Positions 1 to 64,000 of a DNA stretch of 64,000 bases are shown piece by piece. The DNA lies in assembly GCF_024600715.1 (NCBI RefSeq), contig NZ_CP102332.1, forward strand, positions 5,332,001-5,396,000, in the 5' to 3' direction. Position 1 is the first letter of the stretch. Each line of letters starts with the position of its first letter. The notes beneath the pieces were generated by a model. It was not told where the DNA came from. It saw only the letters and a list, made by a program, of their open reading frames with translations, and did not search any database. Source of the stretch: Streptomyces changanensis. GTDB lineage: Bacteria > Actinomycetota > Actinomycetes > Streptomycetales > Streptomycetaceae. Both the position numbers and the translations under genes were made by a program.

Positions 1-494
1 CGGTGACGGTGTGCCGCTGGGACGCGGTCCCGCCGCTCGACGGGTACGACCTCGTCGTCCTCGGCCCCGGCCCGGGCGACCCGCGCGCCGCCGGCCACCC
101 GAAGATCGCCGCCCTGGACGCCGCGGCCGGGGCGCTGCTCGCGTCGCGGCGCCCGTTCCTCGCGGTCTGCCTCAGCCACCAGGTCCTCGCCACCCGCCTC
201 GGCTTCCCGATCCGCCGCCGCGCCACGCCCAACCAGGGCCTGCAGAAGCGGATCGACCTGTTCGGCACGGCCGAGCGCGTCGGGTTCTACAACACCTTCG
301 CCGCGCGCGCCGAGGCGGAGACTCGGCAGGTCGACGGCGTCGGTCCGGTACAGGTCTGCCGCGACCCCGAGACCGGCGAGGTCCACGCGCTGCGCGGGCC
401 GCGCTTCTCCTCGATCCAGTTCCACGCGGAGTCGGTGCTCACCCAGAACGGGCCGCGCATCCTCGGCTCCCTCATCGAAAGGGCGATGACCTGA
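1..494 (+). CDS. phzE: PhzE, 3' end: glutamine amidotransferase domain of 2-amino-2-desoxyisochorismate synthase (partial)
   Basis: The gene enters from the left edge; only the C-terminal class I glutamine amidotransferase domain is present. Counting the codon at base 3 as residue 1, the nucleophile elbow CLSHQ gives C56, and FHAES supplies H141 and E143 of the catalytic triad; GPGPGDP is the usual glycine-rich oxyanion loop. In PhzE this domain releases ammonia from glutamine for the anthranilate-synthase-like domain, which turns chorismate into ADIC, the first committed step of phenazine synthesis. The stop codon overlaps the phzF start (TGATG at 492-496), so the two are translationally coupled. 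Similar domains occur in TrpG and enediyne SgcD-type enzymes; the following phzF and phzG make PhzE the best reading. Confidence 0.85.
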   Translation, partial: VTVCRWDAVPPLDGYDLVVLGPGPGDPRAAGHPKIAALDAAAGALLASRRPFLAVCLSHQVLATRLGFPIRRRATPNQGLQKRIDLFGTAERVGFYNTFAARAEAETRQVDGVGPVQVCRDPETGEVHALRGPRFSSIQFHAESVLTQNGPRILGSLIERAMT

Positions 495-1357
495 TGACGG
501 CTGCCGGCGTGCTCGGCACGACCCACCGGTACGTGGTGATCGACGCGTTCACCGACACCCCCCTGCGGGGCAACCCCGTCGCCGTCTTCTTCGACGCCGA
601 TGACATCCCCGCCGAGCGGATGCAGAGCATCGCCCAGGAGATGAACCTCTCCGAGGTGACCTTCGTCCTCGCGCCGAAGCGGGGCGGTGACGCCCACATC
701 CGCATCTTCACCCCCGTCAACGAACTGCCGTTCGCCGGTCATCCGCTCCTCGGCACCGCCGTCGCGCTCGGCGAGACCCACCCGGGGGACCGGCTCCGCC
801 TGGAGACGGCGATGGGCGTCATCGCCTTCGAGCTGGAGCGGCCCGCCGGGGGAGCGCTGACGGCCCGGATGGAGCAGCCGATCCCCACCTGGCGGGAGTT
901 CGACCGTACCGACGAGCTGCTGGCCGCCCTCGGCGTGCCCGTGCCGGAGCTGCCCGTCGAGATCTACACCAACGGCCCGCGGCACGTCTTCGTCGGGCTG
1001 GGGAGCGTCGAGGCGCTGTCGCGCGTCGACCCCGACCACCGGGCGCTGGCCGCCTTCCCGGACATGGCGACCAACTGCTTCGCCGGCTCGGGGACGACCT
1101 GGCGCACCCGGATGTTCTCCCCGGCCTACGGCGTCACCGAGGACGCCGCGACCGGCTCGGCGGCGGGCCCGCTCGCCGTCCACCTCGCCCGCCACGGCCG
1201 CGCCGGGTACGGCCGGTGGATCGACGTCCACCAGGGCGTCGAGATGGGCCGGCACGCGCTGATGCGCGCCCTCGCGGAGGGCGAGGGCGACCGCGTGACC
1301 TCGGTGCGCGTCGCCGGGGCCGGCGTGCCCTTCGCACGCGGCACGATCCACGTCTGA
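494..1357 (+). CDS. phzF: PhzF, trans-2,3-dihydro-3-hydroxyanthranilate isomerase
   Basis: A 287-residue protein of the PhzF/diaminopimelate-epimerase fold. Family marks seen: GNPVAV near residue 27, NLSEVTF with E54 at the place of the PhzF catalytic glutamate, ELPFAGHPLLGT around residues 78-89, and DAATGSAAGPL near residue 216. The family isomerises DHHA to the reactive ketone that dimerises towards the phenazine ring. The ATG at 494 overlaps the phzE stop; an in-frame open reading continues upstream but only as a shadow of phzE. Next gene phzG begins 26 bases after the stop. PhzF-like proteins of unknown function are common, but the phzE-phzF-phzG order is specific to phenazine clusters. 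Confidence 0.9.
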   Translation: MTAAGVLGTTHRYVVIDAFTDTPLRGNPVAVFFDADDIPAERMQSIAQEMNLSEVTFVLAPKRGGDAHIRIFTPVNELPFAGHPLLGTAVALGETHPGDRLRLETAMGVIAFELERPAGGALTARMEQPIPTWREFDRTDELLAALGVPVPELPVEIYTNGPRHVFVGLGSVEALSRVDPDHRALAAFPDMATNCFAGSGTTWRTRMFSPAYGVTEDAATGSAAGPLAVHLARHGRAGYGRWIDVHQGVEMGRHALMRALAEGEGDRVTSVRVAGAGVPFARGTIHV

Positions 1358-1383
1358 CCGACCACCGTCGCCCTGGGGGAGAA

Positions 1384-2019
1384 GTGAGCAGCCAGTTCGA
1401 GAGCCTGACCGGAGCGGTCGACGACCCGTTCCCGGAGTACGACGCGCCGCCCGGCGAGCCGATGGGGCTGGTGCGGGCGTGGGTGTCCGGTGCCGTGGAG
1501 GCGGGGGTGCGCGAGCCGCTCGCCCTCGCCCTCGCCACGGCCGACGCCCGGGGCCGCGCCTCCAACCGGACCGTCGCCGTCCTCGACGTCTCCGCCGAGG
1601 GCCTGCTCTTCACCAGCCACAGCACCAGCCGCAAGGGCCGCGAGATCGCCGGGACGGGGTGGGCGTCGGGGCTCTTCTACTGGCGCGAGACGGGCCGCCA
1701 GCTGATCGTCTCCGGCCCGGTGGACGTCCTGGACGGCGCGGAGGCGGACCGGCTGTGGGCGGCGCGGGCCGTACCGCTGCACGCGATGACGACGGCGTCC
1801 CGGCAGAGCGACCCGCTCACCGACGTCGAGGGTCTGCGCCGGGAGGCGGACCGGCTGGCCGCGGGCGGCTCGCCGCTGCCGCGGCCCGAGCGGTTCGTCG
1901 GGTACCGGCTGCGGCCGGAAGCGGTCGAGTTCTGGTGCGCCGCCGCCGACCGGCTGCACCGGCGGCTGCGCTACGACAGCGCCCCGGCCGGCTGGCGGGC
2001 CGTACGGCTCCAGCCGTGA
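1384..2019 (+). CDS. phzG: PhzG, FMN-dependent pyridoxamine-phosphate-oxidase-fold dihydrophenazine oxidase
   Basis: A 211-residue PNPOx-fold protein beginning at GTG 1384, placed directly behind a strong GGGGGAGAA ribosome site. Typical elements are EPLALALATADARG near the N terminus, SNRTV, TSHSTSRKG (FMN phosphate contact), GLFYWRETGRQL and the terminal WRAVRLQP, which fits the PNPOx C-terminal signature. PhzG finishes the tricycle by flavin-dependent oxidation of hexahydro/tetrahydro-phenazine carboxylates. It lies in the same operon as phzF. The start was chosen over longer in-frame extensions because of the ribosome site and because upstream residues are arginine-rich shadow sequence. 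Confidence 0.88.
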   Translation: MSSQFESLTGAVDDPFPEYDAPPGEPMGLVRAWVSGAVEAGVREPLALALATADARGRASNRTVAVLDVSAEGLLFTSHSTSRKGREIAGTGWASGLFYWRETGRQLIVSGPVDVLDGAEADRLWAARAVPLHAMTTASRQSDPLTDVEGLRREADRLAAGGSPLPRPERFVGYRLRPEAVEFWCAAADRLHRRLRYDSAPAGWRAVRLQP

Positions 2020-2155
2020 ACGTCCCCGGCCCGCGGACGGCCGGCGCACGGGCCACCGCGGGAGGCGCGCACCGCCCGCGCGGGAGCGGTCCGCGGACGG
2101 ACGGCCCGCGCACGAACAGCCCGTACGGGCGTGACACACACATGGAGGCTGACGC

Positions 2156-3784
2156 ATGACCGACAACACCGGGACGGACTTCGACGCGATCGTCGTGGGG
2201 GCCGGATTCGCGGGCATCTACATGACCCACAAGCTGCGCGACGAACTGGGCCTGCGGGTCCGCACGTTCGAGAAGGGCAGCGGCGTCGGAGGCACCTGGC
2301 ACTGGAACCGCTACCCGGGGGCGATGGCGGACGTCGAGGCGTTCGTCTACCGGTACTCCTTCGACAAGGAGATGCTCCAGGAGTGGGACTGGAAGACCCG
2401 CTACATCCCCCAGGCGGAGATCCTCGCCTACCTGGAGGCCGTGGTGGAGCGCCACGACCTCGCCCGGGACATCCAGCTGGAGACCGGCGTCACCTCCGCC
2501 GTCTACGACGAGGACCGCGACGTGTGGGCCGTCACCACGACGGACGGCGGCAGCCACACGGCGCGCTACCTGGTCACCGCCCTGGGCCCCCTGTCGAAGA
2601 CGAACCTCCCGGACATACCCGGGCGGGACACCTTCGAGGGCGTCATGGTGCACACCGGGGCGTGGCCCGAGGACCTGACCATCGACGGCAAGCGGGTCGG
2701 CGTCGTCGGCACGGGCTCGACCGGCACCCAGTTCGTCTGCGCCGCGGCGCGCACCGCCGAGCACCTGACGGTGTTCCAGCGCACCCCGCAGTACGTCGTC
2801 CCCTCCGGCAACGGGCCGGTGACGGAGGAGTACGTGGCCGGCGTCAAGGCCGACTACGACCGGATCTGGGACCAGGTCCGCAACTCCCGGGTGGGCTGCG
2901 GCTTCGAGGAGAGCCAGACGCCCGCCATGAGCGTCTCCGAGGAGGAGCGCCGCCGCGTCTTCGAGGAGGGCTGGCGCGTCGGCAACGGCTTCCGCTTCAT
3001 GTTCGGCACCTTCGGCGACATCGCGGTCGACCCGGCCGCGAACGAGGCGGCGGCCGCGTTCATCCGCTCGAAGATCAAGGAGATCGTGAAGGACCCGGAG
3101 ACGGCGCGGAAGCTGACGCCGACCGACTACTACGCCCGGCGGCCCATCTGCAACGAGGGTTACTACGAGGCGTTCAACCGGGACAACGTCACCCTGGTCA
3201 GCGTCCGCGAGAACCCGATCAGGGAGATCACCCCGAAGGGCGTGGTGACCGAGGACGGCGTCGAGCACGAGCTGGACGTCCTCGTCTTCGCGACGGGCTT
3301 CGAGGCCATGGACGGCGGCTACCAGGTCATCGACATCCGCGGCCGGGGCGGAGAACCGATCCAGCGCCACTGGGCCGAGGGCCCCAGCAGCTACCTGGGC
3401 GTCGCGGTCTCCGGCTTCCCGAACATGTTCATGGTGTACGGCCCGAACAGCGCCTTCAGCAACCTCCCGCCCGGCATCGAGACCCACGTCGAGTGGATCG
3501 CGGAGCTGATCGGGCTCGTCGAGAACGGCGACGCCACCGCGATCGAGGCGACCGCGGAGGCCGAGGCGGGCTGGACGGCCACCTGCGAGGAGACGGCCGC
3601 GTACTCCCTCTTCTCCCGGGTCGACTCGTGGATCTTCGGGACGAACATCCCCGGCAAGAAGAGGTCGGTCATGTTCTTCTTCGGCGGCCTGGCGGAGTAC
3701 CGCCGCCGCCTGCGCGAGATAGCCGCCGCGGACTACGACGGCTTCACCCTCCACAGCCCCCACACCCTCCCGGTCCCCGCCTGA
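2156..3784 (+). CDS. Baeyer-Villiger-type flavin monooxygenase; candidate phenazine N-oxygenase
   Basis: A 542-residue class B flavoprotein monooxygenase. The FAD Rossmann motif GAGFAG is at residues 15-20, the NADPH Rossmann motif GTGSTG at 185-190, and between them FEGVMVHTGAWP (160-171) fits the type I BVMO fingerprint FxGxxxHxxxWP. FATGFEAMDG near residue 377 is the second conserved family motif. Start ATG 2156 has GGAGG at 2144-2148. It sits 136 bases after phzG on the same strand and is the last gene before a long hairpin. Phenazine N-oxygenases of the PhzNO1 type (myxin/iodinin pathways) belong to this fold, so N-oxidation of a phenazine is a reasonable guess; a true ketone-oxidising BVMO is the alternative. 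Confidence 0.8.
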   Translation: MTDNTGTDFDAIVVGAGFAGIYMTHKLRDELGLRVRTFEKGSGVGGTWHWNRYPGAMADVEAFVYRYSFDKEMLQEWDWKTRYIPQAEILAYLEAVVERHDLARDIQLETGVTSAVYDEDRDVWAVTTTDGGSHTARYLVTALGPLSKTNLPDIPGRDTFEGVMVHTGAWPEDLTIDGKRVGVVGTGSTGTQFVCAAARTAEHLTVFQRTPQYVVPSGNGPVTEEYVAGVKADYDRIWDQVRNSRVGCGFEESQTPAMSVSEEERRRVFEEGWRVGNGFRFMFGTFGDIAVDPAANEAAAAFIRSKIKEIVKDPETARKLTPTDYYARRPICNEGYYEAFNRDNVTLVSVRENPIREITPKGVVTEDGVEHELDVLVFATGFEAMDGGYQVIDIRGRGGEPIQRHWAEGPSSYLGVAVSGFPNMFMVYGPNSAFSNLPPGIETHVEWIAELIGLVENGDATAIEATAEAEAGWTATCEETAAYSLFSRVDSWIFGTNIPGKKRSVMFFFGGLAEYRRRLREIAAADYDGFTLHSPHTLPVPA

Positions 3785-3794
3785 CCCCGCCCCA

Positions 3795-3855
3795 CCGCCC
3801 GTCCCCGTCCCCGTCCCCGCCCCCGCCCGCGGCGATGCGGGACGGGGACGGGCGG
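3795..3855. terminator. Long hairpin between convergent operons
   Basis: A perfect 17-base inverted repeat (3795-3811 against 3839-3855, core CCGCCCGTCCCCGTCCC) with a 27-base loop made of more CCGTCCC units. It follows the phenazine operon and faces the opposing ABC operon, so it probably stops transcription from the left. Confidence 0.6.
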
Positions 3856-3964
3856 CGTACCGCCGTGCGCGTCGAGGGGAACGCCGACCGGGCGGCGTAC
3901 GCCGACGTGGTGTCGGAGTGCGCCGCCCGGGGGTGGGACGAGCCGAGGGCCGGTGTCCCGCCCG
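3835..3964 (+). pseudogene. Coding-like remnant between the phenazine operon and the ABC exporter
   Basis: From ATG 3835 one frame reads about 43 codons with nearly all third positions G or C and a natural-looking composition (for example GNADRAAYADVVSE, then CAARGWDEP) before it runs into the 3' end of the opposing permease gene. No stop or family is recognisable. It may be the 5' remnant of a displaced gene, or chance codon bias; weakly supported. Confidence 0.2.
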
Positions 3965-4756
3965 CTACTTCGGGTCGCGGGCGAAGAGGGACGTGGACCA
4001 GGCGTAGCCGAGTGCGGCCAGGCCCAGGCACCAGGCGACGGCCAGCCAGCCGTTGTGGCCGATCCCGCTGCCCAGGAGCAGCCCGCGCAGGGTCTCGATG
4101 GCCGGGGTGAACGGCTGGTACTGGGCGATCGGCTGGAACCAGCCGGGCATCGCGTCGACCGGGACGAAGGCGCTGGAGACGAACGGCAGGAAGATCAGCG
4201 GCATGGCGTTGTTGCCGGCGGCCTCGGCGTTCGGGCTGGACAGGCCCATACCGACCGCGATCCAGGTGAGCGCCAGGGCGAACAGCGTGAGCAGTCCGAA
4301 CGCCGCGATCCACTCGCCTGCGGTGGCGTTCGTGGCCCGGAACCCGATGGCCACCGCGACGGCCCCGACGAGGGCCACGCTCAGCACGCACTGCAGGACG
4401 CTGCCGACGACGTGCCCGACGAGCACCGACCCGCGGTGGATCGCCATCGTGCGGAAGCGGGCGATGATGCCCTCGGTCATGTCGGTGGCGACGGACACCG
4501 CGCTGCCGATCGTGGTGCCGCCGATGGTCAGCAGCAGGATGCCCGGGACGAGGTACGCGACGTACCGTGAGCGGTCCGCCCCGCCGGCTCCCATGCCGGC
4601 GCTCATCACGTCGCCGAAGACGTAGACGAAGAGCAGCAGCATGACGACCGGCGTGAGCAGCAGGTTCAGCGTCAGCGACGGGTAGCGCCGCGCGTGCAGC
4701 AGGTTCCGCCGCAGCATCGTGGAGGAGTCGCGCAGGGCGAGGGAGAGGGAACTCAT
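3965..4756 (-). CDS. ABC-2 type permease of a DrrAB-like drug exporter
   Basis: A 263-residue membrane protein with about six hydrophobic segments (first near residues 30-50, then 66-90, 108-135, 148-172, 178-198 and 232-252). The cytoplasmic stretch MTEGIIARFRTMAIHRGSVL is the DrrB/ABC-2 signature (EGxxxRFRxMxI). It should form the membrane half of an exporter with the ATPase encoded just upstream; the start codon overlaps that gene's stop (4753-4756). Substrate cannot be read from the sequence. The operon converges on the phenazine genes, so phenazine export or self-resistance is possible but not shown. Confidence 0.88.
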   Translation of the reverse strand: MSSLSLALRDSSTMLRRNLLHARRYPSLTLNLLLTPVVMLLLFVYVFGDVMSAGMGAGGADRSRYVAYLVPGILLLTIGGTTIGSAVSVATDMTEGIIARFRTMAIHRGSVLVGHVVGSVLQCVLSVALVGAVAVAIGFRATNATAGEWIAAFGLLTLFALALTWIAVGMGLSSPNAEAAGNNAMPLIFLPFVSSAFVPVDAMPGWFQPIAQYQPFTPAIETLRGLLLGSGIGHNGWLAVAWCLGLAALGYAWSTSLFARDPK

Positions 4757-5796
4757 CGGACGTCCTTGCGGGGCTGGTGGGGAACGGTGGAGCCGGTCAG
4801 GGCGAAGAACACGTCGTCGAGGTCGGGCGTGTGCACGGTCAGCTCGTCCGCCTCGATGCCGGCCGAGTCGAGCCAGTCGAGCAGGGAGCGCAGCTCGCGC
4901 TGGCTGCCGTCGCTGGGGATCTGCAGCGCCAACGCCTCGTCGTCGACGGCGGCGCCCGGAGCGGAACCGGGGGCCCGTGCGGTCGTGGCCTCGCGCAGCG
5001 TGACGGCGGCGTGCCGGTACGCGGACGGGTCGGTGAAGCGGAGCCGTACGTGCCCGCCCGGGATGAGCCGCTTCAGCTCGTCGGCGCTCCCCTCGGCGGC
5101 GATCCTGCCGTCGTTCAGCACCGCGATGCGGTCGGCGAGTTCGTCGGCCTCCTCCAGGTACTGGGTGGTGAGGAAGACGGTGACGCCGTCGGAGACGAGT
5201 TCGCGGATGATCCGCCACATGTTGTGGCGGCTGCGCGGGTCGAGGCCGGTGGTCGGTTCGTCGAGGAAGATGATCCGCGGTCCGCCGACGAGGGTCATGG
5301 CGATGTCGAGGCGGCGCCTCATGCCGCCGGAGTAGCTCTGGGCGGGCTTCCTCGCGGCGTCGACGAGGTCGAACCGCTCCAGCAGCTCGGCGGTGACCCG
5401 CCGCCCCTCGCGCTTGGACAGGTGGTGCAGGTCCGCCATCAGGAGCATGTTCTCCTCCCCGGTGATCAGTCCGTCGACGGCGGAGAACTGCCCGGTGACG
5501 CCGATCGCGGCCCGCACGCCGTCCGGTGACGTGGCGACGTCGTGGCCCGCGACCTGGGCCTGACCGCCGTCGGCGGCGATGAGCGTGGAGAGGATCTTCA
5601 CGGCGGTGGTCTTGCCGGCACCGTTCGGCCCGAGCAGCGCGAACACGGAACCGGCCGGGATGTGCAGGTCGATGCCGTCGAGGACGGTCTTGTCGCCGTA
5701 CGACTTGCGCAGGCCGACGGCGCGGACCGCGGGCCCGGTGGTCGGCGAGGGGCGACCGCCCGGTCGGCTTGAGGTGGGCATGACAGAAGAAGGCAT
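4753..5796 (-). CDS. ABC transporter ATP-binding protein, DrrA-like
   Basis: A 347-residue ATPase with Walker A GPNGAGKTT, signature SGGMRRR, Walker B IIFLDEPTTGLDP and an H-loop region LTTQYLEEADELADRI. The C-terminal ~100 residues match the extra domain (DUF4162-like) of daunorubicin-resistance ATPases. An unusually long proline/serine-rich N-terminal tail of about 25 residues precedes the domain; an in-frame ATG at 5781 could be used, but ATG 5796 has GGGAGGG in front. It pairs with the overlapping permease gene. Confidence 0.9.
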   Translation of the reverse strand: MPSSVMPTSSRPGGRPSPTTGPAVRAVGLRKSYGDKTVLDGIDLHIPAGSVFALLGPNGAGKTTAVKILSTLIAADGGQAQVAGHDVATSPDGVRAAIGVTGQFSAVDGLITGEENMLLMADLHHLSKREGRRVTAELLERFDLVDAARKPAQSYSGGMRRRLDIAMTLVGGPRIIFLDEPTTGLDPRSRHNMWRIIRELVSDGVTVFLTTQYLEEADELADRIAVLNDGRIAAEGSADELKRLIPGGHVRLRFTDPSAYRHAAVTLREATTARAPGSAPGAAVDDEALALQIPSDGSQRELRSLLDWLDSAGIEADELTVHTPDLDDVFFALTGSTVPHQPRKDVR

Positions 5797-5896
5797 GGGC
5801 CCTCCCGTTCGGAAGGTGGAAGTGGCGTGGAAGGTGGTGCGGGAAAGTGGTGCGGGGAGCCGCCCCGGGGCGTGCGCGGAGGGCGGTTCGTCCGGG

Positions 5897-6739
5897 TCAG
5901 GGCTTGGCGCGGCGGACGTCGACGTTGCCGTACCGGGTGCGGGCGCGGACCTTGACGGTGTCCTCGCTCTCCTCCGGGGTCTCGGACGCGGTGAGCGTGT
6001 TGCGCACCTGCCCGGAGCCCGAGCGGACGTCGAGCCAGGCGGCCGTGCCCGCGCGCACGCCCACCTCGATGGAGCCGTAGGAGGTCTCCAGCTGGACCGT
6101 CCCGCGCGCCACTTCGTCCACGCGCAGGGTGCCGTGGGCGGTGGTGGCGGTGACCGAGTCCTCGGCGCGCCGGATCTCGATGTCGCCGTTGGCGCCGCTC
6201 ACCCGCAGTTCGCCGGTCGCGGCGCCGACGGTCGTGGTGCCGTGCGAGTTCTTCAGGACGGCGGGACCGTCGACGAGGCCGACGCGCAGGCTGCCGGAGC
6301 TGGTGGTGATCTCGGCCGCCCCCTCGACCCGGTCCACGGTGATCGATCCGTGCGACGCGGTCAGCCGCAGCGGGCCGGTCGCGTCGAAGCGGACATCGCC
6401 GGAGGACGTCTTCACGTGGACCTCGCCGAGCCGGCCCTCGCCCAGCACCTGGGTCCAGGCGCCGGTCACGTCGAGGTGCGAGCCCTCGGGCAGCTCGACC
6501 GCCACGTCGACGGTGCCGGTGCGGCCGAACAGGCCGGACTTGGGCGTCCTGACGGTCAGTGCGCCGTTCGCGTACGTCACCTCGGTCTGGTCGGCCGCCC
6601 GTACGTCCGGCTCCCGCTTCGGGTCGCGGGGCCGTACCTCGACGACGGTGTCGAGACGGTCGCCCGCGGTGAACACGAGGGAACCGGCCTCGACGTGCGC
6701 CGTGGCCGTGATCGCTTCGGGGGTGTCGAAAGAAGGCAT
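5897..6739 (-). CDS. DUF4097-type beta-helix/adhesin-like protein
   Basis: A 280-residue protein made of repeated short strands of the form TSSGDVRF, SHGSITV, TSSGSLRVG, SHGTTTVG, ANGDIEI, AHGTLRV, TSYGSIEVG and SGSGQVRN, the regular pattern of the DUF4097/DUF4098 (LiaX-like) beta-solenoid family. No signal peptide or membrane segment is visible, so it is probably cytoplasmic. Start ATG 6739 was chosen over a longer open frame because AGGAGG lies just before it. It stands second in a four-gene operon, after a DNA-binding RHH protein and before the DrrAB pair, an arrangement seen in other streptomycetes; its job there is unknown, perhaps sensing the exported compound or envelope stress. Confidence 0.75.
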   Translation of the reverse strand: MPSFDTPEAITATAHVEAGSLVFTAGDRLDTVVEVRPRDPKREPDVRAADQTEVTYANGALTVRTPKSGLFGRTGTVDVAVELPEGSHLDVTGAWTQVLGEGRLGEVHVKTSSGDVRFDATGPLRLTASHGSITVDRVEGAAEITTSSGSLRVGLVDGPAVLKNSHGTTTVGAATGELRVSGANGDIEIRRAEDSVTATTAHGTLRVDEVARGTVQLETSYGSIEVGVRAGTAAWLDVRSGSGQVRNTLTASETPEESEDTVKVRARTRYGNVDVRRAKP

Positions 6740-6819
6740 GGCTGTCCCGTCCTCCTGGGTCTTCGGAAACGTCCCTGCGGGTGGGACGTGTGTGAGTGAA
6801 GTGGTGCGGGAGGGTGCGG

Positions 6820-7338
6820 TCAGCGCACCCAGCCCGTGAAGCTCTGTCCGAGGGTCTGGGCCCTCTGCGTCGTACGCGGCCCGGTGCCGGCGTCGACCGC
6901 GGCCGACACGGCGCGCACCAGCCACGCGTTGAGGGACAGGCCCTCGCGTGTCGCGGCCTCCTCGGCGCGTGCCTTGAGGTGGGCCGGCAGCCGCAGGTTG
7001 ACCCGGGCGGTACCGCCCTCGTCGCCGTCGGCCGGGGCCGCGCCGGTGGGCGGTTCGACGGAGGTCGCCGGTTCCGCGGGCGCGCCACCGTCGCTGGGCG
7101 GCGGCGTCACCACGAAGTCGGGGTCGAGACCGCGCAGCCGTACGTCGACCGAGCCGGGGGCGAGCTCACGGGTGATCTCGTCCATCGCGGCGGAGAGCAC
7201 GTTCAGCAGGGTCAGCCGGGTCGCCGACTCCAGGGGCGCGGTGAGCCGCTCCGCCAGCGCGCGGGCTTCGTCCCCGCCGGCTTCGGCGGCCACCGCGAGC
7301 TCACGGCGGAGGGTGTCGACATACGGGGTGAGGTCCAT
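6820..7338 (-). CDS. Ribbon-helix-helix (HicB/Arc-like) regulator
   Basis: A 172-residue protein. Residues about 110-150 (ARVNLRLPAHLKARAEEAAT then REGLSLNAWLVRAVSAAV) form a clear RHH DNA-binding unit like that of HicB antitoxins. The N-terminal 80 residues are helical and acidic, joined by a proline/alanine linker. No HicA toxin gene is next to it, so this is more likely a transcription factor for its own operon (RHH, DUF4097, DrrA, DrrB) than an antitoxin. The 200 bases upstream carry repeated TGGCGCCA-like words that could be its binding sites. Confidence 0.7.
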   Translation of the reverse strand: MDLTPYVDTLRRELAVAAEAGGDEARALAERLTAPLESATRLTLLNVLSAAMDEITRELAPGSVDVRLRGLDPDFVVTPPPSDGGAPAEPATSVEPPTGAAPADGDEGGTARVNLRLPAHLKARAEEAATREGLSLNAWLVRAVSAAVDAGTGPRTTQRAQTLGQSFTGWVR

Positions 7339-7344
7339 AACGCC

Positions 7345-7570
7345 ATCATGGCATCACTATGGCGCCATGCGCAAGGCGTGGTGGCGCGCCGCGCGGCCGT
7401 CGGGCGGCCGCATGCCCGCTGATCAGGGGAAACGAGGTGGCTCCCTGCTGGCCAATGGTGGCACCACGCATGCGACGACGTCTCCAGGCTGGCTGGTTGG
7501 CGCCGGATGGCACTGCGGTGGCGTCACGTGGCGCCATACGGCGTCAGGTGGCGCCCCTGTGGCGCCGGGT
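7345..7570. promoter_or_regulatory. Cluster of TGGCGCCA-type palindromic words upstream of the RHH operon
   Basis: The words ATGGCGCCAT (7359-7368), TGGTGGCACCA (7456-7466), TTGGCGCCGG (7498-7507), GTGGCGCCAT (7528-7537), GTGGCGCCCC (7548-7557) and GTGGCGCCGG (7560-7569) recur within about 210 bases, the first lying 21 bases before the start codon of the RHH gene. Spaced copies of one palindrome are what an RHH repressor array looks like; this is inference. Confidence 0.4.
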
Positions 7571-7585
7571 GCCCCGACGTGAAGG

Positions 7586-7610
7586 AGGAGGCGGGCATCA
7601 CCCGCCTCCT
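7586..7610. terminator. Hairpin downstream of the CocE-type hydrolase gene
   Basis: AGGAGGCGGG (7586-7595), loop CATCA, CCCGCCTCCT (7601-7610); the pairing continues outward with one mismatch. The plus strand side is followed by a pyrimidine run of TTC units. It lies 112 bases beyond the stop of the leftward hydrolase gene. Confidence 0.5.
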
Positions 7611-7721
7611 TCTTCTTCTCCTTCTTCGGCCTTCCGTGTCATCCGCCGCCCGCCCGACCCCCGCCCCGCGGAGGCGGAGCCTCCCGGCGAGGCGGGGGCG
7701 GCGCGGCGCCCTGCGGTGTGA

Positions 7722-9557
7722 TCAGCCCAGGGGCAGGGTCAGGACCGCCGGGCTGCCGTCGGGCGAGCTGATCGTCGTGGTGCTGCCGTCGACGCTCGCG
7801 TCCGAGTAGAGCGGGTCCTTGCTGGTGACGACCAGCATCAGCCGGTGGTCCCCGGGCAGGTCGTAACCGGCGGCCTGCAGTCGCCAGGTGGCATTGAGGT
7901 CCTGGCCGGGGACCAGGTCGGTGAGGGTGAGCGGCTCGTGGGTGATGATGCGGGCGGTGTCGTCGGGGTGGACGTCGAACAGGTAGGCCACCAGGGTCGT
8001 GGCGGGGGCCGTGCTGCGGACGGTGAGGGTCAGTTCGGGGATGCCCCGGATCCGGCGCGCCGCGCCGCCCCGGCCGTCCGCCGCGAGGGGACCGCTGGTC
8101 CAGACGGCGAGGTTCTGGCGGTCGAACTTGTCCGTGACGTACGTCTTCGGGGTGCCGTTCCACTCGGCCTGGCCGGTCGTCATGAGGGCGTCCACCGCGA
8201 CGGCCTCCGTCGGCTGCCCGGCGGTGAACTCCCGCTCCCAGCCCGTCTCGGCCTCACCGGCCAGACCACCGTCACGATCCTCCGTGGCGGCGGCCGTGAG
8301 GTACCACCGTTCGGTGGAGGCGGTGACGGCGCCCCAGGACGGCCTGGACTCACGGGCGGCCGGGGTGACGATCTCGTTCTTCCCGGACTGCGGATCCGTC
8401 CGCGTCTCGTACGTGAACATGATCTGGCTGCTCACCGCGGACCAGGTGGGCACGTCGTTGTCGATGTCGCGCACGTGGTGGTCCAGCCAGGCGAGCGCCT
8501 CCTCGACCGGTGCGTTCGGCGCGCTGGACGGGATGGTCAGGCCGGCGCCCTCGGGTGCGGCGTGGTCGCCGATCCACAGGTTCAGCCGCTTGGGCACGGT
8601 CAGGGCGTCGAAGTGCTCGACGACCTGGTTGACCGGGAACAGCGTCTCGTGCCAGGTGTTGGAGAGGAACGTGGGGATGTCGCGGGTGTTGGTCGTTCCG
8701 ACGTACGAGGCCGGTGACCGCTCCTTCCCCCACCGCACCACCGCGTCGAGGTTCCGGCCCGCCTGGAAATCGTCCAGGATCTGCCGGGTGTCCGCGTCGA
8801 ACTTCCGCTCCACCGGGCCGCCGGTGAAGTTGATCAGCGCGGCGACGGCCGCCAGGTGCCGGGTGTCGCCGTGGTGGAGGCTGGTGGCCAGGTCGCCCCA
8901 GGTGCTCAGGGCCACGACCGCGTCCACGCGCCCGTCCGGGTCCTTCGCGGCGACCAGCTGGCTGATCCCCGAACCGTACGACTCGCCCATGAAGGCGATC
9001 CGGTGGGGGGCGAGGTGCTGTCGGGCGTAGTCGATGACGGTCGAGCCGTCGGCCCAGTCCGCCGGTCCGGCCACGTCGATGGTGCCCCCGGAGGTGAACG
9101 GGCCGTCGACGTATCCCCGGCCCGGCACGGCCATGGTCAGGCCGAGTCCCCGGGGGGTGTAGGCCAGCACGTGGTAGCCGCGCAGCGCCAACTGGAGGTA
9201 GGTGTACACGAACAGGCCCCAGCCGAACGGCGTCCAGCCCGAGGGGACGATCACCACGGGACGGGGCTCGTCGGTCCTGAGCCGGATCATGCACGCCGAC
9301 AGCCGTACGCCGTCCCGGGCGGTGATGTGCGGGAAGGAGAAGGTCGCGGCCTGCCGTGCCCGCTCCGTCAGCTCCCGGAGGTCCGGCGGCAGCGCCGGCT
9401 GCTCGGCCGTGCCGTCCAGGGTGGCGATCAGCGCCTCGGCGAGGTGGGCGGCGGCCGGGTCGATCGATGTGGGCGAGGTGTAGATGCCGTGCTGGGCGAT
9501 CCGGCTCAGCTGCGCTGCCGTGAAGGTGCTGACCCCGTCGTCGTGCGGGTTGCTCAC
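7722..9557 (-). CDS. CocE/NonD-family alpha/beta hydrolase with X-Pro peptidase C-terminal domain
   Basis: A 611-residue hydrolase. The nucleophile elbow GESYGSG lies near residue 206 in an alpha/beta-hydrolase core that starts around residue 80; the last ~200 residues (RIRGIPELTLTV, TTLVAYLFDVHPDD, GDHRLMLVVTSKDP) match the jelly-roll C-terminal domain of X-Pro dipeptidyl peptidase and cocaine esterase. No export signal is evident. Start GTG 9557 was chosen (VSNPHDDGVST) because GAGAGGA lies 9 bases before it; a longer frame exists but has shadow-like composition. It is divergent from a PadR regulator gene that probably controls it. Substrate (ester, amide or peptide) cannot be told. Confidence 0.75.
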   Translation of the reverse strand: MSNPHDDGVSTFTAAQLSRIAQHGIYTSPTSIDPAAAHLAEALIATLDGTAEQPALPPDLRELTERARQAATFSFPHITARDGVRLSACMIRLRTDEPRPVVIVPSGWTPFGWGLFVYTYLQLALRGYHVLAYTPRGLGLTMAVPGRGYVDGPFTSGGTIDVAGPADWADGSTVIDYARQHLAPHRIAFMGESYGSGISQLVAAKDPDGRVDAVVALSTWGDLATSLHHGDTRHLAAVAALINFTGGPVERKFDADTRQILDDFQAGRNLDAVVRWGKERSPASYVGTTNTRDIPTFLSNTWHETLFPVNQVVEHFDALTVPKRLNLWIGDHAAPEGAGLTIPSSAPNAPVEEALAWLDHHVRDIDNDVPTWSAVSSQIMFTYETRTDPQSGKNEIVTPAARESRPSWGAVTASTERWYLTAAATEDRDGGLAGEAETGWEREFTAGQPTEAVAVDALMTTGQAEWNGTPKTYVTDKFDRQNLAVWTSGPLAADGRGGAARRIRGIPELTLTVRSTAPATTLVAYLFDVHPDDTARIITHEPLTLTDLVPGQDLNATWRLQAAGYDLPGDHRLMLVVTSKDPLYSDASVDGSTTTISSPDGSPAVLTLPLG

Positions 9558-9799
9558 GAAGCCCGTCCTCTCGCTGTCGCCGACCGGACCTGCGGCGCGG
9601 TCGGCATGTGCGGTATGCCGGAAACCCGGCGATTCCTGGATCCTCCCTGCCGCCGGGGCGAGGGCACAGGGCGCTCGGAAGCGCGGCCGCCCTTCCACGC
9701 GATCCGAGCGCCCCCGAGCCCCCCGCGCGTCTCCGTCCGGGCGGAGGGCGCGGGTCGTCGCTCCACCCCGCTCGGCGAGCCGGTCCCGGACGCCGCGTC

Positions 9800-9912
9800 C
9801 GAGGGCCAGGACCAGGGCGAGGACGCGGACCCGGACTCGGACCAGGGCCAGGACCCGGACTCGGACCAGGGCCAGGACCCGGACCAGGACGCGGACCCGG
9901 ACTCGGACCCTG
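9800..9912. repeat. Degenerate hexamer/24-base tandem repeat in a divergent promoter region
   Basis: About 110 bases built of GGACCC, GGACTC, GGACCA and GGGCCA hexamers; the 24-base super-unit starting CGGACTCGGACCAGGGCCAG occurs twice in tandem with shorter variants on each side. The remaining part of the 428-base gap between the two divergent genes (9558-9985) shows nothing else except the palindrome at its right end. Confidence 0.75.
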
Positions 9913-9929
9913 GTACTCCAGAAGGTGAT

Positions 9930-9947
9930 TACTCATTTCCTTGAGTA
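9930..9947. promoter_or_regulatory. Candidate PadR operator
   Basis: TACTCA (9930-9935), six-base spacer, TGAGTA (9942-9947): a perfect 6-base dyad in the only A/T-rich patch of the region, 38 bases before the padR-like start codon. PadR proteins usually bind such dyads near their own promoter. Confidence 0.45.
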
Positions 9948-9985
9948 TGATCCGGCGAAGGGGCGAAGAAAGGGAGGTGCCTCCG

Positions 9986-10555
9986 ATGGCCTTGCGACAT
10001 GCCGTGCTGGCGGCGCTGCTGGACGGCGAGTACAGCGGGTACCAGCTGGCGAAGGCGTTCGACGTCGGCGTCGCCAACTTCTGGCACGCACTGCCCCAGC
10101 AGCTGTACGCCGAGCTGACCAAGCTGGAGAAGGAAGGGCTGGTCGCGGGTCGGGAGGTGGTCCAGGAGACCCGGCCCAACAAGCGGCTGTTCCACGTCAC
10201 CGACGCGGGCCGCGCCACGCTGGAGGAGTTCGCCGCGGCCGCGTCGAAGCCCTCGTTCATCCGCGACGACCTGCTCGTCAAGGTCCAGGTCGCCGACCGC
10301 ATCGGTACCGCGTCGGTGATCGAGCAGCTCGAAGAGCGAGCCTCCGTGGCCGAGGGGAAGATCGAGCTCCTCGACAAGCTGCTGCGGCACATGCGCGGCG
10401 ACGCGGACGAAGAGGAGTTCCTGCGCCGGGGCGAGCGGATCGGGCCGTACCTGACCTGCCTGCGCGGCCTCGCCTTCGAGCAGGGCCACCGGGACTGGTG
10501 CCTGCGGATCGCCGCTGTCCTGCGGGAAAGGCGGACGACCCGTGCCGAGTGGTGA
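9986..10555 (+). CDS. PadR-family transcriptional regulator
   Basis: A 189-residue protein with the PadR winged helix at residues 1-80 (ALRHAVLAALLDGEYSGYQL, then FWHALPQQLYAELTKLEKEG and GREVVQETRPNKRLFHVTDA), followed by the helical C-terminal dimerisation domain (residues 95-185). Start ATG 9986 follows AGGGAGG with an 8-base gap; ATG 9947 upstream lacks a site. It overlaps the next gene by 14 bases and is divergent from the CocE-type hydrolase gene, so it probably represses one or both until a phenolic or drug-like ligand binds. Confidence 0.88.
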   Translation: MALRHAVLAALLDGEYSGYQLAKAFDVGVANFWHALPQQLYAELTKLEKEGLVAGREVVQETRPNKRLFHVTDAGRATLEEFAAAASKPSFIRDDLLVKVQVADRIGTASVIEQLEERASVAEGKIELLDKLLRHMRGDADEEEFLRRGERIGPYLTCLRGLAFEQGHRDWCLRIAAVLRERRTTRAEW

Positions 10556-11360
10556 ATACGCGCGCTACGTCGCCCTGGGCGACAGCCAGACCGAGGGGAT
10601 GGGGGACGGGGACGACACCGTCGGCCTGTGCGGTTTCGCCGACCGGCTCGCCGAACACCTCGCAGCCGTCAACCCCGGTGTCCGATACGCCAATCTGGCC
10701 GTCCGAGGACGTACCGCCGGCCAGGTCCGCACGGAACAGCTGGGGCCTGCCCTGGCCCTGCGCCCCGACCTGGCCACCGTCGTCGCCGGGGTCAACGACC
10801 TGCTCCGGCCCCGGTTCGACGCCGCGGAGGCGGCCGGGCACCTGGAGGAGATGTTCGCCGCGCTGACGGCTGCCGGGACCCACGTGGTGACACTGACCTT
10901 CCCCGACTTCGGGAAGATCGCGCCCCTTGCCCGGCCCATCAGGTCCCGCGTGTTCGACCTCAACACCCGCATCCGTGCCGCGGCCGCCCGTCACGGGGTC
11001 ACGGTCGCCGAAACGGACCGGCACGCCGTCACCACCGACCCACGACTGTGGACCGCGGACCGACTCCACGCCAGCTCCCTCGGCCACGAACGGATCGCCG
11101 CGGCCCTCGCCCAGGCCCTCCGCCTGCCCGGAAGCGACGACGCCTGGACACGCCCCCTCCCGCCGCAGAGGGTCGCCACGGGCTGGCACGCCGCAGGAGC
11201 CGAACTGCGCTGGGCGGCCACTTTCCTCGGTCCCTGGCTCGGACGCCGTCTGCGCGGCCGGTCCTCCGGCGACGGCCGTACCGCGAAACGCCCGCGGCTC
11301 CTGCCCGTGAGCGCCACCGCCGACTCCTCGGCGGGCACCGGGCGACGGGAAGGTCCGTAG
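10542..11360 (+). CDS. SGNH/GDSL hydrolase
   Basis: A 272-residue esterase-type protein with all four SGNH blocks: block I GDSQTEG near residue 13 (nucleophile Ser in GDSxTxG), block II Gly within NLAVRGRTAGQ, block III GVNDLL near residue 84, and block V D-x-x-H seen as WTADRLHASSLGH near residue 168. Start GTG 10542 lies inside the end of the PadR gene, so translation is coupled. The last 60 residues are arginine-rich and disordered. No signal peptide, so a cytoplasmic esterase/lipase; substrate unknown. Confidence 0.82.
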   Translation: MPSGEYARYVALGDSQTEGMGDGDDTVGLCGFADRLAEHLAAVNPGVRYANLAVRGRTAGQVRTEQLGPALALRPDLATVVAGVNDLLRPRFDAAEAAGHLEEMFAALTAAGTHVVTLTFPDFGKIAPLARPIRSRVFDLNTRIRAAAARHGVTVAETDRHAVTTDPRLWTADRLHASSLGHERIAAALAQALRLPGSDDAWTRPLPPQRVATGWHAAGAELRWAATFLGPWLGRRLRGRSSGDGRTAKRPRLLPVSATADSSAGTGRREGP

Positions 11361-11403
11361 CGACGGCATCGGCCCCCAGGCGCGGCCCCCGGACCCGGGG
11401 ATC

Positions 11404-11428
11404 CGTGGTGACGCCGCGCGTCACCACG
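11404..11428 (+). terminator. Hairpin after the SGNH hydrolase gene
   Basis: CGTGGTGACG (11404-11413), loop CCGCG, CGTCACCACG (11419-11428), a perfect 10-base stem 44 bases after the stop. Between here and 11620 I see only a 17-base near-perfect direct repeat (CGACGGGTG-T/C-CACGCCG at 11588 and 11608). Confidence 0.6.
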
Positions 11429-11623
11429 CGCTGTACGGGGCCGCGTCCCCTGGTTCCGGTCGGCCGGACCCCGGCGATCGTGCCGAGGGCGGGGCCCGCG
11501 TCGCCGCGGGCGCGGACGGCAGCCGCGCGGGTGGCCGGGCGGGTGGCCGGGCGGTGTCCATGCCGGGAGGCGAGGGCCTCCCCGCCCGACGGGTGTCACG
11601 CCGAATCGACGGGTGCCACGCCG

Positions 11624-11653
11624 GAAGGGCCGCGACAGGTGTCGCGGCCCTTC
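11624..11653 (-). terminator. Terminator of the cold-shock gene
   Basis: GAAGGGCCGCGACA (11624-11637) pairs perfectly with 11640-11653; the functional loop must be a few bases wider than the two left. It starts 28 bases beyond the stop of the leftward cold-shock gene. Confidence 0.75.
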
Positions 11654-11680
11654 GTCACCCCGAGATCGGTCCGGAGGAGT

Positions 11681-11881
11681 TCAGCCTCGGACGATGTTCT
11701 GCGCCTGCGGCCCCTTCGGTCCCTGGCCGACATCGAACGTGACGCGCTCGCCCTCGGTCAGCTCGCGATACCCGTTGCCCTGGATTTCGGAGTAGTGGGC
11801 GAAGACGTCCGGGCCGCCTTCCTGCTCGATGAACCCGAAGCCCTTCTCGGAGTTGAACCACTTCACGGTGCCGCTGGCCAT
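11681..11881 (-). CDS. CspA-family cold-shock protein
   Basis: A 66-residue single OB-fold cold-shock domain: [20 protein letters not shown] carries the RNP-1 motif KGFGFI, and DVFAHYS is RNP-2. It binds single-stranded RNA/DNA and acts as an RNA chaperone. Length is exactly that of Streptomyces Csp/SC7.0 proteins. RNP-2 has FAHYS where FVHFS is commoner, as in several actinobacterial paralogues. The gene stands alone between terminators; upstream 11882-12152 is its promoter region, with nothing else recognised. Confidence 0.95.
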
Positions 11882-12152
11882 ACTGCATTCGTCCTTCGCT
11901 CATGCACGGAGCAGCCCATGGTCGGACGTGCCCCGGCCCCTGCTGAATCAGGAGCCACAGTGGTTCTACCCCGCTTCGGCCGGATCATCCTACGGACGAC
12001 ACGCCGTTGCCCCGCCACGGTCCGCCGGGCAGCGGTTCCGCCACTCCTCCGCCGGTGAGGGGCCCGGCGGTCACGGCGAGGCCTCCCGTCGGCCGAACCG
12101 CCGCCCGACCCGCTTCATCCGAGGTCAGGCGGGGTGCGGCGGCATTCGCGTA

Positions 12153-13682
12153 TCAGATGTCGCGGAAGATCTCGATCTGGGCGCCGACCGAGTTGAGGCG
12201 CTCGGCGAGGTCCTCGTAGCCGCGGTTGATGACGTAGACGTTGCGCAGGACGGAGGTGCCCTCGGCGGCCATCATGGCCAGGAGGACCACCACGGCGGGG
12301 CGCAGGGCGGGCGGGCACATCATCTCGGCGGCGCGCCAGCGCGTGGGGCCCTCCACCAGGACGCGGTGCGGGTCCAGGAGCTGGAGGCGGCCGCCGAGCC
12401 GGTTGAGGTCCGTCAGGTAGATGGCGCGGTTGTCGTAGACCCAGTCGTGGATGAGGGTCTGACCCTGTGCGGAGGCGGCGATGGCCGCGAAGAACGGGAC
12501 GTTGTCGATGTTCAGTCCCGGGAACGGCATGGGGTGGATCTTGTCGATGGGCGCCTCCAGCTTGGAGGGGCGCACCGTCAGGTCCACGAGCCGGGTGCGG
12601 CCGTTGTCCGCGGTGTACTCGGTGGAGCGGTCGTGGTCGAGGCCCATCTCCTCCAGGACCGCGAGCTCGATCTCCAGGAACTCGATGGGGACCCGGCGGA
12701 TCGTCAGCTCCGACTCCGTCACCACGGCGGCGGCGAGCAGGCTCATCGCCTCGACCGGGTCCTCGGAGGGGGAGTAGTCGACGTCCACGTCGATGTGGGG
12801 GACGCCGTGGACGGTGAGGGTCGTGGTGCCGATGCCGTCGACGCGTACGCCCAGGGCCTCCAGGAAGAAGCAGAGGTCCTGGACCATGTAGTTGGAGGAC
12901 GCGTTGCGGATGACGGTGGTGCCGTCGTGGCGCGCGGCGGCCAGCAGCGCGTTCTCGGTGACGGTGTCGCCGCGTTCGGTCAGGACGATGGGACGGTCGG
13001 GGGAGACCGACGGGTCGACCTGGGCGTGGTACAGGCCCTCGGTGGCCGTGATGTCGAGACCGAACCGGCGCAGGGCGATCATGTGCGGCTCGATGGTGCG
13101 GGTGCCGAGGTCGCAGCCGCCGGCGTAGGGCAGCTTGAAGGAGTGCACGCGGTGCAGGAGCGGCCCGAGGAACATGATGATCGAGCGGGTGCGGCGGGCC
13201 GCGTCCGCGTCGATCGCCTCCATGTTCAGCTCGGCGGGCGGCGCGATCTCCAGGTCGCGGCCGTCGTTGATCCAGCGGGCGCGGACGCCGATGGAGCTGA
13301 GGACCTCCAGCAGCCGGTAGACCTCCTCGATCCGTGCGACGCGGCGCAGGACGGTGCGGCCCTTGTTCAGCAGGGAGGCGCACAGCAGGGCCACGCAGGC
13401 GTTCTTGCTCGTCTTGACGTCGATGGCGCCGGAGAGGCGGCGGCCACCGACCACCCGGAGGTGCATGGGTCCGGCGTAGCCCAGCGAGACGATCTCGCTG
13501 TCGAGTGCCTCGCCGATACGGGCGATCATCTCAAGGCTGATGTTCTGGTTTCCGCGCTCGATGCGGTTGACGGCGCTCTGGCTGGTGGCCAGCGCCTCGG
13601 CGAGCTGCGTCTGTGTCCAGCCGCGGTGCTGGCGGGCGTCACGGATGAGCTTGCCGATGCGTACGAGGTAGTCGTCTGCCAT
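12153..13682 (-). CDS. XRE HTH domain fused to a MurA-like enolpyruvyl transferase
   Basis: A 509-residue protein. Residues 8-62 are an XRE-type helix-turn-helix (KLIRDARQHRGWTQTQLAEA, SQSAVNRIERG). Residues 72-509 follow the EPT fold of UDP-GlcNAc 1-carboxyvinyltransferase; K93-N94 match MurA K22-N23, and the catalytic loop AGGCDLGTRTIEPH keeps the cysteine at C190 (E. coli C115). The late MurA loop is less conserved. The start overlaps no ribosome site; a TAnnnT element six bases before ATG suggests a leaderless message. It resembles S. coelicolor SCO5998, the second 'MurA' next to acnA. Role is unknown: a regulator built on a metabolite-binding EPT fold, or a secondary enolpyruvyl transferase. 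Confidence 0.85.
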   Translation of the reverse strand: MADDYLVRIGKLIRDARQHRGWTQTQLAEALATSQSAVNRIERGNQNISLEMIARIGEALDSEIVSLGYAGPMHLRVVGGRRLSGAIDVKTSKNACVALLCASLLNKGRTVLRRVARIEEVYRLLEVLSSIGVRARWINDGRDLEIAPPAELNMEAIDADAARRTRSIIMFLGPLLHRVHSFKLPYAGGCDLGTRTIEPHMIALRRFGLDITATEGLYHAQVDPSVSPDRPIVLTERGDTVTENALLAAARHDGTTVIRNASSNYMVQDLCFFLEALGVRVDGIGTTTLTVHGVPHIDVDVDYSPSEDPVEAMSLLAAAVVTESELTIRRVPIEFLEIELAVLEEMGLDHDRSTEYTADNGRTRLVDLTVRPSKLEAPIDKIHPMPFPGLNIDNVPFFAAIAASAQGQTLIHDWVYDNRAIYLTDLNRLGGRLQLLDPHRVLVEGPTRWRAAEMMCPPALRPAVVVLLAMMAAEGTSVLRNVYVINRGYEDLAERLNSVGAQIEIFRDI

Positions 13683-13688
13683 AGAGGC

Positions 13689-13709
13689 AGGCTATCTCAG
13701 ATATGAGAT
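13689..13709 (-). promoter_or_regulatory. Leaderless promoter and ATCTC-N6-GAGAT operator of the HTH-MurA gene
   Basis: On the minus strand TAGCCT (13694-13689) lies six bases before the ATG, the spacing of a -10 box for a leaderless transcript. Directly upstream is the dyad ATCTC (13694-13698), six bases, GAGAT (13705-13709), in fact ATCTCA-GATA-TGAGAT. It would lie between -10 and -35 and so could serve autorepression by the encoded HTH. Confidence 0.55.
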
Positions 13710-14086
13710 GGCCTTCTCGTTGGGCTGCGCCATCCGCGTCAGCGGGACGTATCAGCGCATGTCAGGACCTGTGCACCGGGCGCCGGTTGGCTGTCGGCGG
13801 CGGATGAGGCCGCGTCACCCCTCCCTGGGTACCCCGCTTCGCCGGCTTCTCTCGGAAAACCCCCGAAGTTGCCCGAATCGGACGGATGGCCTTCGGGGTG
13901 GTGCCGAGGGGTGCCGCCGAGGGAGTGGCGCGGAGGGGCCGGTGAGAGGCGGGCGGGCGCGTCACGCGTTCACAAGCGCATCGCGTGCGGCAACGCACCC
14001 GTGGTTCACGGACGGCAAGCGACCTAAGTTATGCCGGAACATCACCACAAGCAACATGCCAGGGGAAACCCGGTAGGGATACAGCG
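13710..14086. other. Divergent intergenic region, HTH-MurA gene / MMPL gene
   Basis: About 380 bases with no open frame I would defend. Apart from the operator at its left end I see only AT-richer stretches near 14020-14080 that probably hold the MMPL promoter. Confidence 0.5.
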
Positions 14087-16519
14087 ATGTTGACCCGACT
14101 TGCCCGTCTCGCCATCAATCGGCCGAAATGGGTCCTCGTCGGCGCGCTACTGGTCGTGGTCTTCTGCGGCGTCTTCGGTGCGTCGGTGACGGATCGGCTG
14201 AAGGCCGGCGGGTACACCTCGCCGGACTCCGAGTCGGCCCGTGCCGCGAAGCTCGTCAACGAGCACTTCGACGGCGCCCAGCCCAACCTCATCGTCGCCG
14301 TGACCACCGGCGCCGGGGCCGACGCGGGTGCCGGGGCGGCCGCGGGCGCGGGCGTCGACAGCGCCGCGGCGCGCCGCGCGGGCGCGCGGATCACGGAGTG
14401 GATGGGCGCGCGCGACGACATCGAGGGCGTGCAGTCCTACTGGACCCTCGGGCCGCAGGCCGGTGCCGCGCTGCGCAGCGAGGACGGCGCCAGCGGTCTC
14501 GTCATGGCGCGCATCGACGCCAGCGACACCGACCTGCCGAAGATCGCGGAGCGGGTGAAGGCGGACCTCCCGCGGCCGGAGGGGGTCACCGTGCGGGTCG
14601 GCGGCTACGGCCCGCTCACCGCCGAGATGGAGAGTCAGGTCACCCGGGACGCCACCATCGGCGAAGCCGTGGCCTTCCCCATCTCCCTCATCGTGCTCGT
14701 CGTCGTCTTCGGCAGCCTCGTCGCGGCCGGCCTGCCGCTGCTCATCGGCGCGGTCTCCATCGTGACGACGCTCGCCATCCTGCGCCTGGTCACCACCTTC
14801 GCGGACGTGTCCATCTACGCCCTCAACATGACCACCGTGCTCGGGCTCGCCCTCGGCATCGACTACAGCCTCTTCATGGTGAGCCGGTTCCGCGAGGAGC
14901 TGCGCAACGGCCTCGACGTCCCCGCCGCGGTCCTGCGCACCGTCCAGACGGCCGGCCGTACCGTCATGTTCTCCGCGGTGACGGTGGCGCTCGCCCTCGC
15001 CGCGCTCATCGTCTTCCCGATGTTCTTCCTCAAGTCGTTCGCGTACGTCGGCGTCGCCGTCGTGCTCGCCGCGGCCCTCGCCGCCGTCCTGGTGCTGCCC
15101 GCGGCCCTCACCCTGCTCGGCCACCGCGTCGACAGGTACGACGTCCGCGTCCCGCTGCGTCGCTGGTTCGGGATGAAACCGCCGCGGTGGGTCGCGCCGG
15201 AGGAGAGCCGCTGGTACCGGATGGTCGTGGCCGTCACGCGCCGCGCCGTGCCCGTCGCCGTCCTCACCACCGTCGGTCTGCTGGTGCTCGGCGCGCCCTT
15301 CCTGTCGTCCAAGTGGGGGTACCCCGACGACCGGGTGATCGCCGCGTCCGCCGCCGAGAGCCGCCAGGTCGGCGACCTGCTGCGGGAGGAGTTCGCCCAG
15401 GACGCCGCCGCCTCGATGACCGTCGTGCTGCCCGGCTTCGACGGCGGGGCCCGCGAACTCGCCCCGTACGCCACGGCGCTCTCCCGTGTCGACGGCGTGT
15501 CGACCGTCGTGAGCGGCGGCGGCACCTTCGCCGACGGGGCGCAGGTCGGCCCCGCCGCGGCCGGGATGGTGAACGACGCGGGCGCCGTCGTCCGCGTCGG
15601 CACCGCCGTCGACCCGTACTCCGACGACGGCGAGCGGCTGCTGACCGCCCTGCGCGACGTACGGGGACCGGGCGAGGCGCTCTTCGCCGGCGCCGCGGCC
15701 GAGAACCAGGACGTGCTGGACGCCCTCACCGGGCCGCTGCCGTACGCGGCCGCGCTCATCGCGCTCACCATGTTCGTGCTGCTGTTCCTCTTCACCGGCA
15801 GCGTGGTGCTGCCCGTGAAGGCGCTGCTGATGAACACGCTGTCGCTCGCCGCCGCGTTCGGCGCGATGGTCTGGGTCTTCCAGGAGGGCCACCTCTCCGG
15901 CCTTCTCGGCTTCACGCCGACCGGCTACCTCGTCGCCAACATCCCGGTCCTGATGTTCTGTCTGGCGTTCGGCCTGTCGATGGACTACGAGGTGTTCCTG
16001 CTCTCCCGCATCCGCGAGGAGTGGCTCGCCTCCGGCCGCACCACCACCGAGGACAACACGCACGCCGTCGCGATGGGCGTCGCCAGGACCGGTCGCGTCT
16101 TCACCGCCGCCGCGCTCCTCATGGCCATCGTCCTGATCGGCATGGGCGTGTCGAAGGTGTCGTTCATGCAGCTCTTCGGGCTGGGGCTCGCCCTGACGGT
16201 CCTGGTGGACGCCGTCGTCGTCCGCTGCCTGCTCGCCCCGGCCATGATGCGGCTGATGGGCCGTTTCAACTGGTGGGCGCCGCCCGCGCTGAGCCGGCTG
16301 CACGCCCGTATCGGCCTCACGGAGGAGGCGCACCCGGCCCCGCCGGCCGACCGGCACGAGCCCGCCGCGGCCGGCGGCGCGTCCGCCGGAGCCCCGGCGC
16401 CCACCGGCGACCCGACCACCGGAGCCGCCCGTACCGACGGGACCGTACGGACCGACGGGACCGCCCGTACCGACGGGACCGCCCGTACCGACGGGACCGT
16501 ACGGACCGACGGCCGCTGA
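14087..16519 (+). CDS. MMPL-family (RND) transporter
   Basis: An 810-residue polytopic protein with the duplicated MMPL layout: a first transmembrane helix at about residues 15-35, an external loop to about 190, five helices to about 345, a helix near 385, a second external loop to about 540 and five more helices to about 725. Family signatures include ALGIDYSLFMVSRFREE near residue 261 and FGLSMDYEVFLLSRIREEW near residue 630, with the paired charged residues used for proton coupling. Such proteins export lipids or antibiotics. Start ATG 14087 follows TAGGGA. The C-terminal ~80 residues are disordered and end in an RTDGT repeat. Gene stands alone; substrate unknown. Confidence 0.9.
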   Translation: MLTRLARLAINRPKWVLVGALLVVVFCGVFGASVTDRLKAGGYTSPDSESARAAKLVNEHFDGAQPNLIVAVTTGAGADAGAGAAAGAGVDSAAARRAGARITEWMGARDDIEGVQSYWTLGPQAGAALRSEDGASGLVMARIDASDTDLPKIAERVKADLPRPEGVTVRVGGYGPLTAEMESQVTRDATIGEAVAFPISLIVLVVVFGSLVAAGLPLLIGAVSIVTTLAILRLVTTFADVSIYALNMTTVLGLALGIDYSLFMVSRFREELRNGLDVPAAVLRTVQTAGRTVMFSAVTVALALAALIVFPMFFLKSFAYVGVAVVLAAALAAVLVLPAALTLLGHRVDRYDVRVPLRRWFGMKPPRWVAPEESRWYRMVVAVTRRAVPVAVLTTVGLLVLGAPFLSSKWGYPDDRVIAASAAESRQVGDLLREEFAQDAAASMTVVLPGFDGGARELAPYATALSRVDGVSTVVSGGGTFADGAQVGPAAAGMVNDAGAVVRVGTAVDPYSDDGERLLTALRDVRGPGEALFAGAAAENQDVLDALTGPLPYAAALIALTMFVLLFLFTGSVVLPVKALLMNTLSLAAAFGAMVWVFQEGHLSGLLGFTPTGYLVANIPVLMFCLAFGLSMDYEVFLLSRIREEWLASGRTTTEDNTHAVAMGVARTGRVFTAAALLMAIVLIGMGVSKVSFMQLFGLGLALTVLVDAVVVRCLLAPAMMRLMGRFNWWAPPALSRLHARIGLTEEAHPAPPADRHEPAAAGGASAGAPAPTGDPTTGAARTDGTVRTDGTARTDGTARTDGTVRTDGR
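16430..16516 (+). repeat. 15-base repeat coding the RTDGT tail of the MMPL protein
   Basis: Six in-frame copies of a five-residue unit R-T-D-G-T (last copy RTDGR), with alternate third bases, at the very C terminus. The unit also contains CGTACCGACGG, close to an inverted copy of CCGTACGG, so slippage is likely. Confidence 0.8.
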
Positions 16520-16770
16520 GCCACCCGGTCGGCCCCGCCGCCCCGCCTCCGCACGGCATGACGTGGCCGTCGTCGCGGGGGCCGGGGCCCGTGGGCGGCC
16601 GCGCTCCCACGACACGCCCACCGGTGAAGATCCTGTGATCTCCCGTCCCGCCCCCGCCGCCGGGTGGGAGAAAGGGGCGGCGTCGTCGCGCTTTTCGCCG
16701 GCGACCCTCCGCACGCCCGGTGTTGTACCGTGAGCGGGCGGTTGCCGGGGGCAGCGAAGGGCACGGAGCG

Positions 16771-17133
16771 GTGGCAGAGTACTTGCTGTTGATCTACGAG
16801 GACGAGGCGCGGACGAGTGCCCTGGAGCCGGCGGACGACGCCGCGCTCGTCGACGAGTTCCAGCGGTTCATGGCGCGCAACGCCACCCGGGTGCGCGAGG
16901 GCAGGCGACTGGCGCCGACCTCCGCGGCCGTGTCCGCCCGGCGGGACGTCGACGGCGGCGTGCGGATCAGCGACGGCGCGTTCGTCGAGTCCAAGGAGGT
17001 CGTCGCCGGGTACTTCCTCGTCGAGGCCGCCGACCTGGACGAGGCGCTCGCCGTCGCCGGACAGGTCCCCGTACCGCACGGAGGCGTCGAGGTTCGCCCG
17101 ATCCGCTCCGTCCGGCCGACACCGGACGCCTGA
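16771..17133 (+). CDS. YCII/DGPF-domain protein, partner of an ECF42 sigma factor
   Basis: A 120-residue YCII-related (DGPF) protein, VAEYLLLIYEDEA at the N terminus, SDGAFVESKEVVAGYFLVEA in the middle, which is the DGPF segment, and a final PHGGVEVRPI strand. Start GTG 16771 follows GGAG. It ends 16 bases before the ECF sigma gene. ECF42 sigma factors are regularly coded beside DGPF proteins, which are thought to take part in their signal or output; the exact chemistry is unknown. Confidence 0.85.
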   Translation: MAEYLLLIYEDEARTSALEPADDAALVDEFQRFMARNATRVREGRRLAPTSAAVSARRDVDGGVRISDGAFVESKEVVAGYFLVEAADLDEALAVAGQVPVPHGGVEVRPIRSVRPTPDA

Positions 17134-17149
17134 CATCGACGACCCCCCG

Positions 17150-18391
17150 ATGGACGCGACCGTCGCGTCGGTGGTCGCCGACGCCCACCGCCGGCAGTGG
17201 GGCTTCGTGCTCGCGGCGACCGTACGGGTCACCCGCGACCTCGACCTGGCCGAGGAGTGCGTGCAGGAGGCGTACGCCCAGGCGCTCACGCAGTGGGCCG
17301 GCGGCGGCGTACCGGACCGGCCCGAGGCGTGGCTCACCACCGTCGCCCGGCGCCGCGCCGTGGATGTCGTCCGCCGCCGCGACACCCTGCGCGACAAGCT
17401 GCCGCTGCTCGCCGAGGACGACACCGCGCCCCCCGCCGACCAGGACATCGCGGGCCGGGACATCCCAGACGACCGGCTGCGGCTGATCTTCACCTGCTGC
17501 CACCCGTCGCTCGACGTCGACACCCGTGTGGGCCTCACCCTGCGGCTGGTGTGCGGTCTGTCCACCGCGGAGACCGCCCGCGCGCTGCTCGTCTCCGAAC
17601 CGGCGATGGCCGCCCGCATCACCCGCGGCAAGAAGAAGATCAAGGCGGCCCGCATCCCCTACCGGGAGCCCCCGCCCGAGGAGCTGCCCGCGCGCGTGGA
17701 CGCCGTCCTCGACGTCGTCCACCTCGTCTTCAGCACCGGCTACACCGCCCCGTCCGGCGACCGGCTCCAACGCCGCGACCTGGTCGAACGCGCCGAGCAC
17801 CTCGCCCGCGTCCTGCACCAGCTGCTGCCCGGCAGGTCCGGGCCGGCCGGGCTGCTGGCGCTCATCCTGCTGACCGACGCCCGGCGGCACACCCGCACGC
17901 GCCCCGACGGCTCCCTCGCGCCGCTCTCCGAACAGGACCGCACGCGCTGGGACGCCGCGCAGATCCAGGAGGGGCTACGGCTGGCCGGGACCGCCCTGCG
18001 GCACCGGCCGCCCACGCGGTACGCGCTCATGGCCGCCGTCGCCGCCGTCCACGCGCGCGCCCCCGGCTGGGAGGCCACCGACTGGCCCCGCATCGTCGAC
18101 CTGTACGACACGATGCTGCGGGTGTGGCCGTCGCCCGTCGTGGCGCTCAACCGGGCCATCGCCGTCGGCCAGGCGCGGGGGCCCGCCGCCGGCCTGGCCG
18201 CGCTCGACGAGCTGGTCGCCGAACGACAGCTGGCCGGCTACCAGTACCTCGCCGCCGCCCGCGCCGACTTCCTGCGGCGGCTGGGGCGGGCCGGCGAGGC
18301 GCGGACGGCCTACCGCGAGGCGCTGCGCGTCACCGAGAACGCCGTCGAGCGCGAGTTCCTGGAGTCGCGCCTGGAAGAACTCGGCGACTGA
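17150..18391 (+). CDS. ECF42-type RNA polymerase sigma factor with C-terminal extension
   Basis: A 413-residue sigma factor. Sigma-2 lies at residues 10-80 (LAEECVQEAYAQALTQW, PEAWLTTVARRRAVDVVRRR), sigma-4 at about 105-165 (LTLRLVCGLSTAETARALLV), and the rest is a long helical, TPR-like extension typical of ECF42. The family-specific DDRLRLIFTCCHP segment is present at 103-115. No anti-sigma gene is next to it, as expected for ECF42, where the extension itself is regulatory. The start ATG 17150 has no clear ribosome site and is probably translated by coupling to the DGPF gene. Confidence 0.9.
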   Translation: MDATVASVVADAHRRQWGFVLAATVRVTRDLDLAEECVQEAYAQALTQWAGGGVPDRPEAWLTTVARRRAVDVVRRRDTLRDKLPLLAEDDTAPPADQDIAGRDIPDDRLRLIFTCCHPSLDVDTRVGLTLRLVCGLSTAETARALLVSEPAMAARITRGKKKIKAARIPYREPPPEELPARVDAVLDVVHLVFSTGYTAPSGDRLQRRDLVERAEHLARVLHQLLPGRSGPAGLLALILLTDARRHTRTRPDGSLAPLSEQDRTRWDAAQIQEGLRLAGTALRHRPPTRYALMAAVAAVHARAPGWEATDWPRIVDLYDTMLRVWPSPVVALNRAIAVGQARGPAAGLAALDELVAERQLAGYQYLAAARADFLRRLGRAGEARTAYREALRVTENAVEREFLESRLEELGD

Positions 18392-18436
18392 TCGCACCGG
18401 ATTGTCGATCCGGGCGTCCGCTCGTCCGACGTACGG

Positions 18437-20167
18437 GTGAGGAGCCTCAGAGGGAGGCCCCAGCCGTATGGGGGAGCGTTGACCAGCTCGGCCGAAGCCG
18501 TGGTCCCCGTCAGGACCGAGGCCCGTACGCACACACGCCCGGCAGCAGCACCACCGCCCCGGGAACGGGTCCCGGCGCGCGTGCCGCTGCGTTCCGTCGA
18601 CGGCGGCCCCACCGCCGCGCCGGCCCCACCGCCCGCCGGCCGGCCGCCCGCCGGGGAGCCGCCCGCCGGGAGGCTGACCGCCGGTGGGCGGCGCACCGGG
18701 GAGCCGACCGCCGGACCGGCGGGCCGGGCTGCCGGATCGGCTGCCGCGCCCCGGCGGCCCGCGCGGGAGCCCCGCCCCGCGGAGCCCCGCCCCGCGGAGC
18801 CTCGCCCCACGGAGCCCCGTCTCACCCCGCCACCCACCGCGGTATCCCCGACGCGCGAGGCCTCCGCGGCTGTCGCGACGGACGAGCCCGCCGAGCCCGC
18901 CGAGCCCGCCGCGCCACCCGCCGGGCGGGCCGTCACGCTCGCCGAGCGCCGGGCACTCACCCACGCGTACGCCACCCGGTACGCCCGCGCCGGCAAGCGG
19001 GAGAAGTCACGGATCCTCGACCGGGTGTGCGCCGCCACGGGATGGCACCGCAGCCACGCCCGCCGCGCGCTGCTGGACGCCTCCCGACCCCGGCCGGCCA
19101 GGCCCGCGCGGGGAGGGCGGACCCCCTATGACGCGGACGTCGTCGCCGCGCTCACCTTCTGCTGGACGATCCTCGACATGCCCGCGGGCAAGCGGCTCGC
19201 GCCGGTACTGCCCGAGCTGGTGCCCGTACTGCGCCGCCACGGTGAGCTGGCCGTCGACGACGAGACCGCGGCGCTCCTGACGGGGATGTCCGCCGCGACG
19301 ATCGACCGCCGTCTGGCGCCGCTGCGCCGCCGGTCCGACCCGGTCCCGGTCGCACGCATCCGGCCCGGTTCGCTGCTGCGGGACGAACCGCCCCTGCTCA
19401 CCTTCGCGGAGTGGGACCACTCCAGGCCCGGCTTCCTGGAGGTCGCGGTCGTCCACCACGACGCCGGCGGCGGGCGTGACGGGCACGGGGAGCCGGAGCG
19501 GGACGCACACGGGGAGCGGGGCGGCCACCTCCTGACCGTGTCCGCGACCGACATCGCCACCGGCTGGTCCGAGAACCGCACCGTCCGCGCCGTCAACTGG
19601 CTGCCGTACGCGCTGGACGAGATCGCCGGTACGCTCCCCTTCCCCGTCCTCGGCATCGAGTCAGGCGCCCACGGTGACGCCCGGACCGGGGAGATGCTGC
19701 TGAGATGGTGCGAGCAGCGCGGGGTCACCCTCACCCGCGCCCGCCCCTCCCGGGCCGGTAACCACCACGTCGGGCAGAAGAACTGGAGCACGCTGCACGC
19801 CGTCACCGCCGGCCACCGCTACGACACCCGCGCGCAGGCCCTGCTGCTCAACCGGATCTGGGCGACGCTGTCACAGCTGACGAACCACTTCTCCCCGCAG
19901 CAGCACTCGGTACGGGTGACCGGCCCGGACGGGCGGCGGCGCAAGGAGTACGACACGGCCACGCCGCTGCGGCGTACCGCGCGCCACCCCGCGGTGAGCG
20001 CGGAGGACAAGGCGATCCTCGCCGACACCCACGCCCGCCTCAACCCGGCAGCGCTGCACCGACGGGTCCGGGTGCTGACGGGCCGCCTCCACCTGACGGT
20101 GGCGGGCGGCGCGGCAGCGGCCCACTCAGCGGAGCGCCCCGGCAGGGCGCCCGGCGCCGCCTCCTGA
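18437..20167 (+). CDS. Transposase/integrase-like protein (rve fold) without catalytic acids; probably domesticated
   Basis: About 576 residues; the start is uncertain (GTG 18437, or TTG 18479). The first ~150 residues are proline/alanine/arginine-rich and disordered, with an AEPRP repeat. From about residue 160 (VTLAERRALTHAYATRYARA, SRILDRVCAATGWHRSHARR) it follows the helix-turn-helix and rve integrase domains of ISNCY-type transposases, with ATDIATGW, LPFPVLGIES, CEQRGVTLTRARP and HHVGQKNW in order. The three DDE positions appear replaced: FLEIDTV reads FLEVAVV (A337), IDSDNGSEF reads IESGAHGDA (G410) and HVEQKNW reads HVGQKNW (G446). No terminal inverted repeats are visible. It is intact and has normal codon use, so it looks retained for DNA binding rather than transposition. 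Confidence 0.7.
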   Translation: MRSLRGRPQPYGGALTSSAEAVVPVRTEARTHTRPAAAPPPRERVPARVPLRSVDGGPTAAPAPPPAGRPPAGEPPAGRLTAGGRRTGEPTAGPAGRAAGSAAAPRRPAREPRPAEPRPAEPRPTEPRLTPPPTAVSPTREASAAVATDEPAEPAEPAAPPAGRAVTLAERRALTHAYATRYARAGKREKSRILDRVCAATGWHRSHARRALLDASRPRPARPARGGRTPYDADVVAALTFCWTILDMPAGKRLAPVLPELVPVLRRHGELAVDDETAALLTGMSAATIDRRLAPLRRRSDPVPVARIRPGSLLRDEPPLLTFAEWDHSRPGFLEVAVVHHDAGGGRDGHGEPERDAHGERGGHLLTVSATDIATGWSENRTVRAVNWLPYALDEIAGTLPFPVLGIESGAHGDARTGEMLLRWCEQRGVTLTRARPSRAGNHHVGQKNWSTLHAVTAGHRYDTRAQALLLNRIWATLSQLTNHFSPQQHSVRVTGPDGRRRKEYDTATPLRRTARHPAVSAEDKAILADTHARLNPAALHRRVRVLTGRLHLTVAGGAAAAHSAERPGRAPGAAS

Positions 20168-20394
20168 CGACGACGACGTACGACACGACCCCGCGCCCGG
20201 CGCCGCCGCGCCCCGGCACCCCACCCCACCCCCCCCGCACCCCAGGCCCCGCGACGGGCCGGCCGCCGCGCAGGCCGCCCGACCGCGGGGCCCCGGGACA
20301 CACCGGCGCGCCGGGGCGGACAGGGCCACACGGGGGCGATGGAGGGGCGCCGAGACGCCGGGGCACCGGGAAAGGAGCACCAGACCACCGACGG

Positions 20395-20770
20395 TTCGAT
20401 CACCGGCCCCGGGACCACCCGGCCACCGGCCCCTGGGATCACCCGACGGGACCCCGACCCCTGGCCACCGGCCCCCAGACCACCCGACCCCGGGGCCACC
20501 CGACAACCGGGACCATCCGGCCCCGGGGCTACCCGACAACCGGGACCATCCGGCCCCGGGGCCATCCGGCCCCGGGATTAAACGGCCCCGGGATTAAACG
20601 GCACCGGCACCGGCCCCAGGCCCCCTGACCACCCGGCCCCCAGGACTGACCGGCACCGGCACCGGCCCCCGGACCACCCTGCCCCCAGGGCTGTCCGGCA
20701 CCGGCCTCAGGCCCGGGGGGGGCCACCCGGCCCCCGGCCACCGGCCCGGCCCCCGGGGCCGCCTGGCCTC
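20395..20770. repeat. GC-rich repeat tract between the integrase-like gene and the GGPP synthase gene
   Basis: The 624-base gap 20168-20791 has no credible gene. Its right two-thirds is degenerate repeat of CCGGCCCC and CCACC words. Clear units are a 33-base repeat at 20488-20520 and 20521-20553 (one mismatch), CCCCGGGGCCATCCGG at 20554, and two copies of CCCCGGGATTAAACGG at 20570-20601. The two tracts of TTAAA are the only A/T-rich bases there. Confidence 0.8.
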
Positions 20771-20791
20771 CGGTGGGCCGCGACACCCTCC

Positions 20792-21880
20792 TCACCGGCT
20801 CCGCTGCGTCGCGCTGAGGGCCATCGCCGCGAGACGTTCCCGCGCGGGGCGGGTCGCGGCGCTGCGCTCCAGGACGGCGACGGCCCGGTCGCGGCGGCGG
20901 GTGATCTCGCGCTCGACGTACGCGACCGCGCCCAGGCCGACGAGGATGGCGCGGACCGAGTCGAGGTCGTCCTCGGAGACGTCCGTGCCGATCCTGCTGC
21001 GGAGGAAGCGCGCCGCTGCCGGGTCCCGGTCGTCCGCCCGTCGCAGGGCCGTGGCCAGCAGCACCGTGCGCTTGCCCTCGCGGATGTCGTCCCCCGACGG
21101 CTTGCCGGTCACCTCCGGGTCGCCGAAGACGCCCAGCACGTCGTCACGCAGCTGGAAGGCGAGGCCGATGTCGGCGCCGAAGGCCCGGTACGCGGCGACG
21201 AGGCCCTGGTCGGCGCCGGCGGCGGCCGCGCCGACGTGCAGGGGCCGCTCCACCGTGTACGAGGCCGTCTTGTACCGGTCCTTGAGCAGCGCGGCGTCGG
21301 CGCTCTCGTCGCCGCGGGCCTCGGCCGCCAGGTCGAGGAGCTGCCCGCACAGGACCTCGGTGCGCATCGCGGACCAGACCGGGCCGACGCGGGTCATGGC
21401 GTCCGCCGGCAGCCCCGACGTGCGGACCAGGTCGTCGGCCCAGACGAGGGCGAGGTCGCCGACGAGGAGGGCGGCGCCCGTGCCGTACGCGTCGGGGTCG
21501 CCCGACCAGCCCCGTTCCCGGTGCCGGTCGGCGAAGGCGACGTGCGCCGAGGGGAAGCCGCGGCGGGTGCGGGACGCGTCGACGATGTCGTCGTGGATCA
21601 GCGCCGAGGCGTGCAGCAGCTCCAGCGCCGCGCAGGTCCGCAGCACCGCCGGGGCGGTCGGGCCGTCCGGGTCGCCGCCGGCGCCCAGCCAGCCGGTCCA
21701 GGCGAACGTCGGCCGCACCCGCTTGCCGCCGCGCAGCACGTACTCCTCCAGGTCGGCGACCGCCGTGGCGTAGCCCTCGCCGATCGCCGCGGCCCCGGCC
21801 CGGCGCTCGGCGAGGAAGGTCCGCAGCGCCGCGTCGACGGCTGCCGTGCCGGCCGTGACCTCGGGGTGGTCGACGGTCAT
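20792..21880 (-). CDS. Trans-polyprenyl (geranylgeranyl) diphosphate synthase
   Basis: A 362-residue prenyl elongase with GGKRVRP near residue 51, first aspartate motif DDIVD at 97-101 and second motif RDDVLGVFGD at 245-254. It condenses IPP with allylic diphosphates; the residues before the first motif are small (A91, S92), which fits a C20 or longer product. It is the last of three leftward genes, starting 7 bases after the UbiA gene stop, so its product should be the allylic donor for that prenyltransferase. Product length cannot be fixed by inspection. Confidence 0.88.
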   Translation of the reverse strand: MTVDHPEVTAGTAAVDAALRTFLAERRAGAAAIGEGYATAVADLEEYVLRGGKRVRPTFAWTGWLGAGGDPDGPTAPAVLRTCAALELLHASALIHDDIVDASRTRRGFPSAHVAFADRHRERGWSGDPDAYGTGAALLVGDLALVWADDLVRTSGLPADAMTRVGPVWSAMRTEVLCGQLLDLAAEARGDESADAALLKDRYKTASYTVERPLHVGAAAAGADQGLVAAYRAFGADIGLAFQLRDDVLGVFGDPEVTGKPSGDDIREGKRTVLLATALRRADDRDPAAARFLRSRIGTDVSEDDLDSVRAILVGLGAVAYVEREITRRRDRAVAVLERSAATRPARERLAAMALSATQRSR

Positions 21881-21887
21881 GCGCGGG

Positions 21888-22895
21888 TCACCGTCCGATC
21901 AGGACGGAGGCGGCGAGCACCACCGTCGCCCAGCTGAGCAGGGAGGAGTGGTACGGCCCGAGGAGCGACTTCCCGTGCAGGTCGGCGACGGCCTCGTGGA
22001 GCGGCGCCCGGCGCACGTCGCGCACGACGGCGTCGAGGAACCGGATGCTCACCAGCCAGGCGGCGAGGAACGGCAGCAGCCCCCACGAGAAGCCGAACGT
22101 CGCCGGCACGGAGACGAGGATCAGCACCCCGCCCGCGACGAGCATCGCCAGCTGCACCCGGAACGCCCGGACCAGCCCCAGGGCGCGCACGTAGGTGCGG
22201 ATGCCGAAGCGCCCGTCCACGAGGTAGTCCTCGCCGTGGCTGGTGACGAAGAGGGAGGTCAGGGCCAGTGCGAAGCCGAGGACGGCGACGACCGACCCCC
22301 ACTCCAGCGGATGGCCGAAGGACCACAGCACGAACAGGCCCGGCAGGAACACGCAGCCGTTCTGCAACGCGAGCAGCTGCCACAGCCCGGCGCTCTTGAG
22401 GTGCAGCGGCGGCAGGGAGTACTGGAAGCCGATGAGCCCGGCGGCGAGCGCCGGCAGCAGCATCCCCCACTGCTGGGCCCGCACGGTGAGGTAGAGGGCG
22501 AGGGCCGCGCAGACGGCCGTCGACACGGCGATGTGCGCCACGACGCGCGGCACGCCCAGCCCGTACACGGCGTCCGACTGCCGCGACTTCAGCTGTCTGT
22601 CCTGCTCGCGGTCGGCCAGGGCGTTCGTCATGTTCGCGACCTGGAGGCCGGAGATGACGTAGACCAGGGCGAGCACCGCGTCGAGCGACGCGAATTCCCC
22701 CCAGGAACGCGCGCCCAGAAGGGCCGGTGTGAGGACGAGCGGAACATAGACGGGGAGGAATTCGTAGCGCCGGATGACGAGCGCGTACTTCAGGCGCGCG
22801 GCCAGCGGGGCACGCTCGCCGGGCACACCCCGGGGATCGGTCAGAATGGCGGCGAATTTCGCACCGAGTGTCGTGGCGGTGCCAGTGCTCGACAC
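21888..22895 (-). CDS. UbiA-family membrane prenyltransferase
   Basis: A 335-residue membrane protein of about eight or nine helices. The first aspartate motif is NALADREQD (N91, D95, D99) and the second is EDYLVDGRFG near residue 225; both bind Mg-diphosphate in UbiA enzymes. It should transfer a prenyl chain to an aromatic or other acceptor in the membrane. Start GTG 22895 has GAGAAGGGA before it. Middle gene of the ABM-UbiA-GGPPS operon. The acceptor is unknown; the housekeeping MenA/UbiA route is not indicated by neighbours. Confidence 0.85.
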   Translation of the reverse strand: MSSTGTATTLGAKFAAILTDPRGVPGERAPLAARLKYALVIRRYEFLPVYVPLVLTPALLGARSWGEFASLDAVLALVYVISGLQVANMTNALADREQDRQLKSRQSDAVYGLGVPRVVAHIAVSTAVCAALALYLTVRAQQWGMLLPALAAGLIGFQYSLPPLHLKSAGLWQLLALQNGCVFLPGLFVLWSFGHPLEWGSVVAVLGFALALTSLFVTSHGEDYLVDGRFGIRTYVRALGLVRAFRVQLAMLVAGGVLILVSVPATFGFSWGLLPFLAAWLVSIRFLDAVVRDVRRAPLHEAVADLHGKSLLGPYHSSLLSWATVVLAASVLIGR

Positions 22896-22959
22896 GAGTC
22901 CGTCCCTTCTCCGGTCGGAGGGAGGTGTGGGGTGCGTCCCGGCGGGCGGCCCCACCCGC

Positions 22960-23289
22960 TCAGGCGGCGCCGAAGACCGATGCCACCGAGTAGACGCCCG
23001 GCGCGGGCTTGCCGAGGGCGGCCGTCTTGCGGCCGTACTCCTGGGCGGCGGGGTCGGCGAGGGTCGCCTGGATGTCCTCCTGGCTGCGCCACTGGGCGAG
23101 GTTCACGACCTTCGTGCCGTCCTTGCCGACGAGCACGGTCGCCGAGACGAACCCGGGCCGGTGCCGGAACACCTTCTCGACGCCCTCGTTGAGGAGCGCC
23201 ACGAGTTCGTCCTGCTTCGAGGCCTCCACCTCGAAGACGTTGATGAGGGTGAGCAGATTGTCTTCCGTGCGAATCACCGTTTCAGTCAT
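22960..23289 (-). CDS. ABM-family (antibiotic biosynthesis monooxygenase) small protein
   Basis: A 109-residue dimeric ferredoxin-like fold protein: INVFEVEASKQDELVALLNE, VFRHRPGFVSATVLV, NLAQWRSQEDIQATL are the strand-helix marks of the ABM domain. Members act as cofactor-free oxygenases in polyketide/quinone pathways or as haem-type proteins; no haem-binding residues stand out. It begins the leftward operon ABM-UbiA-GGPPS (64 bases to UbiA) and has a leaderless-type promoter. Confidence 0.8.
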   Translation of the reverse strand: MTETVIRTEDNLLTLINVFEVEASKQDELVALLNEGVEKVFRHRPGFVSATVLVGKDGTKVVNLAQWRSQEDIQATLADPAAQEYGRKTAALGKPAPGVYSVASVFGAA

Positions 23290-23295
23290 GCGCGG

Positions 23296-23325
23296 AAACT
23301 AACAACGCCGGAAAGCCCCGGACAA
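23296..23325 (-). promoter_or_regulatory. Leaderless promoter of the ABM-UbiA-GGPPS operon
   Basis: On the minus strand TTGTCC (23325-23320), an 18-base spacer and TAGTTT (23301-23296), six bases before the ATG at 23289, with no ribosome site. The remaining gap up to the acnA elements (23330-23605) shows only GC-rich sequence with nothing recognised. Confidence 0.55.
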
Positions 23326-23611
23326 CGCCCGCGTTGACTCACGGCCCATGCGCGCAAAGACCCGGTGCGCGGAATTCCGTTTCGGCGCGCGCCGTGGTGT
23401 GCCGCGGCGGGCGTCACGGGTGTGCGGCGGGCTTTCCGCCGGGGGCGCCGCGGCGCGGCGGGGGCCGGTGCGGCCCTGCGGGCTCCGGCGGACGTCGTAC
23501 CGACCGGCCGCTGGGGGGTGCCGCCGGGCCCGGGCTCGGTCGGCCGGGAGGGGCCCGGGACACCTTCCGGTCGCGCCCGGGCATGACCGGGCAGCGGTGA
23601 TGTACTAGAGT

Positions 23612-23629
23612 TATCTCGACATCGAGATA
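23612..23629. promoter_or_regulatory. Perfect palindrome upstream of acnA, containing ATCTC-N6-GAGAT
   Basis: TATCTCGA, two bases, TCGAGATA: an 18-base perfect dyad about 130 bases before the aconitase start. Its core ATCTC-N6-GAGAT equals that in front of the HTH-MurA gene (13694-13709), which suggests one regulator for both. Confidence 0.6.
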
Positions 23630-23670
23630 TCTGCTGACGACGCACCGCGGTCGCCCGTGAGGGTAAGGGT

Positions 23671-23693
23671 CACCTAACTGAGCCTTACCTTAG
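23671..23693. promoter_or_regulatory. Possible iron box (DmdR/IdeR type) upstream of acnA
   Basis: The complement reads TAAGGTAAGGCTCAGTTAGG, agreeing at about 14 of 19 positions with the actinobacterial iron box TTAGGTTAGGCTCACCTAA as I remember it. Aconitase is an iron-sulfur enzyme, so iron control is plausible. The match is weaker in the right half. Confidence 0.35.
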
Positions 23694-23758
23694 CGGATCG
23701 GCGAGAAGCCCTGGCGGCAGGATGCGGTTGAACGCGCACATTGATGAAGGAGACTGTC

Positions 23759-26599
<2,841 letters not shown>

Positions 26600-26620
26600 G
26601 GCACCACCCCACCCGCGGCC

Positions 26621-26657
26621 GAGGGCCGCACCCCGTCGCGTACGGGGTGCGGCCCTC
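26621..26657 (+). terminator. acnA terminator
   Basis: A perfect 16-base stem (GAGGGCCGCACCCCGT against 26642-26657) with a five-base loop, 21 bases after the stop. It also faces the convergent DUF4291 gene and may act both ways. Confidence 0.85.
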
Positions 26658-26698
26658 CCGCCGTCACGGGGTCCGTGGCGGGGGGAGGGCCGCGGTGC

Positions 26699-27313
26699 TC
26701 ACGCGGCAACCGCCGGGCCCGTGCCGACCAGCCGGTCCAGCAGTCCGTCGGGCGTCGGGTACGGCTCCTCCCGGGGCAGCAGCCGCCGTGCGCCGTCGAG
26801 GTCGCCCGCGCGGACCAGGGCGTGGACCTCGTGGGCGAGCGGCGTGACGTCGGTGATCGACACCGTCCACTCGTCCGCGTACCGCCGGGCCGCCTCGCCC
26901 GCCAGGCCCAGCTGGAGGGACCGGTACGGCAGCGGGCGCAGGTGCAGGTCGCGCTCCGGGTCCCACTGGACGCGGGCGGGGGCGTCGCGCAGCTCCCGCC
27001 GCCACGCCTCCGGGGAGGCGTGCAGCCCGGCGCGGTAGTGCGAGAGGCAGGCGTGGCGCAGCGCCCACTCGAAACCGGCCCGGCGGATCTCGACGGCGAG
27101 GACGGTCTCCTGGGCCTCCTTGGCCGCCCAGCCGCAGCGGTACATCATCCACAGGAACGACGGCTTGATCCACGTCATCCGGTCCCGCTTCCAGGACGCC
27201 GGGAACCGCCCCTCGCGCGCGGCGGGCAGGCCGATGGCGGGGGAGTAGGCCTGGTAGACGGTGACGGTCGTGTCCGTGCGGAGCGCGCGGACGCGCTGGT
27301 GCGGTTCTTCCAT
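26699..27313 (-). CDS. DUF4291 protein
   Basis: A 204-residue conserved protein of unknown function. DUF4291 marks are YQAYSPAIGLPAAREGRF near the N terminus, the strongly conserved RMTWIKPSFLWMMYRCGWA (residues 45-63), and QWDPERDLHL, with YRSLQLGL further on. Start ATG 27313 has no ribosome site; CAGCCT lies six bases before it, as for a leaderless transcript. Lies between acnA and the GH92 gene, convergent with acnA. I know of no assigned activity. Confidence 0.75.
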   Translation of the reverse strand: MEEPHQRVRALRTDTTVTVYQAYSPAIGLPAAREGRFPASWKRDRMTWIKPSFLWMMYRCGWAAKEAQETVLAVEIRRAGFEWALRHACLSHYRAGLHASPEAWRRELRDAPARVQWDPERDLHLRPLPYRSLQLGLAGEAARRYADEWTVSITDVTPLAHEVHALVRAGDLDGARRLLPREEPYPTPDGLLDRLVGTGPAVAA

Positions 27314-27486
27314 GGCCCCAGGCTGCCGCCGGCGCGGGGCCCGGGCCAGCGATTTATCGCCCGCCGCGACGCCCTGGCGCCACCCGCCCGGCGTACGTCC
27401 CGCCGCACCCGCGCCCGCCGCCCGCCGCGAGGCCCTGGCGCCGCCCGCGCCCGCCGCGCGCGTGCCCGCCCGCGCTCCCGCCGGTC

Positions 27487-30400
27487 TCACCCGCGGGGTG
27501 GCCGGGCCAGGAGTTCCACCTCCGCCAGCTCCCGGCCCGCTCCCGCTCCCGCGTCCGCGGCGACCAGCCGGTAGGCCCTGTACGCCCCCGGCCGGGCCAC
27601 CGTGAACACCCGCGTCTGGCGGTCCCAGCGGAAGACCTCGCCCGACCGGCGGTCCACCTCCCGCCAGCGGGCGCCGTCCGTCGAGCCCTCCAACACCCAG
27701 CCGTCCGGCGCGGCCGCCGCGGCCGCGGAGGTCAGGGTGTACTGGACCGCGCGGACCGGCCCCGGCACCGGCAGCTCCACCGCGCCCGACACCGGCCCCG
27801 CCGTCGCCGACGTGTCGTCGAACAGCGGGCCGGGACCCGACAGGGCGTCGCGCCGCGGCACGGGCACGCGGTCGTCCCGGGTGACGGAGGCGGGCGCCGC
27901 GTCCGCGCCCGTGCCCCACGTCGAGGGCCGCGGCCCCATGTCGAACTCCAGCGTCCCGCCCCGCGCGAGGAGCCCGTGCGGCAGCGCCGTCGACGTCCAC
28001 TGCCGGCCGTTGACCCGCAGTCCCTGCACGTAGACGTTCCGGGGGCTGTTGCGCGGGGCCTTGACGACGAGCACCGCCCCGTCGTCGGTGCGCACCGTCG
28101 CCTTGGTGAACAGCGGCGACCCGACGGCGTACTCGCCCGCGCCCATCACCAGCGGGTAGAAGCCGAGCGCGGAGAACAGGTACCAGGCCGACTGCTCGCC
28201 GTTGTCCTCGTCGCCGTGGTAGCCCTGGCCGATCTCGCTGCCGACGTACAGCCGGGACAGCACCTCGCGGACCTTCTCCTGCGTCTTCCACGGCTGCCCC
28301 GCCGCGTCGTACATGTACGCGACGTGGTGGGCGACCTGGTTGGAGTGGCCGTACATGCCCATCCGCACGTCCCGCGCCTCCGTCATCTCGTGGATGACGC
28401 CGCCGTACGAGCCGGCGAACTCGGGCGCGCCCGTCTCCGGTGTCGAGAAGTACGCGTCGAGCTTCGCCGCGAGACCGGCGCGCCCGCCGTACAGGTTGGC
28501 CAAGCCCCGGCTGTCCTGCGGGGCGGTGAAGGCGTACCCCCAGCCGTTGGTCTCGGTGTAGTCGTACCCCCACACGCGCGGGTCGTACGAGGCCGACGGC
28601 ACCCGCCACCGGCCGCGCGCGTCGCGCCCCTGGAAGAAGCCGGCCTCCGCGTCGAAGAGCGCCACGTAGCCGCGCGCCCGGTCCAGGAAGTACGCGGCCT
28701 CCTCCCCGTAGCGGGCCTCGCCGGTCCTGCGGTGCAGCTCGCGCGCCATCCGCGCCAGGCCGAAGTCGTTGACGTACCCCTCCATCGACCAGGACAGGCC
28801 CTCGTGCGTCTCCGTCGAGGCGTACCCGGTGAAGGGGGAGGTGGCCATGCCCTTGCGGCCCACGCCCCGGCCCGGCGGGAGCACCGTCGCGTTCTTCAGC
28901 GCCGCCTCGTACGCCGCCTCCGCGTCGAAGCGGACGCCCTTGACGTACGCGTCGGCGAACGCCACGTCCGAGGACGTGCCGGTCATCAGGTCGGCGTACC
29001 CCGGCGACGACCAGCGGGAGATCCAGCCGCCGTCCCGGTACTGCTGGACGAAGCCGTCCACCAGTTCCCCCGCCCGGCGCGGGGTGAGGAAGGAGTAGGC
29101 GGGCCACGTCGTCCGGTAGGTGTCCCAGAAGCCGTTGTTGACGTACACCTTCCCGTCGACGATCTTCGCGCCGGTGTGCGTCGGGGTGTCCGGGCCGGTC
29201 TGCGGGGAGAACGGGCTGGCGTAGCGCCACCGGCCGTCGACCCGCTCATGGCCGGAGTTGGGGTACAGATACAGCCGGTACAGGCCGGAGTAGAGCGTCG
29301 TGAGCTGGTCGCGCGTCGCGCCCTCCACGCGCACCCGGCCGAGGAGGCGGTCCCACTGCGCCCGCGCCGCGGCCGCCACCGCGGCGAACGGCGTGCCCGC
29401 CGGGATCTCCGCGGCGAGGTTGCGCCGCGCCTGTTCCACGCTGATCAGCGACGTCGCCATCCGCAGGTGCACCGTCCGGTCCCGGCCCGCCGCGAACCGC
29501 AGGAAGCCCCGGACGCCCTCCGCCGACGAGGCGGTGACCGGCGCGTCGAACACACCGTGGACGAACATCCGCGTCGCGCCCGTCGACAGACCGCTCTTCA
29601 CGTCCGAGTAGCCGGTGAAGGAGCTCGTCGCCGGATCGAGCGTCAGCCCGCCCTCCTGCGTGATGTTGTCGAAGACCACCGACGCGTCGTCACCGGGGAA
29701 CGTGAACCGCATCGTCGCCGCGTGGTCCGCCGGGGCGATCTCCGCCGTGAGGCCGTTCTCGAAGCGGACCCGGTAGTGGTGAGGTCGCGCCGACTCGTTG
29801 CCGTGACGGAACTCCAGCGCGCGGGCGGCCCGTTCGGTGGGTGGCGCCCCCGGCCCCGGCGCCGCCGACGGCATCACCTGGAACGTCTGCCGGTCGCCCA
29901 TCCAGGGGCTCGGCTCGTGGCTGGCGCTGAACGCCTGGAGCGCGGGCAGGTTGTTCGCGGTGTTGCCGCGCGCGTACTCGTACAGCCAGCTCTTCGACGC
30001 GGCGTTCGTCACCGGCGTCCAGAAGTTGAAGCCGTGCGGCACGGCCGTCGCGGGGAAGGTGTTGCCGCGCGAGAAGGCGCCGCTGGAGTGGGTCCCGCGC
30101 ACCGTCGAGACGTACGCGGAGGGATGGACGTGCGCCGGTTCGGGCGCCGCGCGGCTCAGCGTGACGTCGTCGAGCCACCCCTGGAAGCGGGCGGGTCCCC
30201 GCGGCGCGTCGTACGCCACCAGGATCCGGTCCACGACGCGGCCGGCGGCGACCGCGCCGATGCCGGCCGTGACCTGGTTCCACTGGTTGGCGTAGAGGCG
30301 CTTCGCGGCGGCCTGGCCGCGCGGCGTGAGCACCCCGCCGTGGCTGTCGGTGGCGCGCAGGCCGCTGAGGTAGGTCCCGTCGGTGAAGGCCAGGTCCACG

Positions 30401-31335
30401 GCGACGTGCGTCGCGGGGTACGTCAGGTCGGCCCCGGTGCCGCCGGGCCCCGCGGGCAGGGAGGGGTGGATCCGGTACGACAGCTCCGTGGTGGGCCCGA
30501 CCGCGACGTGCACGTCGAAGACCTTGTTGTACGAGTGCCCCGGCCCCGCCGCCCGGTGCGTCCCGGCGTACCGCAGCGCCCGCAGGCCGGTGAAACCGGC
30601 GTGCGCCTTGGCGGTGGGGGAGCCGGCCGGGCCCCGGTCGACGTGGCTGCGCATGGTCCGCGGCGCGGGGGCCGTGCCGTCCCCGTCCGAGAGGTGGACG
30701 TCGGCGAGTTGCAGGGTGGCGGGGGCGCCGTTGTTGGCGGTGATTTCCAGCCGGTAGTGCGCGTACCGGGTGGTGTTGGCGAAGTGGTACGTGCGTGTCC
30801 GGAAGCGTTCCGGGAACGTCTCGTTCTCGCGGGTGTCGAGGGGCGTCCAGCGCGTGCCGTCGGCGGAGCCGTGGAGCGTCCAGGCGCGCGGGTCGCGCGC
30901 GGCGTGGTCGTTGGCGGAGGTGAGGGCGTAGGAGACGACCGGGAGCGGTTCCTCCAGCGTGAATTCGAGCCAGGCGGTCGGGGCTAAGGTGAGCCATTTC
31001 GTGGTGGGTTCGGAGTCGAGCAGATTCTCCTTCGTCTCGCCGGCCTCCGCGTGCTCCCCGCTGGCCCGCACCCCGGTGACCCGGTCCGTCACGTCGCCGG
31101 GGATGCCCGCGGCGAAGGCGCCGTCCACACCCCGGGCCCGCTCCCGGCCGTCCGGGCCGGTCTCGACGGTGTCGCGCCAGGTGGGCGGGGCCTCGTCGGG
31201 TTCGAACGAGGTGGTGAACTCCTGTGCCGGGGCCGCAGGTCGGGCCGGTGACGCCTGTACGGCCGGGGGCGATCCGGCCACGAGCAGCGAGACGGCCGCC
31301 AGGACGACGGCCGTGCGAAGAGGTCGTAACCGCAT
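27487..31335 (-). CDS. Secreted GH92 alpha-mannosidase with carbohydrate-binding-like domains
   Basis: A 1282-residue exported glycosidase. An N-terminal signal peptide (MRLRPLRTAVVLAAVSLLVA, cleavage near VQA) is followed by an F5/8-type (CBM32-like) domain at about 80-210, a second beta domain, and the GH92 catalytic region from about 400, with GVIHEMTEARDVRMGMYGHS, GYHGDEDNGEQSAWYLFSAL and GFYPL. A further F5/8-like domain closes the protein. GH92 enzymes are calcium-dependent exo-mannosidases acting on N-glycan-type mannans. Start ATG 31335 follows GGAGGGAGC. It is divergent from the ngcEFG importer, whose products take up GlcNAc-type sugars, so the two may work together on glycans or fungal wall. 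Confidence 0.92.
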   Translation of the reverse strand: MRLRPLRTAVVLAAVSLLVAGSPPAVQASPARPAAPAQEFTTSFEPDEAPPTWRDTVETGPDGRERARGVDGAFAAGIPGDVTDRVTGVRASGEHAEAGETKENLLDSEPTTKWLTLAPTAWLEFTLEEPLPVVSYALTSANDHAARDPRAWTLHGSADGTRWTPLDTRENETFPERFRTRTYHFANTTRYAHYRLEITANNGAPATLQLADVHLSDGDGTAPAPRTMRSHVDRGPAGSPTAKAHAGFTGLRALRYAGTHRAAGPGHSYNKVFDVHVAVGPTTELSYRIHPSLPAGPGGTGADLTYPATHVAVDLAFTDGTYLSGLRATDSHGGVLTPRGQAAAKRLYANQWNQVTAGIGAVAAGRVVDRILVAYDAPRGPARFQGWLDDVTLSRAAPEPAHVHPSAYVSTVRGTHSSGAFSRGNTFPATAVPHGFNFWTPVTNAASKSWLYEYARGNTANNLPALQAFSASHEPSPWMGDRQTFQVMPSAAPGPGAPPTERAARALEFRHGNESARPHHYRVRFENGLTAEIAPADHAATMRFTFPGDDASVVFDNITQEGGLTLDPATSSFTGYSDVKSGLSTGATRMFVHGVFDAPVTASSAEGVRGFLRFAAGRDRTVHLRMATSLISVEQARRNLAAEIPAGTPFAAVAAAARAQWDRLLGRVRVEGATRDQLTTLYSGLYRLYLYPNSGHERVDGRWRYASPFSPQTGPDTPTHTGAKIVDGKVYVNNGFWDTYRTTWPAYSFLTPRRAGELVDGFVQQYRDGGWISRWSSPGYADLMTGTSSDVAFADAYVKGVRFDAEAAYEAALKNATVLPPGRGVGRKGMATSPFTGYASTETHEGLSWSMEGYVNDFGLARMARELHRRTGEARYGEEAAYFLDRARGYVALFDAEAGFFQGRDARGRWRVPSASYDPRVWGYDYTETNGWGYAFTAPQDSRGLANLYGGRAGLAAKLDAYFSTPETGAPEFAGSYGGVIHEMTEARDVRMGMYGHSNQVAHHVAYMYDAAGQPWKTQEKVREVLSRLYVGSEIGQGYHGDEDNGEQSAWYLFSALGFYPLVMGAGEYAVGSPLFTKATVRTDDGAVLVVKAPRNSPRNVYVQGLRVNGRQWTSTALPHGLLARGGTLEFDMGPRPSTWGTGADAAPASVTRDDRVPVPRRDALSGPGPLFDDTSATAGPVSGAVELPVPGPVRAVQYTLTSAAAAAAPDGWVLEGSTDGARWREVDRRSGEVFRWDRQTRVFTVARPGAYRAYRLVAADAGAGAGRELAEVELLARPPRG

Positions 31336-31360
31336 CCGACGCTCCCTCCGATCGCGCCAG

Positions 31361-31372
31361 GACAACGTTGTC
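31361..31372. promoter_or_regulatory. Palindrome GACAACGTTGTC upstream of the GH92 gene
   Basis: A perfect 12-base palindrome 26 bases before the start codon, of the type bound by LacI/ROK-family sugar regulators. A 10-of-12 match lies at 36775-36786 before xylF. Confidence 0.5.
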
Positions 31373-31468
31373 AACTCAAGGGCGCGGGGTCCAGTAGGGA
31401 GCGAGGTGGAAGAGGGTGTCAAGGGTTCCGGCGGGGTGGTGCGGCGCGATTCATTCCTTCCGGTGATC

Positions 31469-31485
31469 GAATCGAGCTTCGATTC
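31469..31485. promoter_or_regulatory. Inverted repeat GAATCGA-GCT-TCGATTC in the GH92/ngcE divergent region
   Basis: A perfect 7-base dyad with a 3-base spacer in the middle of the 422-base gap 31336-31757. A/T-rich sequence between 31490 and 31560 (for example AATACTGTTATCGAT) probably holds the ngcE promoter. Which gene it serves is not clear. Confidence 0.45.
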
Positions 31486-31757
31486 ACGCCGCGCTGAAAG
31501 GAATTCCCCCGAGGTCTCAACTAGGGAAAGACTCCTGCCGAATACTGTTATCGATCTTGCCCCGTCGACCTGAAGTGGACTATACCTGTCGGCGTCCGCG
31601 CCGGCCGTTCCCGAACGGCCGGGCGGTGCGCTGCTCCCTGCACGAACCGGCACGACCCAGCTGCACGAGACCGCGGTGGCGGGGCCCTTCGCCTCTGGCG
31701 AGTCGTACGGGGCGACCGGCGCACCGCCTGAGTCCTGGAGAAGGCGAGGACTTGAGC

Positions 31758-33245
31758 ATGGGATCCACCTCCGCCCGCAACGACGGCGACGACGGTTCCA
31801 CTCCCGAGGGCGGCCGCGGCCGCGCGGGCCACGGCCGCCGAGAACTGCTGCGGCGGTCCGCCGCGCTCGGCCTGATCGCCGTACCCGCCACGGGCCTGCT
31901 GTCCGCCTGCGCGACCGGGGGCGGCGGTGGCGGCGGCGACGGCGCGACCGCCCCCGCCGGCGAGAAGACCGAGAAGAACCCGCTCGGCGTCAAGGAGGGC
32001 GCCCCGCTGGAGGCGTTCATCTTCAAGGGCGGCCTCGGCGACCAGTACGCGAAGGACGCCGAGGCCGACTACAAGGCCACGTACAAGGCGGACGTGAAGC
32101 ACACCGGCACCCAGCAGGTGGGCCCCAAGCTCACCCCGCGCTTCGCCGGCGGCAACCCGCCCGACGTCATCGACAACTCCGGCGCCGACCACCTGGACAT
32201 GAACAAGCTCTCCACGCAGGGGCAGCTCCAGGACCTCGCCGCCCTCCTGGACGCCCCGTCCCTGGACGACCCGGCGAAGAAGGTCCGGGACACCATCCAC
32301 CCCAGCACCGTGGAGAAGGGCAGGCACGGCGACACCTTCGACGTGCTGTACTACGCCTTCACCATCTACGGCACCTGGTACTCGCAGAAGCTGCTGGAGT
32401 CGAAGGGCTGGGCGTACCCGCGGACCCTCGACGAGATGGTCGCGCTCTGCGGCGAGATCAAGAAGGCGGGCATCGCGCCCTGGACGTACGCCGGCAAGTA
32501 TCCGTACTACGTCCACTTCAACCTCTTCGCCCAGATCGCCAAGATCGGCGGCATGGAGAAGTGGACCGCCATCGACAACCTGGAGCCCGGCGCCTGGACG
32601 TCCAACGACGCGGTCCGCCAAGTCGTCGAGCACTACGAGGAGCTGGCCGCGAAGAAGTACTTCCTGGAGGGCAGCCAGGGCCTGACGCACATCCAGTCCC
32701 AGACCGCCTGGAACCGGGGGAAGGCCGTCTTCCTCCCCAACGGCTCCTGGGTGGAGAACGAGTCGGCGCCGACGACCCCCGACGGCTTCGGGATGGCGGT
32801 GGGCGCGCTCTTCGACGGCACGGGCGACGCGATGCCGCACGGCACCCTGCGCGCCGAGCCGAGCGAGCCGTACATCGTCGCCGCGAAGGGCGCGAACCCG
32901 GTCGGCGGCATGGAGCTGCTGCGCATCATGCTGTCGCGCAAGCACGCGCAGAACTTCGCCACCAAGGTGAAGTCCCTGACCTGCGTGGTCGACGCCACCG
33001 AGGGCATGTCCCTCTCGCCGGGGCTCGCCTCGGCCAGCAAGGTCTTCAAGGAGGCCGGCGACCACCTGATCAGCCTCCAGCTCCAGGAGTGGTACCCGGC
33101 GCTCACCGACGAGAAGATCGGCGGCCTCACCGGTCAGCTGCTCGCCGGCGAGCTGAAGGCCGCCGACTGGATCAGGAAGACCCAGGCGGAGGCCGACAAG
33201 GTGGCCAAGGACCCGTCCGTCACGAAGTTCAAGCGCACCGCCTGA
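31758..33245 (+). CDS. ngcE: NgcE-type sugar-binding lipoprotein (GlcNAc/chitobiose ABC importer)
   Basis: A 495-residue extracytoplasmic solute-binding protein. Twin-arginine RRELLRRSAALGLIAV and lipobox LLSAC (Cys near residue 52) indicate Tat export and lipid anchoring, followed by a glycine-rich spacer. NPLGVKEGAPLEAFIFKGGL and GDQYAKDAEADYKATY are characteristic of the NgcE family, which binds N-acetylglucosamine and chitobiose. Start ATG 31758 has GCGAGGA upstream. It heads the ngcEFG operon; a 211-base gap with stem-loops separates it from ngcF. The exact sugar is inferred from family. Confidence 0.85.
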   Translation: MGSTSARNDGDDGSTPEGGRGRAGHGRRELLRRSAALGLIAVPATGLLSACATGGGGGGGDGATAPAGEKTEKNPLGVKEGAPLEAFIFKGGLGDQYAKDAEADYKATYKADVKHTGTQQVGPKLTPRFAGGNPPDVIDNSGADHLDMNKLSTQGQLQDLAALLDAPSLDDPAKKVRDTIHPSTVEKGRHGDTFDVLYYAFTIYGTWYSQKLLESKGWAYPRTLDEMVALCGEIKKAGIAPWTYAGKYPYYVHFNLFAQIAKIGGMEKWTAIDNLEPGAWTSNDAVRQVVEHYEELAAKKYFLEGSQGLTHIQSQTAWNRGKAVFLPNGSWVENESAPTTPDGFGMAVGALFDGTGDAMPHGTLRAEPSEPYIVAAKGANPVGGMELLRIMLSRKHAQNFATKVKSLTCVVDATEGMSLSPGLASASKVFKEAGDHLISLQLQEWYPALTDEKIGGLTGQLLAGELKAADWIRKTQAEADKVAKDPSVTKFKRTA

Positions 33246-33314
33246 CCGCGACCACGACCGGCGCGGGGCCGACGCCGCGACCACGACCGGCACCGGGCCG
33301 GGACCCGGGCCTCC

Positions 33315-33360
33315 GGTCGGCGCCGACCGGGCCGGCGCCGGTACCGGTACCGGTACCGGC
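33315..33360 (+). terminator. Two self-complementary stem-loops between ngcE and ngcF
   Basis: GGTCGGCGCCGACC (33315-33328) is a perfect 14-base palindrome and 33337-33360 a perfect 24-base palindrome made of GGTACC units. In the transcript they could stop part of the RNA polymerases or protect the ngcE message 3' end, giving more binding protein than permease. Confidence 0.45.
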
Positions 33361-33456
33361 CGCCCGTCGGCCGGCACGGCGCCGTGCCGCGCCGGCCGGT
33401 TCCGTGCCGGTCGTCAGTCGTCGGCCGGTGGATGAGGGGAAGGGGCCGCACGCTCC

Positions 33457-34380
33457 ATGCAACACGGCAAGTACCGATTCATCGTGGGCTTCCTCGCCCC
33501 ACCTCTGCTCGTCTACGCCGTCTTCGTCGTCTCGCCGTTCGTCCAGGCCTTCCAGATCTCGCTGACGGACTGGTCGGGCCTGGTCGGCACGGCCCGCTTC
33601 GTCGGCGCCGACAACTTCGTCCGGCTGTGGGAGAGCGAGGAGTTCTGGAACGCGCTGCGCCACAACGTCTACATGCTGGCCCTCGTGCCGCTGGTCACGC
33701 TCGCCCTCGGCCTGTTCTTCGCGTTCATGCTCAACGTGGGCGGCAGGCGGCGGCCGAACCAGGTCGTCGCCGGTGTGGCGGGCTCCCGCCTCTACACGTT
33801 CGTGTTCTTCCTCCCGCAGGTCATCTCCATCACGATCATCGCGGTCATCTGGTTCAACATCTACAACCCGGACCCGGACGACGGCATGCTCAACTCCCTC
33901 CTCGACGCGGTCGGCCTGGAGGGGCTGCAGAACGCCTGGCTGGGGGAGAAGAGCCTCGCGCTGTGGTGCATCAGCGCGGTCATGGTCTGGGGGCACGTGG
34001 GCTTCTTCGTCGTCCTGTTCTCCGCCGCGATGGCGTCCATCCCCCGCGACGTGTACGAGGCGGCCCTGCTGGACGGGGCGGGCCGCTCCCACACCTTCTT
34101 CCGGATCACGCTGCCGCTGCTCTGGGACACCGTGCAGACCGGCTGGGTGTACATGGGGATCATCGCCCTGGACGCGTTCGCCCTGGTGCAGATCATGTCG
34201 GTGAACATGGGCGGACCGGACGGCGCCACCGACGTCATGCCGCTCAGGCTCTACCTGACGGCCTTCCGCGACAGCCAGTACGGCTTCGCGGCCGCGATGG
34301 GCGTCGCGATGCTCGTCGTGACGATGGCCTTCGCCGTGCTCACGCTGCGCTTCGCGCGCCGTGAGCGGATCGAGTACTGA
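33457..34380 (+). CDS. ngcF: Sugar ABC transporter permease NgcF (MalF type)
   Basis: A 307-residue inner-membrane permease with six helices (first at about 8-28). The cytoplasmic EAA loop EAALLDGAGRSHTFFRITLP near residue 205 docks with the ATPase. No ATPase gene is in this operon; as usual in Streptomyces, MsiK from elsewhere should drive it. Start ATG 33457; ngcG follows after 11 bases. Confidence 0.9.
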   Translation: MQHGKYRFIVGFLAPPLLVYAVFVVSPFVQAFQISLTDWSGLVGTARFVGADNFVRLWESEEFWNALRHNVYMLALVPLVTLALGLFFAFMLNVGGRRRPNQVVAGVAGSRLYTFVFFLPQVISITIIAVIWFNIYNPDPDDGMLNSLLDAVGLEGLQNAWLGEKSLALWCISAVMVWGHVGFFVVLFSAAMASIPRDVYEAALLDGAGRSHTFFRITLPLLWDTVQTGWVYMGIIALDAFALVQIMSVNMGGPDGATDVMPLRLYLTAFRDSQYGFAAAMGVAMLVVTMAFAVLTLRFARRERIEY

Positions 34381-34391
34381 GGGAGCGGCGC

Positions 34392-35342
34392 GTGACCACC
34401 GACGAGATCAGCAAGGCCGACGGGCCGGTACCGGGCGCCGGCACCCTGGCGTCCCCGCGCACCCCCCGCCCGTCGGCGGGCCCTGGGCGCCCCGGGGTCC
34501 GCCCGTCCGGGGGCGGCGTCCTCAACGTCTTCTCGCACGGCATCCTCGTGCTGTGGGCGCTGATGGTCGGCGTCCCGCTGCTGTGGGTGCTGTGGAGCGC
34601 CTTCAAGGACAGCAGCGGCATCCTCACCGACCCGTGGGGGCTGCCGACGGTCCTGCACTGGGAGAACTGGTCCAACGCCTGGAACGAGGCGAACATGGGC
34701 CGCTACTTCGTGAACACGGCGATCGTCGTGGGCGGTTCCGTCACCGGCACGATGGTGCTGGGGTCGATGGCCGCGTACGTGCTGGCCCGCTTCACCTTCC
34801 CCGGCAACCGGTTCGTCTACTACCTGTTCGTGGCCGGGATGTCCTTCCCCGTCTTCATGCTGGTGATCCCGCTCTTCTTCGTGATGCGGGACTTCCCCGG
34901 CACCTCGCTGCTGGCGACGTACCACGGGCTGATCCTCGTCTACATCGCGTACTCGCTGCCCTTCACCGTCTTCTTCATGACGGCGTTCTTCCGGACGCTG
35001 CCCACGTCGGTGGCGGAGGCGGCGCTGATCGACGGCGCCTCGCACACCCGGACGTTCTTCCAGGTCATGCTGCCGATGGCGAAGCCGGGACTGATCAGCA
35101 TCGGGATCTTCAACTTCCTGGGGCAGTGGAACCAGTACCTGCTGCCGATGGTGCTGAACCAGCAGGAGGACAAGTACGTCCTCACCCAGGGCCTGGCGAT
35201 GATCGCCCTGCAGCAGGGGTACGAGAACGACTGGGGCGCGCTCATGGCCGGCATGGTGATCGCGATGCTGCCCGTGCTGGTGGTGTACGCCGTCTTCCAG
35301 CGGCAGGTGCAGGCGGGGCTCACCTCCGGCGCCCTGAAGTAG
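34392..35342 (+). CDS. ngcG: Sugar ABC transporter permease NgcG (MalG type)
   Basis: A 316-residue permease with a proline-rich cytoplasmic N-terminal tail of about 45 residues, then six membrane helices and EAA loop EAALIDGASHTRTFFQVMLP near residue 212. Start GTG 34392 follows GGGAG. It pairs with NgcF. A strong terminator follows. Confidence 0.9.
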   Translation: MTTDEISKADGPVPGAGTLASPRTPRPSAGPGRPGVRPSGGGVLNVFSHGILVLWALMVGVPLLWVLWSAFKDSSGILTDPWGLPTVLHWENWSNAWNEANMGRYFVNTAIVVGGSVTGTMVLGSMAAYVLARFTFPGNRFVYYLFVAGMSFPVFMLVIPLFFVMRDFPGTSLLATYHGLILVYIAYSLPFTVFFMTAFFRTLPTSVAEAALIDGASHTRTFFQVMLPMAKPGLISIGIFNFLGQWNQYLLPMVLNQQEDKYVLTQGLAMIALQQGYENDWGALMAGMVIAMLPVLVVYAVFQRQVQAGLTSGALK

Positions 35343-35365
35343 CCGTCCGGCGGCTACGAGCCGTG

Positions 35366-35408
35366 AACCGCCCGCCGGGCCCCACGGGCTCCGGAGGGCG
35401 GTTTCTTT
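35366..35408 (+). terminator. ngcEFG terminator
   Basis: AACCGCCC (35366-35373) pairs with GGGCGGTT (35396-35403) and is followed by TTTCTTTG, a textbook intrinsic terminator, rare in such GC-rich DNA. Confidence 0.85.
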
Positions 35409-35520
35409 GTGTCCCAATGCCGACATATCGGTCTTATTGCGACATTACCCGCTCATCAGAGCTTCGTAATGCTCAAGGTCTTGACGGAGACCAACGCGAA
35501 AGGCTCAGCTTAGAGTTCAC

Positions 35521-36765
35521 ATGTTGGAGAAAACGGCAGGAGTGAGAGAGTCGATGGAGACTCCGGGGTCGCAGACGTCTCTGCATCGCGCCAACCTCGA
35601 GCGGGTCGTGCGCGCCGTCCGTATGGCCGGTTCCCTCACCCAGGCGGAGATCGCCCGGGCCACGGGGCTGTCCGCCGCCACGGTCTCCAACATCGTGCGG
35701 GAGCTGAAGGACGGCGGCACGGTCGAGGTCACCCCGACCTCCGCGGGCGGCCGCCGCGCCCGCAGCGTCTCGCTCAGCGGTGACGCCGGGATCGTCATCG
35801 GCGTCGACTTCGGCCATACGCACCTGCGCGTCGCCGTCGGCAACCTCGCCCACCAGGTGCTCGCGGAGGAGGCCGAGCCGCTCGACGTGGACGCCTCCTC
35901 CGCCGAGGGCTTCGACCGGGCGGAACACCTGGTCAAGCGGCTGATCGAGACCACCGGAATCGGCCCCGACAAGGTCATCGGGGTGGGGCTCGGCGTCCCC
36001 GGCCCGATCGACGTCTCGTCCGGCACGCTCGGTTCCACGTCGATCCTGCCGGGCTGGACCGGGATCAACCCCAGCCGGGAGCTGTCGGCCCGCCTCGGCG
36101 TCCCCGTCCACGTGGACAACGACGCCAACCTCGGTGCCCTCGGCGAGCTCGTCTGGGGCGCCGGCCGGGGCGTCCGCGACCTCGCGTACATCAAGGTGGC
36201 CAGCGGTGTCGGGGCCGGGCTCGTCATCGACGGGCAGATCTACCGGGGCCCCGGCGGCACGGCCGGCGAGATCGGCCACATCACGCTCGACGAGTCGGGC
36301 CCCGTCTGCCGCTGCGGCAACCGCGGCTGCCTGGAGACCTTCACCGCGGCCCGCTACGTCCTGCCGCTCCTCCAGCCCGGCCACGGCCCCGACCTCACCA
36401 TGGAGCGGGTGGTCCGGCTGGCGCGCGAGGGCGACCCCGGCTGCCGCCGTGTCGTGGCCGACGTGGGCCGCCACATCGGCAGCGGCGTCGCGAACCTCTG
36501 CAACCTCCTCAACCCCAGCCGGGTCGTCCTCGGCGGCGACCTCGCGGAGGCCGGTGAGCTGGTCCTGACGCCCATCAGGGAGTCCGTCTCGCGGTACGCG
36601 ATCCCCAGCGCGGCCCGGCACCTCTCCGTCGCTCCGGGCGCCCTCGGCGGGCGCGCCGAGGTGCTGGGAGCACTCGCCCTCGTCCTGAGTGAAATGGGTG
36701 ATTCGACCCTTCTGGAGGGCGCCCACCAGTCGGCCGGGAAGGCCACTACGCCTGCGTTCACTTAG
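35521..36765 (+). CDS. rok7B7: ROK-family sugar regulator Rok7B7
   Basis: A ROK regulator of 414 residues from ATG 35521, or 403 from ATG 35554, which has AGGAG 11 bases upstream. The winged HTH is at about 30-75 (MAGSLTQAEIARATGLSAAT), and the ROK/actin-like domain includes GVDFGHTHLRVAVG (ATP-type loop), GVGLGVPGPIDV, the ROK signature around IYRGPGGTAGEIGHITLDES and the zinc site CRCGNRGCLE. In S. coelicolor Rok7B7 (SCO6008) lies between ngcEFG and xylFGH, affects xylose uptake, carbon catabolite control and antibiotics, and the same order is seen here. It probably acts on sites such as those before xylF. The A/T-rich leader 35410-35520 holds a TTGACG at 35481 as possible -35. Confidence 0.9.
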   Translation: MLEKTAGVRESMETPGSQTSLHRANLERVVRAVRMAGSLTQAEIARATGLSAATVSNIVRELKDGGTVEVTPTSAGGRRARSVSLSGDAGIVIGVDFGHTHLRVAVGNLAHQVLAEEAEPLDVDASSAEGFDRAEHLVKRLIETTGIGPDKVIGVGLGVPGPIDVSSGTLGSTSILPGWTGINPSRELSARLGVPVHVDNDANLGALGELVWGAGRGVRDLAYIKVASGVGAGLVIDGQIYRGPGGTAGEIGHITLDESGPVCRCGNRGCLETFTAARYVLPLLQPGHGPDLTMERVVRLAREGDPGCRRVVADVGRHIGSGVANLCNLLNPSRVVLGGDLAEAGELVLTPIRESVSRYAIPSAARHLSVAPGALGGRAEVLGALALVLSEMGDSTLLEGAHQSAGKATTPAFT

Positions 36766-36774
36766 ATAACGCAT

Positions 36775-36786
36775 GGCACCGTTGTC
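36775..36786. promoter_or_regulatory. Operator-like GGCACCGTTGTC before xylF
   Basis: Matches 10 of 12 bases of the palindrome GACAACGTTGTC found before the GH92 gene; followed by TCGTTAACAATTC, itself partly symmetric. A site for Rok7B7 or a LacI-type repressor is possible. Confidence 0.35.
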
Positions 36787-36814
36787 ATCTCGTTAACAAT
36801 TCACTCCTTGACGA

Positions 36815-36866
36815 CGAGGTGGCGGCCCGAGTTGACTCACAGCCACCTCGGCCGCAGTGTCGCGGC
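36815..36866 (+). promoter_or_regulatory. Stem-loops in the xylF leader
   Basis: CGAGGTGGC (36815-36823) pairs with GCCACCTCG (36842-36850), and GCCGC with GCGGC (36851-36866), immediately before the AGGGAGG ribosome site at 36873. They could shape translation of xylF or simply be part of the promoter region. Confidence 0.3.
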
Positions 36867-36887
36867 CTCGTCAGGGAGGCAAACCCA

Positions 36888-37988
36888 ATGAACGCAATGA
36901 CGCGACGCGTCGCCATAGGTACGGCCGCGGTGTCCATGGCCGTGTCCCTCGCCGCCTGTGGCAAGGCGGGAGACGGCGGCTCCGCCGGCGGCGACGGCGG
37001 TGACGGCAAGACCATCGGTCTGCTCCTGCCCGAGAACAAGACCACGCGCTACGAGACCTTCGACCGCCCGATCATCGAGGCGAAGATCAAGGAACTCTGC
37101 TCGGACTGCGAGGTCAAGTACAACAACGCCGCCCAGGACACCGAGACCCAGAAGAAGCAGTTCGACGCGCTCGTCACGCAGGGCGTCAAGGTGATCATCC
37201 TCGACGCGGTCGACTACAAGGCCACCAAGTCGTGGGTGCAGCAGGCCGAGAAGAAGGGCGTCAAGGTCGTCGCGTACGACCGGCTCGCCGAGGGCCCGAT
37301 CGCCGCCTACGTCTCGTACGACAACGAGAAGATCGGCCGCCTCCAGGGCGAGGCCCTCGTCAAGGCGCTGGGCGCCGGGGCGAAGGACGCCGACGTCGTC
37401 ATGATCAACGGTTCGCCGACCGACCCGAACGCCCCGCTGTTCAAGAGGGGCGCCCACAGCGTCCTCGACAAGCAGGTCGGGAAGATCGTCTACGAGCAGG
37501 ACATCCCGGACTGGTCCCCGGACGAGGCGAACAAGAAGATGGGCGCCGCCATCGACTCGCTCGGCAAGGACGGCTTCCAGGGCGTCTACTCCGCCAACGA
37601 CGGCATGGCCGGCGGCATCATCACCGCCCTCAAGAAGCAGGGCGTCAAGGTCCCCGTCGGCGGCCAGGACGCCGAGCTCGCCGGTCTGCAGCGCATCCTG
37701 AAGGGCGAGCAGTCCTTCACGATCTACAAGCAGATCAAGCCCGAGGCCGAGACCACCGCCGAGATCGCCGTCGCGCTCCTCAAGGGCGAGAAGTTCGCCC
37801 ACCTCACCCCGGCCAAGGTCACCAGCCTCACCGGCGAGTTCAAGAACATCCCGGCGAAGCTCTACGACGCCCAGATCGTGACCAAGGACAACATCGCCGA
37901 CACGGTCGTCATGGACAAGGTCTACAAGGCCGCCGACATCTGCACGGCCGAGTACAAGGCCGCCTGCGAGGCCGCCGGCATCAAGTAG
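36888..37988 (+). CDS. xylF: Xylose-type ABC transporter, substrate-binding lipoprotein
   Basis: A 366-residue periplasmic-binding-protein type 1 lipoprotein: signal segment with lipobox SLAAC (Cys near residue 25), glycine-rich spacer, then KTIGLLLPENKTTRYETFDR, DALVTQGVKVIILDAV, KVVAYDRLAEGPIAAYVSYD and the hinge GVYSANDGMAGGIITAL. It belongs to the XylF/ChvE group for pentoses. Start ATG 36888 has AGGGAGG at 36873-36879. Followed by a 208-base gap with a hairpin before xylG. Confidence 0.9.
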   Translation: MNAMTRRVAIGTAAVSMAVSLAACGKAGDGGSAGGDGGDGKTIGLLLPENKTTRYETFDRPIIEAKIKELCSDCEVKYNNAAQDTETQKKQFDALVTQGVKVIILDAVDYKATKSWVQQAEKKGVKVVAYDRLAEGPIAAYVSYDNEKIGRLQGEALVKALGAGAKDADVVMINGSPTDPNAPLFKRGAHSVLDKQVGKIVYEQDIPDWSPDEANKKMGAAIDSLGKDGFQGVYSANDGMAGGIITALKKQGVKVPVGGQDAELAGLQRILKGEQSFTIYKQIKPEAETTAEIAVALLKGEKFAHLTPAKVTSLTGEFKNIPAKLYDAQIVTKDNIADTVVMDKVYKAADICTAEYKAACEAAGIK

Positions 37989-38016
37989 CCGGCACCCCTC
38001 CCTCCTCACCACGCGC

Positions 38017-38039
38017 GGGGCCCGCTCCGAAGGGGCCCC
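38017..38039 (+). terminator. Stem-loop between xylF and xylG
   Basis: GGGGCCC (38017-38023) and GGGCCCC (38033-38039) with a 9-base loop, 29 bases after the xylF stop; like the ngcE-ngcF gap it could lower expression of the downstream membrane components. Confidence 0.4.
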
Positions 38040-38196
38040 ACACGAGGCCCGTTCGACCCGGGCCCCCGCACCGGTCCGGCGCCCACCCCCCTCATCACGC
38101 CCCGCGGCGGCGGGCGGGCGCCGGACTCCCTCGCACCCCTTGTGCTCCAACGCACCACCATCCCCGCCCGTCGGGCGGGTGAAGGAGATGATTCAC

Positions 38197-38982
38197 GTGT
38201 CCGCTACGCCCGTGCTGGCGTTGCGCGGAGTCTCCAAGCGGTTCGGCGCCGTCCAGGCGCTCACCGACGTAGACCTGGAGATCCACGCCGGAGAGGTCGT
38301 CGCCCTGCTCGGCGACAACGGCGCCGGCAAGTCGACCCTCGTCAAGACGATCTCGGGGGTCCACCCGATCGACGAGGGCAGCATCGAGTGGGAGGGCCGT
38401 CCGGTCCGGGTCACCCGGCCGAACGACGCCCAGGAGCTCGGCATCGCCACCGTCTACCAGGACCTCGCCCTCTGCGACAACCTCGACGTGGTCGCCAACC
38501 TCTTCCTCGGCACCGAGCTGCGCCGCGCCTCCGTCCTCGACGAGATCGCGATGGAGAAGCGCGCCAAGGAGCTCCTCGACACCCTCTCCATCCGCATCCC
38601 GAGCGTGCGCATCCCGGTCGCCTCCCTCTCCGGCGGCCAGCGCCAGGTCGTGGCCATCGCCCGCGCCCTGATCGGCAACCCCAAGGTCGTCATCCTGGAC
38701 GAGCCGACCGCCGCCCTCGGCGTCGAGCAGACCGCCCAGGTGCTCGACCTGGTCGAGCGGCTCCGCGAGAACGGCCACGGCGTCATCCTCATCACCCACA
38801 ACATGGCCGACGTCCGGGCCGTCGCCGACCGCGCCGCCATCCTGCGCCTCGGCCGCAACAACGGCGTCTTCGACGTCCAGGGCACGTCCCACGAAGAGAT
38901 CATCGCCGCCATCACCGGCGCCACGGACAACGCCGTCACGCGCCGCCAGGCCCGTACGGCCTCGAAGGAGGACGCGAAGTGA
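38197..38982 (+). CDS. xylG: Xylose-type ABC transporter, ATP-binding protein
   Basis: A 261-residue ATPase: Walker [11 protein letters not shown]-loop, signature LSGGQRQ, Walker [14 protein letters not shown]-loop LITHNMADV. It has a single nucleotide-binding domain, whereas E. coli XylG/RbsA has two, so it should act as a homodimer. GTG 38197 was chosen because GAAGGAG ends nine bases before it; ATG 38188 abuts that site. Stop overlaps the xylH start. Confidence 0.9.
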
Positions 38983-40283
38983 GCGACCTCACCAAGACCC
39001 CCCGGCGCCGCGGCGCCCACGCCCCGAACGGCACCGACCAGTCGGCGGCGCCCGTACCGGCGGTCGACCCCCGCCTCCTCGTCCGCGAGCAGGGCCTCAA
39101 GGGCTACTGGACCGAGTTCACCCGCAAGGTCCGCGGCGGCGAGCTCGGCTCCCTGCCGGTCTTCATCGGCCTGATCGTCATCGCGGTCGTCTTCCAGTCG
39201 CAGAACGCCAACTTCCTGTCGGCGAGCTCCGTCGCGAACATCGCGGTCTACAGCTCCGGCCTCGGCATCATGGCCGTCGGCATCGTCTTCGTCCTCATCC
39301 TGGGCGAGATCGACCTCTCCGTCGGCTCCATCGCCGGCGTCGGCGCCGCCGTCTGGGCGGTGCTCAGCGTCACCAACGGGCTGAACGACTGGCTCGCCGT
39401 CCTCATCTCCGTCGTCGTCGGCCTGGCCCTCGGCCTCCTGCACGGCTTCTTCTTCGCGAAGGTCGGCGTGCCCGCCTTCGTCGTCACCCTCGCCGGCTTC
39501 CTCGGCTGGAGCGGCCTGCAGATCTGGCTGATGGGCAAGGAAGGCTCCATCAACACGCCGACCGGCAGCGTCGTGGAGAGCCTCACCGGCTACTACTTCG
39601 AGGACAAGGCCGCCGCCTACGGCCTGGCCGTCGCCGCGGTGCTCCTCTACGCCGCGTCGCTGCTGCTGGACGTCAAGCGGCGCCGCGCCGCCGGCCTGGC
39701 CGCCCGCCCCACCAGCGAGATCCTGCTGCGCACCGGCGTCGTCGCGGTCCTGTGCCTCGTCGTCGCCTACGTGCTGAACGAGCCCGCCGGCGCCCGCGGC
39801 CTGCCGCTGGCCCTCGTGCTCTTCCTCGCCGTCCTGCTCGTCGCCGACTTCGTCGCCCGCCGCACCACCTTCGGCCGCCAGGTCTTCGCGGTCGGCGGCA
39901 GCGCCGAGGCCGCCCGCCGCGCGGGCATCAACGTCGACCGGATCCGGATCACCGTGTTCGGCCTCTCCGGCCTGCTCGCCGCGTTCGGCGGCCTCTTCGT
40001 CGCCAGCCTCTCCGGCGGCGCCACGAAGAGCCTCGGCGGCGGCAACACCCTGATGCTCGTCATCGCGGCGGCCGTCATCGGCGGCACCAGCCTCTTCGGC
40101 GGCCGCGGCAAGGTCTGGTCGGCCCTCCTCGGCATGATCGTCATCCAGTCGATCCAGCAGGGCCTGAACATGCTCGGCATGGCCAGCGAGATCCAGTACA
40201 TGATCACCGGCGCGGTGCTCCTCGCCGCCGTCGTGATCGACTCGGTCTCCCGCAGGACCCAGAAGGACGCCGGCCGCGCCTAG
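38979..40283 (+). CDS. xylH: Xylose-type ABC transporter permease
   Basis: A 434-residue permease of the RbsC/XylH family with about ten to twelve helices after a 60-residue cytoplasmic tail. [20 protein letters not shown] near residue 110 and [19 protein letters not shown] near residue 370 are the family signatures. GTG 38979 overlaps the xylG stop. Ends just before a strong hairpin. Confidence 0.92.
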
Positions 40284-40295
40284 GGGGCGTCGTGT

Positions 40296-40329
40296 CGATC
40301 AGGTCGGCCCAGCGAGCCCGACCTGATCG
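40296..40329 (+). terminator. xylFGH terminator
   Basis: CGATCAGGTCGG (40296-40307), 10-base loop, CCGACCTGATCG (40318-40329), perfect 12-base stem 13 bases after xylH. The rest of the 332-base gap up to dxs holds the dxs promoter region, with no other element recognised. Confidence 0.85.
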
Positions 40330-40615
40330 GCGGGACACACCCCCTGGCGGCAGCGCGTCACCCCGCAGTGCCCGGCGCCGCGCAACCGGCGCCGGGCACC
40401 GGCGCGTCCTGAGGGAGGGGCCCGTGGACACCGGGCACCCACCCGCCCCACGTGGTTACATTCGGCTACGTCCGCACCGCCCGTCCGTGTCACCACGTAC
40501 GGGCGCCTCCCGGACACGGCCCGATGTCCACAGTCCGGGACGGAACATTAGACTCGGCGGATCGGCACGCTCGACCGGCTCAACCTCGACCAGCCCAACA
40601 CGCAAGGAGGCACGG

Positions 40616-42574
40616 GTGGCATTGCTGACCCGTATCAGGGGACCGCGCGACCTCGACCGGCTCTCCCCGGAGCAGCTTGACCGGCTGGCCTCGGAGATCC
40701 GCACCTTCCTCGTCGACGCGGTCTCGAAGACCGGCGGCCACCTCGGCCCCAACCTCGGCGTGGTGGAGCTGACCATCGCCCTGCACCGCGTCTTCGAGTC
40801 CCCGAAGGACCGGATCCTGTGGGACACCGGGCACCAGTCGTACGTGCACAAGCTCCTCACCGGCCGCCAGGACTTCTCCAGGCTCAAGATGAAGGGCGGC
40901 CTGTCCGGCTACCCGGCGCGTGCCGAGTCCGAGCACGACCTCATCGAGAACTCCCACGCCTCGACCGTCCTCGGCTGGGCGGACGGCCTGGCGAAGGCGA
41001 ACGAGGTGCTGGGCCGCGACGACCACGTCGTCGCGGTCATCGGTGACGGCGCGCTCACCGGCGGCATGGCCTGGGAGGCGCTGAACAACATCGCCGCGGC
41101 GAAGGACCGCCCGCTCGTCATCGTCGTCAACGACAACGAGCGCTCCTACGCCCCGACCATCGGCGGCCTCGCCAACCACCTGGCCACGCTCCGCACCACC
41201 GACGGCTACGAGCGCTTCCTCGCCCGCACCAAGGACATCCTCGACCGCACCCCGGTCGTGGGCAGGCCCCTGTACGAGACGCTGCACGGCGCGAAGAAGG
41301 GCCTGAAGGACTTCATCGCCCCGCAGGGCCTCTTCGAGGACCTCGGCCTGAAGTACGTCGGCCCGATCGACGGCCACGACATCGCCGCCGTGGAGTCCGC
41401 GCTCCAGCGCGCCAAGCGGTTCAACGGCCCGGTCATCGTCCACTGCCTCACCGAGAAGGGCCGCGGCTACCAGCCGGCCCTGGCGGACGAGGCCGACCGC
41501 TTCCACGCCGTCGGCAAGATCCACCCCGACACCGGCCTGCCCATCGCCTCCTCCGGGGCCGACTGGACCTCCGTCTTCGCCGACGAGATGGTCGAGCTCG
41601 GCAAGGAGCGCGAGGACATCGTCGCGATCACCGCGGCCATGCTCCAGCCGGTCGGCCTCGACAAGTTCGCCAAGGCGTTCCCGGAGCGGGTGTACGACGT
41701 GGGCATCGCCGAGCAGCACGCGGCGGTCTCGGCGGCGGGCCTGGCCGCGGGCGGGCTGCACCCGGTCGTCGCCGTCTACGCCACGTTCCTCAACCGCGCC
41801 TTCGACCAGGTGCTCATGGACGTCGCCCTGCACGACTGCGGCGTGACGTTCGTCCTGGACCGCGCCGGGGTCACCGGCACCGACGGCGCCTCCCACAACG
41901 GCATGTGGGACATGTCGATCCTCCAGGTCGTCCCCAACCTCCGCATCGCCGCCCCCCGCGACGCCGACCAGGTCCGCGCCCAGCTGCGCGAGGCCGTCGC
42001 CGTCGACGACGCGCCCACCGTGGTGCGGTACTCGAAGGGCGCCGTCGGCCCCGCCGTCGAGGCCGTCGGCCGTGTCGGCGGCATGGACGTCCTGCGCGAG
42101 CCGGGCACCGACCGGCCGGACGTCCTGCTCGTCTCCGTCGGCGCGCTCGCCCCGATGTGCCTGGAGATCGCCGACCTCCTCGACAAGCAGGGCATCTCCA
42201 CGACGGTCGTCGACCCGCGCTGGGTCAAGCCCGTCGACGAGGCCCTGGCGCCGCTCGCCGACCGGCACCGCGTCGTCGTCACCGTCGAGGACAACGGCCG
42301 CGTGGGCGGCGTCGGCAGCGCCGTCGCCCAGGCGCTGCGGGACGCGGGCGTCGACGTGCCGCTGCGCGACTTCGGCATCCCGCCGCGCTTCCTCGACCAC
42401 GCCTCCCGCAAGGAGGTCCTCGCCGAGATCGGTCTGACCGCCCCGGACGTCGCCCGCCAGGTGACGGGCCTCGTCTCCAAGCTGGACGGCCGCTACGAGG
42501 CCCCGGAGGAGACGGCCGACGAGCGGGCGGACGAGACCGCGGACGAGGCCGCCGCGGAGCCGGTCCGCGACTGA
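40616..42574 (+). CDS. dxs: 1-deoxy-D-xylulose-5-phosphate synthase
   Basis: A 652-residue thiamine diphosphate enzyme joining pyruvate and glyceraldehyde 3-phosphate to DXP, the entry to the MEP isoprenoid route and to thiamine/pyridoxal precursors. The TPP motif [16 protein letters not shown] is near residue 145, the catalytic-type GHLGPNLG near residue 40, and the transketolase pyrimidine domain ([11 protein letters not shown]) near residue 365. Start GTG 40616 has AAGGAGG five bases before. A charged 30-residue C-terminal tail ([12 protein letters not shown]) is extra. Supplies IPP/DMAPP for the nearby GGPP synthase among others. Confidence 0.97.
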
Positions 42575-42700
42575 CCCGCGTCGGGCCGGCCCCCACCGGG
42601 CCGGCCCACGGGCTCGCCCGCACCGGGCCGGCCCGGGCGCCGGACCGCCGCCGCCGTGCCGTGCGCCGGGTGGGCCGCGGTACGCCGCCGTAGGCCGTGT

Positions 42701-42741
42701 GGGCCGGTGGGAACACCCTGTTCGGGTGGTCCCACCGGCCC
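42701..42741 (+). terminator. dxs terminator
   Basis: An 18-base inverted repeat with one mismatch (42701-42718 against 42724-42741, ends GGGCCGGTGGGA/TCCCACCGGCCC) and loop TGTTC. Confidence 0.8.
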
Positions 42742-42803
42742 ATTCGCGTGAACCCGGCCCGCGCGGCCGTCCCCCGCCCGCCCCGTCTCCGGATCATGAC
42801 CGG

Positions 42804-44354
42804 GTGACGACACAGACGGACCCGGCGCCGCGCCGGAGAAGCGGCCTGTTCCGCACCAAGACGGTCGAGCAGTCCATCCAGGACACCGAGGAGCCCGAGC
42901 ACGGGCTGCGCAGATCCCTCTCCGCACTGGACCTGACGGTCTTCGGCGTGGGCGTGATCATCGGCACGGGCATCTTCGTCCTGACGGGCAAGGTCGCCAA
43001 GGAGACCGCCGGTCCCGCGACGGCACTCGCCTTCGTCGTGGCCGGCGTCGTCTGCGCCCTGGCGGCCCTCTGCTACGCCGAGTTCGCCTCGACGGTGCCG
43101 GTCGCCGGCTCCGCGTACACCTTCGCCTACGCGTCGCTCGGTGAACTGCCCGCCTGGATCATCGGCTGGGACCTGGTGCTGGAGTTCGCGCTGGGCACCG
43201 CCGTCGTCGCCGTCGGCTGGTCCGGGTACGTCCGCTCGCTCCTCGACAACGTCGGCTGGCACCTGCCGCAGGCACTGTCCGGGACGGACGAGGTCCACGG
43301 GTTCGGCTTCGACCTGCTCGCCTTCCTGCTGGTGCTGGCGCTGACCGGCGTCCTCGTGCTCGGCATGAAGCTGTCGGCGCGGCTCACCGCGCTCGTCGTC
43401 GTCATCAAGGTCACGGTCGTCCTCGTCGTCATCGTGGCCGGCGCGTTCTTCGTCAAGGCGGCGAACTACCGGCCGTTCATCCCCGAGGCGCAGCGGCAGA
43501 CCGGGGGCAGCGGCCTCGACGCGCCGCTCCTGCAGGTCCTCTTCGGCTACGAGCCGACGAACTTCGGCGTCATGGGCATCTTCACCGCCGCGTCGATCGT
43601 CTTCTTCGCCTTCATCGGTTTCGACGTGGTCGCCACGGCCGCCGAGGAGACCCGCGTGCCGCAGCGGGACATGCCGCGCGGCATCCTCGGGTCCCTCCTC
43701 ATCTGCACCACCCTGTACGTCGCCGTGTCGATCGTCGTCACCGGCATGCAGCACTACAGCCGGCTCTCCGTGGATGCGCCCCTCGCGGACGCCTTCAAGG
43801 CCACCGGGCACCCGTGGTACGCCGGCTTCATCAGCTTCGGCGCCGCCGTCGGCCTCATCACCGTGTGCATGATCCTGCTGCTCGGCCAGACCAGGGTCTT
43901 CTTCGCGATGAGCCGGGACGGCCTGCTCCCGCGCTTCTTCTCCCGGACCCACCCGGTGTACCAGACGCCCTACCGCGCGACGGTGCTGCTCGGCGTTCTC
44001 ATCGCCGTCATCGCCGGCATGACCAGCATCGCGGAGCTGGCGACGCTGGTGAACATCGGCACCCTGTTCGCGTTCGTCGTCGTCGCCCTGGGCGTGGTGA
44101 TCCTCCGCCGCACCCGCCCCGACCTGCCGCGTGCCTTCCGCACCCCCCTGGTGCCGTGGCTGCCGGCGGCGTCGGTGGCCGCGTCGCTGTGGCTGATGCT
44201 CAACCTGCCCGCCGAGACCTGGGTCCGCTTCGCCATCTGGATGGCCCTGGGCGTCGTCGTCTACTTCCTGTACGGCCGGTCCCGCAGCCGCATGGCCGGT
44301 GGGCCCGGACCGGAGCGCGCCCCGGCCGGGACCGGCGGACCGGACCGCGGCTAG
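42804..44354 (+). CDS. APC-family amino acid permease
   Basis: A 516-residue transporter with twelve or so membrane helices and a 50-residue cytoplasmic N terminus. Helix 1 contains GVGVIIGTGIFVLTG, the substrate-binding unwound segment of the APC fold, and helix 6 FFAFIGFDVVATAAEE. It is of the YfnA/CAT cationic amino acid type. Start GTG 42804; the longer frame beginning at 42699 runs through the dxs terminator and is rejected. Single-gene unit. Confidence 0.9.
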   Translation: MTTQTDPAPRRRSGLFRTKTVEQSIQDTEEPEHGLRRSLSALDLTVFGVGVIIGTGIFVLTGKVAKETAGPATALAFVVAGVVCALAALCYAEFASTVPVAGSAYTFAYASLGELPAWIIGWDLVLEFALGTAVVAVGWSGYVRSLLDNVGWHLPQALSGTDEVHGFGFDLLAFLLVLALTGVLVLGMKLSARLTALVVVIKVTVVLVVIVAGAFFVKAANYRPFIPEAQRQTGGSGLDAPLLQVLFGYEPTNFGVMGIFTAASIVFFAFIGFDVVATAAEETRVPQRDMPRGILGSLLICTTLYVAVSIVVTGMQHYSRLSVDAPLADAFKATGHPWYAGFISFGAAVGLITVCMILLLGQTRVFFAMSRDGLLPRFFSRTHPVYQTPYRATVLLGVLIAVIAGMTSIAELATLVNIGTLFAFVVVALGVVILRRTRPDLPRAFRTPLVPWLPAASVAASLWLMLNLPAETWVRFAIWMALGVVVYFLYGRSRSRMAGGPGPERAPAGTGGPDRG

Positions 44355-44492
44355 ACCGGGACCGCCGGGCCCGACCACGACCGGGCCCGACCACGACTGG
44401 TTCCGCCGTGGCCGGGCCGGACCCGCCGGGCTCGGGCCCGGCCCGGCCGCGGCCGCCCCGGCGCCGTAGGGGTGCGCGGGGTCGGGGCCGGG

Positions 44493-44870
44493 TCAGGCGG
44501 GACGTACCGTGCGCGGGCCGGCGCAGCGGGCGCCGTACGCGGTGACGCGGTGGCGCAGCTCCCGGTCGGCGGTGACGACCACACACGGGCGGTCCGCCGC
44601 CGCGCGGGCCAGCTCCGCGATGGTGGCGTCGCCGTCCGCCGGGGCCGCCACGACCCGCACGCCGTCGACCGGCTCGACGCCGCGCGCCCGCCCCTCCACG
44701 ACCAGCACGATGTCGAGCGGCCCCGGCAGCAGACCGGGCACACCCCCGGCGGCGTACCCGGCGAGGTGGTCGCGCAGCCGCTCGGCGGCCGCCCGGCGGT
44801 CACGCCACCAGCCGTCCGGTACGGAGCCGACGACGTTCGCCGCGTCGACGATCAGCAGGGGGGACGTCAT
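44493..44870 (-). CDS. NYN/PIN-like domain protein
   Basis: A 125-residue protein beginning MTSPLLIVDAANVVGS, the first acidic block of NYN (YacP-like) nucleases, with VVVTADRELRHRV as the later acidic block. The family contains RNases of the PIN fold. In Streptomyces annotations it is sometimes called NTP pyrophosphohydrolase without clear support. Start ATG 44870 was preferred to a slightly longer frame because the domain begins at once. Divergent from recQ. Confidence 0.65.
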   Translation of the reverse strand: MTSPLLIVDAANVVGSVPDGWWRDRRAAAERLRDHLAGYAAGGVPGLLPGPLDIVLVVEGRARGVEPVDGVRVVAAPADGDATIAELARAAADRPCVVVTADRELRHRVTAYGARCAGPRTVRPA

Positions 44871-44928
44871 GGCCCCCACGTTATCCACAGGCGGCGGTCG
44901 GAGGTCCCCGGGCCCCGTGCGGCGCTCG

Positions 44929-44934
44929 TAGTAT
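44929..44934 (+). promoter_or_regulatory. Leaderless-type -10 box of recQ
   Basis: TAGTAT ends six bases before the recQ ATG; no ribosome site is present. No good -35 is visible. Confidence 0.45.
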
Positions 44935-44940
44935 TGCCGA

Positions 44941-46788
44941 ATGACTTCCCCGCACGCATCCGACGCGGACGAGGCCCTGCGGGTCCTCGGCCGGGTCTTC
45001 GGCTACGACTCGTTCCGCGGTGAGCAGCGGGAGATCATCGACCACGTCGTGGGCGGTGGTGACGCGCTCGTCCTCATGCCGACCGGCGGCGGCAAGTCGC
45101 TCTGCTACCAGATCCCCGCACTGGTCCGCCCCGGTGTCGGCGTCGTCGTCTCGCCGCTCATCGCGCTCATGCAGGACCAGGTGGACGCCCTGCGCGCGGT
45201 GGGCGTGCGGGCCGGGTTCCTCAACTCGACGCAGGACCTCGACGAGCGGCGGCTGGTCGAGGCGGAGTTCGCCGCCGGTGAGCTGGACCTGCTCTACCTG
45301 GCGCCCGAGCGGCTGCGCGTCGAGTCGACGCTGCGGCTGCTGGAGCGGGGGAAGATCGCGCTGTTCGCCATCGACGAGGCGCACTGCGTCGCCCAGTGGG
45401 GCCACGACTTCCGCCCGGACTACCTCCAGCTGTCGCAGCTCCACGAGCGCTGGCCCGACGTGCCGCGCATCGCCCTCACGGCGACCGCGACGCGGGCGAC
45501 GCACGCGGAGATCGCCTCCCGGCTGAAGCTCCAGGACGCCCGCCACTTCGTCGCGAGCTTCGACCGGCCCAACATCCAGTACCGGATCGCCCCGAAGAAC
45601 GAGCCGCGCAAGCAGCTCCTCGCCCTCCTGCGCGGCGAGCACGAGGGCGACGCCGGCATCGTCTACTGCCTGTCCCGCGCCTCGGTGGAGAAGACCGCCG
45701 CGTACCTCGTCGAGCACGGCATCGACGCCGTCCCGTACCACGCGGGGCTCGACGCCCGCACCCGCGCCGAGAACCAGTCGCGCTTCCTCCGGGAGGACGG
45801 CCTGGTCGTCGTCGCCACGATCGCCTTCGGCATGGGCATCGACAAGCCGGACGTCCGGTTCGTCGCCCACCTCGACCTGCCGAAGTCCGTCGAGGGCTAC
45901 TACCAGGAGACGGGCCGCGCCGGCCGCGACGGCCTGCCCTCCACGGCCTGGCTGGCGTACGGGCTCAACGACGTCGTGCAGCAGCGCCGCATGATCGACA
46001 CCAGTGAGGGCGACGAGGAGCACCGCCGCCGTCTCGCCGCCCACCTCGACGCCATGCTGGCCCTGTGCGAGACCGTCGAGTGCCGCCGCGTCCAGCTGCT
46101 CGCCTACTTCGGGCAGGAGAGCGGCCCCTGCGGCAACTGCGACACGTGCCTGACGCCGCCCAGCACGTGGGACGGCACGGTCGCGGCGCAGAAGGCCCTG
46201 TCGACCGTCGTCCGGCTCAAGCGGGAGCGGAACCAGTCCTTCGGCGTCGGCCAGATCGTCGACATCCTCCTCGGCCGGAAGACCGACAAGGTCATCCGCT
46301 TCGACCACGACGCGCTGAGCGTCTTCGGGATCGGCACGGAGCTGACGGAGGCGCAGTGGCGCGGCGTGGTCCGCCAGCTGCTCGCCCAGCGGCTCCTCGC
46401 GGTGCAGGGCGAGTACAACACCCTCGTCCTCACCGACGAGTCCGCCGAGGTGCTCGCCGGCCGCCGCCGGGTGCTGCTGCGCAGCGAGCCGGAGAAGCCC
46501 GCGCGCGCCGGTGGCCGGGGCGGTGCGGCGGGGAAGCGGAAGGCCGCGCCCGTCGACCTGCCGGACGAGGCGCTGCCCGTCTTCGAGCGGCTGCGGGCGT
46601 GGCGCGCGGCCACCGCCAAGGAGCAGGGCGTCCCGGCGTACGTCGTCTTCCACGACGCGACGCTGAGGGAGATCGCCGCGGCGCCGCCCTCGACCCTCGC
46701 CGAGCTCGGCGCGGTCAGCGGCGTCGGCGAGAACAAGCTCGCCAAGTACGGCGAGCAGATCATCGAGGCACTCGCCGCGGAGGACTGA
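44941..46788 (+). CDS. recQ: ATP-dependent DNA helicase RecQ
   Basis: A 615-residue superfamily 2 helicase: motif [13 protein letters not shown], motif [23 protein letters not shown], motif [12 protein letters not shown]. The RQC zinc site includes C378-type [10 protein letters not shown]...CGNCDTC, followed by the winged helix ([12 protein letters not shown]) and a C-terminal HRDC domain ([27 protein letters not shown]). It unwinds forks, D-loops and G-quadruplex DNA. Start ATG 44941 by a leaderless-type promoter. A GC-rich repeat island with a G-rich minus strand follows the gene. Confidence 0.97.
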
Positions 46789-46794
46789 CCACGA

Positions 46795-46829
46795 CGGGCG
46801 GGGTGGCGCGCGACGCGCCACCCCGCCCG
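46795..46829 (+). terminator. recQ terminator
   Basis: Perfect 16-base stem (CGGGCGGGGTGGCGCG against 46814-46829) with loop CGA, starting seven bases after the stop. Confidence 0.85.
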
Positions 46830-47049
46830 GTGGTCCTCACGCCCCCGAGGACCGACGGCCCCCGCCCCACCGTCGGCCGCCCCGTCTGCCGCCTCACCGT
46901 CCGCCGTCCCGTCGGTCGCCCGACCGGCCGCCGGTCCGCCACCCCGCCGGCGGCGCACCGGTGTCGCCGCTGACGGTTCGCAGCGGGCCGGCGGCCGACG
47001 CCCACCGCCCCGCCGCCGCCCGTGACCGCGTGCTGACCGTCGCCGGCAC

Positions 47050-47880
47050 CCCGGGCGCAGCGGCCGCCGCCCCGCCGTCGCCGCCGACCATCACGAAGCG
47101 ACCGCCCCCACCCGCCACCGCGCCTACGAGGCCACCGGGCCACCGCGCCGTTGGGCCACCAGGCCTGCGCCGCCACCGGCCACCCGCCACCGCGCCGCCG
47201 GGTTTGCGCGGCCACCGTGCCTGCGCCGCGCCCCCCCGCCCCGCGCGGGCGAGCCAGAGCGGCCACCGGGCCTGTGCCGCCACCACCAGCCACCGGGCCT
47301 GTGCGGCCGCCACCCTGGCGGCAGCGGCCGCCGACCCGCCGTCGCCGCCTATCACCACGGAGCGGCTGCCGGCAGACCCACCGCCCCCACTCGCCACCGG
47401 GCCCGCGCTGCCGCCGCCACCCGCCGCCGGGCCACCAGGCCTGCGCGGCCATCGTGCCTGGGCCGCCGCTGCCCGCCACCCCGCCGCCGGGCCTGCGTTG
47501 CCGCCACCCGCCACCCGCCACCCGCCACCGGGTCAGAAAGGCAACGGTGCCTGCGCCGCCCCCACCTATCGCGCGCTGCCGGGTAGAGCGGCAACGTGCC
47601 TGCACCGCCCAACGGTGCCTGCGCTGCCCCCACCCGCCACCCGCCACCCGCCACCCGCCACCGGGCCAGAGCGGCCGCCGCCCCGCCGTCGGCGCCGACC
47701 ACCACGGAGAGACCGCCCCCACCGCGCCGCTGGGCCCGCGCGCCACCGGGCCGCCGGGCCGCGTCCATGGTGCTCGTGCCCCGCACCCGCCGCCGGGCCG
47801 GCGCGGCAACGGTGCCCGCGCGCCCCACCCGCCACCCGTCACCGCGCCGCCCGGCCTGCGTCGCCGCCGGCCGCGTGGCC
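47050..47880. repeat. Repeat island between recQ and the NTF2-like gene
   Basis: The 1148-base gap 46789-47936 contains no credible gene; open frames in it are Pro/Arg/Ala or Gly/Arg/Trp low complexity. Three diverged copies of a long unit are visible, each with GCGGCCGCC, CCGCCGTCGCCGCC and ATCACCACGGAG-like sequence, at about 47060, 47321 and 47671. Within them recur GGCAACGGTGCCTGCGCCGC (variants at 47211, 47449, 47539, 47579, 47601, 47813), GGGCCTGTGCCGCC, and runs of CCGCCAC up to four in a row (47621-47652). The minus strand is rich in GGTGGCGGGTGGCGG, able to form G-quadruplexes. Confidence 0.8.
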
Positions 47881-47936
47881 GGTGGCGGCGGAACGGGGTT
47901 GCCGAGGGGGCGGCGGGTGGGGGGGAGGATGTGTCC

Positions 47937-48323
47937 ATGGACGGTACGACGGACGAGGTGGCCCAGGCGATCGCGGGCGAGTTGCGGTTGATGGACCCGC
48001 GCGTGCGTGCGTCGCGGGAACTCGCCGCCCAGCTCCTCGACCCCGAGTTCGTGGAGGTCGGCGGGTCGGGTCGGCGTTGGACGTACGCCACCATGCTCGC
48101 CGAGCTGCCCGATCATCCGGGCAGCTCGGCGGACGGCCCCCGCTTCGAGCCCTCGGGGATCTCGGGTGTGCGGCTCGCCCCCGGCCTGGTACACCTGACG
48201 TTCGAGACGAGGCTGGGCGGGCTCAGGACCCGGCACAGTTCGATCTGGCGGAAGAGAGCCGGAGCCGGGGGCTGGCGGATGTACCACCATCAGGCCACGC
48301 GTGTGTCGCCCGGCGGCGAATAG
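47937..48323 (+). CDS. Small NTF2-like (DUF4440) protein
   Basis: A 128-residue protein: AQAIAGELRLMDPRVRASRE, LLDPEFVEVGGSGRRWTYAT, LVHLTFETRL, HSSIWRKRAGAGGWRMYHHQ fit the SnoaL/NTF2-like DUF4440 fold, often ligand-binding or ketosteroid-isomerase-like. ATG 47937 follows GGGGGAGG with a nine-base gap; the longer frame upstream is the repeat island and is not coding. Ends against a terminator shared with fadB. Function unknown. Confidence 0.75.
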   Translation: MDGTTDEVAQAIAGELRLMDPRVRASRELAAQLLDPEFVEVGGSGRRWTYATMLAELPDHPGSSADGPRFEPSGISGVRLAPGLVHLTFETRLGGLRTRHSSIWRKRAGAGGWRMYHHQATRVSPGGE

Positions 48324-48343
48324 GGGATCGTGTCCGAAACGGC

Positions 48344-48380
48344 GGACGGGCCGCACGGGAGGATCCCGTGCGGCCCGTCC
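48344..48380. terminator. Bidirectional terminator, NTF2-like gene / fadB
   Basis: Perfect 17-base stem (GGACGGGCCGCACGGGA against 48364-48380) with loop GGA, between two convergent stops. Confidence 0.85.
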
Positions 48381-48400
48381 GGGCGTTCACTGCGCGGTGG

Positions 48401-50530
48401 TCACGCCGGGACGCTGGCGACGCCCTGCGCGAGGAACCGCTTGCCGTTCACGCGCTCCGACACGCCCTCGCGGTCCAGGTACGGCGTGATGCCGCCCAGG
48501 TGGAAGGGCCAGCCGGCGCCGGTGATCAGGCAGAGGTCGATGTCCTGCGCCTCGGCGACGACACCCTCCTCCAGCATCAGCCCGATCTCCTGGGCCACGG
48601 CGTCGAGCACGCGGTCGCGGACCTGCTCCTCGGTCAGGACGGTGTCGCCCTGCTTCAGCAGCGCGGCGACCTCGGGGTCCAGCTCCGGCTTGCCCGAGTC
48701 GTAGACGTAGAAGCCGCGCTTGCCCGCCTCGACGACCGCCTTGAGGTTCGGGGACACGGTGAACCGGTCCGGGAAGGAGCGGTTCAGCGTCTCCGACACG
48801 TGCAGGCCGATCGCGGGGCCGACCAGCTCCAGCAGGACCAGCGGCGACATCGGCAGGCCGAGCGGCTCCACGGCCTTCTCGGCCGTGGCGACCGGGGTGC
48901 CCTCGTCGATGACGTTCTGGATCTCGCCCATGAAGCGGGTGAGGATGCGGTTGACGACGAACGCCGGGGCGTCCTTCACCAGCACCGCGGTCTTCTTCAG
49001 CTTCTTCGCCACGGCGAACGCGGTAGCGAGGGAGGCGTCGTCCGTCTGCTCGCCGCGGACGATCTCCAGCAGCGGCAGGATCGCGACCGGGTTGAAGAAG
49101 TGGAAGCCCACGACCCGCTCCGGGTGCCGGAGCTTCGAGGCCATCTCCGACACCGACAGCGACGAGGTGTTGGTCGCGAGGACCGCGTGGGCGGGGGCGA
49201 CGGCCTCCACCTCGGCGAACACCTTCTGCTTGACCGACATCTCCTCGAACACGGCCTCGATGATGAAGTCCGCGTCCGCGAAGCCCTCGGCCTTGTCCAG
49301 GACGCCGGACACCAGCGCCTTGAGGCGGTTGGCCTTGTCCTGGTGGATGCGGCCCTTGCCGAGCAGCTTGTCGATCTCGGCGTGGACGTAGCCCACACCC
49401 TTGTCGACGCGCTCCTGGTCGATGTCGGTGAGGACGACCGGGACCTCCAGGCGGCGCAGGAAGAGCAGCGCCAGCTGCGAGGCCATGAGGCCGGCGCCGA
49501 CGACGCCGACCTTGGTGACCGGGCGGGCCAGGCTCTTGTCCGGGGCGCCGACCGGGCGCTTGGCGCGCTTCTGCACCAGGTTGAAGGCGTAGATGCCGGA
49601 GCGCAGCTCGCCACCCATGATCAGGTCGGCGAGGGCGGCGTCCTCGGCGTCGAAGCCCTTCTGGAGGTCCCCGTCCTTGGCCGCGGCGATGATGTCGAGG
49701 GCCCGGTAGGCGGCCGGGGCCGCGCCGTGCACCTTGGAGTCCGCGATGAACCGGCCACGGGCCACGGCGGCGTCCCAGGCCTCGCCGCGGTCGACGTCCG
49801 GGCGCTCGACCGCGATCTCGCCCTTGAGGACGGACGCGGTCCACAGCAGCGACTGCTCCAGGAAGTCCGCACCCTCGAAGAGGGCGTCGGCGATGCCGAG
49901 CTCGTAGACCTGCTTGCCCTTGAGCTGACGGTTCTGGTTGAGCGAGTTCTCGATGATCACCGAGACCGCCCGGTCCGCGCCGATCAGGTTCGGCAGGATG
50001 GCGCAGCCGCCCCAGCCGGGGACCAGGCCGAGGAAGACCTCGGGCAGCGAGAACGCCGGCAGGGCGGCGGACACGGTGCGGTACGTGCAGTGCAGACCGG
50101 CCTCGACGCCGCCGCCCATCGCCGCGCCGTTGTAGTACGCGAAGGTGGGGACGGCCAGCGCGGAGAGGCGCTTGAAGACGTCGTGGCCGCCCTTGCCGAT
50201 GGCCAGCGCGTCCTCGTGGCGCTTGAGCAGCTCGACGCCCTTGAGGTCGGCGCCGACCGCGAAGATGAAGGGCTTGCCGGTGAGGCCGACACCGACGATC
50301 TCGCCGTCGGCGGCCTCCTTCTCGACCTGGTCGATCGCGGCGTCGAGGTTGCCGAGCGACTGCGGGCCGAAGGTGGTCGGCTTGGTGTGGTCGAAGCCGT
50401 TGTCCAGCGTGATCAGCGCGAAGCGGCCCGCGCCGAGGGGCAGGTCGAAGTGGCGTACGTGCGCCTGGGTGACGACCTCGTCCGGGAACAGCTCGGCCGC
50501 ACCCTTCAAAAGCTCAGCGGTGGTGCTCAC
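48401..50530 (-). CDS. fadB: Fatty acid oxidation multifunctional enzyme (enoyl-CoA hydratase / 3-hydroxyacyl-CoA dehydrogenase)
   Basis: A 709-residue FadB/FadJ-type protein. The N-terminal crotonase domain (to about residue 200) has GKPFIFAVGADL, NGAAMGGGVEAGLHC and EVFLGLVPGWGG; the dehydrogenase begins near 320 with VGVVGAGLMASQLALL (NAD Rossmann motif), then TNTSSLSVSEMA, HPERVVGFHFFNPVAILPLL and PAFVVNRIL. It catalyses the hydration and oxidation steps of beta-oxidation. Start GTG 50530 overlaps the fadA stop (GTGA), so the two are coupled in a complex-forming operon. Confidence 0.95.
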   Translation of the reverse strand: MSTTAELLKGAAELFPDEVVTQAHVRHFDLPLGAGRFALITLDNGFDHTKPTTFGPQSLGNLDAAIDQVEKEAADGEIVGVGLTGKPFIFAVGADLKGVELLKRHEDALAIGKGGHDVFKRLSALAVPTFAYYNGAAMGGGVEAGLHCTYRTVSAALPAFSLPEVFLGLVPGWGGCAILPNLIGADRAVSVIIENSLNQNRQLKGKQVYELGIADALFEGADFLEQSLLWTASVLKGEIAVERPDVDRGEAWDAAVARGRFIADSKVHGAAPAAYRALDIIAAAKDGDLQKGFDAEDAALADLIMGGELRSGIYAFNLVQKRAKRPVGAPDKSLARPVTKVGVVGAGLMASQLALLFLRRLEVPVVLTDIDQERVDKGVGYVHAEIDKLLGKGRIHQDKANRLKALVSGVLDKAEGFADADFIIEAVFEEMSVKQKVFAEVEAVAPAHAVLATNTSSLSVSEMASKLRHPERVVGFHFFNPVAILPLLEIVRGEQTDDASLATAFAVAKKLKKTAVLVKDAPAFVVNRILTRFMGEIQNVIDEGTPVATAEKAVEPLGLPMSPLVLLELVGPAIGLHVSETLNRSFPDRFTVSPNLKAVVEAGKRGFYVYDSGKPELDPEVAALLKQGDTVLTEEQVRDRVLDAVAQEIGLMLEEGVVAEAQDIDLCLITGAGWPFHLGGITPYLDREGVSERVNGKRFLAQGVASVPA

Positions 50531-51753
50531 TTGCTGCCTCCGGCGTCCTTGTGGTTCGGGTTCTCCCAGATGACCGTGGCGCCCATGCCGAAGCCGACGC
50601 ACATGGTGGTGAGGCCGTAGCGGACCTCCGGCTGCTCCTCGAACTGCCGGGCCAGCTGGGTCATGAGGCGCACGCCGGAGGAGGCCAGGGGGTGGCCGTA
50701 GGCGATGGCGCCGCCGTACTGGTTGACGCGCGCGTCGTCGTCGGCGATGCCGTAGTGGTCGAGGAAGGAGAGCACCTGGACGGCGAACGCCTCGTTGATC
50801 TCGAACAGGCCGATGTCGCCGATGGAGAGGCCCGCCTTGGCGAGGGCCTTCTCGGTCGCCGGGATCGGGCCGTAGCCCATGACCTCCGGCTCGACGCCCG
50901 CGAAGGCGTACGACACGAGGCGCATCTTGACGGGCAGGTCGTTCTCGCGGGCGAAGTCCTCGGACGCGATGATCGACGCGGTGGCGCCGTCGTTGAGGCC
51001 GGCCGCGTTGCCCGCGGTGACCCGGCCGTGGACGCGGAACGGCGTCTTCAGGTTGGCCAGGCTCTCGAGCGTGGTGCCCGGGCGCATCGGCTCGTCGGCG
51101 GTGACCAGGCCCCAGCCGGTCTCGCCCGCCTCGGCGTTGGTGCGGCGCACGGAGATCGGCACCAGGTCCTGCTGGATCTTGCCGTTGGCGTACGCCTTGG
51201 CGGCCTTCTCCTGGGAGCGCACGGCGTACTCGTCGGCGCGCAGCTTGGTGATGTGCGGGTACCGGTCGTGGAGGTTCTCCGCGGTCATGCCCATGAAGAG
51301 GGCCGACTCGTCGACCAGCTTCTCCGACACGAAGCGCGGGTTCGGGTCGGCGCCCTCGCCCATCGGGTGGCGGCCCATGTGCTCGACACCGCCCGCGATG
51401 GCGACGTCGTACGCGCCGAAGGCGATGGAGCCGGCGGTCGTGGTCACCGCGGTGAGGGCGCCGGCGCACATGCGGTCGATGGCGTAGCCGGGGACCGACT
51501 GCGGCAGACCGGCGAGGATGCCGGCCATGCGGCCGATGGTGAGGCCCTGGTCGCCGATCTGCGTGGTGGCGGCCACGGCGACCTCGTCGACCTTCGCGGG
51601 GTCGAGGCCGGGGTTGCGGCGCAGCAGCTCCCGGATGGCCTTCACGACGAGATCGTCGGCGCGGGTCTCGTGGTAGATGCCCTTCGGGCCCGCCTTGCCG
51701 AACGGGGTGCGGACGCCGTCGACGAAGACGACGTCCCTGACGGTACGAGGCAC
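50527..51753 (-). CDS. fadA: Acetyl-CoA C-acyltransferase (3-ketoacyl-CoA thiolase)
   Basis: A 408-residue thiolase. The acyl-accepting cysteine is in DRMCAGALTAV near residue 94, the histidine in YGHPLASSGVRL near 357 and the second cysteine in TTMCVGFGMGA near 387; EINEAFAV completes the active site. It performs the last beta-oxidation step. Start GTG 51753 follows GGAGGAGAG; the longer frame to 51825 has none. Upstream lies a TetR-like palindrome. Confidence 0.95.
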   Translation of the reverse strand: MPRTVRDVVFVDGVRTPFGKAGPKGIYHETRADDLVVKAIRELLRRNPGLDPAKVDEVAVAATTQIGDQGLTIGRMAGILAGLPQSVPGYAIDRMCAGALTAVTTTAGSIAFGAYDVAIAGGVEHMGRHPMGEGADPNPRFVSEKLVDESALFMGMTAENLHDRYPHITKLRADEYAVRSQEKAAKAYANGKIQQDLVPISVRRTNAEAGETGWGLVTADEPMRPGTTLESLANLKTPFRVHGRVTAGNAAGLNDGATASIIASEDFARENDLPVKMRLVSYAFAGVEPEVMGYGPIPATEKALAKAGLSIGDIGLFEINEAFAVQVLSFLDHYGIADDDARVNQYGGAIAYGHPLASSGVRLMTQLARQFEEQPEVRYGLTTMCVGFGMGATVIWENPNHKDAGGSK

Positions 51754-51802
51754 GATGGCTCTCCTCCAGGGTGCGGGGTGGCACTGCTGCGGCGACGCGC
51801 CT

Positions 51803-51814
51803 AAGCGCGCGCTT
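51803..51814. promoter_or_regulatory. Palindrome AAGCGCGCGCTT upstream of fadA
   Basis: A perfect 12-base palindrome within CTAAGCGCGCGCTTG, 49 bases before the fadA start and just downstream of a TAGCAT that may be its -10. Actinobacterial fatty-acid regulators of the TetR family use words like this. The rest of the 320-base fadA/katE gap contains no other clear element. Confidence 0.4.
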
Positions 51815-52073
51815 GCTGCCCCCATGCTACTTACGGGTAACCAGGCTGCACAGTCCCCCGGCCCGGAGCGTCGAAGGTCACACCGGGTCGGCGTAGGGGT
51901 CGGCGCGGTCGGGCGTGGCGCGAAAGGGCCGTTCGAAAGGCCCGTCCCGGGGCAGACGGGCGATCACCGCGCCTCCGCGTGTGCCGATGGACGGACGTAC
52001 GTCCACCCAGCGTTACCCCGGGCGCCGCGGCGGTCAAGGCTCATGCGATCCCTCGCCCCACCCTGGAGGTCCC

Positions 52074-54284
52074 GTGCACAACCCCCCCGCCCCCGGCGCG
52101 CCCGCTCCCGAGCCCGCGCGGGTGGACGAACCCACCGAGCCGCGTGAGCCCCTGCCGCCCAAGCCCGACCAGCGGGGACCGGAAACCGTCAGCCCGACCG
52201 GCCAGCCGACCGGCGCCGACCCCGCCCGGATGGCGCAGAGCGGCGCGTACCTCACCACGGCGCAGGGCACGCGGCTGTACGACACCGACCACTCGCTGAA
52301 GGCCGGCGCGCGGGGACCGGTCCTCCTGCAGGACCACCACCTGCGCGAGAAGATCACGCACTTCGACCACGAGCGCATCCCGGAGCGGGTGGTCCACGCC
52401 CGCGGCGCCGCCGCCCACGGGATCTTCCAGGGGTACGGCACGGCGTCCGGCGTCTGCCGAGCGGCCTTCCTCGGCAAGGGCGTCGAGACGCCGGTCTTCG
52501 TCCGCTTCTCCACGGTCCTCGGCTCACGCGGATCGGCGGACACCGTCCGCGACACCCGCGGCTTCGCGACGAAGTTCTACACCAGCGAGGGCACCTTCGA
52601 CCTGGTCGGCAACAACATCCCGGTCTTCTTCATCCAGGACGCGGTCAAGTTCCCCGACGTCGTCCACGCGGCCAAGCCGCACCCCGACCGGGAGATCCCG
52701 CAGGCGCAGAGCGCCCACGACACCTTCTGGGACTTCGTCACCCTGCACACCGAGGCCACGCACCACACGCTGTGGAACATGTCGGACCGCGGCATCCCGC
52801 GCTCCTACCGGATGATGGAGGGCTTCGGCGTCCACACCTTCCGCCTGGTCGACGCGGAGGGCGGGACCACGCTGGCCAAGTTCCACTGGAAGCCGAAGCT
52901 GGGCGTCCACTCGCTGGTCTGGGAGGAGGCGCAGATCATCAACGGCGTCGACCCGGACTTCCACCGCCGCGACCTGGCCGACGCCATCGAGGCCGGCGCG
53001 TACCCGCAGTGGGAACTGGGCGTCCAGACCTTCCCCGACACCCCGGACCAGACCTTCGAGGGCATCGACCTGCTCGACCCCACCAACATCGTCCCCGAGG
53101 AGCTGGCGCCGGTGCAGCCGATCGGGCTGCTCACCCTCAACGCCAACCCCTCCAACTTCTTCGCCGAGACCGAGCAGGTCGCCTTCCACCCCGGCCACCT
53201 CGTGCCGGGCATCGACATCACCGACGACCCGCTGCTCGCCGGGCGGCTCTTCTCGTACCTCGACACGCAGATCAGCCGACTGGGCGGGCCGAACTTCGCC
53301 CAGATCCCGATCAACCGCCCGCACGCCCCGGTCAACGACATGTTCCGCGACGGCATGCACCAGACGGCGGTCCACCGCGGCGTCGCCCCGTACCGCCCGA
53401 ACTCGCTCGACGGCGGCTGCCCCTTCCTGGCCGGGGCGGACACCGGCGCCTTCGTCGAGACGCCCGTCGAGGTCCCGGCGGCCCGCAAGGTCCGCGAGGC
53501 GCCCGAGTCGTTCGCCGACCACTTCAGCCAGCCGCGCCGTTTCTGGCTGAGCATGTCCCCGGCCGAGCGCGAGCACATCATCGCCGCCTACACCTTCGAA
53601 CTGGGCAAGTGCCACGAGCAGGCGATCAAGGAGCGCGGCCTGCGGGTGCTCGCCAACATCGACTCCGAGCTGTGCCGGCGGGTCGCCCAGGGCCTCGGCC
53701 TCCCGGCGCCCGAGCCCACCGTGGCACCGGCCGACGTGGCGCCCAGCCCCGCCCTGTCGCAGCTGGGCCACACCTGGCCGGTCGAGGGCCGCATCATCGG
53801 CATCCTGACGGCGGCGGACGGCGACCTGGACGGGGTGCGGGCGGTGCGCCGGGCCGCGCTGGAGGCGGGACTGGTCCCCCTGGTCATCGCCCCGGCGGGC
53901 GGCGTGCTCGACGCGGACGGCGAGCCGATCACGGTCCAGCGGACGTTCGCCACGGCCCGCTCCACCGAGTTCGACGCGCTGCTCCTGGCGGGCGTGCCGG
54001 GTCCGGGGGCCGACGCCTACGGCGCCCGCGACGCGAAGGCCGGCGGCACGGCCGCCGGCGCGGCGGGCACCGACCCGCGGGTGCTGCTGATGGTGGCCGA
54101 GGCGTTCCGGCACGCGAAGGCCCTCGCCGCCTGGGCGGGCGGCGACACGGTCCTGCGGGCGGCGGGGGTGCCGGCGGACGCGCCCGGCGTGCTCGTGGCG
54201 GAGGACGGCGAGCGCGCGCTGGGCGACGTGGTCGGCCTGCTCGCCCGCCACCGCGTCTGGCAGCGCTTCCCCGCGGAGGTCTGA
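52074..54284 (+). CDS. katE: Large-subunit (clade 2) monofunctional catalase
   Basis: A 736-residue haem catalase of the KatE/HPII type. Distal H108 is in RVVHARGAAAHG, the essential Asn in LVGNNIPVFFIQD near residue 182, the haem contact VRFSTVLGSRGSADTVRD near 140, and the proximal tyrosine in LFSYLDTQISR near residue 396. From about 560 on the protein is a flavodoxin/DJ-1-like domain (RIIGILTAADGDLDGVRAVR), the mark of large-subunit catalases. Start GTG 52074 follows GGAGG; upstream sequence is excluded. Destroys hydrogen peroxide, including that from beta-oxidation next door. Confidence 0.95.
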   Translation: MHNPPAPGAPAPEPARVDEPTEPREPLPPKPDQRGPETVSPTGQPTGADPARMAQSGAYLTTAQGTRLYDTDHSLKAGARGPVLLQDHHLREKITHFDHERIPERVVHARGAAAHGIFQGYGTASGVCRAAFLGKGVETPVFVRFSTVLGSRGSADTVRDTRGFATKFYTSEGTFDLVGNNIPVFFIQDAVKFPDVVHAAKPHPDREIPQAQSAHDTFWDFVTLHTEATHHTLWNMSDRGIPRSYRMMEGFGVHTFRLVDAEGGTTLAKFHWKPKLGVHSLVWEEAQIINGVDPDFHRRDLADAIEAGAYPQWELGVQTFPDTPDQTFEGIDLLDPTNIVPEELAPVQPIGLLTLNANPSNFFAETEQVAFHPGHLVPGIDITDDPLLAGRLFSYLDTQISRLGGPNFAQIPINRPHAPVNDMFRDGMHQTAVHRGVAPYRPNSLDGGCPFLAGADTGAFVETPVEVPAARKVREAPESFADHFSQPRRFWLSMSPAEREHIIAAYTFELGKCHEQAIKERGLRVLANIDSELCRRVAQGLGLPAPEPTVAPADVAPSPALSQLGHTWPVEGRIIGILTAADGDLDGVRAVRRAALEAGLVPLVIAPAGGVLDADGEPITVQRTFATARSTEFDALLLAGVPGPGADAYGARDAKAGGTAAGAAGTDPRVLLMVAEAFRHAKALAAWAGGDTVLRAAGVPADAPGVLVAEDGERALGDVVGLLARHRVWQRFPAEV

Positions 54285-54400
54285 CCGTCACCGGCCCCCG
54301 CCCGGTGCCCGACGCACCCTGTGGACCCCGCCCCGGCCCGCCCGGCGGCGGGGTCCGCCCCGTCCGCGGGGGACGGGACGGCGCAGGGAGCCGGGCCGGG

Positions 54401-54540
54401 GCACGGCGGGGGAGCCGCCCCGGTACGGCGGGCGCCGCCCCGGTACGGCGGGCACCGCCCCGGTACGGCGGGCGCCATCCCGGTACGGCGGGCACCGCCC
54501 CGGTACGGCGGGCGTCGAGCCGGGTGCGGCGGGCGCCGCG
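54401..54540. repeat. 20-base hairpin-forming tandem repeat between katE and rnd
   Basis: Five exactly phased 20-base units CGGTACGGCGGGC-(G/A)-CCGCCC from 54421 to 54520, with decayed copies on both sides. Each junction holds CCGCC-CCGGTAC-GGCGG, a short hairpin, so the whole is a row of stem-loops between two convergent genes and may end transcription in both directions. Confidence 0.85.
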
Positions 54541-54571
54541 CGACGTGGCGGGCCGGTCCCGGTACGGGTGG

Positions 54572-55870
54572 TCAGGCCTGCGTCACCCGCAGGGCCTTCA
54601 CGAGCGCCGGGGTGACCTGCTCCACCTGCCAGGGGCGGGCGCCGTACCCGGCGAGGACCTCGGCCACCGTCTCCGGCGTCGGGTCCTGCGGCGGCTCCCA
54701 GCAGACGCGGCGGACCGTGTCCGGGGTGATCAGGTTCTCCTGCGGCAGGTTCAGCGACTCGGCCAGCGCCGAGATCGCCGTACGGGCCGCGGACAGCCGC
54801 GCCGCGGCCACCGGGTCCTTGTCGGCCCAGGCGCGCGGCGGCGGCGGGCCGGTGACGGCCTGGCCGGGCTGTGGCAGCTGCGCCTCGGGCAGCGCCCTGG
54901 CCCGGTCGACGGAGGCCTGCCACTGCTCCAGCTGACGGCGCCCCATGCGGGTGCCGAAGCCGGGCAGGGCGGTCAGCGCCTGCACGTTCGCCGGGAGGGC
55001 GAGCGCCGCCTCGACGATCGCGGCGTCGCTGAGGACCTTGCCGGGCGACACGTCGCGGCGCTGCGCGATCCGGTCACGGGCGGTCCACAGCTCCCGGACG
55101 ACCGCCATCTGACGGCGGCGGCGCACCTTGTGCATGCCGGAGGTACGGCGCCAGGGGTCCTTGCGGGGCGGCGCGGGAGGGGCGGAGGCGATGGCGTCGA
55201 ACTCCTGGCGGGCCCATGCGAGCTTGCCCTGCCGGTCGAGCTCCTTCTCCAGCGCGTCACGCAGGTCGACGAGGAGCTCGACGTCCAGCGCGGCGTACCG
55301 CAGCCACGGCTCGGGCAGCGGGCGGGTCGACCAGTCGACGGCCGAGTGGCCCTTCTCCAGGACGTACCCGAGGACGGACTCGACCATCGCGCCGAGGCCG
55401 ACCCGGGGGAACCCCGCGAGGCGGCCGGCCAGCTCCGTGTCGAACAGCTCGGTGGGGACCATGCCTATGTCGCGCAGGCACGGCAGGTCCTGGGTGGCCG
55501 CGTGGAGGATCCACTCGGTGTCGGCGAGCGCCTCGCCGAGGGCGGACAGGTCGGGGCAGCCCACCGGGTCGACGAGCGCCGTGCCGGCCCCCTCGCGGCG
55601 CAGCTGCACCAGGTAGGCGCGCTGGCCGTAGCGGTAACCGGACGCCCGTTCGGCGTCGACGGCGACGGGTCCGGTACCGGCGGCGAACGCCTCGATCACC
55701 CGGGCCAGGGCCTCGGCGTCGGCGACCACCGGGGGGACCCCCTCGCGGGGCTCCAGCAGGGGGATCGGGTCCGGGCCGGGGCCTCCGTCGGCTGCGACGC
55801 CGTCGTCCGGAGGGCCGCCCCCGGGGGTTCGCAGTGGTGTGTCTGCTGCGGTGTCTTGGGCGTCGGTCAC
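54572..55870 (-). CDS. rnd: Ribonuclease D
   Basis: A 432-residue 3'-5' exoribonuclease of the DEDDy group: VAVDAERASG (Exo I), ILHAATQDLPCL (Exo II) with DTELAGRL, and RYAALDVELLVDLRD (Exo III, Tyr and Asp). An HRDC domain follows (MAVVRELWTARDRIAQRRDV), then a C-terminal extension typical of actinobacteria. It trims tRNA and other stable RNA 3' ends. GTG 55870 is preceded by TACCCT and six bases, as in a leaderless message. Confidence 0.93.
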   Translation of the reverse strand: MTDAQDTAADTPLRTPGGGPPDDGVAADGGPGPDPIPLLEPREGVPPVVADAEALARVIEAFAAGTGPVAVDAERASGYRYGQRAYLVQLRREGAGTALVDPVGCPDLSALGEALADTEWILHAATQDLPCLRDIGMVPTELFDTELAGRLAGFPRVGLGAMVESVLGYVLEKGHSAVDWSTRPLPEPWLRYAALDVELLVDLRDALEKELDRQGKLAWARQEFDAIASAPPAPPRKDPWRRTSGMHKVRRRRQMAVVRELWTARDRIAQRRDVSPGKVLSDAAIVEAALALPANVQALTALPGFGTRMGRRQLEQWQASVDRARALPEAQLPQPGQAVTGPPPPRAWADKDPVAAARLSAARTAISALAESLNLPQENLITPDTVRRVCWEPPQDPTPETVAEVLAGYGARPWQVEQVTPALVKALRVTQA

Positions 55871-55876
55871 CTGTCA

Positions 55877-55882
55877 AGGGTA
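55877..55882 (-). promoter_or_regulatory. Leaderless-type -10 box of rnd
   Basis: TACCCT on the minus strand ends six bases before the GTG start; no ribosome site is visible. Confidence 0.45.
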
Positions 55883-55946
55883 TCCGTGAACGGCGGGCGC
55901 CCGCCGACGGAACGTTCCGTCGGCGGGCGGGGGAGGGGGAGAGGGG

Positions 55947-56609
55947 TCAGTGGATGATGCCGGTGCGCAGGGCGACCGCGACCATGCCGGCCCGGTCGCC
56001 GGTTCCCAGCTTGCGGGCGATGCGGGCGAGGTGGCTCTTCACCGTGAGGGCGGACAGGCCCATGGAGACGCCGATCGCCTTGTTCGACTGGCCCTCCGCC
56101 ACCAGTCGGAGCACCTCGACCTCGCGGCCGGACAGCTCGCGGTAGCCGCCCGGGTGGCTCGGGGCACCCGGGGGGCGGCGGTGGAGGCGGGCGGCCGCGG
56201 AGCCGATGGGGGCGGCGCCGGGCCGGGTCGGGTGGCCGATGTTGGTGCGGGTGCCGGTGACGACGTATCCCTTGACGCCGCCGGCGAGGGCGTTGCGGAC
56301 GGCGCCGATGTCGTCGGCGGCGGACAGGGCCAGGCCGTTGGGCCAGCCGGCGGCACGGGTCTCGGACAGGAGGGTGAGTCCGGAACCGTCGGGCAGGTGG
56401 ACGTCGGCCACGCAGATGTCGCGCGGGTTGCCGATTCGGGGGCGGGCCTCCGCGATGGACGAAGCCTCGATGACGTCACGCACGCCCAGGGCCCACAGAT
56501 GGCGGGTCACGGTGGAGCGGACGCGCGGGTCGGCCACGACGACCATGGCCGTCGGCTTGTTCGGGCGGTAGGCGACCAGGCTTGCGGGCTGCTCGAGGAG
56601 AACGGACAC
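55947..56609 (-). CDS. whiI: WhiI, atypical orphan response regulator for sporulation
   Basis: A 220-residue receiver-LuxR protein. The receiver spans about 20-130 with VVVADPRVRS, phospho-acceptor-type D69 in CVADVHLPDG and K113 in GGVKGYV, but the usual acidic pair is reduced (A26-D27), as in WhiI. The HTH is at 155-215 (LSGREVEVLRLVAEGQSNKA, ALTVKSHLARIARKLG). WhiI forms heterodimers with BldM and is needed for septation of aerial hyphae. Start GTG 56609 follows AGGAGG. Position between rnd and hemE and the sigma-WhiG promoter upstream agree with S. coelicolor whiI (SCO6029). Confidence 0.92.
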   Translation of the reverse strand: MSVLLEQPASLVAYRPNKPTAMVVVADPRVRSTVTRHLWALGVRDVIEASSIAEARPRIGNPRDICVADVHLPDGSGLTLLSETRAAGWPNGLALSAADDIGAVRNALAGGVKGYVVTGTRTNIGHPTRPGAAPIGSAAARLHRRPPGAPSHPGGYRELSGREVEVLRLVAEGQSNKAIGVSMGLSALTVKSHLARIARKLGTGDRAGMVAVALRTGIIH

Positions 56610-56684
56610 CAGGCCTCCTGGGAAGGTGCGGAACACTGCCGGCCCGGGATGGCCGGGGCGAGCCGTGTGGAAGGGTCACAGACC

Positions 56685-56712
56685 TCTTCGGCAGCAATCG
56701 CGTCCGCCTTTA
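56685..56712 (-). promoter_or_regulatory. Sigma-WhiG promoter of whiI
   Basis: On the minus strand TAAA (56712-56709), 16 bases, GCCGAAGA (56692-56685), close to the WhiG consensus TAAA-N15/16-GCCGATAA. It lies about 75 bases before the GTG start and matches the known WhiG dependence of whiI. Confidence 0.75.
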
Positions 56713-56939
56713 GAGGAAGATCACGATTTGGTGAGTAACAATTGGGGCAATTCGGACGGGTGATCGATCATCCTACGAATGAGCCGTCACCCGTACCCCG
56801 ACCGCCTCCCTCTCACCAGGAGGCGCCCAGGCTCCCTCCGGACGAGGGGCGCACGACCGCCCGGACCGTCATCCGCCGGTTGACGCGACGACCGGCGCAC
56901 CGCGAGGTCCGCCCGCCCGCCGGCTCCCTGGACGGCGGC

Positions 56940-57010
56940 GCGGGTCCCAAGGGCGGGGCGGGTCCCGAGGGCGGGGCGGGTCCCGAGGGCGGGGCGGGTC
57001 CTACGGGTGG
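56940..57010. repeat. 18-base G-rich tandem repeat overlapping the DUF3000 stop
   Basis: Three full units GCGGGTCCCGAGGGCGGG (first with AAG) and a fourth decayed unit that includes the last codons and stop of the leftward DUF3000 gene. Upstream to 56713 the gap holds only the divergent flank of whiI, with an A/T-richer patch at 56725-56790. Confidence 0.8.
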
Positions 57011-57672
57011 TGCGGGCCGCGGCGCTGGGGGAGGGAGACGACCCCGGCCGTGCCCTCCGCCGGGCCCGGCCCCGACGGCGGCAGCCCCGCCACCTGGCAC
57101 AGCAGGTCACCCCACGCCGTCAGGTGCGCCGCCGTGTCCGGCGCGCCGTTGCGGCCCTCCTGCGGCGTCCAGGACGCCCGGATCTCGATCTGCGTCGCCG
57201 GACGGCGCTCCGCCAGTCCGCCGAAGTAATGGGACCCGGCCCGCGTGACCGTCCCGCTCGCCTCCGCGTACGACAGCCCCCGTGCCTGGAGCGCACCCGT
57301 CAGCCACGACCAGCACACCTCCGGCAGCAGCGGGTCCGCCGCCATCTCCGGCTCCAGCTCGGCCCGCACCAGCGTCACCAGCCGGAACGTCCCGTGCCAG
57401 GCCTCGTGCCCCGCGGGGTCGTGCAGCAGCACCAGCCGGCCGTCCGCGAGGTCCTGGCCGTCCTGGACGGCCGTCGCCTCCAGCGCGTACGCGTACGGGG
57501 CGAGCCGCCGGGGCGGCGGCGACGGCTCCACCTCGAGCTCCGGGCGGAGCCGCGCCGCCCGGAGCGCGTCGACCGCGAGCCGGAAAACGGGCGGCAGCGC
57601 GTCACCGTCCCCGCCGCCCGTGCCCTCGGTGCCGTCGGAGTGATCGGAGAACTGTTCCTGAGCCGCAGCCAT
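57001..57672 (-). CDS. DUF3000 protein
   Basis: A 223-residue actinobacterial protein of unknown function, conserved next to hemE. Seen: [86 protein letters not shown]. No membrane segment or signal. Start ATG 57672 has no ribosome site, but TACTCT lies seven bases before it. Divergent from hemE. No function can be proposed. Confidence 0.8.
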
Positions 57673-57679
57673 GCGGGGA

Positions 57680-57685
57680 AGAGTA
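57680..57685 (-). promoter_or_regulatory. Leaderless-type -10 box of the DUF3000 gene
   Basis: TACTCT on the minus strand, seven bases before the ATG. Confidence 0.4.
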
Positions 57686-57777
57686 GGCGGAACGGGGCCC
57701 GCGCGCAGGGAGGGACACCCGCCCCCGCGCGGGCCGCCGGGCACGGCCGCGCGCCCGCCCGTGCGAAGATTCTGGGC

Positions 57778-58842
57778 GTGAGTGCCAACACCCGCCCCTC
57801 GGGCCCCCCGACGCAGACGTACGACTCCGCCTTCCTCCGGGCGTGCCGGCGCGAGCCGGTGCCGCACACGCCGGTCTGGTTCATGCGCCAGGCGGGGCGC
57901 TCGCTCCCCGAGTACCTGAAGGTGCGCGAGGGCATCCCCATGCTGGAGTCCTGCATGCGGCCCGAGCTGGTCACGGAGATCACGATGCAGCCCGTGCGCC
58001 GGCACCGGGTGGACGCGGCGATCTTCTTCAGCGACATCGTCGTGCCCCTCAAGGCGATCGGTGTCGACCTCGACATCAAGCCCGGGGTCGGCCCCGTCGT
58101 CGCCGAGCCGATCCGCCGCCGCGCGGACCTGGAGCGGCTGCGCGCGCTCACGCCGGACGACGTCGCCTACGTCACCGAGGCGATCGGCATGCTCACCGGC
58201 GAGCTCGGCGCCACCCCGCTGATCGGCTTCGCGGGTGCGCCCTTCACCCTCGCGAGCTACCTCGTCGAGGGCGGCCCCTCACGCAACCACGAGAACACCA
58301 AGGCCCTGATGTACGGCGACCCCGAGCTGTGGGCCGACCTGCTGGACCGGCTCGCCGACATCACCGCCGCCTTCCTCAAGGTCCAGATCGAGGCCGGCGC
58401 CTCCGCCGTGCAGCTCTTCGACTCCTGGGTGGGCGCCCTCTCCCCGGCCGACTACCGCCGCGCGGTCATGCCCGCCTCGGCGAAGGTCTTCGACGCGGTC
58501 GCCGGGTACGGCGTGCCCCGCATCCACTTCGGTGTCGGCACCGGCGAGCTGCTGGGCCTCATGGGCGAGGCGGGCGCCGACGTCGTCGGCGTCGACTGGC
58601 GCGTCCCGCTGGACGAGGCCGTCCGCCGCGTCGGCCCCGGCAAGGCGCTCCAGGGCAACCTCGACCCGGCCGTCCTCTTCGCCCCGCGCGAGGCCGTCGA
58701 GGAGCAGGCCGACCGGGTGCTGCGGGCGGCGGCCGACCTGGAGGGCCACGTCTTCAACCTCGGCCACGGCGTACTGCCGACGACCGACCCCGACGCGCTG
58801 ACGCGGCTCGTGGAGCACGTCCACACCCGCACCGCGCGGTAG
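57778..58842 (+). CDS. hemE: Uroporphyrinogen III decarboxylase
   Basis: A 354-residue Uro[16 protein letters not shown] near residue 32 is the family signature, with FFSDIVVPL (catalytic Asp region), [27 protein letters not shown] and FNLGHGVLP (conserved His). It makes coproporphyrinogen III from uroporphyrinogen III. Start GTG 57778 lies without a strong ribosome site. With hemQ and the coproporphyrinogen oxidase gene at the right end it forms the coproporphyrin-dependent haem route. Confidence 0.97.
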
Positions 58843-58913
58843 CCCGTCCCGGGCCGAGCCCGTCGCGCCCCCGGGCCAGCGGAAACGTCATGTCGGCCTG
58901 ATGGGCCGCGCTC

Positions 58914-59123
58914 CTAGCCCGAGCAGGCGGTGCGCTCGGCCTCCCGCCACTCACAGACGGGGCAGAGCGTGGCGCCCCTGGTCGACTCCGGGTACTCGGT
59001 CGGCTCCCCGCAGAGCACGCAGTCGGCGAACGGCGGCCCGCCCCGGGCGCCCGCCTCCGCCGGTGCCTGCGGCGCGTCCGGCGTGCCGCGGTACGTGTCC
59101 GCGTGACCTCGGCTCTCGTCCAT
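58914..59123 (-). CDS. Small zinc-ribbon-like protein
   Basis: A 69-residue protein with two C-x2-C pairs, CVLCGEP and CPVCEW, separated by about 15 residues, which suggests one zinc site, after a 30-residue polar tail. Start ATG 59123 is preceded by TACAGT and seven bases, a leaderless arrangement. Divergent from the PTH2 gene. Function unknown. Confidence 0.7.
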   Translation of the reverse strand: MDESRGHADTYRGTPDAPQAPAEAGARGGPPFADCVLCGEPTEYPESTRGATLCPVCEWREAERTACSG

Positions 59124-59130
59124 GTGTACG

Positions 59131-59136
59131 ACTGTA
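59131..59136 (-). promoter_or_regulatory. Leaderless-type -10 box of the zinc-ribbon gene
   Basis: TACAGT on the minus strand, seven bases before the ATG. Confidence 0.4.
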
Positions 59137-59210
59137 GTCCTCCGCCCTCTCCCGGCGCGGGTCCCGGAGCCGTCTCCGGACGCCCGGTGGCCGACTGGCA
59201 GACTGGGGCC

Positions 59211-59924
59211 GTGACCAGCAACGACACCGACAGGCCCGCGAGCGATACCCGGGACGCCGCGCCCCAGTTCGTCCTGCCCCTGGTGGTGCGGGTGGAGAAG
59301 GCCGCCCCGCCCGCCCGCACCGACGCGCTGCAGACCGCGGCGCGGGCCGTGCTGGTGCTGCTGACGGACGAGCGCTCCACGGGCGACGGCGCGTGGGCCC
59401 GGGCGGTCAGCGACTGGCAGGACGCCCGCATCCGCAAGGTCGTCCGGCGGGCCAGGGGCGCGGAGTGGCGCCGTGCCGAGCGGTTGCCCGGCATCACGGT
59501 CACCGGGGAGGAGGCCGAGGTGCGGGTCTTCCCGCCCGTGCCCCTCGACGGCTGGCCGAAGGACCTCGCCCGCCTCCAGGTCTCCGGCACCGAGCTCGAC
59601 GACCCCGCAGGGCCGCCCGCGCCCCCGCCCGCGTCGGGGCCGGGACGTGCCGTGCTGTGGCTCAACCCGGAACTGCGCATGTCGACCGGCAAGGAGATGG
59701 CGCAGGTCGGACACGGCGCGCAGCTCCTGTGGTGGGCCATGGACGAGGGGACCCGCGCCGCCTGGCGGGAGGCGGGCTTCCCGCTCGCGGTCCGTACGGC
59801 ACCGCCCGCCCGCTGGGCCGCCCTGGTGGGCAGCGACCGCCCCGTCGTGCGCGACGCGGGTTTCACGGAGGTCGCCCCCGGCTCGGCGACCGTGGTCTCC
59901 GACTTCCCGCTCGGCGCGGCCTGA
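59211..59924 (+). CDS. PTH2-family peptidyl-tRNA hydrolase-like protein
   Basis: A 237-residue protein. The PTH2 signature STGKEMAQVGHGAQLLWWAM is at about 159-178, preceded by RAVLWLNPELRM and followed by FPLAVRTAPPARWAALV, VVRDAGFTEVAPGSATVVSD. The N-terminal 130 residues are an extra domain typical of actinobacterial members. PTH2 enzymes free tRNA from stalled peptidyl-tRNA. GTG 59211 is preceded by CAGACT and six bases (possible leaderless start). Ordinary Pth should also exist elsewhere, so the in vivo role is open. Confidence 0.75.
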   Translation: MTSNDTDRPASDTRDAAPQFVLPLVVRVEKAAPPARTDALQTAARAVLVLLTDERSTGDGAWARAVSDWQDARIRKVVRRARGAEWRRAERLPGITVTGEEAEVRVFPPVPLDGWPKDLARLQVSGTELDDPAGPPAPPPASGPGRAVLWLNPELRMSTGKEMAQVGHGAQLLWWAMDEGTRAAWREAGFPLAVRTAPPARWAALVGSDRPVVRDAGFTEVAPGSATVVSDFPLGAA

Positions 59925-60079
59925 CGGCGCGCGGTCCGGTGGCGCGGTCCGGTGGCGCCCGGGCCGGTGGCGCGCTGCGGCGGGCCGTGGAGCGCCGGCG
60001 TCGGGGGCGTTGAACGCCCCGCCCGTGCCGTACGTACCTCCCAGCGCCGTGAGGCAGGTCGAACGGGTCGGGAGGCACA

Positions 60080-60844
60080 GTGCTGCGGCACATCAACGGA
60101 ACGGCACTCATCATCGCGGCGCTCGTCGCCACGGTCGCGGCGCTCGCGTTCCCCGTCTGGTCGTACGCCGACCGGTCGGGCACCGGGCAGGCCAACCTCA
60201 ACGCGTCGTCCGTGGCCACGCAGTGGGGCCCGCTGTCGGCCACCGACCGGGACTTCCTCGTGAAGGTGCGGCTGGCCGGACTGTGGGAGCTGCCCGCCGG
60301 GCAGCAGGCCGTCGAGCGGGCCCCGACGCAGGCCATCAGGGACGCGGGCGACCACCTCGTGGTCGGCCACACCGACCTCGACCAGCGCGCCCGCGACGTC
60401 GCGGCGAAGCTCGGCGTGGAGCTGCCGAACCAGCCCACCGAGCAGCAGCAGGGCTGGCTGCGGGAGCTGTCCGCGGCGAGCGGGGTCGAGTACGAGACCA
60501 AGTTCGCCAACCTGCTGCGCAACGCCCACGGGAAGGTCTTCGGCCTGGTCGCGCAGGTCCGGCACACCACCCGCAACAGCCTGATCCGCCAGCTCGCCTC
60601 GGACGCCAACCAGACCGTCCTGGACCACATCACCATGCTGGAGGCGACCGGCAGGGTCGACTTCGACGCCATCGCCAACGAGGCCGCCGGCCAGGCCACC
60701 GCCAGTCCCACCGGGCCGCCGGCCCCCAACGGCAACCTGCCGCCCGCGCCGGTCCCCGCCGTGCCCGCGCCCGGGCAGACGTTCACGTCCCTGCCGTCGG
60801 CCCGGCCGGGCCCGCCGACCTCCATCGAGACCACCCGCCCGTGA
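60080..60844 (+). CDS. DUF4142 secreted or membrane-anchored protein
   Basis: A 254-residue protein: an N-terminal hydrophobic segment (ALIIAALVATVAALAFPVWS) serves as signal or anchor, followed by the helical DUF4142 domain (LSATDRDFLVKVRLAGLWEL, AAKLGVELPNQPTEQQQGWL, FANLLRNAHGKVFGLVAQVR) and a proline-rich 45-residue tail. GTG 60080 follows GGGAGG. Function of DUF4142 is not established; envelope location is likely. Confidence 0.85.
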   Translation: MLRHINGTALIIAALVATVAALAFPVWSYADRSGTGQANLNASSVATQWGPLSATDRDFLVKVRLAGLWELPAGQQAVERAPTQAIRDAGDHLVVGHTDLDQRARDVAAKLGVELPNQPTEQQQGWLRELSAASGVEYETKFANLLRNAHGKVFGLVAQVRHTTRNSLIRQLASDANQTVLDHITMLEATGRVDFDAIANEAAGQATASPTGPPAPNGNLPPAPVPAVPAPGQTFTSLPSARPGPPTSIETTRP

Positions 60845-61021
60845 GACCCGGGGCGCCCCCGCGCCCGCCGGTCCGCCGGCCCTTCGTCCTCCGCCGCCGG
60901 TCCGCCGCCCCGTCGGCCGTTCCCGCCGAAGCTCAAATGAAGCTCTGAAAGCGGCGGGGCGCGGTTGGCGGCCCCCGTGACGGGGCCATGACCCCTCCAG
61001 CGGTACGGACGAGGGGGAGAC

Positions 61022-62470
61022 ATGACGGGGCTCGGCATCGGCATCGGGTGGCGTCCGGAGATCGCGGACGCGGTGGAGCGGCTGCCCGGGGTGGAGTGGG
61101 TGGAGGCCGTCGCGGAGAACCTCTGCGCCGGACACCTCCCCGCCTCCCTGGTGCGGCTGCGCGAGCGGGGCGTCACCGTGGTCCCGCACGGCGTGTCGCT
61201 CGGGCTGGGCGGCGCCGGGCGGCCCGACCCGGGACGGCTGGCGCGGCTCGCGGAGACGGCGACCGCCCTGGGCGCGCCGCTGGTGACCGAGCACGTCGCG
61301 TTCGTCCGGGCCGGTGGGCCGCTCACCGCGTCGCCGGCGATGGAGGCCGGCCACCTGCTGCCGGTGCCGCGGACCCGGGAGGCGCTGGACGTGCTCTGCG
61401 AGAACGTCCGCATCGCCCAGGAGGCGCTGCCCGTGCCGCTCGCCCTGGAGAACGTGGCGGCGCTGTTCTCCTGGCCCGACGACGAACTGACGGAGGGCCG
61501 GTTCCTCACGGAGCTGGTCGACCGCACCGGCGTCCGCCTCCTCGTCGACGTGGCGAACCTGCACACCAACGGGGTCAACCGCGGCGACGACCCGTACGAG
61601 GCGCTCGCCGCGCTGCCGGCCGGTGCCATCGCGTACGTGCACGTGGCGGGCGGCGTGCAGCGCGACGGCGTGTGGCACGACACGCACGCCCATCCCGTGC
61701 CGCCGGCCGTCCTGGACCTGCTGGCGGAGCTGGCGTCGAGGGCGGCGCCGCCCGGGGTGCTGCTGGAGCGCGACGACGACTTCCCGCCGGAGGACGAGCT
61801 GGCGGCGGAGCTGGCCACGATCCGCGGCACGGTCACCGCGCCGGGACGGGCGGCGGGTGGAGGGGCGGCGGGTGGAGGGGCCGGACGGGCGGTGGCAGGG
61901 CGGGCGGTGACGGGTCGCGTGGTGGGAACGGCGAGGGGCCGGGCGGCGGGTGGAGGGGCGGCGGTGTCGGGGCCGGTCGCGGGTGGCGCGGCGCTGCGGG
62001 ACGGCGTGACGGCGCCACCGGAAGGGACGGCGGCACTGCCGGAGGGCACGGCGGTCGTGCGGGACGGGGCCCGGGAGCGGCTGGGGCTGGCCCAGGCGGC
62101 GTTGCTGTCGGCGCTCGTGGCGGGGACGCCCGCGCCGGAGGGGTTCGACGGGGCGCGTCTGCGGGTGCAGGCCGGGGCGCTGGTGCGCAAGCGGGCCGGG
62201 GTGGTGGCGAAGGTCGCCCCCGAGCTGCCCGGGCTGCTCGGCGACGGCTACCGTGACGCGTTCGCGGCGTACGCGGGCTCCCGCCCGATGCCGGGCGGCT
62301 ACCGGCAGGACGCCCTGGCCTTCGCCCGGTACGCGCTCGACGCGGGTCTGCCCGGGGACGCGGCCGGGCGGCGCCGGCTGTACCGGTGGTGGGCGGAGCG
62401 GTCGGCCCCCCGCCCGCCGGGCCGGGCGGCGCGGCTGGTGCACGCCGCCCGCGCGGCGCTGGTGCGGTGA
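61022..62470 (+). CDS. MNIO (DUF692) multinuclear iron oxidase-like enzyme with C-terminal extension
   Basis: A 482-residue protein. Residues 1-275 form the DUF692 TIM barrel with likely iron ligands in [57 protein letters not shown] and [14 protein letters not shown] enzymes such as MbnB oxidise cysteine or backbone atoms of ribosomal peptides. A glycine/alanine-rich linker (about 280-335, [13 protein letters not shown]) joins a helical C-terminal domain ([20 protein letters not shown] to the end). No peptide precursor or RRE partner gene is next to it, and the usual streptomycete TIGR04222 neighbour is absent. Start ATG 61022 follows GGGGGA. Confidence 0.85.
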
Positions 62471-62615
62471 CACCCCTCAACCGCACGAAAATCGGTGACA
62501 CCCTCGGCCGGGCGGGGGAGCGGCGGCGCGGGGGAGGGGCGGGTGGGACGACCCTGGTGCGAGGCCGTGGGAGTGCAAAGTGCCCTGGCGCGGAGGCCCT
62601 GGGGGGTGACGCCGG

Positions 62616-62743
62616 TGCGGCGCGCAGGGAACTGCGCGCCGCACCCGGAGCCGGACCCGGTGTCGCTGGAGCGGCGGACGGTTCGCGTCCGCCGTCTGAT
62701 CTTCCGGGTCGGGGGGCGGCGGCCGGCTGGATGCCCGGCCGCC
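62616..62743. terminator. Three hairpins between the convergent MNIO and hemQ genes
   Basis: Perfect stems TGCGGCGCGCA/TGCGCGCCGCA (62616-62643), GGCGGACG/CGTCCGCC (62673-62693) and GGCGGCCGG/CCGGCCGCC (62718-62743). The last is 18 bases from the hemQ stop. Nothing else is seen in the 290-base gap 62471-62760. Confidence 0.7.
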
Positions 62744-62760
62744 ACCGTGCTGTCGGGCCG

Positions 62761-63474
62761 TCAGGCCAGGCCCGCCACCAGGTCCGCGACCGCCTTGCGG
62801 CGGCCGGTGTAGAACGGGACCTCCTCGCGGACGTGCATCCGCGCCTCGCTGGCCCGCAGGTGGCGCATGAGGTCGACGATGCGGTACAGCTCGTCCGCCT
62901 CGAAGGCGAGGATCCACTCGTAGTCGCCGAGGGAGAACGAGGCGACCGTGTTGGCGCGGACGTCGGGGAAGCCGCGGGCCATCTTGCCGTGGTCGGCGAG
63001 CATGCGGCGGCGGTCCTCGTCGGGCAGCAGGTACCAGTCGTACGAGCGCACGAACGGGTACACGCTGACGTAGTCGCGGGGCGTCTCGTCGGCGAGGAAC
63101 GCCGGGATGTGCGACTTGTTGAACTCGGCCGGGCGGTGCAGCGCCATGTTCGACCACACGGGCTCCAGCGCGCGGCCGAGGCGGGTGCGGCGGAAGAGGT
63201 TGTACGCCTCCTGGAGTTCGTCCGAGGTCTCCGCGTGCCACCAGATCATCAGGTCGGCGTCGGCGCGCAGTCCGGAGAGGTCGTAGGTGCCGCGGACGGT
63301 GACGTCCTTGGCGGCCAGCTGGTCGAACAGGTCCTGGACCTCGTCGGCGTAGCCGCTCCGGTCCTCGGGCAGAGCCTCGCGCAGTCGGAAGACGGACCAC
63401 AGGGTGTAGCGGATGACCTCGTTGAGGTCCTTCGCCTTCTTACCGGCGTTCGGGATCTTTTCGGGCGCACTCAT
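62761..63474 (-). CDS. hemQ: Coproheme decarboxylase HemQ (ChdC)
   Basis: A 237-residue chlorite-dismutase-fold enzyme: [64 protein letters not shown] and [16 protein letters not shown]139 in the [10 protein letters not shown] motif and H162 are the expected catalytic/haem-contact residues. It makes haem b from coproheme, the last step of the route used by actinobacteria. Start ATG 63474 lies ten bases after the upstream gene's stop with no clear ribosome site, so coupling is likely. Confidence 0.95.
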
Positions 63475-63484
63475 AGGGCTATTC

Positions 63485-64000
63485 TCACTCGTCGCTCTCG
63501 GTGCTCCGCGCCAGGGTCGGCGTGGCGATGATCTCGTCCGCGGCCCGCCACGCGTCCGCGACCACCGCCGGGACGCCCACGCCGTCGTACGCCGCCCCGC
63601 ACACCCGCAGCGCGGGGAGCGCGGCGACCGCGTCGCGGATCCGGGCGACCCGGCCCAGGTGACCGACGGGGTACTGCGGCAGGCCGCCGACCCAACGGGT
63701 GACCTCGGTGGCCACCGGCCGCGCGGCGAGCCCGACGGCGTCCCCCAGGTCCCGCAGCGACGCCGTGACCAGGTCGGCGTCGTCCCGCTCCAGGTGCTCC
63801 TCCTCGCCGTACCGGCCGACGGAGGCGCGCAGGACGAAGAGGTCGCCGGACCCCTCGTCGACCCACTTCCACTTGTGCCCGGAGAACGTGGACGCCTTGA
63901 TCGTGCGGCCGTCGACCGGCGGTACCAGGAAGCCGGAGCCCTCGGGCAGGCCGGCGAGGTCGGCGCGCCGGAAGGCGAGGGTGACGAGGGCCATCGAGGC
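63485..64000 (-). CDS. hemY: Coproporphyrinogen III oxidase (HemY/CgoX), 3' part
   Basis: The last ~170 residues of a flavin protoporphyrinogen/coproporphyrinogen oxidase; the start is beyond the right edge. Seen: [58 protein letters not shown] and [20 protein letters not shown], the C-terminal FAD-contact motif. It oxidises coproporphyrinogen III before iron insertion; the gene directly precedes hemQ in one operon. Confidence 0.9.

Follow-up and report, generated by a model that had tools for sequence, protein, structure and literature searches.

Two similar palindromes before murA2 and acnA in Streptomyces changanensis are most likely operators of two different control proteins

The occurrence of one palindrome before two genes of Streptomyces changanensis raises the question of whether a single regulator governs both. 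The window, meaning the whole 64,000-base stretch of DNA that was analysed, holds two exact copies of ATCTC-N6-GAGAT (0.01 expected), and none of 100 shuffles held two. One copy, ATCTCAGATATGAGAT (13694-13709), lies before a gene for an HTH-MurA fusion protein and the other, ATCTCGACATCGAGAT (23613-23628), before the aconitase gene acnA; as the original prediction had stated, both are exact, and they are the sole exact matches in the window. Permitting one mismatch adds a third place in the window at 29405 (0.57 expected), and the whole genome contains five exact places. The prediction went on to propose an operator common to both genes, by which a MurA-like protein would control the citrate cycle. 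Comparison of the sequences favors instead, with a probability of roughly 0.85, two unrelated operators that have five-base arms in common, namely the HTH-MurA protein's own operator at murA2 and a TamR operator at acnA. The murA2 side comprises the following features.

12153 to 13682, minus strand: HTH-MurA fusion gene (murA2, SCO5998 type), 509 amino acids, assigned with Pfam and NCBIfam
13689 to 13694, minus strand: murA2 -10 box TAGCCT (TANNNT), 6 nt before the ATG
13693 to 13710, minus strand: predicted murA2 operator, 18-bp frame, with the invariant core CTCA (13696-13699) and TGAG (13704-13707)
13726 to 13741, minus strand: degenerate candidate BldM-WhiI site upstream of murA2 (9 of 12 fixed bases; motif from PMC4125116)

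The exact core CTCA-N4-TGAG is found in 56 of 58 orthologous murA2 promoters, including all 19 from outside Streptomyces, and its half-sites are constant while the outer bases vary across genomes. Among 18 further Streptomyces promoters, chosen partly as exceptions, 13 possess the exact core and five a degraded site or none. A TANNNT box overlaps the palindrome in 57 of the 58 promoters, with the next ATG or GTG 6-7 nt on in 53; the murA2 mRNA is probably leaderless. The palindrome had been placed between the -10 and -35 elements, and its promoter location holds, but it overlaps the -10 box rather than lying only between the two, because the palindrome ends on the same T with which TAGCCT begins. 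At murA2 a conserved palindrome overlaps the promoter of the regulator gene itself, the pattern by which the operator of an autoregulatory XRE repressor is recognized. Most likely this site is the HTH-MurA gene's own operator, and since it behaves as such, the encoded XRE domain is its likeliest binder; the earlier naming of that domain as the binder is thereby supported for the murA2 site only, on the strength of the core in the gene's own promoters. More specifically, an HTH-MurA dimer would bind CTCA-N4-TGAG via its XRE domains; with this sequence overlapping the -10 box of a leaderless promoter, the bound dimer would repress its own transcription, and self-regulation by this MurA-fold protein is probable. 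In most Streptomyces a BldM-WhiI site ~30 bp further upstream would add developmental control. An independent pattern scan with WTCTCANNNNTGAGAW gave 51 forward matches in 41 genomes, 36 at murA2 (in 36 of the 41 genomes) and just 15 scattered elsewhere, and a wider HTH-MurA regulon was rejected on this count. The sequence ATCTCAACGTTGAGAT was found repeatedly among the non-murA2 matches, in three genomes. When the recognition helix was compared with the outer arms for covariation, N-to-H and T-to-A changes occurred without strict pairing.

The protein itself combines an XRE HTH (residues ~9-64) with a MurA/EPSP-synthase fold (~74-505), according to Pfam and NCBIfam. A full-length or nearly full-length orthologue exists in 120 of 121 genomes of the genus, the exception (G050) being an 82% complete genome with a weak match only. 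HTH-MurA aligns over its whole length with solved MurA and, in all 58 proteins compared, retains Cys115 and Asp305; it differs from canonical MurA in its added HTH, in the replacement of Asp369 by Ala in all 58, and in scoring below the murA equivalog cut-off and above the cut-off of a MurA subfamily model. Nine of the ten positions that we take to be the MurA active-site residues, in the numbering we assume for them, are retained in all 58. HTH-MurA proteins are usually named MurA enzyme, or merely helix-turn-helix protein. The anaerobic benzoate regulator (BoxR type, PRK08154) likewise has an enzyme fold where a sensor domain might stand: it joins an HTH to a shikimate-kinase-like domain, and the XRE HTH of this subfamily matches the fusion N-terminus at 5.8e-08, below cut-off. 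The HTH-MurA protein is distinct from that type in that its enzyme fold is MurA, with nearly all of the presumed active site kept, and in that its gene has a visible conserved operator at its own promoter.

The acnA side comprises four features.

23582 to 23588, plus strand: conserved CATGACC, likely acnA -35 region, 17 bp before the -10 box, in at least 29 of 30 loci
23606 to 23611, plus strand: acnA -10 box TAGAGT (TANNNT), directly before the operator; TANNNT in 30 of 30 acnA loci by heptamer counts
23612 to 23629, plus strand: predicted TamR-type operator TATCTCGACATCGAGATA, the window's best place for the tamR-site matrix (32.6 bits)
23759 to 26599, plus strand: acnA (aconitase), assigned with Pfam and NCBIfam; open reading frame listed from TTG 23741

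The likely start of acnA is GTG 23759 rather than TTG 23741, picked by eye for its ribosome-binding site, which places the palindrome ~130 bp upstream of the start and directly after TAGAGT. TATCTCGACATCGAGATA is identical in all 36 Streptomyces genomes read. A motif of the same type stands upstream of tamR in all 80 loci kept, with template scores of 11-14 of 14, where 1600 shuffles gave 5-11; the template that placed these sites was acnA-like, so the tamR matrix is not blind. In the present genome a MarR_2 match (C1:2731958) lies beside tam, which scores above its NCBIfam cut-off (344 versus 320), with the motif TTTCTTGACGTCAAGAGA between the two genes; this MarR gene is named TamR by that position and motif, not by comparison with the SCO3133 sequence. 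Looser TamR-type matches stand before tam, idh and mdh, and eight relaxed places were counted in this genome (L070-L073 among them). In S. coelicolor, TamR is reported to repress the aconitase gene, its binding being released by citrate or trans-aconitate (PMC5487221). The acnA site resembles that MarR/UrtR-family regulon in having the aconitase gene as target and in the palindrome type found upstream of tamR, tam, idh, mdh and acnA, a likeness drawn from the palindrome at the tamR promoter and not from published TamR site letters; it differs in that each half-site of the Streptomyces acnA copy carries C for T, which produces the ATCTC/GAGAT arms. The acnA site is most likely an operator of TamR type. 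The element TATCTCGA-NN-TCGAGATA would be bound by TamR as the aconitase repressor (the motif identity is observed, and binding in this strain would be expected from it), and because the operator directly follows the -10 box, acnA would stay blocked by bound TamR as long as neither citrate nor trans-aconitate builds up.

A single operator, with HTH-MurA binding both sites and tying cell-wall precursor supply to aconitase, would account for arms and spacing that are identical and occur in just two copies in the window, as well as for the divergent arrangement of murA2 and acnA in 46 of 50 Streptomyces genomes. The acnA site is also the window's second-best place for the matrix trained on murA2 sites, so weak cross-binding may occur. 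Its score, however, is 10.2 bits as against 33.2 at murA2, below every training site (25.5-38.1) and at chance level, since the best scores of shuffled upstream regions reach 11.5 (n=190); a matrix built from non-Streptomyces murA2 sites alone gives 31.6 and 9.4 bits, respectively. The acnA site reads CTCG...CGAG, breaking both half-sites of the core. Outside Streptomyces, moreover, a TamR-type site precedes acnA in 12 of 19 readable genomes that do not possess HTH-MurA (absent in seven), as it does in 17 of 18 that do (absent in G122). The acnA site is also present in genomes where HTH-MurA is far away (G105, G047). One common operator is therefore very unlikely, and the proposed control of the citrate cycle by a MurA-like protein is likewise unsupported, the acnA site being of TamR type and present without that protein. 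Palindromes are indeed conserved before both orthologues, as the original prediction expected, but they are of two types, CTCA-N4-TGAG and TamR. The acnA arms outside Streptomyces are mostly TATCTT/AAGA, so the arms common to the two sites appear to be a local resemblance, and most likely a coincidence.

The converse arrangement, which assigns both sites to TamR or to a related MarR protein, is a shade less probable still. Both sites have the outer bases TATCTC, and in PecS, a related family, conservation is strongest in the outer six bases (PMC6391409); that these are the bases common to murA2 and acnA counts against the two-operator reading. The tamR-trained matrix, however, gives the murA2 site 1.4 bits, where its training sites score 20.8-37.8, acnA matches the tamR-promoter palindrome at 32.6 and the best shuffled sequence reaches 7.1, and TamR at both sites is not supported by this score. 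The murA2 core also tracks the HTH-MurA gene into genomes where acnA is not adjoining. Somewhat more probability, although still little, attaches to a regulator other than HTH-MurA at the murA2 palindrome, such as a developmental regulator known at that promoter. BldM-WhiI is reported to leave footprints at the murA2 promoter of S. venezuelae (PMC4125116), transcription of SCO5998 to depend on SigB (PMC8346170), and a DmdR1 site has been predicted between SCO5998 and SCO5999 (PMC12161575). In those publications the same gene, by name (MurA2, SCO5998, sven5810) and by position beside acnA, is described as encoding a UDP-GlcNAc transferase and as controlled by other regulators, with a BldM-WhiI site in its promoter, and the portions available make no mention of the CTCA-N4-TGAG palindrome or of autoregulation. 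Against such a binder, the published BldM-WhiI motif is non-palindromic and lies ~30 bp further upstream, differences on which BldM-WhiI was rejected at the palindrome; it matches at 9 of 12 bases or fewer in all 19 non-Streptomyces murA2 promoters, where the palindrome is retained, and the palindrome is nearly single-copy and tracks the HTH-MurA gene.

Thus, the attractive link from a cell-wall precursor sensor to the citrate cycle is unsupported, and two testable statements replace it. The acnA half fits the published TamR circuit, with TamR-type acnA operators extending well outside Streptomyces, and the murA2 half supplies a precise predicted operator, CTCA-N4-TGAG, for a protein that almost all of the sampled Streptomyces genomes encode. 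If true, the fold of an enzyme targeted by antibiotics would here have been made into a regulator, which could explain the retention of a second MurA-like gene. A bolder proposal, to which we give rather less than an even chance, is that HTH-MurA is an enzyme turned regulator, its XRE-fused MurA fold keeping the UDP-GlcNAc/PEP pocket and Cys115, without Asp369, to read cell-wall precursor supply and, across several actinobacterial families, to switch the leaderless promoter of its own gene, and that in Streptomyces it may also weakly occupy the acnA site.

The original prediction's statement that the two genes are neighbors (SCO5998/SCO5999 in S. coelicolor) agrees with their divergent pairing in 46 of the 50 Streptomyces genomes compared, which are those with a full-length acnA match; in the other four, the genes lie on different contigs (three genomes) or 5 Mb apart (one). 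The start-to-start distance in the 46 paired genomes is 318-13,850 bp with a median of 2,041. The enlarged gap is likewise real, at 10,059 bp here, and is not unique, three of the 46 genomes, the present one included, having a distance of at least 10 kb.

The palindromes before murA2, which encodes an HTH-MurA fusion protein, and before the aconitase gene acnA lie where they were originally predicted and are the only two exact matches to ATCTC-N6-GAGAT in the window; the whole genome, that of a Streptomyces to judge by what its nearest HTH-MurA proteins are called, holds five.

12153..13682 (-), murA2, an XRE HTH joined to a MurA/EPSP-synthase fold
13694-13709, palindrome before murA2, core CTCA-N4-TGAG
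23613-23628, palindrome before acnA
23660-23700, after the acnA operator and ahead of the start codon, a stretch resembling an iron box of the DmdR1/IdeR type

The two genes are usually adjacent, as anticipated, standing as divergent neighbours in 46 of 50 genomes. The gap between them measures 10,059 bp here; its genes encode an MMPL transporter, a sigma factor of the ECF type, a polyprenyl synthetase and a UbiA-like protein, and one further ORF has no Pfam match. Among 46 Streptomyces it ranges from 0.3 to 13.9 kb; the stretch at 13985-22955, with its MMPL, sigma-factor and prenyl-chain genes, is a variable spot.

The original prediction read the two palindromes as one shared operator, bound at both places by HTH-MurA and controlling the citrate cycle. 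Each gene does keep a site upstream of its orthologues, but the murA2 type and the TamR type at acnA differ, and these sequence comparisons do not support a common operator, given the cross-scores of the two types and the apparent independence of the acnA operator from HTH-MurA. The two sites are separate in every genome read, the closest noted pair lying 183 bp apart (L045). A matrix of 39 distinct tamR-promoter sites (training scores 20.8-37.8 bits), placed with an acnA-like template, scored the acnA site at 32.6 bits and that of murA2 at 1.4. With 17 distinct murA2 sites as the training set (training scores 25.5-38.1 bits), the murA2 site reached 33.2 bits and the acnA site 10.2; with 12 non-Streptomyces sites alone the values were 31.6 and 9.4. 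A caution on these cross-scores is that the two sites share their outer six bases, the most conserved ones in the related PecS family (PMC6391409, partial text). Because 190 shuffled upstream regions of acnA gave murA2-type scores of up to 11.5 (TamR-type scores of up to 7.1), the 10.2 bits at acnA do not count as evidence that HTH-MurA has a second target.

TamR reportedly represses citric-acid-cycle genes, that for aconitase included, and is released by citrate and trans-aconitate (PMC5487221; also PMC6391409; both partial text). At acnA, TATCTCGACATCGAGATA is identical, core included, in all 30 loci of one set, taken from the 30 genomes that scored best among 121, and in a further six. Relaxed acnA-type matching found eight places in this genome, against one for a reversed control pattern: at acnA itself, between tam (trans-aconitate methyltransferase, above its model cut-off) and a MarR gene, upstream of mdh (likewise above), upstream of idh (isocitrate dehydrogenase model, below cut-off because the locus is partial) and at four places elsewhere. 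The MarR gene is called a putative TamR because of its place beside tam and its motif. That motif lies upstream in all 80 relatives kept of 522 found (79 from Streptomyces or an unnamed actinobacterium, one from Kitasatospora); out of a maximum of 14 their template scores were 11-14, whereas 1600 shuffles scored 5-11. The operator upstream of these tamR genes (L132-L211) is mostly at -51, -66, -81 or -96, that is, in 15-bp steps.

Among 18 non-Streptomyces genomes selected for carrying HTH-MurA, all but G122 show a TamR-type site ahead of acnA; these 17 sites score 28.4-37.2 bits and mostly read TATCTTGA..TCAAGA. CTCA-N4-TGAG is kept in the 15 of them whose murA2 promoter was read, and where both genes share a contig (seven genomes) they are 16 kb to about 2.5 Mb apart. 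Twenty genomes without full-length HTH-MurA yielded 19 readable acnA upstream regions, 12 with a TamR-type site of at least 28 bits and seven with none at that level. In G105 and G047, two Streptomyces whose acnA is far from murA2, both genes retain their respective sites. Since acnA sites occur without HTH-MurA or far from murA2, the acnA operator appears to be independent of HTH-MurA. The arms common to both sites most likely come from a variant TamR half-site with C for T, a variant found in the absence of HTH-MurA too (TATCTCGACATCAAGATA, L293). Several acnA promoters of one family (f17) seemingly carry two TamR-type palindromes 27-28 bp apart (L279, L281-L287, L289), and one aconitase frame (L264, genome G257) has a single internal TGA.

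The murA2 product matches Pfam HTH_3 and EPSP_synthase and is found at 85-100% identity in 120 of 121 genus genomes, split across two contigs in G028 and with its match beginning at residue 5 in G017; the exception, G050 (82% complete), has a weak MurA match only. Outside the genus, full-length matches of at least 64% identity occur in 25 of 137 genomes of a class sample (G197 in two pieces), which the tool's labels assign to six families. The region upstream of murA2 was read for 58 orthologues, 39 of them in Streptomyces and 19 in four other families; CTCA-N4-TGAG is exact in 56, G040 and G095 both having TATCTCACATCCGATATA instead. Eighteen further Streptomyces promoters, selected partly for being exceptions, have an exact core in 13, a degraded one in four (G008, G014, G024, G112) and none in G017, close to a contig start. 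The degraded TATCTCACATCCGATATA is common to G040, G095 and G024 (L031, L106, L243). Outside Streptomyces the outer bases vary (AACTCA in one family) and CTCA/TGAG is constant. A pattern scan placed WTCTCA-N4-TGAGAW at murA2 in 36 of 41 genomes, with 15 other, scattered matches; ATCTCAACGTTGAGAT lies away from murA2 in three genomes (G002, G021, G039), possibly as a second target or as the site of another regulator.

The palindrome's final T is the first base of TANNNT in 57 of the 58 loci, and ATG or GTG follows 6-7 nt later in 53, an arrangement that fits a leaderless murA2 transcript with the operator overlapping the -10. The palindrome is a good, conserved candidate for autoregulation, and we infer that HTH-MurA may repress its own gene. 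Streptomyces murA2 promoters have a match to the published BldM-WhiI group II motif at positions -56 to -60, with at least 10 of 12 fixed bases in 27 of 39 loci against 13 of 1160 shuffles, in line with the footprint reported for the murA2 promoter of S. venezuelae (PMC4125116, partial text). None of the 19 promoters outside Streptomyces reaches 10 fixed bases, and the window's candidate is degenerate (9/12). Transcription of SCO5998, the S. coelicolor counterpart, is reported to be SigB-dependent (PMC8346170), and a DmdR1 site is predicted between SCO5998 and SCO5999 (PMC12161575; partial text for both).

The open-access literature searched, including the available portions of PMC12161575, PMC8346170, PMC4125116 and PMC11005364, contained no report of regulation by HTH-MurA. 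The favoured role is that of a UDP-GlcNAc or PEP sensor coupled to autorepression; the protein may also be catalytic. The MurA domain aligns with solved MurA along its length and keeps nine of ten active-site residues, Cys115 and Asp305 included, with Asp369 replaced by Ala in all 58 proteins. HTH-MurA scores under the murA equivalog cut-off and over that of a MurA subfamily model, and the genome holds a second MurA match besides it.
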